Below, piece after piece: positions 1 through 37,282 of a stretch of 37,282 nt of DNA; the first letter of the stretch is position 1, and every line of letters begins with the position of its first letter. Where the stretch lies: positions 1 to 37,282 of the forward strand of contig CANQME010000022.1 in the NCBI GenBank assembly GCA_947624815.1. The letters run 5' to 3'. The stretch is from an uncultured Lachnospiraceae bacterium (GTDB lineage: Bacteria; Bacillota; Clostridia; Lachnospirales; Lachnospiraceae). Position numbers and translations under genes: made by a program. Under the pieces are notes generated by a model. That model ran no database searches and was not told the origin of the DNA. It worked only from the letters and a program-made list of their open reading frames with translations.

Positions 1-350
1 AGAAAATCCACCGCCGCCATAAAGTCCTCGGTATTGATGTCGGGGGACGCCATGTAACGGACATTTCCGCCGCTCTCGCCGGTGAAGGAGGGGTCAAAAG
101 CAACCGTCAGAAATCCTCTTTCCGCCATTGTCTGGGCGTACAATCCCGCCGCCTGCTCTTTGACCGCACCGAAGGGGCCACAGACAGCAATCGCCGGAAG
201 CTTACCTTCCGTATTTTTCGGCACATACAAATCTGCCGCCAGCGTGATACCGTAACGGTTCACAAAGGTTACCTTGCTGTGGTCTACTTTCTCGCTCTTT
301 GGGAAGGTTTTATCCCATTCCGCCGTCAGTTTCAGTTCTTCTTTTTTCAT
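1..350 (-). CDS. alpha/beta hydrolase, YcjY/dienelactone-hydrolase-like (3' end outside window)
   Basis: The minus strand reads openly from an ATG at 350 to the window edge, giving the first 116 residues. The protein starts MKKEELKLTAEWDKTFPKSE and continues into a stretch that sets up the first strands of an alpha/beta-hydrolase fold (VTFVNRYGITLAADLYVPK, then AIAVCGPFGAVKEQ, then FDPSFTGESGG). This is the usual N-terminus of the COG1073 serine hydrolases related to E. coli YcjY. The nucleophile elbow and the Asp and His of the triad lie beyond the edge, so activity cannot be judged. It sits 19 bases after a small gene on the same strand with an AAAGGATG-type ribosome-binding site, so the two are probably one operon, divergent from a LysR gene. 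The substrate is unknown. Family assignment is by recognition of the sequence pattern. Confidence 0.75.
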   Translation of the reverse strand, partial: MKKEELKLTAEWDKTFPKSEKVDHSKVTFVNRYGITLAADLYVPKNTEGKLPAIAVCGPFGAVKEQAAGLYAQTMAERGFLTVAFDPSFTGESGGNVRYMASPDINTEDFMAAVDF

Positions 351-369
351 GATGTTTGCCATCCTTTCA

Positions 370-597
370 TTATTTTATTGATTGTTTTTCGGTCTTCCGT
401 ATCAGATAATCCATAAGGTCTACCCGCTTTTGGCTTTCGTGCATCCGGTCAAGCAGACCGCAGCGGCATTGCTTGAGGAATCTTGTAAGCTCTCTCATGT
501 TGCCCGTTTGTAAGATACGCTCGGCCTTCACAATTTCCTCCGCATTGCATCCCGCGTCGGACATCCCCGTGAGCAGATTTTCCGTTTGTTCGCTCAT
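370..597 (-). CDS. small conserved protein of unknown function (75 aa)
   Basis: A 75-residue soluble protein, MSEQTENLLTGMSDAGCNAE onward, with no signal peptide or membrane segment. It is predicted to be mostly helical, has a CRCGLLDRMHESQK segment and a Lys/Arg-rich end. The start at 597 is preferred over a longer in-frame ATG at 648 because AAAGGATG lies just upstream of 597 and the extra N-terminus is cysteine- and lysine-rich with no pattern. I recall similar short proteins beside hydrolase/LysR pairs in Lachnospiraceae but know no assigned function. It is the first gene of the minus-strand operon with the alpha/beta hydrolase and is divergent from the LysR gene, so it is probably under that regulator. 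Confidence 0.6.
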   Translation of the reverse strand: MSEQTENLLTGMSDAGCNAEEIVKAERILQTGNMRELTRFLKQCRCGLLDRMHESQKRVDLMDYLIRKTEKQSIK

Positions 598-649
598 TAT
601 CTCATCCTTTCTGCATCCGGCTTTTTTCTGACATCTACAGCATAGCACG

Positions 650-678
650 TTGACATATCCCTCGCTAATGGTTATAAT
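650..678 (+). promoter_or_regulatory. sigma-A-type promoter for the LysR gene
   Basis: TTGACA at 650-655 and TATAAT at 673-678 are separated by 17 bases, a consensus vegetative promoter pointing to the LysR gene. Transcription should start near 685, which is the first base of an inverted repeat. A leader of about 50 bases then runs to the GGAGG at 721-725. Confidence 0.8.
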
Positions 679-684
679 GAATAT

Positions 685-711
685 CGTGATATTCTTCTAT
701 CGAATATCACG
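685..711. promoter_or_regulatory. inverted repeat, probable LysR operator
   Basis: CGTGATATTC at 685-694 is repeated inverted as GAATATCACG at 702-711 with a 7-base gap. The arms contain the T-N11-A-like dyad usual for LysR-type sites. The site sits at the expected transcription start of the LysR gene and upstream of the divergent operon, so it could serve autorepression and co-inducer-dependent activation of the minus-strand genes. Confidence 0.55.
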
Positions 712-733
712 ACATTGAATGGAGGACACCATA

Positions 734-1609
734 ATGGAAATTCGCACTCTACGGTATTTTCTTGCCGTTGCAAGGGAAGAAAACATGACCAAAGCCGCAG
801 AGATCCTGCACGTTACGCAGCCCACACTTTCCAAGACGCTGCGGGCGTTGGAGGATGAGCTTGGAAAAAAGCTGTTCACCCGGCACAGCTTCAGCATTTC
901 CCTGACCGAGGAAGGAATCCTTCTCAGAAAGCGGGCGGAAGATTTAGTTTCGATGGCGGATAAGATCATCGGCGAATTTGTGTCTTTGGACGATATAACC
1001 GGCGGAGATATTTATTTTGGGCTGGCCGAGTCATATCAAATTCGTTACCTTGCGCAGGAGATCAAGAGTTTCAAAGAGATTTATCCCGGCCTGCGCTACC
1101 ATATCAGCAGCGGAGATACGGAACAGGTCACGGAAAAGCTGGACAAGGGTATTCTTGACTTTGCCGTGCTTGCGGAGGAGCCGGATACAGCAAAGTATCA
1201 CTATCTCACCTTCCCGAAAGCGGATGTATGGGGGCTCGTCATACCCGTGGATCACCCTTTGGCGAAAAAAGACAGCATCCTTGTGGATGACGTTACCGGG
1301 CTGCCACTGTTTTGCTCGGAACAAGGGTGGAAACTCGACATCCCACGCTGGGCCGGAGAAAAAATGGACAAACTGCGTCTGGAGGGCTCCTTTCGTTTGT
1401 CCTATAACGCATCTTTGTTTGTCAGGGAGGGTCTGGGCTTTCTGCTGACCTTTGACCATTTGATTGATACAAGTCCGGGAAGCGGACTTGTGTTCCGCCC
1501 GCTTTCACCGAAACTGGAGGCAAAGATGTACTTGATTTGGAGAAAGTATCAGGCTTTTACACCTATCGCGGAACGTCTGCTCGCGGAATTGAAAGATAGA
1601 TATGGCTGA
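734..1609 (+). CDS. LysR-family transcriptional regulator
   Basis: A 291-residue LysR regulator, the normal family length. Residues 1-60 form the winged helix-turn-helix (MEIRTLRYFLAVAREENMTK, then AAEILHVTQPTLSKTLRALE). Residues of about 88-285 are the periplasmic-binding-protein-like effector domain, starting at the GGDIYFGLAES segment. Start 734 is chosen because GGAGG at 721-725 is correctly spaced for it; an upstream ATG at 719 would place the SD inside the gene. It is transcribed from a consensus promoter with an inverted repeat at the start site, which suggests autoregulation. The likely target is the divergent small gene plus alpha/beta hydrolase. The effector is not predictable from sequence. 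Confidence 0.9.
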   Translation: MEIRTLRYFLAVAREENMTKAAEILHVTQPTLSKTLRALEDELGKKLFTRHSFSISLTEEGILLRKRAEDLVSMADKIIGEFVSLDDITGGDIYFGLAESYQIRYLAQEIKSFKEIYPGLRYHISSGDTEQVTEKLDKGILDFAVLAEEPDTAKYHYLTFPKADVWGLVIPVDHPLAKKDSILVDDVTGLPLFCSEQGWKLDIPRWAGEKMDKLRLEGSFRLSYNASLFVREGLGFLLTFDHLIDTSPGSGLVFRPLSPKLEAKMYLIWRKYQAFTPIAERLLAELKDRYG

Positions 1610-1617
1610 CACATTCA

Positions 1618-1653
1618 ATGGCAGGTTCCTCTGTATTCAGAAGAACCTGCCAT
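1618..1653. terminator. hairpin between convergent genes, possible terminator
   Basis: ATGGCAGGTTC at 1618-1628 pairs perfectly with GAACCTGCCAT at 1643-1653. It lies just after the LysR stop and before the end of the convergent permease gene. Neither side has a clear U-tract, so it is a weak or bidirectional terminator, or an mRNA 3' end-protecting stem. Confidence 0.45.
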
Positions 1654-1715
1654 GACAATTAGGAATCAAGCAGACAAGAAGTACCCACTGATTGGGTTCA
1701 CAATATTTGAGAGCA

Positions 1716-3929
1716 TTACATCATTGTATCGTCTCTAAGTACCCCGGCCAGATTGATCTTTCGCACTCCCCGCCATGCCAGATAATACGCCAGTGCCACA
1801 AAAGCCCAAATGGCCAGCATAAATAAGAGAACCGGAACATACGGCGCTTCTGCCAGAAATACTCCAGCCTCCATATAGCTTGCTTTCAGCATAAATCCGA
1901 TTGCGACGGCCACAATCGGAAGGCCGATCAGGATCGGGCGCCCGGCGATGACAAGCGCTTCTGTACAGAACATCTTTTTCAGTTCCGCAGGCGTCAGCCC
2001 GACCGACATATACCTGGCAAATTCCCGTCTCCTTTGACGTACAAATCCCAAAGTGTTGGAGAATACATTCCCGATGCCGATAATCGCAAGCAGAACACAG
2101 AACGCCCCGAAAACTGTCATCATTCCCTGTATCTGCCGGTTATTTGTTTCATACTCCTGAATACGGTTTTCCTGCTCTATGGTATATTTCCCACCGGCAA
2201 GCTGCGCGATTTTCTCCTGTATCGTATTGAGTTCTTCCAAAGTGACATCGTCTCTGCCGCGGATGCAGATGTAACTATCTTCCTCCATTCCGCCGATCTG
2301 TCCCTTGATTTCTTTCCATAAGGAAACAGGAATAAAATGCACCAGTTCATAATAGTCAAGCTTTGCATATTCTTCCCTCAACACAGGAGCTTCCTGCGTA
2401 TAAGACAGGACAGGAACCTCCGCTGTTACTTCCTCGTTGCCGGACTGTCTCAAAACGCTCACTGCATTTTCGCCTTTTGTATAAGGCATGAAAACGGGAT
2501 GCCGGAAATCAGGGTTTGTCACATCGCGGATCTGATTTAAGACAACAGCTCCGTTAAGCTGCGGCGTAATGCCGATCTGTTCACAAAAAGCAGCAAAACT
2601 CTGGTCGTCCATGATAACAATCGGAGCATTTACAAGCCATCCGCCATCCACTTGCGACACATAGTTTGCAGGAGCACCTGAAAAACCGCCAAAGGACTTC
2701 ATATCTTCGGTCATTTCTTCCTCGGCGATGATTCTTTTTGCGGAAGCCTTCTGATAAACAATGGCGCTTTTTATACTATCAAGTGCCTGGACAGCTGTTG
2801 TTTCTTCAAAAATGTCCACATCGGTATCCTTCACGGTAGTCATGACGTCCCATACGTCCTGATAACGCTCGAAATAGGTTTCCCTCGTGCTGATCTGGGA
2901 GAGGGAGAAGAAACACTGCATGAGCGCAAATGCAAGGAATGAAACGATGAGCGACAGGGACGCTGTCCGCAGCGCTTTTCTCTGCGCTTTCAGTGCGTTG
3001 CCTGCTAATTCTCCTTCTATTCCGAACAGGAAAGAGAGTAAACGGGAGTTTTTTTGGCGTTTCAACTGGAATTCTCCGGTATTCTTTATCGCCTCAAGAG
3101 GCGTCAGCTTACTTAAGCGCCGGGCGGGAAGCCATGCGGAGATCCATATCGTAATGACTGTTACAAGCAATGTCAGCACCAGAACCAGCGGGTGATAGCC
3201 AAAGACCAATGGGTGCCGCCCCGAAACACCGCTGCCGATATAAGTGTCTACCAGATACAGCAGTCCCGCGCTGCCCGCAACGCCAAGCAGGGTTCCGGCG
3301 AGTAACGGCCCCGCACAGAGAACAGCCGCTTCCTGCAAAAGACATGTCCGGATCTGCTTTGGCGTAGCTCCGATACTGGAAAGAATGCCAAACTGATGGA
3401 TTCTTGCGTTCATGGACACCGCAAAAGAGTTATGGATAATGATGATCAGCGAGAAGGATGCCGTCGCCGTAATCAGAATAAACAGCGGGAACAGCAGCCT
3501 TGGGGCCGTATCACTGGAATCGCGGATCATGTACATGGCAAGAAGCTCATAATTATAAGCGATTCGTTCCGGTCCGATGCCGAGCTGGCGGGCGATATGG
3601 GGCGTATCGGAAAAGACAGCCTTCTTATCATTAAAATAAATATCTGTTGCTGGCTTTGTTCCTTTCAGTCCTGTATCGTTTAACACGACATTTTCCACAT
3701 TGGCAAAGTTTCTGATTGTTTCCACATCCTCCGAAGAAAGCTCGCCAATGATACGGCTGTGCCAGCCGCCTTCCTCCAGTTCGATGCGCTCCACTTCATA
3801 TTTCCAGGCATTATAGAATAATCCGCACAGCAGGGATAAGAGCAGGGCAGAAATAAATGCCGCAACCGTAACGGACAAACCGGCCGAACGATTGTTTTTA
3901 ATATAGCTTAATGAATAATCTTTCCACAT
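1716..3929 (-). CDS. ABC transporter permease, FtsX/MacB-like (two FtsX domains)
   Basis: A large membrane protein of 737 residues beginning MWKDYSLSYIKNN. One membrane segment lies near residues 18-40, followed by an extracytoplasmic stretch of about 100 residues. A first FtsX-type bundle follows at about 140-275, with the SMNARIHQFGILSSIGATPKQ coupling region. Another segment lies near 325-345, then an external domain of about 280 residues. A second FtsX bundle is at about 635-735, with RQRRREFARYMSVGLTPAEL. This is the architecture of peptide-antibiotic and lipoprotein-type permeases that work with a separate ATPase. Start 3929 is preferred over 3935 because GGAGG is 8 bases from the former and only 2 from the latter. 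The gene follows its ATPase with overlapping stop and start regions. The cargo is unknown; antimicrobial-peptide resistance is an inference from the operon. Confidence 0.85.
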   Translation of the reverse strand: MWKDYSLSYIKNNRSAGLSVTVAAFISALLLSLLCGLFYNAWKYEVERIELEEGGWHSRIIGELSSEDVETIRNFANVENVVLNDTGLKGTKPATDIYFNDKKAVFSDTPHIARQLGIGPERIAYNYELLAMYMIRDSSDTAPRLLFPLFILITATASFSLIIIIHNSFAVSMNARIHQFGILSSIGATPKQIRTCLLQEAAVLCAGPLLAGTLLGVAGSAGLLYLVDTYIGSGVSGRHPLVFGYHPLVLVLTLLVTVITIWISAWLPARRLSKLTPLEAIKNTGEFQLKRQKNSRLLSFLFGIEGELAGNALKAQRKALRTASLSLIVSFLAFALMQCFFSLSQISTRETYFERYQDVWDVMTTVKDTDVDIFEETTAVQALDSIKSAIVYQKASAKRIIAEEEMTEDMKSFGGFSGAPANYVSQVDGGWLVNAPIVIMDDQSFAAFCEQIGITPQLNGAVVLNQIRDVTNPDFRHPVFMPYTKGENAVSVLRQSGNEEVTAEVPVLSYTQEAPVLREEYAKLDYYELVHFIPVSLWKEIKGQIGGMEEDSYICIRGRDDVTLEELNTIQEKIAQLAGGKYTIEQENRIQEYETNNRQIQGMMTVFGAFCVLLAIIGIGNVFSNTLGFVRQRRREFARYMSVGLTPAELKKMFCTEALVIAGRPILIGLPIVAVAIGFMLKASYMEAGVFLAEAPYVPVLLFMLAIWAFVALAYYLAWRGVRKINLAGVLRDDTMM

Positions 3930-3934
3930 ATTCA

Positions 3935-4615
3935 TTACCTCCGCCGTTCATCACTGATGATACGCCCATCCTCAACCGTAACGATTCGTTCTGCCGCCAT
4001 GGCAACCTTTTCATCATGGGTAATCAACAGAATGGTCTGTTCCAGATTGCGGTTGGAAAGCTTCAGCATGTCAACGACTTCTTTGGAGTTTTTCTGGTCG
4101 AGATTTCCGGTCGGCTCATCTGCCAGAAGCAGGGCAGGCCGGTAAATCAGGGCGCGTGCAATCGCAACTCTCTGCTGCTGGCCGCCGGATAACTGGTTCG
4201 GCAGAAGATCCAGTTTATCAGCGATTCCAAGAGAGCCTGCAATTTTATCAAAATACTCTTTGTTTGGCTTTTTCTTATCAAGCGCAAGCGGCAATAAAAT
4301 GTTTTTCTTCGCCGTGAGAGTGGGGATCAGGTTATAAAACTGATATACCAGTCCTACCTTCCTGCGACGGAAGATCGCTGCCTGTGTCTGATTCAGTTTG
4401 GAGAGGTCGGTTCCGTCTATAACGACCTTTCCATCCGTAGGTTTGTCCACGCTCCCAAGAATATGCAGCAGCGTGGACTTACCTGACCCGGAGGCCCCAA
4501 GAATTGCCACAAATTCTCCTTTGCTTACTGACAGATCAATTCCGTCAAGCGCTGCTGTCTGATTCCCGCCAGAGCCATATACCTTCCTGACTCCCTCACA
4601 TTTTAAGATTTCCAT
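3935..4615 (-). CDS. ABC transporter ATP-binding protein, LolD/MacB/BceA type
   Basis: A 226-residue nucleotide-binding subunit of normal size. Walker A is GASGSGKST at residues 40-48, the signature is LSGGQQQR, Walker B is [12 protein letters not shown], and the switch histidine is in LLITHDEK. The EPTGNLD form and the adjacent FtsX permease place it in the LolD/MacB/BceA branch, which powers mechanotransmission rather than direct translocation. Its stop overlaps the first possible ATG of the permease by one base, so the two are translationally coupled. It has its own promoter at 4670-4704 carrying the same box as the promoter of the response regulator gene, so it is probably the main regulated output of the two-component system. 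Confidence 0.92.
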
Positions 4616-4669
4616 TTTGATGATTTCCTTTCTTTTGTGCGCCTGTCCTTAAGAGTTGCGCTTCCTGTT

Positions 4670-4704
4670 ATTATATCAAATGAAACTTACAACTCAGTGA
4701 CAGT
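4670..4704 (-). promoter_or_regulatory. regulator-type promoter of the ABC ATPase/permease genes
   Basis: On the minus strand, TATAAT lies at 4675-4670. No good -35 hexamer is seen. In its place is CTGTCAC (4703-4697), four bases, then TTGTAA (4692-4687), then 11 bases to the -10. The half sites repeat every 11 bp, as expected for a dimer of an OmpR-family regulator. The site spans the last codons and stop of the kinase gene. The same arrangement with the same spacing occurs at 6610-6643. Confidence 0.65.
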
Positions 4705-5878
4705 AGAAGCGAATTTCAAAAAGAGCGCCGCCACCCGGATGGTTTTTGGCCCGTATCGTTCCGTTTTGACGTTCTATGATCTCTTTTGCCAGGGCAAGTC
4801 CGATCCCGATCCCGCCCTCATGGGCATTTTGACCTCGATAAAACCGCTCAAAGATGTGCGGCATGTCTTCCTTCGCAAACCCTTTCCCTTCATCCCAGAT
4901 CAGGATTTCCGTGTATAACGGATTCTGAGCATAGGAACAATGGACAGCGCCACCGGATGTATGCTCCATGCAGTTTTTCATCAGATTCATGATTGCTTCC
5001 ATTGTCCAGTCCATATCCACGGAAATTAACATTTCCCCCTGTTCCGGGATCTCAAGGGAAGTGCCCGAACCGCGGAAAAGCTCCTGCAAATTATCCGCCG
5101 CAAGAACAAGGAGAGTAAAGACATCCGTTTCCTCTTTTTGCAAAAGCAATGTTCCGGCGTCAAGCCGGGACAGGATCAGCAAAGACTCTTCCAGATAAGT
5201 TAACCGGGAGAGCTGTTTTTCTACCTGTTTAAGAGCGTCGGGGTCGAAATCCTGCCTCATCCTCTGGGACGCCAGAGAAATAGCCGTAATCGGCGTTTTG
5301 ATCTGATGCGCGATATTGGATAAATTTTCCGCAAAATCATCTTTCGCCTTTACAGCCTGATCTTTTGTCTGATAAAGGAAGGTTACAGTTTTATAAATTT
5401 CATCCTCCAGCCTGGAGAAATCGTCCTCTCCCGAAGTGGACAGGATCAGTGCTTTTCCGTTGTTTACCTGTTCCAGATATTCCGTTAAATCCCTGATTTT
5501 CCTGTTTTCCATCCTGTTTCGATAAAGGAACGTGAAAAGGAAAAGGGAAGCTCCTGTTAACAATCCGGCCGCTGCAAAGAAAGCAATCTGTTTGTAATGA
5601 AAATCCGAGAAATCAGATACCTGATACCCAAGCGAAGACAATACATGATCTTCCAAAAGGCCGTCCACGTTTCCCTCAGTATATTCCTTTAATGCGGCGG
5701 ATATGATTTTCTGCGTTTCCGGGTCCTGCTCGATTACTTCGCAGCAAACCGCATTTACCAGATCAAAGGTTGTCTTGCTGTAATGAAGGGAAACCAGCCA
5801 TGCGGCGACAGCGGCAGAAATAAAACTGACAGATAATACAAATCCCAAGGTGACAAATACATTCTTACGGCTGCTCAT
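4694..5878 (-). CDS. two-component sensor histidine kinase
   Basis: A 394-residue membrane kinase. Membrane segments are at about residues 7-31 and 98-118, with an external loop of about 65 residues, so it is not of the loop-less BceS type. The H-box is NIAHQIKTPITAIS with His191. The N-box is MNLMKNCMEHTSGG, and the ATP lid region is DEGKGFAKED followed by GIGIGLALAKEI. Start 5878 is chosen because GGAGG lies 7 bases upstream and the ATG overlaps the stop of the regulator gene (ATGA). A longer reading from 5926 would only add residues inside the regulator gene. It phosphorylates the adjacent OmpR-family regulator; the ligand is probably a peptide antibiotic, by analogy with similar loci, but this is inference. 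Confidence 0.9.
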   Translation of the reverse strand: MSSRKNVFVTLGFVLSVSFISAAVAAWLVSLHYSKTTFDLVNAVCCEVIEQDPETQKIISAALKEYTEGNVDGLLEDHVLSSLGYQVSDFSDFHYKQIAFFAAAGLLTGASLFLFTFLYRNRMENRKIRDLTEYLEQVNNGKALILSTSGEDDFSRLEDEIYKTVTFLYQTKDQAVKAKDDFAENLSNIAHQIKTPITAISLASQRMRQDFDPDALKQVEKQLSRLTYLEESLLILSRLDAGTLLLQKEETDVFTLLVLAADNLQELFRGSGTSLEIPEQGEMLISVDMDWTMEAIMNLMKNCMEHTSGGAVHCSYAQNPLYTEILIWDEGKGFAKEDMPHIFERFYRGQNAHEGGIGIGLALAKEIIERQNGTIRAKNHPGGGALFEIRFYCH

Positions 5879-6546
5879 ATTGTATCCTCCATACGATACC
5901 CAACGCTTCGGATCGTTTTCAGGCACGCCGGCTGCGAAAGTTTATCACGGAGCCGTTTCATCGTTACCGTCAGGGTGTTATTATTCACATAGCTGCCATT
6001 CACATCCCATACCTGTTCCAGGATTTTTTCTCTGGTGACGGTTTTCCCCTTGTGCTGCATCAGATACAATAAAAGCTGATACTCTGCTGTACTTAAAAAT
6101 ACTTCTTCCGAATTGCAGAATACGGCATGGAGATTTTGATCGATTCTGATTCCATCGCAGGAGAGATACTGATCTGCCACGTTTCCGGTTCTGCGAAGTA
6201 CCGCAAGAAGCCGCGAATACAATACCTCTAATTCAAATGGTTTTACGACATAATCATCCGCGCCGCTTTTGAAGCCCGAAACAATATCCGTGCTGTTACC
6301 GCGAACGGTCAAAAAGATAACGGGCAAATCCTTCCAATGACTGCGAATCCATTGACACAAATCATCCCCGCGGCCGTCCGGCATATTCCAGTCCAACAGA
6401 ACGCAGGCCGGAACATGATCTTTGATATGCTGCCGGGCCTTTGCGAGAGTTGCGCAGATCGTTACATGAAAGTTTTTATGCTCCAGATATTCTTTTACAG
6501 CGAGTGCGATATTCGGATCATCCTCAATATAATATAAATCCACCAT
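5875..6546 (-). CDS. two-component response regulator, OmpR/PhoB family
   Basis: A 223-residue regulator. The receiver domain spans residues 1-115, with acidic pair E8-D9-D10, phospho-acceptor Asp52 in LLDWNMPDG, and the conserved Lys near 104 in DYVVKPFE. The C-terminal winged helix is residues 125-220 and contains LSTAEYQLLLYLMQHKGKTV and the SYVNNNTLTVTMKRLRDKL recognition region. The start at 6546 has AAGGAG seven to eight bases upstream. It is the first gene of the minus-strand operon regulator, kinase, ATPase, permease. Its own promoter and the ATPase promoter share an 11-bp-phased box, so it likely autoregulates and activates the transporter genes. Confidence 0.93.
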   Translation of the reverse strand: MVDLYYIEDDPNIALAVKEYLEHKNFHVTICATLAKARQHIKDHVPACVLLDWNMPDGRGDDLCQWIRSHWKDLPVIFLTVRGNSTDIVSGFKSGADDYVVKPFELEVLYSRLLAVLRRTGNVADQYLSCDGIRIDQNLHAVFCNSEEVFLSTAEYQLLLYLMQHKGKTVTREKILEQVWDVNGSYVNNNTLTVTMKRLRDKLSQPACLKTIRSVGYRMEDTI

Positions 6547-6609
6547 GGCAAAACGCTCCTTGTCGATTATTCAATGGCATGCCGGCAAAAATAAACCTTC
6601 ACATTTATC

Positions 6610-6643
6610 ATTATAGCAGACAAAAATGACAAGTTGGTGACAG
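6610..6643 (-). promoter_or_regulatory. regulator-type promoter of the response regulator gene
   Basis: On the minus strand, CTGTCAC (6643-6637), four bases, TTGTCA (6632-6627), 11 bases, then TATAAT (6615-6610). The -35 position has no consensus hexamer; the direct repeat TGTCA with 11-bp phasing takes its place. Distances are identical to those of the ATPase promoter at 4670-4704. Confidence 0.65.
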
Positions 6644-6700
6644 AATTTTGGGGCGATATGTTATTTATCGAACAGCAGTGCTAACCGCGGGTTCGAACTC

Positions 6701-6737
6701 AAAAAGACCCGCCCGCAAATCAGAAGTGCGGACGGGT
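6701..6737 (-). terminator. rho-independent terminator (minus strand)
   Basis: Read on the minus strand, ACCCGTCCGCA (6737-6727) pairs with TGCGGGCGGGT (6717-6707) with one G-U, followed by CTTTTT (6706-6701). It lies 30 bases after the stop of the acetyltransferase remnant and probably served that gene. It also separates it from the regulator operon. Confidence 0.75.
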
Positions 6738-6767
6738 ATAGGATCCGGAAGCTCGTTCAATAGGAGG

Positions 6768-6905
6768 CTATTCCAAAACATCAAGTTTTCTGCCTTTATA
6801 ATAAAACTCCCTGTCCTTTTCCCCGATCTCACGAATAACCTGGCAGGGAACGCCAAAGGCAACTACATTTGCGGGAATATCATTGTTACAAGTTTCTGCC
6901 GAAGT
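6768..6905 (-). pseudogene. 3' remnant of a hexapeptide-repeat O-acetyltransferase (maltose/galactoside type)
   Basis: The minus strand ending at the stop 6770-6768 encodes NDIPANVVAFGVPCQVIREI, then GEKDREFYYKGRKLDVLE. This matches the C-terminal end of LacA/Maa-like acetyltransferases (consensus of the type TKDIPxNVVAxGxPCRVIREI). Just upstream the expected AGSLVT motif is readable only in another frame (KLVT near 6885-6896), which points to a frameshift, and beyond about 6905 no similarity remains. There is no start codon or ribosome-binding site, but the gene's terminator survives. About 40 codons are left of a gene normally about 190-200 codons long. It marks a deletion or insertion junction between the two-component operon and the AbiE pair. 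Confidence 0.65.
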
Positions 6906-6977
6906 TCCGTCTCTGTAGGCAGCGAGTGATTATACTCTGTCATTTTATCTGGATAGATATGTTGGTCGCGAATCTTT

Positions 6978-7934
6978 TTACTTTAGCATCCGTTCGCCAC
7001 ATTTCCACAACGCCATCGGGTGATGTTCAATACGAGAAAGAATATCAGTATCGTCGAACAAAAGATACGGCTGATACTTCCCCCCTGCAAAAGCCTGCCA
7101 GAAAGACAGTTCTTTATTTTCCGGTTTCAAAATGTCAGCCAGATAATCTTTTACCTGTTTTTGCACAAAAGCCAGATTAAAGCGTTCTCCGCGACGCAGA
7201 ACAGGTATAAGCTCAGTCTTGATTTTCTGTGCGGATATATTGCCGATACCGTTAAGATCAAAGTGTTCCGGCACGGTTTCCGAGGCGATCGCAGCATAGA
7301 ACATAATACACTTTCTAAAAAGCTGCTCCTGCGTCTCATCAAACAGCCCATACTTTTGCGCATTGAACATATCATAGAGATCCCTCGGAGCCGCCCGGTT
7401 TAAAAGAGCAGTCGTCTTTGCGGAGAAAATTTCCAATGGATCAACGCTGAGTACAGTAAGCTTCTGATCGTTCCATGGCAAATAAACCGGCCTGCGGAAA
7501 ACAGGCAGCACATGGCATCGCAGCATATAGTTGATCTCTATTTTCAGGTTGTCTTTCATGCCTCCGGCATTCACATATTCATACACGAAGGAGTCCAGAG
7601 CGTGGTATTGCTTTGATTTCAAACCAAGCATATAGCCAGATGCCGCCATATATTTTTGTATATGTTCCTTAATCTGTTCCCGCTCTGTCAGCATAGATTC
7701 TCTTGATACATCCTTTGAAAAATCGAGGTCTATATCAACCGACAGACGGGGCAGATCAAAAATCGTCAGATTGATCGCTGTGCCGCCTTTTAATGCGAGG
7801 CTGTCCGCGAGCAGCGGATCGCTTCCCATGAAAGTAAGAACATCTGCAAGCCGACAGATCTTTTCAAAAGTATCACGGACGAAGCCGAGTTCTTTGGCCT
7901 GCCTGCCAAGCGTAATCCGGTCAAATCGCATCAT
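6978..7934 (-). CDS. abiEii: AbiEii-type nucleotidyltransferase toxin
   Basis: A 318-residue protein of the AbiEii/AbiGii (DUF1814) nucleotidyltransferase family. The polymerase-beta-fold motif I is LKGGTAINL at about residues 48-56, and the metal-binding pair is in SVDIDLDF (Asp67, Asp69). A downstream conserved block is DPLEIFSAKTTALLNRAAPR followed by DLYDMF, typical of the family. In characterised AbiE systems this protein is the toxin, modifying tRNA 3' ends or otherwise binding GTP, and can give phage abortive infection. Its ATG overlaps the end of the antitoxin gene by 14 bases, with AAGGGGGTG spaced 7 bases upstream, so expression is coupled. All key residues seen are present and length is normal, so it appears intact. 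Confidence 0.88.
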   Translation of the reverse strand: MMRFDRITLGRQAKELGFVRDTFEKICRLADVLTFMGSDPLLADSLALKGGTAINLTIFDLPRLSVDIDLDFSKDVSRESMLTEREQIKEHIQKYMAASGYMLGLKSKQYHALDSFVYEYVNAGGMKDNLKIEINYMLRCHVLPVFRRPVYLPWNDQKLTVLSVDPLEIFSAKTTALLNRAAPRDLYDMFNAQKYGLFDETQEQLFRKCIMFYAAIASETVPEHFDLNGIGNISAQKIKTELIPVLRRGERFNLAFVQKQVKDYLADILKPENKELSFWQAFAGGKYQPYLLFDDTDILSRIEHHPMALWKCGERMLK

Positions 7935-8685
7935 AGTCAGTCACCCCCTTATCCGCAATAGCTTTCAAGTCTTTTGGAGCGAATAGTTTCCATCTGCTAT
8001 GAAGAACGAAGTCGTCCTGCTTTTCAAAAAGATAGGTCTTACTGGCAGAGGACCGCTTTTCACATTCTGTAAAAAAATATTCCGGCAAAAATAGTTCATC
8101 TTTCAGTGCTTCAAGAATATACCCGGCTTTTTGATATAACTGACTCCGGTCGTAAAGTTCCAGTGCAGCAAGCAGCTTATTGGGGTCAAGTGAAGGAATC
8201 AGGAGAAGGCAGCGCAGCAATTCTTCCAGGCCGCCGATCTTTTCAAAATCCGCTATGCTGTCTATCACGGTTTGTTCCAAAGAAGTCACGCGGACACCGG
8301 TATCCGTTTCTATAACGCCCGCATTTCTCCGGCCAATCAGCGGGCAGTAATTTATTCCGTCATAGGAGAACGGGCGGACACGATTTTTTGTAGTAAAGTA
8401 CACGTCATAAAAAACCTGATTGCCATATCCGTAATACTCAAAGGCACTATGGTGAGACACGTAAGCGTCGTCTGTCACATGAGAAGCGATCTGATAGTGA
8501 TTTGGAATTGCCTGTCCGGTTTCCAGGCTGATGACTGCGTACAGATCGCGGCGTACACGTTCAATGTATCCTTTTTGCAGATAACTCTTTATCTGCCATT
8601 CCGCCGCACTCTCTGATCCGGCGATCTGAACCATATCTTTGTGTGTAAAACAACGCAAAGCGGCAAGCTCTTTGTATCGTTCCAT
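7921..8685 (-). CDS. abiEi: AbiEi-type antitoxin / transcriptional repressor
   Basis: A 254-residue partner of the AbiEii gene. Residues of about 5-55 form a winged helix (LRCFTHKDMVQIAGSE, then IKSYLQKGYIERVRRDLYAV), the DNA-binding part that represses the AbiE promoter in known systems. The rest is the antitoxin domain, with the family-typical RVTSLEQTVIDSI segment at about residues 131-143. AAGGAG is 8 bases before the ATG. The pair forms a two-gene operon from a good promoter at 8709-8737. In type IV systems the antitoxin counters toxin activity without forming a complex. No partner phage-defence gene is next to it. Confidence 0.85.
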   Translation of the reverse strand: MERYKELAALRCFTHKDMVQIAGSESAAEWQIKSYLQKGYIERVRRDLYAVISLETGQAIPNHYQIASHVTDDAYVSHHSAFEYYGYGNQVFYDVYFTTKNRVRPFSYDGINYCPLIGRRNAGVIETDTGVRVTSLEQTVIDSIADFEKIGGLEELLRCLLLIPSLDPNKLLAALELYDRSQLYQKAGYILEALKDELFLPEYFFTECEKRSSASKTYLFEKQDDFVLHSRWKLFAPKDLKAIADKGVTDYDAI

Positions 8686-8708
8686 TGCATAGTCTCCTTT
8701 TGGTTTTT

Positions 8709-8751
8709 ATCATAACGCAAAACTAGAGAAAATACAATGGTTTTGATCAAA
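8709..8751 (-). promoter_or_regulatory. AbiE operon promoter with adjacent palindrome
   Basis: On the minus strand, TTGTAT (8737-8732) and TATGAT (8714-8709) are 17 bases apart. TTTGATCAAA, a perfect 10-base palindrome, lies at 8742-8751 directly upstream of the -35. It is a candidate operator for the antitoxin, though AbiEi proteins often use longer inverted repeats. Confidence 0.6.
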
Positions 8752-8780
8752 TTCAAAAACGCTATAACCAAAAGCAATTG

Positions 8781-8925
8781 TTATCCCCGCTTTTCCATCG
8801 TCTTTACGGGACAGACCGCAAAGCAATTTCCGCAGTGCAGGCAGTGGTCTGCTGAATACGGTACGGCTTTCCCTGGTATTCGTCCCGCTCCGGCTGGTAC
8901 AGCGCACCGATAAAGCCGCCCTGCT
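8781..8925 (-). pseudogene. 3' remnant of a flavin-binding/4Fe-4S ferredoxin-like protein gene
   Basis: On the minus strand the last codons before the stop at 8783-8781 read HCLHCGNCFAVCPVKTMEKR plus G, a clear CxxCxxCxxxCP cluster motif. Immediately upstream a different frame reads FIGALYQPERDEYQGKPYRI and QQT. Together these look like the end of a pyridoxamine-oxidase-like flavoprotein with a C-terminal 4Fe-4S motif, with a one-base deletion near 8849. Nothing recognisable remains beyond about 8925, where the ABC exporter gene begins. There is no start. It is a decayed fragment; the family call is tentative but the cysteine motif is clear. Confidence 0.55.
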
Positions 8926-8938
8926 ATGCCGATTTTTA

Positions 8939-10546
8939 TCAGGGCGCCGCCGGCTGCAAATCATACACCTGTGTAAACTGTTCCTTCCGCTCCGTGGTCA
9001 GGTGGTGGCTGACCAGAATCAGCGTCAGTTCCGGGTTGGCAAGCAGACTTTCCTCCACGATGCCCGCGTTTTTCTGATCCAGGGCGCTGGTGCCCTCGTC
9101 CACCAGGAGGATGGAGCGGTCATGGATCAGCGCCCGGGCAATAGCCACACGCTGTTTTTGCCCTCCGGAGAGATTGCCGCCGTTCTCGCCCACCGGGGTA
9201 TCCAGGCCCTCCGGCATGGCGGCCAGATCTCCAAGGAGCGCGCTGGCCCGCAGGGCTTTCTCCATCTGCCCGTTGGTAAATGTCCCGCCCAAAGTGATGT
9301 TGTCCCGGATGGTAGAGTTAAAAAGGAACACGTTCTGCTCAATGTAACTCATCTGCTCCTGAAGCTGTTCCGGCGTGAAATCCCTGGCGTTCTTATCATC
9401 AAATCGGATGACACCGCCATAGTCCGGCAGCCAGCCCAGCAGAAGCTTCAGCAATGTGGACTTCCCGCAGCCGGAGGGGCCTGTGAGAGCATACTTGCCA
9501 CCCTTCTTAAACTGGAGAGACAGGTCATGCAAAATGGGTTTTTCGCCATATTGGAAGCTGAGGTTTTCCACGGTAATTTCGTTGTTTAAGGGTTCCGGTT
9601 TGGTGTCAGCTTCAGTCCGGGTTTCATTGGCGTGGACAGTGATATTTTTGAAATAGGGCCTGGCGGATGCCAAAGACATACGGTGGTTCGCGATCGTGCG
9701 CAGGCCGTTGGTGATCCCGGCGGTTAAGTTGCTGGCGCTCGCCATAGCGCCAAGGATGATCTTCCCCTGGAATGCCAGAATCACCGTTACTACCTGTTGA
9801 AAGATCTGCAGAGATACACTGAAAAATCCGGTCAGGCAGGAGATACTGAACTGAACGCAGCTTCTGCGGCAGCAGGGGAGTTCCATCAAATCACTCACAG
9901 AATCGCCCTGGCGTAGAAACCGGTCGGTACGGCCAAAGGAACGCAGCACATCAAAGCCGGACAGCAAATCCTTTAGCCTGCTGACACCATCGGCTTCTGC
10001 AGCGGCGCAGGCTTCGCCCAACTGTTCCATGCGCTTCTGGAACAGCTTTGGCGCCACCAGCATCACTACGGCGGAAACCAGTCCGGCTGCCAGCATGAGC
10101 CAATGAAGAGAAAACAGGGCCAGAATGCACCAGACCACCAGCGCGATATTGCCGGCGCAACTAAAAAACGGCTCCCAGGCAAGACGCTCAATCTGCTTGA
10201 CGTTGGTGGTCAGCCAGGAGATGTACTCGCCGGTGTCCTGGCTATGGTAGGACGTATGGGTTTTGTCCAGCAGAGACAAATAGAGGTCGTGACGCACCTG
10301 GTTGTTCATAGTTCGGATTACCCTCGCTTCAAAGATACCCTTAAGAGCCGCTATCCCCATATAAAGGCCATATCCGGCGACCTCCGCCGCTGTCCAAAGC
10401 AGAAAGCTCCGGAAATTCAAATTGATTGCCGCATCAAAAGATCGCATCATGATGAACTGCAGAATCACATAGACACCTTCGCTTAATATTCCGAGGAAGC
10501 AGGCCAGCGCAAGCTTTCTCCAGTTTTTCTTCAAATAATAGTTCAT
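8939..10546 (-). CDS. ABC transporter, fused permease and ATPase (half exporter)
   Basis: A 535-residue type IV ABC exporter half. The membrane domain covers about residues 1-300, with segments near 12-34, 48-70, 130-150, 150-168, 235-260 and 262-282. The ATPase domain covers about 325-530. Walker A is GPSGCGKST at 356-364, the Q-loop is in SYIEQNVFLF, the signature is LSGGQKQR, Walker B is ILLVDEGTSALD, and the H-loop is SHHLT. All catalytic residues are present, including the Walker B glutamate. It is 10 bases downstream of an XRE regulator gene and is co-transcribed with it. A dimer exporting a drug, peptide or lipid is likely; the substrate is unknown. A stand-alone half transporter should act as a homodimer, since no second half is adjacent. 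Confidence 0.9.
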   Translation of the reverse strand: MNYYLKKNWRKLALACFLGILSEGVYVILQFIMMRSFDAAINLNFRSFLLWTAAEVAGYGLYMGIAALKGIFEARVIRTMNNQVRHDLYLSLLDKTHTSYHSQDTGEYISWLTTNVKQIERLAWEPFFSCAGNIALVVWCILALFSLHWLMLAAGLVSAVVMLVAPKLFQKRMEQLGEACAAAEADGVSRLKDLLSGFDVLRSFGRTDRFLRQGDSVSDLMELPCCRRSCVQFSISCLTGFFSVSLQIFQQVVTVILAFQGKIILGAMASASNLTAGITNGLRTIANHRMSLASARPYFKNITVHANETRTEADTKPEPLNNEITVENLSFQYGEKPILHDLSLQFKKGGKYALTGPSGCGKSTLLKLLLGWLPDYGGVIRFDDKNARDFTPEQLQEQMSYIEQNVFLFNSTIRDNITLGGTFTNGQMEKALRASALLGDLAAMPEGLDTPVGENGGNLSGGQKQRVAIARALIHDRSILLVDEGTSALDQKNAGIVEESLLANPELTLILVSHHLTTERKEQFTQVYDLQPAAP

Positions 10547-10556
10547 GCCGATTCTC

Positions 10557-11432
10557 CTAACCCCGCAGCATAGGGGATTTCCGATATGGAGCGTCTAAAA
10601 AAGCGCCTCCGCCCGTGATGAACCATCGGGCAAAATAGAGCAGGGGAACAAGTGCTTCATCCTCGCGAAGCAGATAGGCATAGAGCATCCCATTTTCTGT
10701 CTCCAGATCCATTTTGCTTAACACATCTAACTCAGCCAGTGCGTTCATTAAGGTTTCCGCTTCCGCCACATCCAGGCTCATGGCTTTTGCGATGACCCCC
10801 GGTGTATAACGCCGGTGGTCGAGGCGCGGCTTGGTATGCAGATATTCCAGCAATTCCAGACAGTTAGGCATTGCCAGTACAGAAAACAGCTTACGATACC
10901 GGTCATTTTCTTCAAAAAATGATTTCCAGCCCATTTTGGGTTCTGGCCAGACAGAGACAAAGGACATATCGTTGGCCCGGATACCCAGGATAGTTCCGTC
11001 CTCCATAGAGATTCGTGTGCGCCGAAGCCAATGAACTGCTGCGTTATCCTCCATATCCCCGGATTCACAGCAGTTCTCGTATCCGCTGATATCCATTACG
11101 TCCTCTGGCCGGCTGCTCATAACCGGCCCGGCAGCAAGCCATACCAACCGGCATAACTGGTCAACCCGCTGGCCCTGGGGAACGGTGAGCATCCACCGCC
11201 GCACTGTATCCTCCACGTTGATCTGTTCTCCACCATCCAGGCCGAAAAGGGCGTCGATGGTCACTCCCAACTGCAGGGACAGGACCGGCAGCAGCTCCAC
11301 ATCCGGCGCGCCGCCTTTCTCCCATTTGCCCACAGCCTGATAGGACACTCCCACTAGCCTGCCCAACTGCTCCTGTGTAAGTCCCCGCTCCTTTCGCAGA
11401 GCGGCAATGCGCTCACTTAATATATTCGGCAT
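10557..11432 (-). CDS. XRE-family transcriptional regulator with C-terminal winged-helix-like domain
   Basis: A 291-residue regulator. Residues of about 5-62 are a Cro/C1 helix-turn-helix (LSERIAALRKERGLTQEQLG, then VGVSYQAVGKWEKGGAPDVE). The middle is of unknown fold. Residues of about 193-250 look like a winged helix of the ArsR/MarR kind (LELLEYLHTKPRLDHRRYTP, then GVIAKAMSLDVAEAETLMNA). It is co-transcribed with the downstream ABC exporter and is probably its local regulator. A consensus-like promoter and a 13-base palindrome lie upstream. The two DNA-binding-like parts are unusual; the C-terminal one may instead be a dimer or effector module. Confidence 0.85.
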   Translation of the reverse strand: MPNILSERIAALRKERGLTQEQLGRLVGVSYQAVGKWEKGGAPDVELLPVLSLQLGVTIDALFGLDGGEQINVEDTVRRWMLTVPQGQRVDQLCRLVWLAAGPVMSSRPEDVMDISGYENCCESGDMEDNAAVHWLRRTRISMEDGTILGIRANDMSFVSVWPEPKMGWKSFFEENDRYRKLFSVLAMPNCLELLEYLHTKPRLDHRRYTPGVIAKAMSLDVAEAETLMNALAELDVLSKMDLETENGMLYAYLLREDEALVPLLYFARWFITGGGAFLDAPYRKSPMLRG

Positions 11433-11464
11433 TCAAAATACCGTCCTTTCGTTTTGCTGGTTTC

Positions 11465-11493
11465 ATTATAATGCGAATTACGGTTGCATTCAA
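11465..11493 (-). promoter_or_regulatory. promoter of the XRE-exporter operon
   Basis: On the minus strand, TTGAAT (11493-11488) and TATAAT (11470-11465) are 17 bases apart. An imperfect dyad AATGCGAA/TTGCATT spans the spacer and -35, a possible autoregulatory site. Confidence 0.7.
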
Positions 11494-11515
11494 CAGAGGT
11501 GTTTTTGCATCATTT

Positions 11516-11528
11516 CAACCAATGGTTG
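11516..11528. promoter_or_regulatory. palindrome between divergent genes, possible operator
   Basis: CAACCA, one base, TGGTTG form a perfect inverted repeat between the XRE promoter and the divergent response regulator gene. Whether it serves the XRE regulator or the plus-strand gene cannot be told from sequence. Confidence 0.4.
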
Positions 11529-11603
11529 TTTTAGGGATAGACGCCCAATTACAAAACGGATATAATAAGCACAGTACATTTAAATGCAGAAAGGCGATCC
11601 GAA

Positions 11604-12263
11604 ATGAAGAGCATTTTGATCATCGATGATGACATACATATTGGGAACCTGATAGAAGAGGCTTTGTGCAGGGAGGGGTATCGCGCCTTTCGCGCTTATT
11701 CCGGAACGGAGGCGCTTCTGTTTCTGTCGCAGACAAAACCGGATCTGATTCTACTTGACCTGATGCTGCCGGGGCTTTCGGGCGAAGAAGTATTGCCGCA
11801 GATAAATGGGATCCCTGTCATCGTCATAAGTGCGAAAGTGGACGTTGACAATAAAGTCCAGATGCTTTTCGGCGGAGCTGCAGATTATATCACGAAGCCG
11901 TTTCAGATTAAGGAGCTTCTGGCCAGAATTGCCGTTCAGTTTCGCAGCATTGATTCGGCTTCTTCGGCTTCCGTCCTGGAATATGACGGCATTACGCTCG
12001 ATACGGCCGCCCGTATTGCAGCGATTGGAAAGGATGAAATTAAGCTCACAAGAACGGAATACGCTGTTCTCAAATTGCTCATGCAAAATCAAAATCAGAT
12101 CGTTACGAAATCGCTGCTGTTGGACCGCATCAGTGCTGATACGCCCGACTGCACAGAAAGCTCCCTTAAAATGCACGTCAGCAATCTTAGAAGAAAACTG
12201 CGTGAAGCAGACGGAAAAGACCATATTGAAGCGGTTTGGGGCATTGGCTTCCGGCTGCGTTAA
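11604..12263 (+). CDS. two-component response regulator, OmpR/PhoB family
   Basis: A 219-residue regulator. The receiver domain is residues 1-112, with the acidic cluster IIDDD at 6-10, phospho-acceptor Asp52 in LLDLMLPG, and the conserved Lys in DYITKPFQ. The winged helix is about 125-219, with LTRTEYAVLKLLMQNQNQIV and the recognition region SSLKMHVSNLRRKLRE. AGAAAGG lies upstream of the ATG. TATAAT at 11561-11566 is a likely -10, with no good -35, so the promoter may be activator dependent. It begins a plus-strand operon of regulator, ABC ATPase, ABC permease, kinase, a common immunity or detoxification layout in Firmicutes. Confidence 0.92.
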   Translation: MKSILIIDDDIHIGNLIEEALCREGYRAFRAYSGTEALLFLSQTKPDLILLDLMLPGLSGEEVLPQINGIPVIVISAKVDVDNKVQMLFGGAADYITKPFQIKELLARIAVQFRSIDSASSASVLEYDGITLDTAARIAAIGKDEIKLTRTEYAVLKLLMQNQNQIVTKSLLLDRISADTPDCTESSLKMHVSNLRRKLREADGKDHIEAVWGIGFRLR

Positions 12264-12270
12264 GGAAAAT

Positions 12271-12327
12271 CTTTACCTTTTCTTTACTGGTTTCTTTACC
12301 GCTTCCTTTACTGTTACATGATAAGAT
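12271..12327 (+). promoter_or_regulatory. four phased CTTTAC repeats with -10, regulator-dependent promoter of the ABC genes
   Basis: CTTTAC occurs at 12271-12276, 12282-12287, 12294-12299 and 12306-12311, spacings of 11, 12 and 12 bases, about one helical turn. Ten bases after the last copy is TAAGAT (12322-12327), a plausible -10 with no -35 hexamer. Tandem sites of this kind are typical for OmpR-family activators, so the regulator encoded just upstream is the likely binder. Confidence 0.65.
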
Positions 12328-12357
12328 GCCTGCATCAAATCAAGGAGGTAGGTCTTT

Positions 12358-13272
12358 ATGGACTATGTTCTGAGGACAAATGCTTTGACAAAAAGCTACG
12401 GAGAGTTCAAAGCATTAACCAATCTCACAATGAATGTTCCCAAAGGAGCTATTTATGGATTTGTGGGAAAAAACGGTGCCGGCAAAACAACGCTGATCCG
12501 CATTATTTGCGGTTTACAGGAGCCGGCATCGGGGGATTACACACTGTACGGCAGAAAAAGCACCGACAGGGGTATTGCAAAATCACGCAGGCGAATGGGT
12601 GCAATCGTAGAAACGCCTTCCATTTATCTGGATATGACAGCGGAGGAAAATCTGAAACAGCAATATCGGATCTTAGGTCTGCCCTCTTTTGACGGAGTAA
12701 ATGACGTTTTGAAGCTGGTCGGGCTTGACCGTGCGGGGAAAAAGAAGGCCAAACACTTTTCGCTCGGTATGCGCCAGAGGCTTGGAATTGCCGTCGCGCT
12801 TGCCGGTGATCCGGATTTCCTGGTTCTGGATGAGCCTGCGAACGGGCTTGATCCGCAGGGGATTATAGAAATCCGCGAGCTGATCTTAAAGCTGAACAGA
12901 GAGCAGCAGATCACCGTTCTTATTTCCAGCCATATTCTGGACGAGCTATCGAAATTTGCAACGCATTATGGTTTCATAGACGGCGGGCACATCGTAAAGG
13001 AAATCAGCGCCGAAGAATTGGAAGCGGTCTGCCAAAAGTGCGTCCGCATGGAGGTCAGCAGTACAAAAGCGCTTGCCCGTGTTCTGGATGAAATGAAAAT
13101 GGAATATAAAATTCTAAGTGACACGACGGCCGATGTCTATGCGAAGGTTAATATTTCCCGTCTGAGCGCTGCGCTTGCGAAGGAAAGCTGTGAACTGATT
13201 TCGGCGGGAGAACGGGAGGAAAGCCTGGAAAGCTATTACGTAAGCCTTGTAGGAGGTGACAGGAATGAATAA
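12358..13272 (+). CDS. ABC transporter ATP-binding protein, BcrA/CcmA type
   Basis: A 304-residue ATPase subunit. Walker A is GKNGAGKTT near residues 37-45, the signature FSLGMRQR, Walker B FLVLDEPANGLD, and the H-loop SSHILDEL. The FSLGMRQR form and the roughly 75-residue C-terminal extension are typical of the BcrA/ABC-2 drug and bacteriocin immunity branch. AAGGAGGT is 8 bases upstream of the ATG. Its end overlaps the next gene by 8 bases. It partners with the adjacent ABC-2 permease. Bacitracin or lantibiotic protection is a family-level inference only. Confidence 0.92.
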   Translation: MDYVLRTNALTKSYGEFKALTNLTMNVPKGAIYGFVGKNGAGKTTLIRIICGLQEPASGDYTLYGRKSTDRGIAKSRRRMGAIVETPSIYLDMTAEENLKQQYRILGLPSFDGVNDVLKLVGLDRAGKKKAKHFSLGMRQRLGIAVALAGDPDFLVLDEPANGLDPQGIIEIRELILKLNREQQITVLISSHILDELSKFATHYGFIDGGHIVKEISAEELEAVCQKCVRMEVSSTKALARVLDEMKMEYKILSDTTADVYAKVNISRLSAALAKESCELISAGEREESLESYYVSLVGGDRNE

Positions 13273-14095
13273 GCTGCTGCGGTCAAATTTTTCAAGACTT
13301 TGGAAAAACAAAATATTCTGGCTCTGCATGGGAGCAATGTTTGTCTATGCGGTCGTGTATATGCTGAATGGGTGCAGGCAGGCCACAATGGATATGTCGG
13401 AGTATCAGTACTCCATTGATGAATATTATTTCCATTTCGCATTGCTGATCGGTTTCTTCTGCACATTGTTCAGCAGTATGTTTTTCGGAACAGAATTCAG
13501 TGATGGAACGATCCGGAATAAAATCATCGTAGGGCATACAAGAGCAAACGTATATATGGCGAGCCTGATTACAACATTTGCGGCGACATTACTGATCATG
13601 TCTGTATGGCTTATCGGCGCGCTCGTCGCCGTTCCCACCCTCGGCTTTTGGAAAACAGGCGCTTTTCGGCTCTTTCTTTTTCTGCTGATTTCCGTCATGT
13701 TTGTCCTGGCCTATTCCGCAATCTTTACCGTTATCAATATGCTGTCGTCCAATAAGGCGCTGACTGTTCTGATTTCGATCCTGCTGTTTTTGGGATTATT
13801 GGTTTTGGCAAGTATGATTTATAACAGTCTAAGTGAACCGGAAACGGTCAGCGGCGTTCTGCTCACTCAAAACGGGCTTGAGATGGCGGAACCTTCCCCG
13901 AACCCCCGTTATATCACCGGAGTGAAGAGGGAAGTCTTCGATTTTATTGTCGACTTCCTGCCGACAGGACAGGGAATTCGGCTGTGGCAGCAGGAGATCA
14001 CAAATCCGGTCCGTATGCTTGTTTCATCCCTGTTTATTACGGTAATCGCAACGGCAGGAGGGCTGTTCGCCTTCCAAAAGAAGAACTTAAAGTGA
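13265..14095 (+). CDS. ABC-2 type transporter permease
   Basis: A 276-residue membrane protein starting MNKLLRSNFSRLWKNKIFW. About six membrane segments are seen, near residues 16-35, 57-77, 100-125, 138-160, 165-190 and 250-270. The FGTEFSDGTIRNKIIVGHTR stretch is the coupling region characteristic of BcrB-like ABC-2 permeases. Start 13265 is chosen because GGAGGTGA stands 8 bases upstream, inside the end of the ATPase gene. It is followed 10 bases later by the kinase gene. It forms the channel for the ATPase encoded before it; substrate unknown. Confidence 0.87.
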   Translation: MNKLLRSNFSRLWKNKIFWLCMGAMFVYAVVYMLNGCRQATMDMSEYQYSIDEYYFHFALLIGFFCTLFSSMFFGTEFSDGTIRNKIIVGHTRANVYMASLITTFAATLLIMSVWLIGALVAVPTLGFWKTGAFRLFLFLLISVMFVLAYSAIFTVINMLSSNKALTVLISILLFLGLLVLASMIYNSLSEPETVSGVLLTQNGLEMAEPSPNPRYITGVKREVFDFIVDFLPTGQGIRLWQQEITNPVRMLVSSLFITVIATAGGLFAFQKKNLK

Positions 14096-14105
14096 GGAGA
14101 TTGTT

Positions 14106-14999
14106 ATGGAAATGTGGTTGTGGGTATCTGCCAGCATGATGGCGATCATTATTATCCTGCTGCTCTTGAAGGTTTATGCATTGCAAAGTGCGGCAAAGGA
14201 AATAGAGAGCGCCTTTGCCGACAGGCTCATAACCGATACCAATACTCTGATTGACATTTCTTCAGCGGATCGGACGATGCGCCGTTTGGCAAACAGCATA
14301 AACATACAGCTTAGAAAGCTGCGAGAGGAAAGACACCGCTTCGAGCAGGGAGATATGGAACTCAAAAATGCGGTTACCAATATTTCCCATGATCTGCGAA
14401 CCCCATTGACAGCCATATGCGGCTATCTGGATCTGCTCGAAGCGGAACAGATGACCGAGAAGGCAAAACGCTATATCCATATCATCCAAAACAGGGCGGA
14501 GCTTTTATCACAGCTTACAGAAGAGCTTTTCCGGTACTCCATTATTATTTCCCCGGAAAACAGCGGAATAAGTGAAGCGGTAAATGTTGGCGGTGTTTTG
14601 GAGGAAAGCATTGCCTCGTTCTATACTGCACTGAAGGAACGGAATATCGCGCCGAATATTCAGATTGCAGAAGAGAAGGTTATTAGGACGCTGGATCGCT
14701 CTGCGTTAGCCCGTGTGTTTTCCAACCTTCTGAATAATGCTATTAAATATAGCGATGGAGATCTGGATATTACGTTATCCCAAACAGGCTCGATCATTTT
14801 TGCGAATACGGCGTCCGGATTAAACGAGGTGCAGGTGGGCAGATTATTCGACCGTTTTTATACGGTTGAAGCGGCGAGAAAATCGACAGGGTTAGGCCTG
14901 ACGATTGCAAGAACGCTGATGGAACAGATGAATGGGACGATTTCAGCCGAATACCAAAACGATAAGCTGAGCATTACCATTGTGCTTCCAGAGGAGTAA
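14106..14999 (+). CDS. sensor histidine kinase, single-membrane-segment type
   Basis: A 297-residue kinase with one N-terminal membrane segment (about residues 4-22) and almost no external part, so the signal is probably sensed in the membrane or through the adjacent transporter. The H-box is NISHDLRTPLTAICGYLDLL with His near 95, the N-box NLLNNAIKYSDGD, the F-box region LFDRFYTVE, and the G2 box STGLGLTIARTL. GAGGAG precedes the ATG. It closes the operon that begins with the response regulator at 11604, and so should phosphorylate that protein. Transporter-linked kinases without a sensory loop are typical of peptide-antibiotic detoxification loci. Confidence 0.9.
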   Translation: MEMWLWVSASMMAIIIILLLLKVYALQSAAKEIESAFADRLITDTNTLIDISSADRTMRRLANSINIQLRKLREERHRFEQGDMELKNAVTNISHDLRTPLTAICGYLDLLEAEQMTEKAKRYIHIIQNRAELLSQLTEELFRYSIIISPENSGISEAVNVGGVLEESIASFYTALKERNIAPNIQIAEEKVIRTLDRSALARVFSNLLNNAIKYSDGDLDITLSQTGSIIFANTASGLNEVQVGRLFDRFYTVEAARKSTGLGLTIARTLMEQMNGTISAEYQNDKLSITIVLPEE

Positions 15000-15040
15000 G
15001 GAATAACGAACGCGTTGCGTATAGTCGGGGAATAGCAGCG

Positions 15041-15084
15041 TTGCAAACGTCCTGCTTGACAAGGCTTGCAATGGATGATATAAT
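15041..15084 (+). promoter_or_regulatory. promoter of the ADH-ALDH fusion gene with flanking TTGCAA sites
   Basis: TTGACA at 15056-15061 and TATAAT at 15079-15084 are exactly 17 bases apart. TTGCAA, itself a palindrome, occurs at 15041-15046 and 15066-15071, 25 bases apart and flanking the -35, a possible operator pair. Directly upstream GCGTTGC is also repeated (near 15013 and 15039). Confidence 0.75.
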
Positions 15085-15134
15085 CTCAGCACACAATGTG
15101 CTGTGACTTCCTTTTGCAAGGGGGAATATATGAA

Positions 15135-17714
15135 ATGAACACGATCATGCGGTTTGGGTGCCGGGCGTTTCAGCGCTGCTTTAAAGTGATCATACCGATT
15201 CTGCCATACCGTGATCCGGAGATCGTAAGCAGCGTCAGCGATGTGCCGGAGAGGCTGACAAAGCGGGGAATTCGGAAGGTCCTGATCATTACGGACGCCG
15301 GCGTGAAAGGCGCGGGGCTGTTGGAGCCGCTGGAAAGTGCGCTTCAAAGCGCCGGTATCGGTTACAGTGTTTTTGACCGCGTGGTGGCCAATCCGACGGT
15401 TAAAAATGTGGAGGCCGCGCGGAAATGCTGCCTTAAGAACGGTTGCCAGGCGCTGATCGGATTTGGCGGAGGTTCTTCCATCGACTGCGCCAAGGCGGTG
15501 GGTGCAAGAATTGCCCGTCCCCGCAAGCCGGTGCGTAACATGCGCGGAATATTGAAGGTTCTGCGCCCCATTCCTTACCTTGCCGCCGTTCCGACAACCG
15601 CCGGGACAGGGAGCGAAGTGACCCTGGCCTCTGTCATCACCGATTCTGACACGGGCCACAAGTTCCCGATCAATGATTTCCCGCTCATCCCCAGGCTTGC
15701 GGTGCTGGATCCGGAGAACACGAGAAGTCTGCCCAGGCATATGATATCCACGACAGGTATGGATGCGCTGACTCACGCGGTGGAGGCGTACATCGGCGGA
15801 TCGACCACGAAGGCGACCCGCGCCGATGCGCTGGAGGCTGTGAGGCTGATATTTGCGAATCTGGAAAAGGCTTACGCCGAGGGAGATGAGGATTCCAGGC
15901 GCAGTATGCTGAGAGCGGCGTTTCTGGCGGGCCGCGCTTTCTCCAAATCATATGTGGGCTATATCCATGCGGTGGCGCATTCGCTGGGCGGGGCGTATAA
16001 TATCCCTCACGGACTGGCAAACGCGGTGCTGATGCCGATCGTCCTCGATTATTATGGTTCGGCGGCCCACAGAAAGCTGCATGATCTGGCCGTCGCCGCC
16101 GGAATTGCATCTGCGGAGGAGCCGGACGGCGCGGCAGCCCGCCGGTTTATCTCCGAGATACGCGCTATGAACCGCCGCATGGGCATTCCGGAGACCCTGA
16201 AAGGGATACGCGCGGAGGACGTGCCGAAGCTTTCGAAGCACGCCACGCAGGAAGCGAATCCGCTCTACCCGGTGCCGGTTCTGATGAACGCCGCCGAGTT
16301 TGAGAAAATCTATTATGCAGTGATGGACAGAGGAGACAGTATGGACATAGAAGAGATTCTGAAAAAACAGCGGGCATTCTTCGCTTCCGGGGCAACCCTG
16401 TCCCCTGAGACGCGGATCGCGGCGCTGAAAAGGCTGCGCGAGGCCGTAAAGCGGCATGAGAAGGATATTGCCGCGGCGCTGAAGGAGGATCTGGGAAAGA
16501 GCGATTACGAAGGGTTCATGTGCGAGTCCGGTCTCGCCTTGACGGAAATCACATGGATGATCCGTCATATCCGCTCCCTGAGCCGTGAAAAGACCGTCGC
16601 CACGCCCCTGGCGCAGTTCGCTTCGCGAAGCTATGTAAAACCTGTGCCCTACGGGAATGTTCTGATCATGAGTCCCTGGAATTATCCGTTCCTGCTGACA
16701 ATTGATCCGCTGGCAGATGCCATCGCCGCGGGGAATACGGCGGTTTTGAAGCCGAGCGCTTATTCCCCCGCTACGAGCCGTATCGTGGCCGAGCTGGTAA
16801 GCGAGTGCTTCCCTCCCGAATATGTGACGGTAGTCACTGGCGGCCGGAAGGAGAACGCGAAGCTGTTGGAGCAGAAGTTCGATATGGTGTTTTTCACCGG
16901 CAGTCAGAACGTCGGGAGGGAGGTTCTGCGGCATTGTGCCGAGCGCCTGACGCCGGCAGTCCTGGAGTTGGGCGGAAAGAGCCCCTGCATCGTGGACGCC
17001 ACAGCGAATATTAAGCTGGCGGCGCGCCGCATTGTTTTCGGAAAATACCTGAACTGCGGCCAGACCTGCGTGGCGCCGGACTATATCCTGTGCGACAGGA
17101 CCGTCAAGGACAGACTGGTTGGCGCCATTAAGGCGGAGATTATCCGGCAGTACGGCACGGATCCGTTGTCGAACCCCGACTACGGCAGAATCGTGAACCG
17201 AAAGCATTATGACCGCCTTATGGGGCTGATCGCTCCGGACAAGGTGGTTCACGGCGGCCAGAGTGATCCAGACACACTCCGGATCGCGCCTACGGTCCTG
17301 GACAATGTCACCTGGGACGATCCGGTGATGGGAGAGGAGATCTTCGGCCCCATACTGCCGGTGCTCACCTTTGATGATTTCGCGGACATATTCCCGCTTC
17401 TCAGAGACCGTCAGAAGCCTCTGGCCCTGTACATTTTCTCCCGGAACCGGTCCCATATCAGGGCCGTCACCTCAGGCATCTCCTTCGGCGGCGGATGCGT
17501 CAACGATACGGTGATCCACCTGGCGACCAGTGCCATGCCCTTCGGCGGCGTAGGGGAAAGCGGTATGGGATCCTACCACGGTGCGCGCGGCTACGAGGCG
17601 TTCTCCCACCGCAAGTCCATCGTGGACAAAAAGACGTGGATCGACCTTCCCATGCGCTACCAGCCCTACGCGCGAGAGCTTTATGGGCCGCTGTTAAAGC
17701 TGTTCCTGCGATGA
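15135..17714 (+). CDS. bifunctional iron-type alcohol dehydrogenase / class-3-like aldehyde dehydrogenase fusion
   Basis: An 859-residue two-enzyme protein. Residues of about 20-400 are a group III (iron) alcohol dehydrogenase: NAD site GFGGGSSIDCAKAVG, then metal ligands in DALTHAVEAY and HAVAHSLGGAYNIPHG. Residues 403-859 are an aldehyde dehydrogenase of the ALDH3 kind, with MSPWNYPF, the glutamate motif ELGGKSP, catalytic Cys in NCGQTCVAPDY and EEIFGP. AdhE has the opposite order (ALDH first) and a CoA-acylating ALDH, so this is not AdhE. The two activities could together dismutate aldehydes to acid plus alcohol while recycling NAD(H); that is inference. Start 15135 follows AAGGGGG. An in-frame ATG at 16341, preceded by GAGGAG, lies exactly at the start of the ALDH domain, so a separate ALDH product is possible. 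Confidence 0.88.
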   Translation: MNTIMRFGCRAFQRCFKVIIPILPYRDPEIVSSVSDVPERLTKRGIRKVLIITDAGVKGAGLLEPLESALQSAGIGYSVFDRVVANPTVKNVEAARKCCLKNGCQALIGFGGGSSIDCAKAVGARIARPRKPVRNMRGILKVLRPIPYLAAVPTTAGTGSEVTLASVITDSDTGHKFPINDFPLIPRLAVLDPENTRSLPRHMISTTGMDALTHAVEAYIGGSTTKATRADALEAVRLIFANLEKAYAEGDEDSRRSMLRAAFLAGRAFSKSYVGYIHAVAHSLGGAYNIPHGLANAVLMPIVLDYYGSAAHRKLHDLAVAAGIASAEEPDGAAARRFISEIRAMNRRMGIPETLKGIRAEDVPKLSKHATQEANPLYPVPVLMNAAEFEKIYYAVMDRGDSMDIEEILKKQRAFFASGATLSPETRIAALKRLREAVKRHEKDIAAALKEDLGKSDYEGFMCESGLALTEITWMIRHIRSLSREKTVATPLAQFASRSYVKPVPYGNVLIMSPWNYPFLLTIDPLADAIAAGNTAVLKPSAYSPATSRIVAELVSECFPPEYVTVVTGGRKENAKLLEQKFDMVFFTGSQNVGREVLRHCAERLTPAVLELGGKSPCIVDATANIKLAARRIVFGKYLNCGQTCVAPDYILCDRTVKDRLVGAIKAEIIRQYGTDPLSNPDYGRIVNRKHYDRLMGLIAPDKVVHGGQSDPDTLRIAPTVLDNVTWDDPVMGEEIFGPILPVLTFDDFADIFPLLRDRQKPLALYIFSRNRSHIRAVTSGISFGGGCVNDTVIHLATSAMPFGGVGESGMGSYHGARGYEAFSHRKSIVDKKTWIDLPMRYQPYARELYGPLLKLFLR

Positions 17715-18590
17715 AACAGGAGATTTTATGTCGGCGATAACATTTGAAATATCGTCATTGATACAAATAGACTGCTTTTTGATCTCTTCCGGACAGACGG
17801 CTTCCCCGTAGTTGATACACGCGTAGGTCGCCGCTTTGTTTTGCGCGGTCATGCGCCAGAATGGGTACTTGATGATGACCGGGGTGTTGTAGCCGACGCC
17901 CAGCTCCAGAAACAGGATCCGCGTGTTCCCGCGCGTCCGCAGGAAGTTCTCGTACCGCCCGGCCGCGCTGTGCCATCTCTCGTCCTCCACGAAGCGGTCG
18001 TCGGAGCGGAGATTCATGGTCAGGGGCTTTCCGCAGTGGGGACAGACCGGCACGAGTTCGGATGGAATCCGCATATCCTTCTGCCGCTCCATCATCTGCC
18101 GGATCGCGTCCTCATTGTCAAAGGTTTCCTGCCGGCAAGGCTCCGAGCACTGAAACAGGCCGTAGTCCCCCTGCGTGTAGAACAACCGGTTTTTGTCGAA
18201 TCCCGCCTTCTGGAAACAATGATCCACATTTGTGGTGATCACGAAATAATCCTTGTCTTTCACCAGTGTCAGCAGATCGTCATAGACCGGTTTCGGTGCA
18301 TCCATATAGCGGTTGATGAAAATGTACCGGCTCCAATACGCCCAGAATTCCTCCGGCGAGGAAAACGGATAGAAGCCGCCGGAATACATGTCCGAAAAGC
18401 CGTATTTGCCGGCAAAGTCGGAGAAGTACTGCCGGAATCTCTCCCCGGTATAGGTAAAGCCCGCCGACGTGGACAATCCCGCGCCAGCGCCGATCACAAC
18501 GGCGTCCGCTCTGTCCAGTTCCTTCTTAAGCCGGTTCACATTGTCCGAGTAATCCCCGGTAGATCTCGTAATCGATATTCTTGAAAACAT
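17694..18590 (-). CDS. SirTM-class sirtuin, predicted protein ADP-ribosyltransferase
   Basis: A 298-residue Sir2-fold protein of the macrodomain-linked class M. The NAD-binding motif is GAGAGLSTSAGF at residues 34-45, the catalytic region is TTNVDHCF at 119-126, and the zinc ribbon cysteines are Cys148, Cys152, Cys183 and Cys186. Characterised SirTM proteins mono-ADP-ribosylate a lipoylated GcvH-like carrier rather than deacetylate. The ATG at 18590 is supported by GGAGGTGA with a 6-base spacer, although it lies 65 bases inside the macrodomain gene. Its 3' end overlaps the convergent dehydrogenase gene by 21 bases. No GcvH-like or lipoate-ligase gene is in the window, so the target must be encoded elsewhere or differ. 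Confidence 0.85.
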   Translation of the reverse strand: MFSRISITRSTGDYSDNVNRLKKELDRADAVVIGAGAGLSTSAGFTYTGERFRQYFSDFAGKYGFSDMYSGGFYPFSSPEEFWAYWSRYIFINRYMDAPKPVYDDLLTLVKDKDYFVITTNVDHCFQKAGFDKNRLFYTQGDYGLFQCSEPCRQETFDNEDAIRQMMERQKDMRIPSELVPVCPHCGKPLTMNLRSDDRFVEDERWHSAAGRYENFLRTRGNTRILFLELGVGYNTPVIIKYPFWRMTAQNKAATYACINYGEAVCPEEIKKQSICINDDISNVIADIKSPVSSQEQL

Positions 18591-19302
18591 TGAAGATCAC
18601 CTCCGTATTCCCTCTGTATTGCCTCACCGTATCCACGGCGATGTTCGCCGCTTCTTTGTTCGGAAAATGAAATTCCCCCGTAGAGATACAGCAGAAAGCC
18701 ACGTTCCCGATCCCGTTCTGCTGCGCCAGCTCCAGACAGGAGCGGTAACAGGAGGCAAGCACTTGCCGGTCTTCCGGCGTTACATAACCGTATATGATCG
18801 GACCGACCGTATGCAAAACATGATCGCAGGGCAGGTTATAAGCGGCCGTGAGCTTGGCCTGTCCGGTCGGTTCCTCATGCCCCTGCTTTTCCATGAGCTC
18901 CGCGCAGGCCAGCCGGAGCTGCACCCCGGCGTAGGTATGGATGACGTTATCAATGCAGCCGTGGCACGGAACGTAGCAGCCGGTCATGCCGGAATTGGCG
19001 GCATTGACGATCGCTCCGCATTTCAGAGTGGTGATGTCGCCCTGCCAGAGATAGATGCCCGGTTCGACGGGCGTCAGGTCAGCGATGTCCGTGACGCCTT
19101 TCCGCTCGGTTTCTTCCCGCAGATAGTCGTCCTGCACCGTCAGGAAATCCTCGCCGATGGTCTGCGGCGGACGGACGTTCATCAGGGAGCGAAGCAGCGT
19201 TCTCTGCTCTGCCTCGTCGGACGGAATCTGCAGCGCCCGGTACCGGGGCTGCTCGTCGATCAGCTTCTGAATGAGAAATATTCTTCTTTCGGCCTGTGTC
19301 AT
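18526..19302 (-). CDS. zinc-type macrodomain protein, predicted ADP-ribosyl hydrolase
   Basis: A 258-residue protein. Residues 1-80 are a helical N-terminal extension and residues of about 83-255 are the macrodomain. The ADP-ribose-binding motifs are GDIT at 88-91 and VNAANSGMTG at 99-108, and later CISTGEFHFPNKEAA. The zinc motif C-x4-H-x-C is seen as Cys109, His114 and Cys116, which marks the Zn-macrodomain subclass that removes ADP-ribose from SirTM targets. It is the first gene of a two-gene operon with the sirtuin, transcribed from a promoter at 19344-19372, with AAAGGCGGG upstream of the ATG. It is the probable eraser to the sirtuin writer. Confidence 0.88.
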   Translation of the reverse strand: MTQAERRIFLIQKLIDEQPRYRALQIPSDEAEQRTLLRSLMNVRPPQTIGEDFLTVQDDYLREETERKGVTDIADLTPVEPGIYLWQGDITTLKCGAIVNAANSGMTGCYVPCHGCIDNVIHTYAGVQLRLACAELMEKQGHEEPTGQAKLTAAYNLPCDHVLHTVGPIIYGYVTPEDRQVLASCYRSCLELAQQNGIGNVAFCCISTGEFHFPNKEAANIAVDTVRQYRGNTEVIFNVFKNIDYEIYRGLLGQCEPA

Positions 19303-19343
19303 ATCATTCCCGCCTTTCTTCCCCCTTTATGGGGCTGTCTATT

Positions 19344-19372
19344 ATTATACGGATATTGTTTTCCCTGCGCAA
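19344..19372 (-). promoter_or_regulatory. promoter of the macrodomain-sirtuin operon
   Basis: On the minus strand, TTGCGC (19372-19367) and TATAAT (19349-19344) are 17 bases apart, about 40 bases upstream of the macrodomain ATG. No clear operator is seen. The stretch 19373-19500 upstream holds no recognisable gene. Confidence 0.65.
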
Positions 19373-19501
19373 GTACGCACTTATTTGTAACTCACCCCGA
19401 AGGAGCTGATTTTTGATACCGTGAAAGTACGTGTGAAGAAACATATAAGAAGAAGCGGGCGGAAATTCTATTTGAAAACTCGGGGAATTTGCAGAAAACG
19501 C

Positions 19502-19640
19502 TTGCACCATGCAATCAGATATGTTATAGTTAACATGTAAGGGAAAGCCAGAGACACATGGCCTACCCCCAACAAATGTTGCGTTAAGCCCTTAACGGGC
19601 CGCCGCCACTATTGCGGGTAGTGGCGGCTTATTTCTTTTC
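19502..19640 (+). ncRNA. short structured RNA with own promoter and terminator, type I antitoxin-like
   Basis: TTGCAC (19502-19507) and TATAGT (19525-19530), 17 bases apart, should start a transcript near 19537. It has a small stem GTTAAG/CTTAAC (19583-19596) and ends at a strong terminator: GCCGCCACTA (19602-19611) with TAGTGGCGGC (19619-19628), then a T-rich tail to 19639. It has no convincing reading frame. Its 3' end overlaps, in antisense, the stop region of a holin-like toxin remnant, the layout of RatA-type antitoxin RNAs. The antitoxin role is inferred. Confidence 0.55.
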
Positions 19641-19688
19641 CCTGAAGATCTTATAACACAGACCTATCAGGGATACAATCAACTTAGT
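19629..19688 (-). pseudogene. C-terminal remnant of a small holin-like toxin
   Basis: On the minus strand the codons before the TAA at 19631-19629 read KLIVSLIGLCYKIFREKK, a hydrophobic helix with a basic tail like the end of the short holin-like (Hol_Tox/TxpA-type) membrane toxins. The expected N-terminal half and start are missing: upstream the DNA is the end of the YbaK-type gene in another frame. It is probably a truncated toxin gene whose antisense RNA is kept. The match is short, so the call is tentative. Confidence 0.45.
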
Positions 19689-20158
19689 TCTGTCGGTATC
19701 GCACAGACGTCGACCCAGCCGGCGGAGCCGGAATGGAGCGCAAGCTCTTCTACGGTCAGATCGACGGCGCTGTGGCCGCTGCCGGCGGCCGGATATATGT
19801 GGTCGAAGCGCTTCAGGGATACGTCCAGATACGTGGTTACGCCCGGCCTGACGGCGAAGGGGCAGACGCCGCCCGGCATATGTCCGATCGAAGGCTCCAC
19901 CAGATCTCTGGGTATCATTTTCGCCTTCTGATGGAAGGTATCCTTGAATTTCTTGTTGTCGATTTTCGCATCGCCGGCGGTGACGATCAGTACCGGTTTA
20001 TCATTTACGAAAAATGACATCGTTTTTGCTATCTGCCGCGGCTGACACCCGATGGCCTCTGCCGCTTCTTCGACGGTGGCGCTGGATTTTTCCAGAACCA
20101 TGACCTTATGCTCCATGCCGACCGATTGAAAATACTGGTTTACCGCTTCAAACGACAT
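19679..20158 (-). CDS. YbaK/EbsC-family aminoacyl-tRNA deacylase-like protein
   Basis: A 159-residue stand-alone editing-domain protein of normal length. The conserved lysine is in QIAKTMSFF (Lys45), with GDAKIDNKKFKDTF and the GGVCPFAVRPGV loop that shapes the substrate pocket of this family. Relatives hydrolyse mischarged tRNA, such as Cys-tRNA(Pro) or Ala-tRNA(Pro), in the cytoplasm; the exact specificity is not visible. GGAGG is 8 bases before the ATG, and a promoter lies at 20192-20220, so it is a single-gene unit. Its 3' end abuts the toxin remnant. Confidence 0.87.
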   Translation of the reverse strand: MSFEAVNQYFQSVGMEHKVMVLEKSSATVEEAAEAIGCQPRQIAKTMSFFVNDKPVLIVTAGDAKIDNKKFKDTFHQKAKMIPRDLVEPSIGHMPGGVCPFAVRPGVTTYLDVSLKRFDHIYPAAGSGHSAVDLTVEELALHSGSAGWVDVCAIPTELS

Positions 20159-20191
20159 TGCTTTCGCCTCCTTGGGATGTTCTGAACACTT

Positions 20192-20220
20192 AGTATATAA
20201 TATCGGTCGGAATAAGTAAA
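20192..20220 (-). promoter_or_regulatory. promoter of the YbaK-type gene
   Basis: On the minus strand, TTTACT (20220-20215) and TATACT (20197-20192) are 17 bases apart, with a short leader to the AAGGAGG of the gene. Confidence 0.55.
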
Positions 20221-20263
20221 TAGCGCGTGATTTTGGGGTCGAAATTTTTTAAAAATTGCCCAC

Positions 20264-20292
20264 TTGAATTTTGACAGGACATCGAATATAAT
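20264..20292 (+). promoter_or_regulatory. promoter of the MATE transporter gene
   Basis: TTGAAT (20264-20269) and TATAAT (20287-20292) are 17 bases apart. A TTGACA at 20271-20276 is better as a hexamer but only 10 bases from the -10, so it is not the -35. Transcription should begin near 20299. Confidence 0.65.
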
Positions 20293-20300
20293 GAAAAAGC

Positions 20301-20350
20301 AACGTGTGGCGTTTCAACTGCGTAAATCCGGTTGGAAGCCACACGTTTAT
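20301..20350 (+). promoter_or_regulatory. 5' leader hairpin of the MATE gene, attenuator-like
   Basis: AACGTGTGGC (20301-20310) pairs perfectly with GCCACACGTT (20338-20347), and inside it TTTCAAC (20312-20318) pairs with GTTGGAA (20331-20337) with one G-U. The roughly 17-bp stem sits at the very 5' end of the predicted mRNA, is followed by the T-rich TATTTTAT, and lies only about 10 bases before the ribosome-binding site. It may be a weak intrinsic terminator, a protein-binding element or a stabilising 5' stem. No known riboswitch class is recognised. Confidence 0.55.
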
Positions 20351-20375
20351 TTTATGTCAAAAGGAAGGAATTTTT

Positions 20376-21767
20376 ATGGAAGAAAAAACGAATCAGTTTC
20401 TCGGGGAGGAGCGTATCGGCAGACTGATGCAGAAATATGCGATCCCCTGTATCATTTCTCTGCTGGTAGGCGCTCTCTACAATATTGTAGATCAGATTTT
20501 CATCGCAAATGCTTCATACCTGGGTTCCTACGGGAATGCGGCCAATACGGTCGTTTTCCCGCTGACGGTCATCGCTCTTGCGGCCGCTGTTATGATCGGA
20601 GACGGTTGCTGCGCGTTCGTAAGTCTCAGTCTCGGAATGAAACGTCCGGAGACGGCCAGAAAGAGTGTCGGCAATTCGGTCGTTATGGTGATCGTTTGTG
20701 GTCTTGCGCTCTGTGCGGTATATCTGATCTTCAGCAGTCCGATCATTTCCATGTTCGGCGGGACCGTCAATGAGGAAACATTCCGGTATTCGAAGGAATA
20801 CTTCTTCTACATCACACTCGGGATCCCGTTCTATATGTTCGGGCAGGCGCTGAACCCCATCATCCGGGCCGACGGAAGTCCCCGCTTCGCGATGGTGTCG
20901 ACACTGGCCGGCGCAGTGCTCAATATCATCCTGGATCCGGTCTTTATCTTTGGCTTCCGGTGGGGGATGATGGGCGCCGCCGTGGCGACCGTCCTCGGAC
21001 AGGTCGTGACCGCAGTTCTGGCGGTCGGGTACATCCTGCACATGAAGCTGGTGAAACCCGCGAAGCCGGATTTTCGGCTGGATGGACACGTCTGCCGGAA
21101 AACGCTGGTGCTCGGTATGACCAGCTTCCTGTCGCAGATTTCTCTGGTTGCTTCGATGGCCGCAGTCAACAATATGATCCGGAAATACGGCGCGCTTGAT
21201 CCGGTGTTCGGACAGGAGCAGTACGCGCAGATCCCGATGGCGGTGGTCGGCATTGTGATGAAATTCTTTCAGATCGTCATTTCCATCGTGGTCGGCATGG
21301 CTGCCGGGTGTATTCCTGTCGTCGGTTATAATATGGGAGCTGGGAAGGAGAACCGCGTCAGGGCGCTATTTACCAGGCTGCTGGCTGCGGAGGCGGCGGT
21401 CGGAACCGCGGCGCTTCTCATCGTGGAACTGCTTCCGCAGCAGCTGATCCGTATTTTCGGCGCAGCGAATGAGAGCGTTTACTATACGGATTTTGCGGTC
21501 AGAGCGTTTCGCATCTATCTGTGCATGGTCATATTTGCCTGTGTAAATAAAGCCTGCTTTATCTTCCTGCAGGCGATGGGTAAGGCGGCGGCCTCCACGG
21601 CGCTGTCTATGATCCGTGAGATCGTCTTTGGCGTTGGGTTCGCGCTTTTGCTGCCGGTCTTCTTCGGCCTTGACGGCGTTCTGTATTCCATGCCGCTTTC
21701 TGATATCCTGACGTTTGTGATCGCCGTCTGGCTGATCGCGGGGACGTACAGGGATTTAAAGGGATGA
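20376..21767 (+). CDS. MATE-family multidrug efflux transporter
   Basis: A 463-residue protein with about 12 membrane segments, the MATE/DinF size. It starts MEEKTNQFLGEERIGRLMQK and reads into the family's conserved first segment (YAIPCIISLLVGALYNIVDQ, then IFIANASYLGSYGNA). The two halves are pseudo-symmetric, and the GMAAGCIPVVGYNMGAG block recurs in the second half as expected for MepA-like members. Such proteins expel cationic drugs or metabolites with Na+ or H+. Start 20376 follows AGGAAGG with 7 bases; a longer in-frame reading from 20304 runs through the leader hairpin. It is monocistronic. Its stop overlaps the convergent hydF gene by 12 bases. Confidence 0.9.
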   Translation: MEEKTNQFLGEERIGRLMQKYAIPCIISLLVGALYNIVDQIFIANASYLGSYGNAANTVVFPLTVIALAAAVMIGDGCCAFVSLSLGMKRPETARKSVGNSVVMVIVCGLALCAVYLIFSSPIISMFGGTVNEETFRYSKEYFFYITLGIPFYMFGQALNPIIRADGSPRFAMVSTLAGAVLNIILDPVFIFGFRWGMMGAAVATVLGQVVTAVLAVGYILHMKLVKPAKPDFRLDGHVCRKTLVLGMTSFLSQISLVASMAAVNNMIRKYGALDPVFGQEQYAQIPMAVVGIVMKFFQIVISIVVGMAAGCIPVVGYNMGAGKENRVRALFTRLLAAEAAVGTAALLIVELLPQQLIRIFGAANESVYYTDFAVRAFRIYLCMVIFACVNKACFIFLQAMGKAAASTALSMIREIVFGVGFALLLPVFFGLDGVLYSMPLSDILTFVIAVWLIAGTYRDLKG

Positions 21768-22976
21768 CGGGTTGCCCTCCAACGCCGCCAGGATATCCGG
21801 AAACGCCTGCAGGCTCCGCTTCAGGATCCCGTTCATGCAGGCGATGGCGATTCCGTAATTGACGATGGGAACGCCGGCCTGGACGGCGCGGCCGATGCGG
21901 TGCTTCATTTCCTTCTCATTCAGCATACAGCCGCCGCAGTGGACCACCAGCGTGAATTCCGACAGATCTTCCGGAAATTCGGTGCCGGAGGTGAAGGTAT
22001 AGACCGGCTTCGCGCCGCTGTACGCTTCGATCCAGTTGGGCAGCTTGACCGTCCCGATGTCGTTGCACTGGCGGTGATGGGTGCAGCCCTCGCTGATCAG
22101 GACTTTGTCGCCGTCCTTCAGGCGGGACAGCCGGGCGGCGCCTTCGACCAGACGCTGAAGACTGCCCTTATAACGGGCGAACAGGATGGAAAATGAGGTA
22201 AGCAGCACGTCGTCGGGCGTGTCTGCGGCCACCTTCTTAAATGCCTGGGAGTCGGTAACGACCAGCTTCGGTTTCCGGGAGAGATCGGAAAGCGTCTGCT
22301 TCAGCTCTTCGGGCTGGCAGGTGATGAAGGTGCAGTGGACGTCCAGGATCTCCCGCATGGTCTGCTGTTGGGGCAGGATCAGGCGGCCCTTGGGCGCGGC
22401 CTCGTCCACCGGAACCACCAGGACGACGATGTCGCCGGGCTTTAGAAGGTCGGCCAGAATATATTTGTCCCTTGCGGCGGCCGGCGCGAAGGCGCCGATC
22501 TTCTCTTTCAGTTCGTAAATGCCGTCGCGGGTGACGGCGCTGACAAGGATTTCGTTGTCTTTAAGCGCAGGCTCCCAATCGATCAGGTCCGCTTTATTGT
22601 AGACGACCAGATACGGCAGCTTCTTCTCTTCAAACAGTTCGATCAGTTCCTCATCCGCTCCCGTGCGGCCCCGCGTGGAGTCGACCACCAGAACGGCGAT
22701 GTCCGTCTGGGCCAGGATCTGGCGGGCTTTTTTAACGCGCTGCGCCCCCAGTTCCCCTTCGTCGTCCAGACCGGGCGTGTCGATGATCACGACCGGTCCC
22801 AGGGGAAGTAGCTCCATGGCCTTCTTCACCGGATCGGTGGTGGTGCCCTTGATATCCGAAACAACGGCCAGATCCTGGCCGGTGACCGCGTTGACCAGGC
22901 TGGATTTGCCGGCGTTGCGGACGCCGAAGAAGCCGATATGCAGGCGTTCGGCGGATACGGTTTCGTTCAGTCCCAT
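21756..22976 (-). CDS. hydF: [FeFe]-hydrogenase H-cluster maturation GTPase HydF
   Basis: A 406-residue protein with the three HydF parts. The GTPase domain has P-loop GVRNAGKSS near residues 18-26, switch TTTDPV, DTPGLDD and NKAD. A dimerisation domain follows at about 175-270. The C-terminal 4Fe-4S domain has CTHHRQCND near 305-315 and HCGGCMLN near 355-362. It scaffolds the 2Fe subcluster and delivers it to the hydrogenase. Start 22976 gives AGGAG a 6-base spacer; the ATG at 22979 is an alternative. The gene lies just after a TM1266-type gene in one operon. HydE, HydG and the hydrogenase itself are not in the window. The convergent MATE gene overlaps its end by 12 bases. Confidence 0.93.
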   Translation of the reverse strand: MGLNETVSAERLHIGFFGVRNAGKSSLVNAVTGQDLAVVSDIKGTTTDPVKKAMELLPLGPVVIIDTPGLDDEGELGAQRVKKARQILAQTDIAVLVVDSTRGRTGADEELIELFEEKKLPYLVVYNKADLIDWEPALKDNEILVSAVTRDGIYELKEKIGAFAPAAARDKYILADLLKPGDIVVLVVPVDEAAPKGRLILPQQQTMREILDVHCTFITCQPEELKQTLSDLSRKPKLVVTDSQAFKKVAADTPDDVLLTSFSILFARYKGSLQRLVEGAARLSRLKDGDKVLISEGCTHHRQCNDIGTVKLPNWIEAYSGAKPVYTFTSGTEFPEDLSEFTLVVHCGGCMLNEKEMKHRIGRAVQAGVPIVNYGIAIACMNGILKRSLQAFPDILAALEGNPSSL

Positions 22977-22988
22977 CATGCTCTCCTT

Positions 22989-23246
22989 TCAGTCCTCATC
23001 CTTAATCTCGGAAAATGCGGTCTTCACGCTGACGCCGTCCAGATTGCCGATCTTGCCGGCCAGCGCGGAGATCGTGTCCTGGGGCGCGTCGATGGCGATG
23101 CTGATGATGTTGATATTCCGCTGCCGGTAGGGAATGCCCATGCGGCCGATGATGTACTCGCCGTAATCATGCAGGATATGGTTCAGCTTCTCCACTGTGT
23201 CGCCGCTTTTGACGATGATGCTCATGACCGCGACTCGTGTCTTCAT
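22989..23246 (-). CDS. TM1266-family ACT-like protein, putative iron-only hydrogenase system regulator
   Basis: An 85-residue protein starting MKTRVAVMSIIVKSGDTVEK with the beta-alpha-beta pattern of the ACT/NikR-C fold (YIIGRMGIPYRQRNINIISI, then DAPQDTISALAGKIGNLDGV). This is the TM1266 family, often encoded next to hydEFG genes. The ATG at 23246 has AGGAGG with an 8-base spacer; the longer reading from 23276 would put this SD inside the gene. It is 12 bases upstream of hydF and starts that operon. It probably binds a small molecule and modulates the hydrogenase system, but no DNA-binding part is visible. Confidence 0.85.
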   Translation of the reverse strand: MKTRVAVMSIIVKSGDTVEKLNHILHDYGEYIIGRMGIPYRQRNINIISIAIDAPQDTISALAGKIGNLDGVSVKTAFSEIKDED

Positions 23247-23286
23247 GACAGATACCTCCTTGTATATGGTGATCATTTTGCCGTTT

Positions 23287-23429
23287 AAAAAAGCCGTACC
23301 TGATCCGGTACGGCTGAAATGAAATTCTGATAGCAGGAACCGAAAACCGCAGAATGGGGTTCTTGCCGTCTTCGCTTCCAGATTATGCCGTACCTTTCAC
23401 GCAGACGACACGTCTTTGTGTCAGGCAAC
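23287..23429 (-). promoter_or_regulatory. leader of the TM1266-hydF operon with terminator/antiterminator arrangement
   Basis: On the minus strand the leader carries GGTACGGC (23394-23387), later GCCGTACC (23314-23307), then GGTACGGC again (23300-23293) followed by six Ts (23292-23287). The last two form a strong intrinsic terminator; the first copy can pair with the same middle arm and prevent it. Further stems are GACAC/GTGTC (23407-23422) and GAACC/GGTTC (23337-23362). This is riboswitch- or protein-controlled attenuation architecture ahead of the first gene. I do not recognise a known riboswitch consensus. Confidence 0.65.
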
Positions 23430-23435
23430 GGAATC

Positions 23436-23464
23436 ATTATACATCAGGGAATTATGTTTGACAA
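23436..23464 (-). promoter_or_regulatory. promoter of the TM1266-hydF operon
   Basis: On the minus strand, TTGTCA (23464-23459) and TATAAT (23441-23436) are 17 bases apart. Its -35 occupies the same bases as the -35 of the divergent kinase promoter. Confidence 0.75.
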
Positions 23465-23486
23465 GTGTTCGGAAAATTTGTATATT
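23458..23486 (+). promoter_or_regulatory. promoter of the hybrid kinase gene
   Basis: TTGACA (23458-23463) and TATATT (23481-23486) are 17 bases apart. The -35 overlaps that of the divergent hydF-operon promoter, so only one polymerase can occupy the region at a time. Confidence 0.7.
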
Positions 23487-23553
23487 ATTTTTATAGAGGA
23501 TTTATCTGTACATGGGAATGGTCTGGCAAACTACCTGAAGGAGAACGGTACAT

Positions 23554-26151
23554 ATGGGCAATGATTTGACACAGAATAATTACGCAAAAAAGGATCGGAG
23601 CCTGACGGCGACGGGGATCGTGATCGCCGTGATCGTTATATTGCTGGTTTCCGCTTTTTTCAGTATCAACTCGGTGCTTCGCCAACGGTCCTTAAGCCGC
23701 GTGGAAGAGGGCGCCGATACGGTCATCGAGGAGGTAACGTCCAAGCTGGCGCGGGACAGCCGGATCTTAAACGCCGCGGCGGAGATCATTTCCCAGGCGG
23801 ATAACTTTGATCCGGAAGCGACCAGGGAGGTCATGATGACGCTTGCCCCGCTTCTTGAGACGATGCAGATACGTGTTCTTATGCCCGACGATTCGCTCCT
23901 GACGCTCGGTGAAACGGTTATCAACCCGACCGACGGCAGCGGGATATCCTTCGCGGAGGAAGCGCCCCTGGGGGAGCATGTATCGAACCGCCAGAAAAGC
24001 CTTACGTCCGGGAAGCCGGTTCTGCGCCACTATGTGCCGATCGTACAGAACGGGCAGGTGGCGGCGCTGCTTTACGGCGTTACGGAGCTTTCGACGCTGG
24101 AGAACAGTCTGAATATTGATAATATCTATAATGCGAGCGCCAGCGTTTACATCATTGATGCGCGTACGGGAGATTTCATCCTGGATACCTGGCACGATGA
24201 GCTGCTCAATATCGCCGACTACGACGGATCGGACCGCGAGACGAAGGGGGATACCACCTGGGATGACTATCTGGACGATCTGACAAGCCTGGAATCCGGT
24301 TATGTCGTCTTCAGGACGTCCCGAATGGACGACTGGGAGTATATGTATTACGCGCCGGCCGGCATCAACGAATGGTCCATCGCCGTATCCGTACCGGAGA
24401 AGGAAGCGTTCGCCAGCGTGTATGCGGTTCAGCGGGTCTGCCTGGTTCTGGGCCTTCTGATGGCGGTTACGATCATCCTGTATTACCTGTGGGTCAGGCG
24501 CAACGCGGCCGAGATCATGAACCGGGCCGTGGAGCAGGCGGTCATGGCGGAGAAGCTGCAGAAGGCGGAGGCCGCCGACCGTGCCAAGAGCGTGTTCCTT
24601 TCCAATATGTCCCATGATATCCGTACGCCGATGAATGCGATCATCGGGTTCACGACGCTGGCGGAGACGAATATTGACAATAAGGAGCGCACCCAGGAGT
24701 ATCTTAAGAAGATACTTTCCTCCAGCAATCATCTTCTCAGCCTGATCAACGACATTCTGGATATGAGCCGGATCGAGAGCGGGAAGCTGAACATTGAGGA
24801 GAAGGAATGCAGCATTTCCGACATTTTCAAGGACATGCGCAATATCATCCAGCCGCAGATGCAGTCCAAGCAGCTGAATTTCTTCATGGACACCGTGGAT
24901 GTGGTGGACGAGGATATCTACTGCGACAAGCTGCATGTGAATCAGGTGCTGCTGAACCTCCTCTCCAACGCGATCAAGTTCACGCCGGCCGGCGGCACCA
25001 TCGCCCTGACGGTCCGGCAGAAGCCGCGCGCCCCCAAGGGCTACGGTTCCTACGAGATCCGGGTCAAGGATACCGGGATCGGCATGAGCGACGAATTTAT
25101 CCGCCATATCTTTGAGCCCTTTGAGCGGGAGCGCAATTCTACGGTCAGCGGCATTCAGGGTACCGGTCTCGGCATGGCCATTACGAAGAATATCGTGGAT
25201 ACCATGGGCGGCACCATCGAGGTGAAGTCGGAGCAGGGCAAGGGAACCGAATTTGTCATCAATATCGACTTCCGTCTTCAGACGGAGCCGCAGAAGATCG
25301 AGATCGTGGAGGAGCTGCAGGGCATGCGTGCCCTGGTCGTGGACGACAGCTTCGACACCTGCGACAGCGTGACGAAGATGCTGACCCAGATCGGCATGCG
25401 CTCCGAGTGGGCCATGCACGGCAAGGAAGCGGTGCTTCGCGCCAGACAGGCGTATGAAATGGGCGACGAATACCACGTATACATCATCGACTGGTTCCTT
25501 CCGGATCTGGGCGGCCTGGAGGTGGTGCGGCAGATCCGTTCCATCGTGGGCGAAGGCGCGCCGATCATCATCGTCACGGCCTATGACTGGACCGCCATCG
25601 AGGATGAGGCCAGGGCAGCAGGCGTGACGGCCTTCTGCAATAAGCCGATCTTCCTGTCTGAGCTGAGAGATATCCTGCTTTCCGCTACCTGCAGTTCGGT
25701 TTCGATGCAGCAGGAGAAGGAGAGCCTGATCCCGGGTCTGTCGGATCAGTTAAAGGGCACGCGCCTGCTGCTGACAGAGGACAATGAGCTGAACCGGGAG
25801 ATCGCCGTGGAGCTTCTGACGGACAGCGGCTTTGTGGTGGATACGGCGGAGGACGGCACGATCGCCGTAGAGAAGGTGAAGAATTCTGAGCCGGGATATT
25901 ATGGGCTGATCCTGATGGATATCCAGATGCCGAAGATGAACGGCTACGAGGCCACGAAGGCCATTCGGGCGCTGGACAGCCCGGTTCTGGCCAATATCCC
26001 CATCGTCGCCATGACGGCCAACGCGTTCGAGGAGGACCGGAGGCAGGCGCTGGAGTGCGGCATGAACGCGCATATCGCCAAGCCGATCGATGTGGAGAAG
26101 CTTCTGGAGGTCATTACGGGCATTCTGAACCAGAATAAAATTTCGGGTTGA
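23554..26151 (+). CDS. hybrid sensor histidine kinase with two receiver domains
   Basis: An 865-residue membrane kinase. Membrane segments are near residues 20-40 and 290-312, enclosing an external sensor domain of about 250 residues of the Cache kind. The H-box is NMSHDIRTPMNAI with His354, the N-box NLLSNAIKFTPAGG, and the ATP lid DTGIGMSDEF and GTGLGMAITKN. Receiver 1 (about 608-725) has Asp646 in YIIDWFLPD, and receiver 2 (about 742-858) has Asp789 in LILMDIQMPKMNG with AKPID. Both look complete. AAGGAG is 10 bases before the ATG. No DNA-binding output or phosphotransfer protein is adjacent, so the output is unknown. The gene is single and is followed at once by the T-box operon, whose promoter overlaps its stop codon. 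Confidence 0.92.
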   Translation: MGNDLTQNNYAKKDRSLTATGIVIAVIVILLVSAFFSINSVLRQRSLSRVEEGADTVIEEVTSKLARDSRILNAAAEIISQADNFDPEATREVMMTLAPLLETMQIRVLMPDDSLLTLGETVINPTDGSGISFAEEAPLGEHVSNRQKSLTSGKPVLRHYVPIVQNGQVAALLYGVTELSTLENSLNIDNIYNASASVYIIDARTGDFILDTWHDELLNIADYDGSDRETKGDTTWDDYLDDLTSLESGYVVFRTSRMDDWEYMYYAPAGINEWSIAVSVPEKEAFASVYAVQRVCLVLGLLMAVTIILYYLWVRRNAAEIMNRAVEQAVMAEKLQKAEAADRAKSVFLSNMSHDIRTPMNAIIGFTTLAETNIDNKERTQEYLKKILSSSNHLLSLINDILDMSRIESGKLNIEEKECSISDIFKDMRNIIQPQMQSKQLNFFMDTVDVVDEDIYCDKLHVNQVLLNLLSNAIKFTPAGGTIALTVRQKPRAPKGYGSYEIRVKDTGIGMSDEFIRHIFEPFERERNSTVSGIQGTGLGMAITKNIVDTMGGTIEVKSEQGKGTEFVINIDFRLQTEPQKIEIVEELQGMRALVVDDSFDTCDSVTKMLTQIGMRSEWAMHGKEAVLRARQAYEMGDEYHVYIIDWFLPDLGGLEVVRQIRSIVGEGAPIIIVTAYDWTAIEDEARAAGVTAFCNKPIFLSELRDILLSATCSSVSMQQEKESLIPGLSDQLKGTRLLLTEDNELNREIAVELLTDSGFVVDTAEDGTIAVEKVKNSEPGYYGLILMDIQMPKMNGYEATKAIRALDSPVLANIPIVAMTANAFEEDRRQALECGMNAHIAKPIDVEKLLEVITGILNQNKISG

Positions 26152-26176
26152 CATTTTATGGAAAGGCGTATAGAAT
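26148..26176 (+). promoter_or_regulatory. promoter of the T-box operon
   Basis: TTGACA (26148-26153) and TAGAAT (26171-26176) are 17 bases apart. The -35 overlaps the stop codon of the kinase gene (26149-26151). Transcription should start near 26183, just upstream of T-box stem I. Confidence 0.7.
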
Positions 26177-26184
26177 TACTTTAA

Positions 26185-26500
26185 ACCAGTGAAGAGGAAG
26201 TTGCGCTTTGAGAACGGTCTGCAGAGAGTCCGGGATGGTGTGATCCGGGCGATGTCAGTCAGAGCGAGTGGGCCTTGGAGGGCGAGATGAAAGGAAGCCG
26301 GAAAGTGCGGTCATGCAGGCGCGGTCAGAAGCCGCGGCGGATCGGAACACGGCGCCGAGTAGTTGAGACGCACAGCCGGCGTTAACGGGCGCGGGATGTG
26401 ATGGCATCCCGTAGAGAGGGCATACGAAGGTATGTCAATTAAGGTGGCACCGCAGGTTCCGGCCTGTCCTTGAAGAGATTCAGGGGCAGGCCGATTTTCG
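26185..26500 (+). promoter_or_regulatory. T-box riboswitch, probably tRNA(Trp)-responsive
   Basis: Stem I: CGCTTTGA (26204-26211) pairs with TCAGAGCG (26259-26266), and above it CCGGGAT (26230-26236) with ATCCGGG (26243-26249) closes a GGTGTG loop preceded by AGAGA, the usual distal AG-bulge region. Between the upper helix and GAGG/CCTT (26194-26197 with 26273-26276) lies the specifier loop, with UGG at 26269-26271 followed by a purine. The T-box AAGGTGGCACCGC is at 26441-26453; its UGGC (26445-26448) fits a tRNA ending GCCA, and bacterial tRNA(Trp) has discriminator G. The terminator is GGCCTGTCCTTGAA (26461-26474) with TTCAGGGGCAGGCC (26479-26492), then a short T-run. Val (GUG) is a second, less fitting specifier. 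Confidence 0.85.
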
Positions 26501-26517
26501 TGAAGGCAAATTGTTAC

Positions 26518-26712
26518 AGCGCCGGCGCCGTTGCAGAAGGCCGGCGGTTCCGCTTGCGGAAGCCGGCGGCCAGCTGCACACGGCAGAGCGGGCATTGGAA
26601 CAATGCCCGCGACCGAGAAAACGCGCAGCGTTTTCGAGGCGGCGCGTACCGGTGGCGAACGTACCCGGTGGCGCACGCTCCGCTTGCGCGTTCTAAGCGC
26701 CGGCGCCGTTGC
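26518..26712. repeat. 17-bp direct repeats bracketing a hairpin-rich segment
   Basis: AGCGCCGGCGCCGTTGC occurs at 26518-26534 and again at 26696-26712. Between them are several perfect or near-perfect stems: GCCGGCGG-type around 26540-26568, GCGGGCATT/AATGCCCGC near 26589-26611, GAAAACGC/GCGTTTTC near 26617-26635 and a GCGCACGC/GCTTGCGCG region. It lies in the mRNA leader between the T-box terminator and the first gene. It resembles an inserted repeat element; no transposase gene is present. Confidence 0.6.
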
Positions 26713-26740
26713 CCAACACATTACAGGAGGACGAACAGCC

Positions 26741-27088
26741 ATGGACGACAATTTCACCCTATACGACCTGAAGGTAGAGGTAGTGGCGACCGACAGACCG
26801 ATGGTCTGCGGCCACCGGCCCGGCGACTACTTCCTGGTGGAAGGAGAGAATCTGGTATTTCCGCAGACCCGCTCCTTCTCCATGTACTCGCTGGCGGCGC
26901 TTCTGCCGCTTCTGCCGGCCAAGCAGAGGCCGCTGCAGGACAACGACTGGATGCTGTCGGACAGCCTGATCGCCTGTCCGGATCCCAACTGCGGCGCGAA
27001 ATTTAAGATCACCCGGATCCGGAAGCGGACGCAGAGCCACGGGGAATGCACCGTGGTGCCGGTGGGCGAGCAGCCGGAGAAGGACTGA
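26741..27088 (+). CDS. TIGR04076-family protein
   Basis: A 115-residue soluble protein starting MDDNFTLYDLKVEVVATDRP. The pattern of a beta-rich start, CGHRPGDYFLVEG, a central LLPLLPAKQRPL helix, then CPDPNCGAKFKITRI matches the TIGR04076 family of small proteins of unknown function that often sit beside aldo/keto reductases. Conserved cysteines include the CGHRPG one and CPDPNC. Start 26741 has AGGAGG 10 bases upstream; a longer open frame from 26531 runs through the repeat segment and lacks support. It is the first gene behind the T-box, followed by the reductase and transporter genes. No catalytic role is assigned. Confidence 0.75.
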   Translation: MDDNFTLYDLKVEVVATDRPMVCGHRPGDYFLVEGENLVFPQTRSFSMYSLAALLPLLPAKQRPLQDNDWMLSDSLIACPDPNCGAKFKITRIRKRTQSHGECTVVPVGEQPEKD

Positions 27089-27094
27089 AGACGG

Positions 27095-27203
27095 CCGCCG
27101 CGGCCGCCCGCGCAGGAGCGGGACGGCGCAGAGAGGGCGGCCTTCGCGGCGGAAATATACCGCCGCAAACGGATTAGAGCGAGAACGTCCCGTTTACGGG
27201 ACG
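27095..27203. repeat. GC-rich hairpins between the first two operon genes
   Basis: CCGCCGCGGCCGCCC (27095-27109) faces GGGCGGC and CGCGGCGG (27135-27152), an alternative stem CGGCGG/CCGCCG is at 27147-27165, and CGTCCCG/CGGGACG at 27186-27203. There is no T-run, so these are not terminators. They may set mRNA stability or processing within the operon. Confidence 0.5.
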
Positions 27204-27238
27204 CTGCTGCATAGATATAACAAGGAGGAGAACACGAG

Positions 27239-28306
27239 ATGATAGAAAAGATCACATCATCACGCATCACACTGGACAACGGCTATCAGTTCAGCCGTGT
27301 GATCAACGGCGGCTGGCAGCTGTCGGCCGAGCACTGCCTGAAGGGGCAGCTGGACATTGACGACGCGATCAAGGCGTTTCATATGCTGAGAGAGCGGGGA
27401 CTGACGACCTTCGACTGCGCGGACATCTACACCGGAGTCGAGGAGATCCTGGGCCGCTTTGTCAATGAACTGCGGGCCACAGGCAATTACACCCACGACA
27501 TGATCCAGATCCACACCAAGTTCGTTCCGGATCTGAATATCCTGGATCAGGTAGATTTCGCTTACACGGAGAAGGTGGTAGACCGGAGCCTCATGCGCAT
27601 GCACCGGGACTGCCTGGACCTGGTGCAGTTCCACTGGTGGGATTACGATGTGCCCGGGATGATGGAGACGGCCTTCGATCTGGTAAAGCTTCAGGAGAAG
27701 GGCAAGATCCGCAATATCGCCATGTGCAATTTCGATACGCCCCATCTGAAGATGATGATCGACGCCGGCATCCATGTGGTCTCCAACCAGACCCAGTACT
27801 CCCTCTTCGACCGGCGGCCCGAGCGGGCGCTTCTGGATTACTCGCGGCAGCATGACGTCTACTGCTTCTGCTACGGCGCGCTGTCCGGCGGCTTCCTGGC
27901 GGAGCGCTGGATCGGAGTAAAGCGGGAGGATTTCGAGCCGGAGACCCGTTCCCATGTGAAATACCTGCAGATCATCGAGGATTCCATGGGCTGGAACGGC
28001 TACCAGAAGCTTCTGCTGTTCCTGAAGGATATCGCCGACAGGCATCAGGTCAGCATCGCCAATGTGGCGGTCAAATATATCCTGGACCAGCCGGGCGTCG
28101 GCGCGGTCATGGTGGGCTGCCGCAACAGTAAGCACGTGGAAGACAACGCGCGTCTGGCGGAGTTCGATCTGACGGATGAAGAGCTTCAGAGCATCCGCGA
28201 CTTCATTTCCCGGTATCCGACGCCGGAAGGCGAGCCGTTCACCCTGGAGCGGACGCCCGGATCGCGGTACCGGAACATCATGAAAATGAATCTGAACAAG
28301 GCGTGA
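27239..28306 (+). CDS. aldo/keto reductase
   Basis: A 355-residue TIM-barrel oxidoreductase. The catalytic tetrad is visible as Asp59 and Tyr64 in FDCADIY, Lys94 in HTKF and His132 in QFHWWDYD. The nucleotide-binding end reads GVGAVMVGCRNSKHVEDNAR. Members of this family reduce aldehydes or ketones with NAD(P)H. AAGGAGG precedes the ATG. It lies between the TIGR04076 gene and the NhaC-type transporter in the T-box operon, so its substrate may be linked to tryptophan or an indole-type keto acid; that is inference from context only. The protein is slightly longer than typical AKRs (about 320), through a C-terminal tail. Confidence 0.9.
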   Translation: MIEKITSSRITLDNGYQFSRVINGGWQLSAEHCLKGQLDIDDAIKAFHMLRERGLTTFDCADIYTGVEEILGRFVNELRATGNYTHDMIQIHTKFVPDLNILDQVDFAYTEKVVDRSLMRMHRDCLDLVQFHWWDYDVPGMMETAFDLVKLQEKGKIRNIAMCNFDTPHLKMMIDAGIHVVSNQTQYSLFDRRPERALLDYSRQHDVYCFCYGALSGGFLAERWIGVKREDFEPETRSHVKYLQIIEDSMGWNGYQKLLLFLKDIADRHQVSIANVAVKYILDQPGVGAVMVGCRNSKHVEDNARLAEFDLTDEELQSIRDFISRYPTPEGEPFTLERTPGSRYRNIMKMNLNKA

Positions 28307-28364
28307 CGGCCGGCGGCGCGTATCTGCGCGGCATTGTACGGAAAAAGAAATCGTGTAAGGAGAT

Positions 28365-29756
28365 ATGAATAAAATGAAACAGCAGGAAACCAAATTACAG
28401 TTCCGCGGCGGCGTGATGCTTTCCCTCGTCCCCGTGGTGATCTACGTATTCTTCTGTGTGGTACTTTTTATCGGCTTTAAGGCGTTTAATATGGAATCCC
28501 TGGCGGTGGGCGGCTTTCTGGCCCTTCTCGTGGGCGGCCTGTTCTGCACCAGCTATTCCGATTTCTGGGATAGTGTGATCCGGGGCATTTCCTCGGTGAC
28601 GTCCGTCTCGGTCGTCGTGATCCTGCTGCTGGTGGGCATGTTCAGCCAGCTGATCAAGACCTGCGGCCTGTCCGGCGGTTTCGTCTGGATGGCCAACGCC
28701 CTCGGCATGAGGGGCGGGATCTTCGTGGCGTTCACCTTCCTGGCCACCTGCATCGTCTCGACGGCCACCGGTTCGTCCATCGGCACCATGTTCATCGCGT
28801 TCCCGATCTTCTACCCGGCGGGTCTGATCCTGGGGGCCAATGAAATGTTCATGGCCGGAAGCATCGTGTCCGGCGCTATCTTCGGCGACAATCTGGCGCC
28901 GATCTCCGACACCACCATCGCTTCCTCCTCTACGCAGCAGTTTAAGGACGGCCGTCCGGCCGATATCGGCGGCGTCGTGGCCAGCCGGATCAAGTATTCC
29001 GCGGTGGCCGGTCTGGTTACGATCGTGATCTTCGCCATCTTCGGCGGAATGGGCGGCACTTATCAGGGCGGCGAGATCGACGCGATCGCGAATCCCATGT
29101 CTCTGGTCATGCTGATCCCGGTGGTGGTGATGCTGGCGGTGGCCACGAAGACCCGCAATATCTTCGAGGGCATCCTGGTGGGCCTGGGACTTGGCACGAT
29201 CGTCGGCCTGGCAGCAGGGCTCTTCCCCTTCAGCGCCGTCTTCGCCAATGACGCGGCCAACAACGCGGCGACCGGATTCCTGATCGACGGCGTCAACGGG
29301 ATCCTGCCCACCTGCGCTCTGGTCATCTCCGTCTTCGGCATCATGGGCGTGCTTAACGACGCCGGGATGCTGAACCTGATCGCCGATAAGATTCTGAAGA
29401 GCAATATGGCCCAGACAGATTCCGGCGCGGAGCTGATCTGCATGGCCGGCATCGCGCTGACGACGGTTCTTCTGGGCGGCGTCACCAGCGCGTCCATCCT
29501 GACCTTCGGACCGATCCTCAACAAGATCGGTTCCGCCAAGAATATCCATCCATACCGGCGCGCCAACCTGCTGGACGGCACCGCCAACAGCCTTCCGGCC
29601 ATCGTGCCGTTCATGAGCGTCTTCGTCTTCATCGGCGCTGCGCTGACCGGCCTGTCGCCGCTTGTCGTGGCGGGCGGAACGATCTACGGCTTCGCGCTGT
29701 TCATCGTCTTCCTGTTCGCGGTCATTACCGGCTGGGGACGGAAGAAGGAAGAATAA
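28365..29756 (+). CDS. NhaC-family Na+/H+ antiporter-type transporter, possible amino acid transporter
   Basis: A 463-residue integral membrane protein with about 11-12 segments. The family signature is clear: GAIFGDNLAPISDTTIASSS near residues 168-187, and a matching GTANSLPAIVPF block in the second half. NhaC relatives include Na+/H+ antiporters and malate/lactate exchangers, and some have been proposed as amino acid transporters because T-boxes precede them. Here the T-box specifier suggests tryptophan, so Na+-coupled uptake of tryptophan or a related compound is a reasonable guess. AAGGAG precedes two in-frame ATGs, 28365 and 28374; the second has the more usual distance. It ends the operon at a 20-bp terminator stem. 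Confidence 0.88.
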   Translation: MNKMKQQETKLQFRGGVMLSLVPVVIYVFFCVVLFIGFKAFNMESLAVGGFLALLVGGLFCTSYSDFWDSVIRGISSVTSVSVVVILLLVGMFSQLIKTCGLSGGFVWMANALGMRGGIFVAFTFLATCIVSTATGSSIGTMFIAFPIFYPAGLILGANEMFMAGSIVSGAIFGDNLAPISDTTIASSSTQQFKDGRPADIGGVVASRIKYSAVAGLVTIVIFAIFGGMGGTYQGGEIDAIANPMSLVMLIPVVVMLAVATKTRNIFEGILVGLGLGTIVGLAAGLFPFSAVFANDAANNAATGFLIDGVNGILPTCALVISVFGIMGVLNDAGMLNLIADKILKSNMAQTDSGAELICMAGIALTTVLLGGVTSASILTFGPILNKIGSAKNIHPYRRANLLDGTANSLPAIVPFMSVFVFIGAALTGLSPLVVAGGTIYGFALFIVFLFAVITGWGRKKEE

Positions 29757-29771
29757 TTACCGGAAATGTAT

Positions 29772-29856
29772 AAGGGCTGCCGCAGACAGCGTCTACCCGC
29801 CGCCGGGTCCCCGGCCATCGGGCGGAGCGCTGTCTGCGGCAGCCCTTGATTTCTTA
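29772..29856 (+). terminator. long-stem terminator of the T-box operon
   Basis: AAGGGCTGCCGCAGACAGCG (29772-29791) pairs perfectly with CGCTGTCTGCGGCAGCCCTT (29828-29847), a 20-bp stem with a 36-base loop that has its own GC-rich stem. The tail TGATTTCTT is T-rich. It lies 15 bases after the transporter stop. Confidence 0.7.
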
Positions 29857-29866
29857 AACACAAAAC

Positions 29867-29990
29867 GACGCAGGCGGCAGACGGGTCTGCGCAGTCCGCC
29901 GGATTCTTCCGGATCGACGACGGCAGGCGGCAGACGGGTCTGCGGCAGTCCGCCGGATTTCTTCCGGATCGACGACGGCAGGCGGCGGAA
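29867..29990. repeat. imperfect tandem repeat, unit 53-55 bp, about 2.3 copies
   Basis: The unit starts GACGGCAGGCGGCAGACGGG and ends TTCCGGATC. Copies begin near 29867, 29919 and 29974 (the last partial); CAGGCGGC recurs at 29871, 29924 and 29979. Each copy can fold through GGCGG...CCGCC and CCGGA...TCCGG. The TCTGCGGCAG core is shared with the right arm of the preceding terminator. No coding function is seen. Confidence 0.7.
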
Positions 29991-29997
29991 ACGGCCG

Positions 29998-30201
29998 TCA
30001 GCTGCAGGGATAGCCTGCGGCGACTGTCATGGATATCTCCGACCGGTAGACCGGCCGGCACCGGATCTCGAAGACGCTGCCGTCCCCGACGGTGACGGTG
30101 ATCGTGTCGCTGCGGTCCTGAACTTCTATATCTACGATCTCAAGGCTGTCCCATTCGTTGAGCAGATCGAACAGACAATCCTTAAAATAATTTAGATCCA
30201 T
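29998..30201 (-). CDS. small conserved protein of unknown function (67 aa)
   Basis: A 67-residue acidic protein starting MDLNYFKDCLFDLLNEWDSL, then IVDIEVQDRSDTITVTVGDG and SVFEIRCRPV. A short helix followed by a beta-rich part is predicted; there is no membrane segment. AAGGAG stands 9 bases before the ATG at 30201; the much longer open frame upstream runs through the divergent promoter and the XRE gene and is not real. It is divergent from a small XRE regulator with a shared palindromic operator, so it is probably that regulator's target. Its function is unknown. I recall similar short proteins in Lachnospiraceae but have no name for them. Confidence 0.6.
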   Translation of the reverse strand: MDLNYFKDCLFDLLNEWDSLEIVDIEVQDRSDTITVTVGDGSVFEIRCRPVYRSEISMTVAAGYPCS

Positions 30202-30329
30202 ATCGTCAAACTCCTTCCCTGTGCGGGAGATTCCCGAAGCATCTGTCTGCATGGCCGGCGCCTCGTCCACGGACCTGACAGAGCGGCCGGGCGCACCCTT
30301 TGCGTACACCAGACAGGGAGCATACACGC

Positions 30330-30366
30330 ACCATATCATTATATGGTATCTGTAGGTAAAATACAA
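30330..30366. promoter_or_regulatory. palindromic operator overlapping divergent promoters
   Basis: ACCATAT (30330-30336), CATT, ATATGGT (30341-30347) is a perfect inverted repeat. The minus-strand promoter TTGTAT (30366-30361) -17- TATAAT (30343-30338) has its -10 inside it. The plus-strand -10 TAAAAT (30357-30362) would place its -35 within the palindrome too. The small XRE protein is the obvious candidate repressor of both genes. Confidence 0.6.
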
Positions 30367-30384
30367 GGGGAAGGAGTGACGCAA

Positions 30385-30603
30385 ATGATAAAATACGACC
30401 GGTTGTGGGAAACGATGCGCCGAAACGGCGTTAGCCAGTATAAGCTGATCAAGGATTACGGAATAGACAAGGCGCAGCTGCACCGGATCCGTAAAAATAT
30501 GGTAGTCAAGACGATCATTCTGAATAATCTCTGTTCCATTCTTAACTGTCGGATCGAGGATATCATGGAATACGTTCCGGATGAAGAGAGGACAGATTAT
30601 TAA
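30385..30603 (+). CDS. small XRE-family (Cro/C1-type) regulator
   Basis: A 72-residue protein that is essentially one helix-turn-helix domain: MIKYDRLWETMRRNGVSQYK, then LIKDYGIDKAQLHRIRKN, then ILNNLCSILNCRIEDIMEY. This is the YozG/HTH_26 type of short repressor. Start 30385 follows GGAG with 8 bases; the longer frame from 30343 overlaps the palindrome and lacks an SD. It is divergent from a 67-residue unknown protein and has a perfect palindrome in the shared promoter region, so autorepression is likely. A terminator follows 7 bases after its stop. Confidence 0.85.
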   Translation: MIKYDRLWETMRRNGVSQYKLIKDYGIDKAQLHRIRKNMVVKTIILNNLCSILNCRIEDIMEYVPDEERTDY

Positions 30604-30609
30604 GCTTCG

Positions 30610-30644
30610 GCCGCCGCGCGACGCTCTCCTGCGCGGCGGCTTTT
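30610..30644 (+). terminator. rho-independent terminator of the small XRE gene
   Basis: GCCGCCGCGC (30610-30619) pairs perfectly with GCGCGGCGGC (30631-30640), followed by TTTT. On the other strand there is no T-run, so it serves the plus strand only. Confidence 0.75.
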
Positions 30645-30655
30645 GCGATTCGGTA

Positions 30656-31882
30656 TCAAAGCCATTTTCCAAGTACTTCCAGCAGCTTTGGGATCTCGAC
30701 CGGTTTGGCTATATGGCCATTCATTCCGGCTTCCTTCGTCCGGCGGATATCGTCTGCGAATGCGTTGGCGCTCATGGCCACGATGGGAACGGACGGGGCG
30801 TCTTCGCGGTCTAAGCCGCGGATCAGACGGGCCGCCTCATAGCCGTCCATGACCGGCATCTGGATATCCATAAAGATCAGATCGTAATAGCGCAGCGGAC
30901 TGCGCGTAAACATTTCCACGGCGATCCTGCCGTTTTCGGCCTGCTCTACGGTGACTCCGATGACGGAGAGAAGCTCGTCGGCGATCTCGCGGTTCAGTTC
31001 GTTGTCTTCGACCAGAAGGACGCGCTTTCCGCTGAAATCGGCCTGCTGAAGCGCGGCGATATCCGCGCGCTGGCGGCTTGCGTCCGATCCTGCCGCAGAG
31101 GCTTCCGCGCCGCTCGCTGCGGCCAGGTCCTGCGCCGCTGCCGGAGCGTCCGCGCCGCTCGCCGCGGTTGCCGGAGCTCCCACATCGCTCGCCGCATCCG
31201 CGCCTTGCGCGGTTACAGGCGTTTTCGTTTCCACGATCCGCAGCGGGATATCCACTGTGAACCGGGAACCGGAGCCTACGGCGCTCTCTACCAGGATCTC
31301 GCCGTTCATCATCCGGACGATGTTCCGTGTGATCGCCATTCCGAGACCGGTTCCTTCCGTCTGGCTTGTGACCGCGCTGTCCGCGCGCGTAAACGGATCG
31401 AAGATGGTCTTCAGGAATTCGGCGTCCATTCCGATGCCGGTATCCTCGCAGACGAATTCAAAGAAAGCCGTTTCCGCAGTGAGAGTTTCGCGCTCCTGCA
31501 CGGAGAAGGTGATCGTTCCGCCTTCGGGAGTGAATTTCACGGCATTTCCCAGAATATTCACAAGAACCTGACGCAGGCGCAGCGTATCGCCGCACAGGCG
31601 CCCGTGGACGAAAGGACCGGCCTGCACGTTCAGGGTCTGCTTCCGGCTGTTCACCTGGGCCTGAATGATCGTCAGAATGCTTTCGATCAGGTCTTTCATC
31701 TCGAACGGTTCTTCCGAAAGCGTCACCTTGCCGCTTTCAATCTTCGACATATCGAGCACATCGTTGATCAGCGCCAGCAGATGGCGGCTGGAGATGGTGA
31801 TCTTGTCCAGACAGTCGTTCAGCCGCTCCTTATCGTCCAGATGCATCAGAGCCACCGAGGTCATGCCCATGATGGCGTTCAT
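30656..31882 (-). CDS. C-terminal half of the broken hybrid kinase (ATPase and receiver)
   Basis: This frame holds everything after the H-box: ATPase N-box NILGNAVKFTPEGG, lid DTGIGMDAEF and GTGLGMAIT, and a receiver with acidic pair in LLVEDNELN, phospho-acceptor Asp in FMDIQMPVMDG and Lys in HIAKPVE. Between them is a roughly 50-residue linker made almost only of Ala, Gly, Ser, Asp and Pro. An ATG exists at 31882 (MNAIMGM) but I see no good ribosome-binding site there, so separate expression is doubtful. A longer open frame back to 32092 is arginine/glycine-rich shadow sequence of the other frame. Confidence 0.65.
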   Translation of the reverse strand: MNAIMGMTSVALMHLDDKERLNDCLDKITISSRHLLALINDVLDMSKIESGKVTLSEEPFEMKDLIESILTIIQAQVNSRKQTLNVQAGPFVHGRLCGDTLRLRQVLVNILGNAVKFTPEGGTITFSVQERETLTAETAFFEFVCEDTGIGMDAEFLKTIFDPFTRADSAVTSQTEGTGLGMAITRNIVRMMNGEILVESAVGSGSRFTVDIPLRIVETKTPVTAQGADAASDVGAPATAASGADAPAAAQDLAAASGAEASAAGSDASRQRADIAALQQADFSGKRVLLVEDNELNREIADELLSVIGVTVEQAENGRIAVEMFTRSPLRYYDLIFMDIQMPVMDGYEAARLIRGLDREDAPSVPIVAMSANAFADDIRRTKEAGMNGHIAKPVEIPKLLEVLGKWL

Positions 31883-33330
31883 GGGCGTGCGGTGCGGATA
31901 TCGTGGGACATCCGCGCGAGAAAGTCGGATTTGGCGTGATTGGCCGCCTCCGCAGCCGCCGAAGCGTTCTTCAGCGCCGTGCGGATCTGCAGCTCCTCCT
32001 CCTTCAGCGCGGTCACGTCCTGGATCGCGTAAAGCACCCGGACGGGCACGCCGTTCTTCCGCTTCAGGCACAGCACGGAGATATTTTCCCAACGGTGCCC
32101 CTCCATATCGATCTCATATTCCCACTGCAGGTACGGAACATCCTCCGTCAGATGCTCCTGCACATAGTCTCCGGAGATCAGACGGCTCATTTTCTCGCCG
32201 CCCTCGCCCGGAAGATAATGGGCGTCCAGATAACGGACCAGATCCGAGTAGGTGCCGGTCTGCGGCGCGGAGCAGCCTTCCTTTTCCAGATATTCGTAGG
32301 TATCGTTCTCCAGATCGACCAGGGAGAAACGGGTGAACAGAAGCGTGATCGCGTCGACGATCCGGGAGATCTCCTGATTCTCAGAGACCAGCCTCCGCTT
32401 CTGAGACTGGTTCTTCAGGATCAGATACAGCAGGTAGCACAGAAATGCCGCGATCAGCCGGATCTCCAGCCAGATACCGGCGGAGTTCGCGTTGCGAGAC
32501 ATGCTCCTGGTCAGAGAGGAAGGAAAATACTGCGCCAGCATCCAGTCGCCGTCCTGAAGCGCCGTGATGTACGCGCTGCCCGCGCCCTCGGCGCCATTGT
32601 AATTGAAGCTGGTCGAGGTTCCCTGCGCAAGCGCCGTCAGCAGCTTCTGCCTGTCCGCGTCCGACAGCATCTCCTGGGCGGCCGTCATGGTGTCCAGGAG
32701 ATTCTCCGGATTCGTCTCGTCACCCGCCGAGATGATCACATTGCCGTTGCGTTCCAGAAGGTAGCTGCTGGCCTGCACGCCGAAATAGCTGGAGGTCAGG
32801 ATCTCGTAGACCGTATCCCCGCGCATGATCCCGCTCAGCACGCCGATGATCTCATCCTCAAAATAGAAGGGGGTGTAGAAGATCATCAGCGTCTCATGGG
32901 TGATGCGGGAGTTATAGACTACGCATTTGCCGCTGTTGCCGGCCATTCCGTCCAGGAAATATTCCCTGTCCTTCAGATCCGCGGTCCGTCCGTCGGCCGT
33001 CAGGTCGATCCCGTCCTGGGAAATGAATTCCACGTAATCGAAGGGGGACTGCTCCGTCATCTCCTGCAGCATTTCGGAGTCCACCTCGGGCCGCGGCATG
33101 GCCGCGCCGTACAGATGCCCCATGATCTCGACATTGCTCTGCGCCATGCTGATCAGGTCGTTGATCCGGTTGCCGGTCTGTTCGGTGACGGATTCAATAA
33201 AGCTGTTGTTCTGCTCCAGGATACGCCGGCTGTTGCTCCGCATGAATGTGAAAAAGGAGGCGCCGATGAACAGGATGATGGCGCCGAAAAACAGAACATC
33301 CAACAGAACAGACAGATTTTTTCTCTTCAT
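31879..33330 (-). CDS. N-terminal half of the broken hybrid kinase (sensor, PAS, truncated H-box)
   Basis: A 483-residue product ends three residues after the phospho-acceptor motif. Membrane segments are near residues 8-30 and 285-305, with a Cache-like external domain between (FDYVEFISQDGIDLTADGRT, then KDREYFLDGM, then YTPFYFEDEIIGVLSGIMRG). A PAS-like domain covers about 330-440 (YEYLEKEGCSAPQTGTYSDL, RYLDAHYLPGE, then VLYAIQDVTALKEEE). The coiled signalling helix AAAEAANHAKSDFLARMSHD brings the histidine. Without the ATPase domain it cannot autophosphorylate. An AGGAAGG lies upstream of the ATG at 33330 with a long 13-base spacer. Confidence 0.75.
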   Translation of the reverse strand: MKRKNLSVLLDVLFFGAIILFIGASFFTFMRSNSRRILEQNNSFIESVTEQTGNRINDLISMAQSNVEIMGHLYGAAMPRPEVDSEMLQEMTEQSPFDYVEFISQDGIDLTADGRTADLKDREYFLDGMAGNSGKCVVYNSRITHETLMIFYTPFYFEDEIIGVLSGIMRGDTVYEILTSSYFGVQASSYLLERNGNVIISAGDETNPENLLDTMTAAQEMLSDADRQKLLTALAQGTSTSFNYNGAEGAGSAYITALQDGDWMLAQYFPSSLTRSMSRNANSAGIWLEIRLIAAFLCYLLYLILKNQSQKRRLVSENQEISRIVDAITLLFTRFSLVDLENDTYEYLEKEGCSAPQTGTYSDLVRYLDAHYLPGEGGEKMSRLISGDYVQEHLTEDVPYLQWEYEIDMEGHRWENISVLCLKRKNGVPVRVLYAIQDVTALKEEELQIRTALKNASAAAEAANHAKSDFLARMSHDIRTARP

Positions 33331-33390
33331 AATTTCATCAATACCTTCCTAAATCGATATCCTGAGGACTGCGTCCGGAACCGTTCCCGC

Positions 33391-35157
33391 TTACTGCAGA
33401 ATGCAGATTCCCTGCCCCGGCAGCGTCAGAACGGAGTTGTTTAATGTGACCGCGGAACCGTCTACGGTCAGATAGCCGCGGATGGTCATATCCGCCAGCC
33501 CGGTGCCGGCAAGGTCGATGTCCATGGATTCGTCCGAGGTGTTGAAGACAATGCCGATGGTCGCGCCTTCCCAGGTCTTGGTGACGGCGGCCTGGTGTCC
33601 GTCGGTCAGGGACTCGACGACGGCAATGTCGCCGCGGGCAATGGCCGGGTTCTCGTTGCGGATGCGGAGAGCCCGCCGGTAATAGTTCAGGATGGAGGAC
33701 GGGTCCTTCAGCTGTTCCTCTACCCCCGCAAAGGAGGAAGTGATGCCGGCGTCGGCGTCTGCGGGGCCGTCGGTCATGCCGGTTGGATCGGTGTCGGACC
33801 AGAGCATGGGAAGACGCTTGTTCTCGTCCTTCGTACCGGAGCTGGACATGCCGATCTCCTCGCCGTAGTAGACGTAGGGGCTGCCGTTCATCATCATCAG
33901 AAGACCGCAGGCCATCTTCAGGTCATGCTCGTCCTGACGCAGAGCGTTGGCGGCGCGGCCCATGTCGTGATTCGTGATGAACGGGGCGTCGATGAAGTCC
34001 GGGTTGGCCGCCCTGAAGTCGGTCTGATACCCCGCCATGGCCTGAACCAGGCTGGCGGCGTAGTAATTGCCGCGGGCTGCCTTGATCAGCTTCCCTTCCG
34101 CGTCGGCCACATCGAAGTTGAACATGCTGGGCGTACCGCTCTTATAATAGGAAGCAATGGTCGCCCTGCCGGCCCAGACCTCAGACACCATATAGAAATC
34201 GTCGTCAAGGCCCCTGCAGTAATTGTAAAGCCAGTTCAAAACTTCAATATTAAAGTCGTCCGCGCTCTCTTCGAAATGCAGCGCGGCGTCCATCCGGAAG
34301 CCGTCCACGCCCATTTCGATCCAGTATGCGGCGATATCCTCCAGTTCGGCCCGCAGAGCTTCGCTTGCCAGATTCAGATCCGGCATCTCGGACCAGAAGG
34401 AGCCTTCATAATACCAGCCGCTTCCTCTTACCGGGTAGTAGGTTCCGTTCACTTTCTCCCTTGAGAAATGGTAGTAATCCACGCTGGGACACGCCGCCGG
34501 ATCCGGCTCGGCGCCGTCCGGCAGGCTGCGAAGGTAGTCGCAGGCGTCCAGAAACCACTGGTTTTGGGAAGAAGAGTGGTTGATGACGAAGTCGATGATT
34601 ACGCGGATGCCGCGGTCGTGGCACTGCTCCACCAGGCTCCTGAAATCGTCGATGGTACCGTATTCCCTGTCAATGGAGCGGTAATCCACCACGTCGTATT
34701 TGTGATAGGTCGTCGACTGCATGAGAGGCATGAACCAGATGGCGTTAAAGCCCATGTCGCTGATATAGTCCAGCTTCTGCGCCACGCCGTTTAAGTCGCC
34801 GATGCCGTCGCCGTCGGAGTCGCAGAAGGAGTAGACGAAGATCTCATAGTAGTTGCGGTAGTTGTCGTCGATGATCTGCAGCGGCTGCTCGTATTCATAG
34901 ACCGCCGGGGCGGCGCCGCTGCCGGACGAGAGGCTGCCGTCGCCGTCAACTGCGTCGCTGCCGGCTGTACCGGCCGAAGGACTGCCTTCCTCGCTGCCGG
35001 CCGCGTCGGACACGGAGCCGCTGACGCCGGTTTCCGCGCCGGCGGCCGCGGTTTTGGCAGGAGCCGTCGCGTTCTGTGACGCTGCGCCGCAGGCGGACAG
35101 CGCCATTGCGGCGGTCAAAAGGCATGCCGCAGCGCGGCTTTTCAGATTCTTTCTCAT
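33391..35157 (-). CDS. lipoprotein alpha-amylase family glycosidase (GH13)
   Basis: A 588-residue exported protein. The signal peptide has lipobox LSAC with Cys23 as the likely lipid anchor, followed by about 70 residues rich in Ala, Gly, Ser and Asp as a linker. The GH13 barrel begins near residue 95 (YYEIFVYSFCDSDGDGIGDL). Regions I-IV are seen as DFVINHSS, GFRMDAALH (nucleophile Asp), SEVWAG (acid/base Glu) and ITNHDMGR, so it should be active on alpha-1,4-glucans or oligosaccharides at the cell surface. A beta-sandwich domain ends the protein. Start 35157 follows GGAGG with 9 bases; the 22 residues of a longer frame would disrupt the signal peptide. Promoter at 35195-35223. The broken hybrid kinase gene lies 60 bases downstream. 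Confidence 0.93.
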   Translation of the reverse strand: MRKNLKSRAAACLLTAAMALSACGAASQNATAPAKTAAAGAETGVSGSVSDAAGSEEGSPSAGTAGSDAVDGDGSLSSGSGAAPAVYEYEQPLQIIDDNYRNYYEIFVYSFCDSDGDGIGDLNGVAQKLDYISDMGFNAIWFMPLMQSTTYHKYDVVDYRSIDREYGTIDDFRSLVEQCHDRGIRVIIDFVINHSSSQNQWFLDACDYLRSLPDGAEPDPAACPSVDYYHFSREKVNGTYYPVRGSGWYYEGSFWSEMPDLNLASEALRAELEDIAAYWIEMGVDGFRMDAALHFEESADDFNIEVLNWLYNYCRGLDDDFYMVSEVWAGRATIASYYKSGTPSMFNFDVADAEGKLIKAARGNYYAASLVQAMAGYQTDFRAANPDFIDAPFITNHDMGRAANALRQDEHDLKMACGLLMMMNGSPYVYYGEEIGMSSSGTKDENKRLPMLWSDTDPTGMTDGPADADAGITSSFAGVEEQLKDPSSILNYYRRALRIRNENPAIARGDIAVVESLTDGHQAAVTKTWEGATIGIVFNTSDESMDIDLAGTGLADMTIRGYLTVDGSAVTLNNSVLTLPGQGICILQ

Positions 35158-35194
35158 ATTCGTATCCCTCCCGGCTCGAAACATCTTTCCCCCA

Positions 35195-35223
35195 ATTATA
35201 GAACATCTGCGGAATAGTTGCAA
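35195..35223 (-). promoter_or_regulatory. promoter of the alpha-amylase gene
   Basis: On the minus strand, TTGCAA (35223-35218) and TATAAT (35200-35195) are 17 bases apart, with a roughly 30-base leader to the ribosome-binding site. No convincing catabolite-response element was found nearby. Confidence 0.75.
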
Positions 35224-35317
35224 TTGGATTTCGAACCATCATTGCTTTTTTGAGGGTTTCGTAGTAAACTGCACTTAACTGGGGAACCTGTAGACACGGA
35301 GCATTCACAGAAAGGAA

Positions 35318-35337
35318 CCGATTCGGAGAATCGGAGG
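35318..35337 (+). promoter_or_regulatory. hairpin touching the ribosome-binding site of the peptidase gene
   Basis: CCGATTC (35318-35324) pairs with GAATCGG (35328-35334) around a GGA loop. The last two Gs are also the first two of the GGAGGTGA ribosome-binding site (35333-35340), so the stem partly hides it. It may lower or gate translation. Confidence 0.45.
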
Positions 35338-35346
35338 TGAAAGACG

Positions 35347-37050
35347 ATGAAATTTTCAGAGATGCCGTATACCCGGCCGGATATGGACGGGCTTAAGAAG
35401 GAATATGAGGCCCTGATCGGGGAACTCAGGGCGGCGGAGAGCTACGACGAAGCCCGCGGCGTATTCCTTAAGAAGGAGAACCTGGAGGCGGAGATCTCCA
35501 CCCAGGAGAGCCTGGCCTCCGTGCGCCACTCCATCGATACCAGGGACGAGTTCTACGACGGCGAGGCCAGATTCTGGAACGCCGCCCTGCCGGAGCTGGA
35601 GGTGTATATGCAGGAGTGGACGAAGGCGCTGCTGGCCAGTCCGTTCCGCGCCGGGTTCGAGCAGGAGTTCGGGAAGCTGATGTTTCTGCGGGAGGAGATG
35701 GCGCTTAAGACCTTCTCGCCGGAGATCATCCCGGATATGCAGAAGGAGAACGATCTGGTGCGGGAATATGAGAAGCTGCTGGCGTCGGCGCAGATCCCCT
35801 TTGAGGGAGGCGTCTATACGCTGTCTCAGCTGTCTCCGTTTAAGACCTCGCCCGACGATGAGCGCCGCCGTGCGGCCTGGAATGCGGAGGGGCGCTGGTA
35901 TAAGGAGCATCAGGCGCAGATGGACGACATTTACGACCGGCTGGTTCACCTGCGGGACGGCATGGGCAGGAAGTTGGGCTACGAGGGCTACACGACGCTG
36001 GGCTATTACCGCATGGGCCGTGAATGCTATACGAAGGAGGATGTGGAGAAATTCCGCGAGGCGGTCCGCCGTTATCTGGTACCGGTAGCGGCGTCCATCT
36101 ACGAGGCCCAGGCGAAACGGCTGGGCAAGGCGTATCCCATGGATTACGCCGACAACGCCCTGCATTTCCGTTCGGGGAATCCGAAGCCCCAGGGGACGCC
36201 GGACGAAATCCTGGCCCAGGGCCTCCGGTTTTACGACGAGCTGTCGCCGGAGACCGGCCGTTTCTTCCATATGATGATGGACGATCAGCTTATGGATGTG
36301 CTGAGCACCGAGGGCAAGCAGAGCGGCGGCTACTGCACGAATTTCCAGAAGTACGGAGTGCCGTTCATTTTCGCCAATTTCAACGGGACGCAGCATGACG
36401 TGGAGGTCGTCACCCACGAAGCCGGCCATGCGTTCGCATATTATGTCAACCGCGACCGGATACCGTCTTCCTACTCCTGGCCCAGTATGGAGGCGTGCGA
36501 GGTCCATTCCATGTCCATGGAATTCATGTCCTGGCCGTGGGCGGAGGGCTTCTTCGGGGAGGACACCCGCAAGTTCTATTACAGCCATCTGACCGGGGCG
36601 CTGACGTTTATCCCCTACGGAACGCTGGTGGATCATTTCCAGCATGTGGTCTATGAGAAGCCGGATATGACGCCGGCCGAGCGCCACGCGGTCTGGAAGG
36701 AGCTGTCGGGCGTCTACATGCCGTGGGCGAAGCTGGACGGACAGATCCCGTTCTACGGCGACGGCGAAGCCTGGCAGCGGCAGCACCACATCTATTCCAG
36801 TCCCTTCTATTATATAGACTACTGCCTGGCGCAGACGGTGTCCCTTCAGTTCTGGGCGCTGATCAAGAAGGACCGGAAGCTGGCGTGGGAGCGTTATATG
36901 GCGTATACGAAGCAGGGCGGCAGCCGGGTGTTCACGGAGCTTCTGGCGGAGGCCGGACTGGCAAGTCCCTTCGGGGAGGACTGCCTGCGGGATGTGTGCG
37001 AGGCGGCCCGGAAGTGGCTGGAGGAGTTTGATCTGGGAGATCTGCGCTGA
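35347..37050 (+). CDS. M3-family oligoendopeptidase
   Basis: A 567-residue cytoplasmic zinc peptidase, the usual length of the PepF-like M3B branch. The N-terminal helical part covers about residues 1-200. The catalytic motif is HEAGH at 357-361 in VVTHEAGHAFAYY, and the third zinc ligand is the Glu in the SMEACEVHSMSMEF block. The later HHIYSSPFYYIDYCLAQTVS stretch contains the Tyr/His residues that bind the substrate backbone in this family. It degrades oligopeptides of about 5-20 residues. GGAGGTGA is close upstream of the ATG, partly in a hairpin. It is a single gene, divergent from the amylase; a terminator follows about 200 bases later. Confidence 0.93.
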   Translation: MKFSEMPYTRPDMDGLKKEYEALIGELRAAESYDEARGVFLKKENLEAEISTQESLASVRHSIDTRDEFYDGEARFWNAALPELEVYMQEWTKALLASPFRAGFEQEFGKLMFLREEMALKTFSPEIIPDMQKENDLVREYEKLLASAQIPFEGGVYTLSQLSPFKTSPDDERRRAAWNAEGRWYKEHQAQMDDIYDRLVHLRDGMGRKLGYEGYTTLGYYRMGRECYTKEDVEKFREAVRRYLVPVAASIYEAQAKRLGKAYPMDYADNALHFRSGNPKPQGTPDEILAQGLRFYDELSPETGRFFHMMMDDQLMDVLSTEGKQSGGYCTNFQKYGVPFIFANFNGTQHDVEVVTHEAGHAFAYYVNRDRIPSSYSWPSMEACEVHSMSMEFMSWPWAEGFFGEDTRKFYYSHLTGALTFIPYGTLVDHFQHVVYEKPDMTPAERHAVWKELSGVYMPWAKLDGQIPFYGDGEAWQRQHHIYSSPFYYIDYCLAQTVSLQFWALIKKDRKLAWERYMAYTKQGGSRVFTELLAEAGLASPFGEDCLRDVCEAARKWLEEFDLGDLR

Positions 37051-37250
37051 GAACGGATCGCGTCCGTGTACGCGGGCCGTGGCCGCGGAGAGGATTTCGG
37101 AACTGGCGCATGGATTTTTCTGTAGGAATATTGCCTGAGGCTGTGGCTTTCACAGGGCATTGTATGTAATAAAAACCATGAAAAGCACGAAAATCCTGCC
37201 ATTTCCGATGTCAAGCGAAAATGAAAATGTCCCGAAAATTTTTAAACATT

Positions 37251-37280
37251 AGCCCTGACTGCTCAGGGCTTTTGTTTGTT
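37251..37280 (+). terminator. rho-independent terminator near the window end
   Basis: AGCCCTGA (37251-37258) pairs with TCAGGGCT (37263-37270) around CTGC, followed by TTTGTTTGTT. It probably ends the peptidase transcript. The stretch 37051-37250 shows no gene. Confidence 0.75.
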
Positions 37281-37282
37281 CC

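Follow-up and report, generated by a model that had tools for sequence, protein, structure and literature searches.

The window analysed here, a 37,282-nt stretch of contig CANQME010000022.1 from an uncultured Lachnospiraceae bacterium, carries an operon (26148-29756, + strand, from the −35 box through the NhaC stop codon) whose leader is, by sequence and predicted fold, a T-box riboswitch of the transcriptional antitermination type, and which is almost certainly under tryptophan control. The three genes encode a TIGR04076 family protein of 115 aa (26741..27088, +), an aldo/keto reductase (AKR) of 355 aa (27239..28306, +) and an NhaC-family carrier of 463 aa (28365..29756, +), profile assignments that agree with the first-pass annotation in placing no biosynthesis gene in the operon. 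Judged from its regulation and its neighbours, the carrier probably imports tryptophan or something made from it; we infer the transported compound and the reaction that follows from sequence, and a plausible putative role under tryptophan starvation is to take up an indolic compound and perhaps convert it. This is a rarely studied set (small protein, reductase and membrane carrier) in a gut bacterium, and the T-box provides a strong functional handle on three scarcely described proteins.

A sigma-70-type promoter-like site (TTGACA-17-TAGAAT; 26148..26176, +; 11/12 matches in a consensus scan, 0.3 expected per shuffle) precedes the leader (26180..26474, +), to which Rfam cmscan matched model positions 1-219 of the 219 in RF00230 at 63.8 bits and E 1.8e-13, bearing out the earlier call of a full T-box. 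The scan was run with permissive filters; a default scan returns nothing for this leader, because 63.8 bits lies under the gathering score of 93, which is missed by 9 of the 11 T-boxes detected in the genome. The minimum-energy fold of 26441-26481 (-8.5 kcal/mol) is the canonical antiterminator (26441..26471, +) with its 7-nt T-box bulge, UGGCACC, at 26445-26451. Stem scanning and folding located an intrinsic terminator-like stem of 15 pairs followed by ATTTTCG (26460..26493, +; 0.4 expected per shuffle), so that the antiterminator holding the UGGN bulge overlaps the terminator sequence, 26460-26471 being common to both. The antiterminator was called on form and not on energy, because shuffles fold as stably (z 0.8 for 26441-26481; 158 of 200 shuffles folded equally well or better). 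The fold of 26441-26508 had a z of -3.6, to which the terminator contributed most.

Pairing in stem I was followed across 15 aligned sequences, using a structure drawn from the window sequence. The lower stem I helix (5' strand 26194..26197, +; partner 26273-26276) was paired in 100% of cells, with compensatory changes in 3 of 4 pairs, and the helix above the specifier loop (5' strand 26205..26211, +; partner 26259-26265) was paired in 91.4% of cells, with compensatory changes in 6 of 7; taken together, 94.5% of cells were paired and 9 of 11 pairs were compensatory. Covariation in these helices was 0.560 compared to 0.281 in shuffles, a figure that still includes relatedness among the leaders, and an RNAalifold prediction returned identical helices. 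Between the two lies the UGG (Trp) specifier (26269..26271, +), which was invariant in 15/15 aligned leaders while the flanking columns varied, and was also present in G1359. Consistent with the first-pass view that UGG fits the specifier best, UGG was found at the specifier place in all 16 T-box leaders of the operon and aligned with the UGG of the same genome's trpE and trpB2 T-boxes. The alignment of 15 is the fairer test, since the regular expression used to list the 16 leaders required UGG; several of the 16 also came from near-identical relatives and hence are not independent. Sensing of a different tRNA, through GUG (Val), GGG (Gly), GAG (Glu) or AGC (Ser), is extremely improbable. The window's AGCGAGUGGG taken alone holds those triplets too, but L023 (GAAUGGA), L027 (GAAUGGG) and the genome's own trpE and trpB2 leaders keep UGG alone; in all four an A precedes it, which removes GUG, a reading named beforehand as one that would overturn the tryptophan assignment. 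The TBDB rule, which sets the specifier 2-4 bases away from the specifier bulge's 3' end (PMC7778990, in its available part), lands on UGG in the window.

When an offset-based reading rule was applied to 10 other T-boxes of the genome, the expected amino acid was obtained in 6 (metN, trpE, trpB2, tyrS, proS and ileS); the rule gave Asn for an AspRS-like gene, Thr for a gene without an assigned name, and no usable reading for the pheS and valS T-boxes. At the other end of the tRNA, the tRNA-Trp discriminator was G at 16/16 places read, in keeping with the earlier proposal that a UGGC bulge fits discriminator G. Only the 3' half of the genome's own tRNA-Trp copy (L107) is intact, and ARAGORN calls no tRNA there. 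The fourth base of the bulge was C in 7 of the 16 operon leaders and U in 9, and the TBDB account, as far as available, has 46% of Trp T-boxes combining U with a discriminator G (PMC7778990). The discriminator match thus supports the tryptophan reading but does not decide it, because UGGC fits G and yet nine of the sixteen leaders carry U.

By analogy with the known T-box family, uncharged tRNA-Trp accumulating during tryptophan shortage would act as the signal: its anticodon would pair with UGG and its GCCA end with the UGGC bulge, upon which the antiterminator would form and the three genes would be read. The NhaC carrier would then import tryptophan or a close derivative, driven by Na+ or H+, and the TIGR04076-AKR module would, in the least certain step, convert the imported compound to tryptophan or a direct precursor. 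We regard this full scheme of antitermination, import and conversion as evenly balanced between right and wrong.

Among operons with upstream DNA, the T-box was present in 16/20 and absent from 4. All three genes were matched at each of the 16 T-box loci, in two gene orders, and the T-box persisted at NhaC identities of 54% and 52%. NhaC is the first gene after the T-box in L023 and L025, a placement that speaks for a transport role. Limosilactobacillus gastricus has, where its relatives carry the T-box, a leader ORF containing two Trp codons. A strict estimate of its chance occurrence (ATG plus a ribosome-site-like motif, a criterion fixed after the ORF had been seen) was 23 in 5000 shuffles; a first estimate (ATG/GTG/TTG start, two Trp codons anywhere), which gave 25.75% of 2000 shuffles, was discarded as too loose. 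A single stop codon interrupts the reading frame of the L. gastricus NhaC, and the L028 NhaC was left out of the NhaC alignment because of a stop in frame. The T-box-less operons L036 and L039 share an upstream palindrome, TTATCACTGT-N8-ACAGTGATAA. Searching three genomes for it with up to 3 mismatches returned one perfect copy each in two of them and an additional 3-mismatch copy in one of those two, and no connection to trp genes was made in the three. Upstream of the T-box-less operon L018, no recognisable regulatory element was seen. Because TrpA was found in most genomes queried, a need for tryptophan import is not proven; neither was TrpA nor TrpB detected in L. mucosae, where the pair's product is therefore hardly indole for TrpB.

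The carrier matched PF03553 (Na_H_antiporter) at 57.7 bits (cut-off 23) and gave a predicted model with a pLDDT of 85.4; a PDB sequence search returned no match for it. The first-pass remark that NhaC proteins are not usually called tryptophan carriers needs correcting, in that amino-acid-controlled members of the family are known. Tyr T-box NhaC genes are tabulated for Bacillus, Oceanobacillus, Lactobacillus and Enterococcus, with the carriers assigned to Tyr itself (Wels 2008, PMC2494555, Table 1, from the portion available), and an NhaC-like gene of C. difficile is controlled by a lysine riboswitch (PMC11477304, available in part). SAUSA300_0846, set beside the window's carrier by description, is likewise NhaC-type and imports an amino acid; it differs in its substrate, histidine, established by radiolabel uptake, and in its proposed HisR control (PMC10817146, likewise in part). 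These tyrosine and histidine carriers favour import of L-tryptophan itself by NhaC, with TIGR04076 and AKR being unrelated or accessory (e.g., redox housekeeping), as does the occurrence of NhaC without the TIGR04076-AKR pair in 6/28 fetched loci and in G046. We lean away from this real possibility, since the pair was matched in all T-box operons in both gene orders and adjoins transporters in six regions from other phyla.

The carrier might instead export a product or protect from a toxic indolic compound, with tryptophan starvation merely signalling that state, as antiporters may work in either direction and AKRs frequently detoxify carbonyls. This is unlikely, given that T-box genes overwhelmingly function in amino-acid transport, synthesis or charging according to the accessible text of PMC2494555. 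That the carrier is a conventional Na+/H+ antiporter keeping pH or salt in balance, as the family name and the PF03553 match would have it, is very unlikely in view of the score of 63.1 bits against the Na+/H+ antiporter NhaC equivalog TIGR00931 (cut-off 370), the tryptophan control and the class I/II aminotransferase gene that precedes NhaC in four of the six pair-less loci (L026, L030, L031 and L032).

As for the enzymes proposed to act on the imported compound, the TIGR04076 protein matched TIGR04076.1 at 65 bits (cut-off 33); it had no Pfam match at E 0.001, nothing credible in a PDB sequence search and, from a predicted model (pLDDT 77), no PDB fold match at E 0.001 or better. The reductase matched PF00248 at 210.8 bits, with distant AKRs in the PDB sequence search, and keeps the D-Y-K-H catalytic tetrad of AKRs as D59, Y64, K94 and H132, in columns invariant in 12/12 and 10/10 aligned sequences. 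AKR relatives at E 1e-60 occurred on 24 plasmid records (6 of which were read), all below 60% identity. The TIGR04076-AKR pair also turned up next to ABC transporters in alphaproteobacteria and a haloarchaeon; of six such regions from other phyla, five had branched-chain-type and one peptide-type ABC genes, and none had a visible tryptophan link. Because of this adjacency to ABC transporters, the pair probably acts on the compound that the carrier imports. Calling its substrate "indolic" may restrict it too far, given that tryptophan has no visible part in those regions. The alphaproteobacterial clusters (GntR, TIGR04076, AKR and substrate-binding protein/branched-chain-type ABC) share with the window the TIGR04076-AKR adjacency and a transporter, their AKR being 45-46% identical to the window's, but there an ABC transporter replaces NhaC, a GntR regulator replaces the T-box, and a second AKR is present. 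We tentatively suggest, with more doubt than confidence, that TIGR04076 and AKR form an unnamed two-part enzyme, present in a haloarchaeon as well as in Firmicutes and alphaproteobacteria, that processes the cargo of a paired amino-acid-type transporter, and that is here wired to tRNA-Trp charging to give gut bacteria a tryptophan source besides free tryptophan or indole (e.g., a tryptophan keto acid, hydroxy acid or conjugate). If the pair does make tryptophan from a derivative, this would be a new route in gut bacteria competing for host tryptophan.

Trp T-box leaders (trpE, trpB2), together with Trp ABC and NSS carriers, are covered in the available part of PMC2494555. The window's leader shares with those of trpE and trpB2 the UGG specifier, a UGGC or UGGU bulge and antitermination, and differs in the genes it controls, an NhaC carrier alongside TIGR04076 and AKR. 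For this association we found no report in the open-licence literature searched, where a single paper uses the name TIGR04076. Compared to the Tyr T-box NhaC carriers, for which we know of no accompanying enzyme pair, the operon has in common an NhaC-family carrier under an amino-acid T-box, but the amino acid differs; the range of T-box-controlled NhaC carriers is extended from tyrosine to tryptophan, and the question of TIGR04076 and AKR function is reduced to a short, assayable list of tryptophan-related candidates. Near its Trp operon, L. mucosae has another NhaC gene under a T-box of its own (Rfam match; UAC specifier by eye), whose product is only 24% identical, within the matched part, to the NhaC of the window.

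Downstream of the operon, an inverted repeat of two perfectly matching 20-bp arms, 36 nt apart (29772..29847, +), possibly marks the transcript end, where we infer termination. The spacer between the terminator-like stem and the first gene (26495..26740, +) contains a dispersed repeat, copies of which also lie behind two other T-boxes of the same genome.

The operon lies on the forward strand of the window, where a near-consensus promoter starting at 26148 leads into a T-box leader in which sequence and folding place an antiterminator and a terminator, with CCUGUCCUU common to both. A spacer of 247 bases separates the terminator from three genes recognized by family profile matches, encoding a TIGR04076 protein (26741–27088), an aldo/keto reductase (AKR; 27239–28306) and an NhaC-family carrier (28365–29756); a perfect inverted repeat of 20 bp lies 3' of the last. 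The first-pass annotation's call of a full T-box leader held, as Rfam model RF00230 matched at full length (E = 1.8e-13), with a score under the curated Rfam score that was reached by 2 of the 11 T-boxes found in this genome (207 contigs, 87.8% complete). The nearest records found were uncultured Lachnospiraceae assemblies (isolates Lapin), with NhaC identity of up to 97%. The neighbouring genes encode HydF (hydrogenase maturation; 21756–22979, minus strand) and a hybrid sensor kinase (23554–26151), for which no link to Trp was seen. The spacer (26495–26740) holds a GC-rich dispersed repeat; the only copies found elsewhere in the genome, in L001 (1375–1531) and L008 (1772–1924 and 1984–2049), sit behind the metN and AspRS-like T-boxes, and the repeat is present at the equivalent place in relatives L013, L015 and L024.

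A T-box core preceded all three genes in 13 of the 28 NhaC loci fetched (L013–L017, L019, L021–L025, L027, L034). Four loci had the three genes without a T-box in an Rfam search at E 0.01 (L018, L028, L036, L039), upstream DNA was missing in five (L012, L020, L033, L035, L038), and six had NhaC without the TIGR04076–AKR pair (L026, L029–L032, L037), no T-box being found at these six by Rfam at E 0.01. NhaC was fragmented in L034, and the AKR in L020 and L039. Whole-genome searching added T-box operons in genome G088 (NhaC 54% identical) and in G1359, from another family of the phylum (AKR 59%, NhaC 52% identical), so that 16 operon leaders were compared, including that of the window. Counting the genome of origin, 7 of the family's 299 genomes had an NhaC match at E 1e-100 (among them G046, which lacks the pair), and 2 of the phylum's 398 had an AKR match at E 1e-60; TIGR04076 was matched in 2 of 349 Lactobacillaceae at E 1e-12 and, at E 1e-15, in the genome of origin alone among 392 genomes of the order. 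This rare and scattered occurrence suggests transfer from lineage to lineage or frequent loss.

UGG occupied the specifier place in all 16 leaders, but the listing script itself required UGG, and the fair test was an alignment of 15 leaders (G1359 left out), several of them close relatives of the window. There the UGG columns were invariant while the preceding (13 G, 2 A) and following (14 G, 1 A) columns varied, in agreement with the specifier originally proposed. Two covarying helices flank the loop, with compensatory changes in 9 of 11 pairs and 94.5% of cells paired; shifting the partner by one base lowered pairing to about 50%. By the convention of the T-box database TBDB, the specifier lies 2 to 4 bases from the bulge's 3' end, and this again gives UGG here (PMC7778990). 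The other ten T-boxes of the same genome served as a control for the offset rule NNN-R-5 nt-GAG, taking, as the rule can match several sites, the match 81–86 bases from the Rfam start, as in the window. With gene names assigned by reading translations, the readings were as expected for Met/metN, Trp/trpE, Trp/trpB2, Tyr/tyrS, Pro/proS and Ile/ileS; Asn was read before an AspRS-like gene and Thr before an unnamed gene, and the rule gave nothing at 81–86 bases for the pheS and valS leaders. Family matches on their own contigs support the two Trp readings: TrpA and TrpB on contig C3 and, on C28, a TrpB-like match below the TrpB cut-off. At one T-box of this genome (L003, G000:C147), ACC (Thr) stands at the specifier place and the next gene appears by eye to be AAA-ATPase-like rather than a synthetase.

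The UGGC bulge had been said to suit a tRNA with discriminator G, and G directly followed the acceptor stem in all 16 tRNA-Trp patterns found. These came from 16 of 17 genome handles searched, or 13 of 14 distinct genomes, three handles being repeats of others by identical coordinates; the pattern was not found in G302. Of the 16 loci, 13 were scanned with ARAGORN, which called tRNA-Trp in 12; the copy in the genome of origin (L107), of which the 3' half alone is intact, received no call. The variable bulge base was C in seven leaders (window, L013–L015, L022–L024) and U in nine (L016, L017, L019, L021, L025, L027, L034, G088, G1359), a G-U exception known for the Trp family in TBDB, at 46% of its collection (PMC7778990). 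We regard control of the operon by Trp as nearly certain.

Other devices may serve where the T-box is absent. Upstream of the Limosilactobacillus gastricus operon (L028), where no T-box was found by Rfam at E 0.01, the T-box place of relatives is occupied by a short leader ORF (4343–4393) containing two Trp codons. It has a ribosome-site-like motif, MTFNDLQFNTAWQSWH, and hairpins come after it. Of 5000 shuffles, 23 contained an ATG ORF of this kind with two Trp codons near the end, as did 9 of the 2738 tiles into which fetched DNA was cut; because the criterion was fixed after the ORF was seen and four T-box-less operons were inspected, this is moderate evidence of Trp control. If the ORF is real, the device may have been switched while Trp control was kept. 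The NhaC frame there contains one in-frame stop, and the operon may therefore be decaying or the record in error. In L036 and L039, which lack a T-box, a near-identical 28-base palindrome (TTATCACTGT...ACAGTGATAA) directly upstream of TIGR04076 overlaps a -35-like TTGCAC and is possibly a repressor site for some regulator.

The finding proved real and the first-pass annotation right in the main; its view that Trp starvation appears to induce uptake and perhaps conversion of an indolic compound is plausible. Import of Trp or a derivative by NhaC is probable. TrpA was matched in 16 of 20 genome handles (13 of 17 distinct genomes), being in two pieces, one with a stop, in G208 (= G310), and was not found in G088, G308 (source of L022), G312 (L. 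mucosae) or G313 (L. gastricus). TrpB was above cut-off in L. gastricus, and none was matched in the L. mucosae record; both records are drafts, and absences there are provisional. Judging from this draft, an indole-to-Trp step is an unlikely role for the L. mucosae operon, and the import is therefore expected to be either Trp or a compound that carries the Trp side chain. What is new, to our knowledge, is an NhaC operon specific to Trp in which a conserved enzyme pair accompanies the carrier.

That the pair converts the import, the reading we favour, is about as likely as not; Trp import with an unrelated or accessory pair is less likely. The AKR tetrad was kept in 12 of 12 aligned operon sequences and 10 of 10 wider ones, and in TIGR04076, 34 residues were invariant across nine sequences that span Firmicutes, alphaproteobacteria and a single haloarchaeon. 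AKR relatives lay on 24 plasmid records, from which six regions were examined. Five, on alphaproteobacterial plasmids (four Hyphomicrobiales, one Paracoccaceae; L118–L121, L123), show the order GntR, TIGR04076, AKR, substrate-binding protein, a small protein annotated hypothetical holding the TIGR04076 place in L121 and one gene intervening after the AKR in L123. Divergent from these uptake and redox clusters are genes with the annotation branched-chain amino acid ABC transporter, together with a second AKR gene; the haloarchaeal pair has a peptide-type ABC transporter nearby. In the six regions, the pair thus accompanies transporters for amino-acid-like compounds.

A role of NhaC in sodium balance is very unlikely, as the carrier falls far below the Na+/H+ antiporter equivalog cut-off, and published cases together with gene neighbours favour as substrate an amino acid or the corresponding keto acid. 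The NhaC-type SAUSA300_0846 imports histidine (PMC10817146), a published table lists Tyr T-boxes before NhaC genes and ABC and NSS carriers in its Trp rows (PMC2494555), and an nhaC missense change listed in 4-fluoro-Trp-adapted B. subtilis (PMC3971595) is a weak hint. A class I/II aminotransferase gene lies immediately upstream of NhaC in four of the six pair-less loci (L026, L030–L032). About 2.6 kb past the Trp T-box operon of L. mucosae (L027), a second, distant NhaC gene (10040–11425, minus strand) has its own T-box, with the leader near 11583 and, by eye, a UAC (Tyr) specifier.
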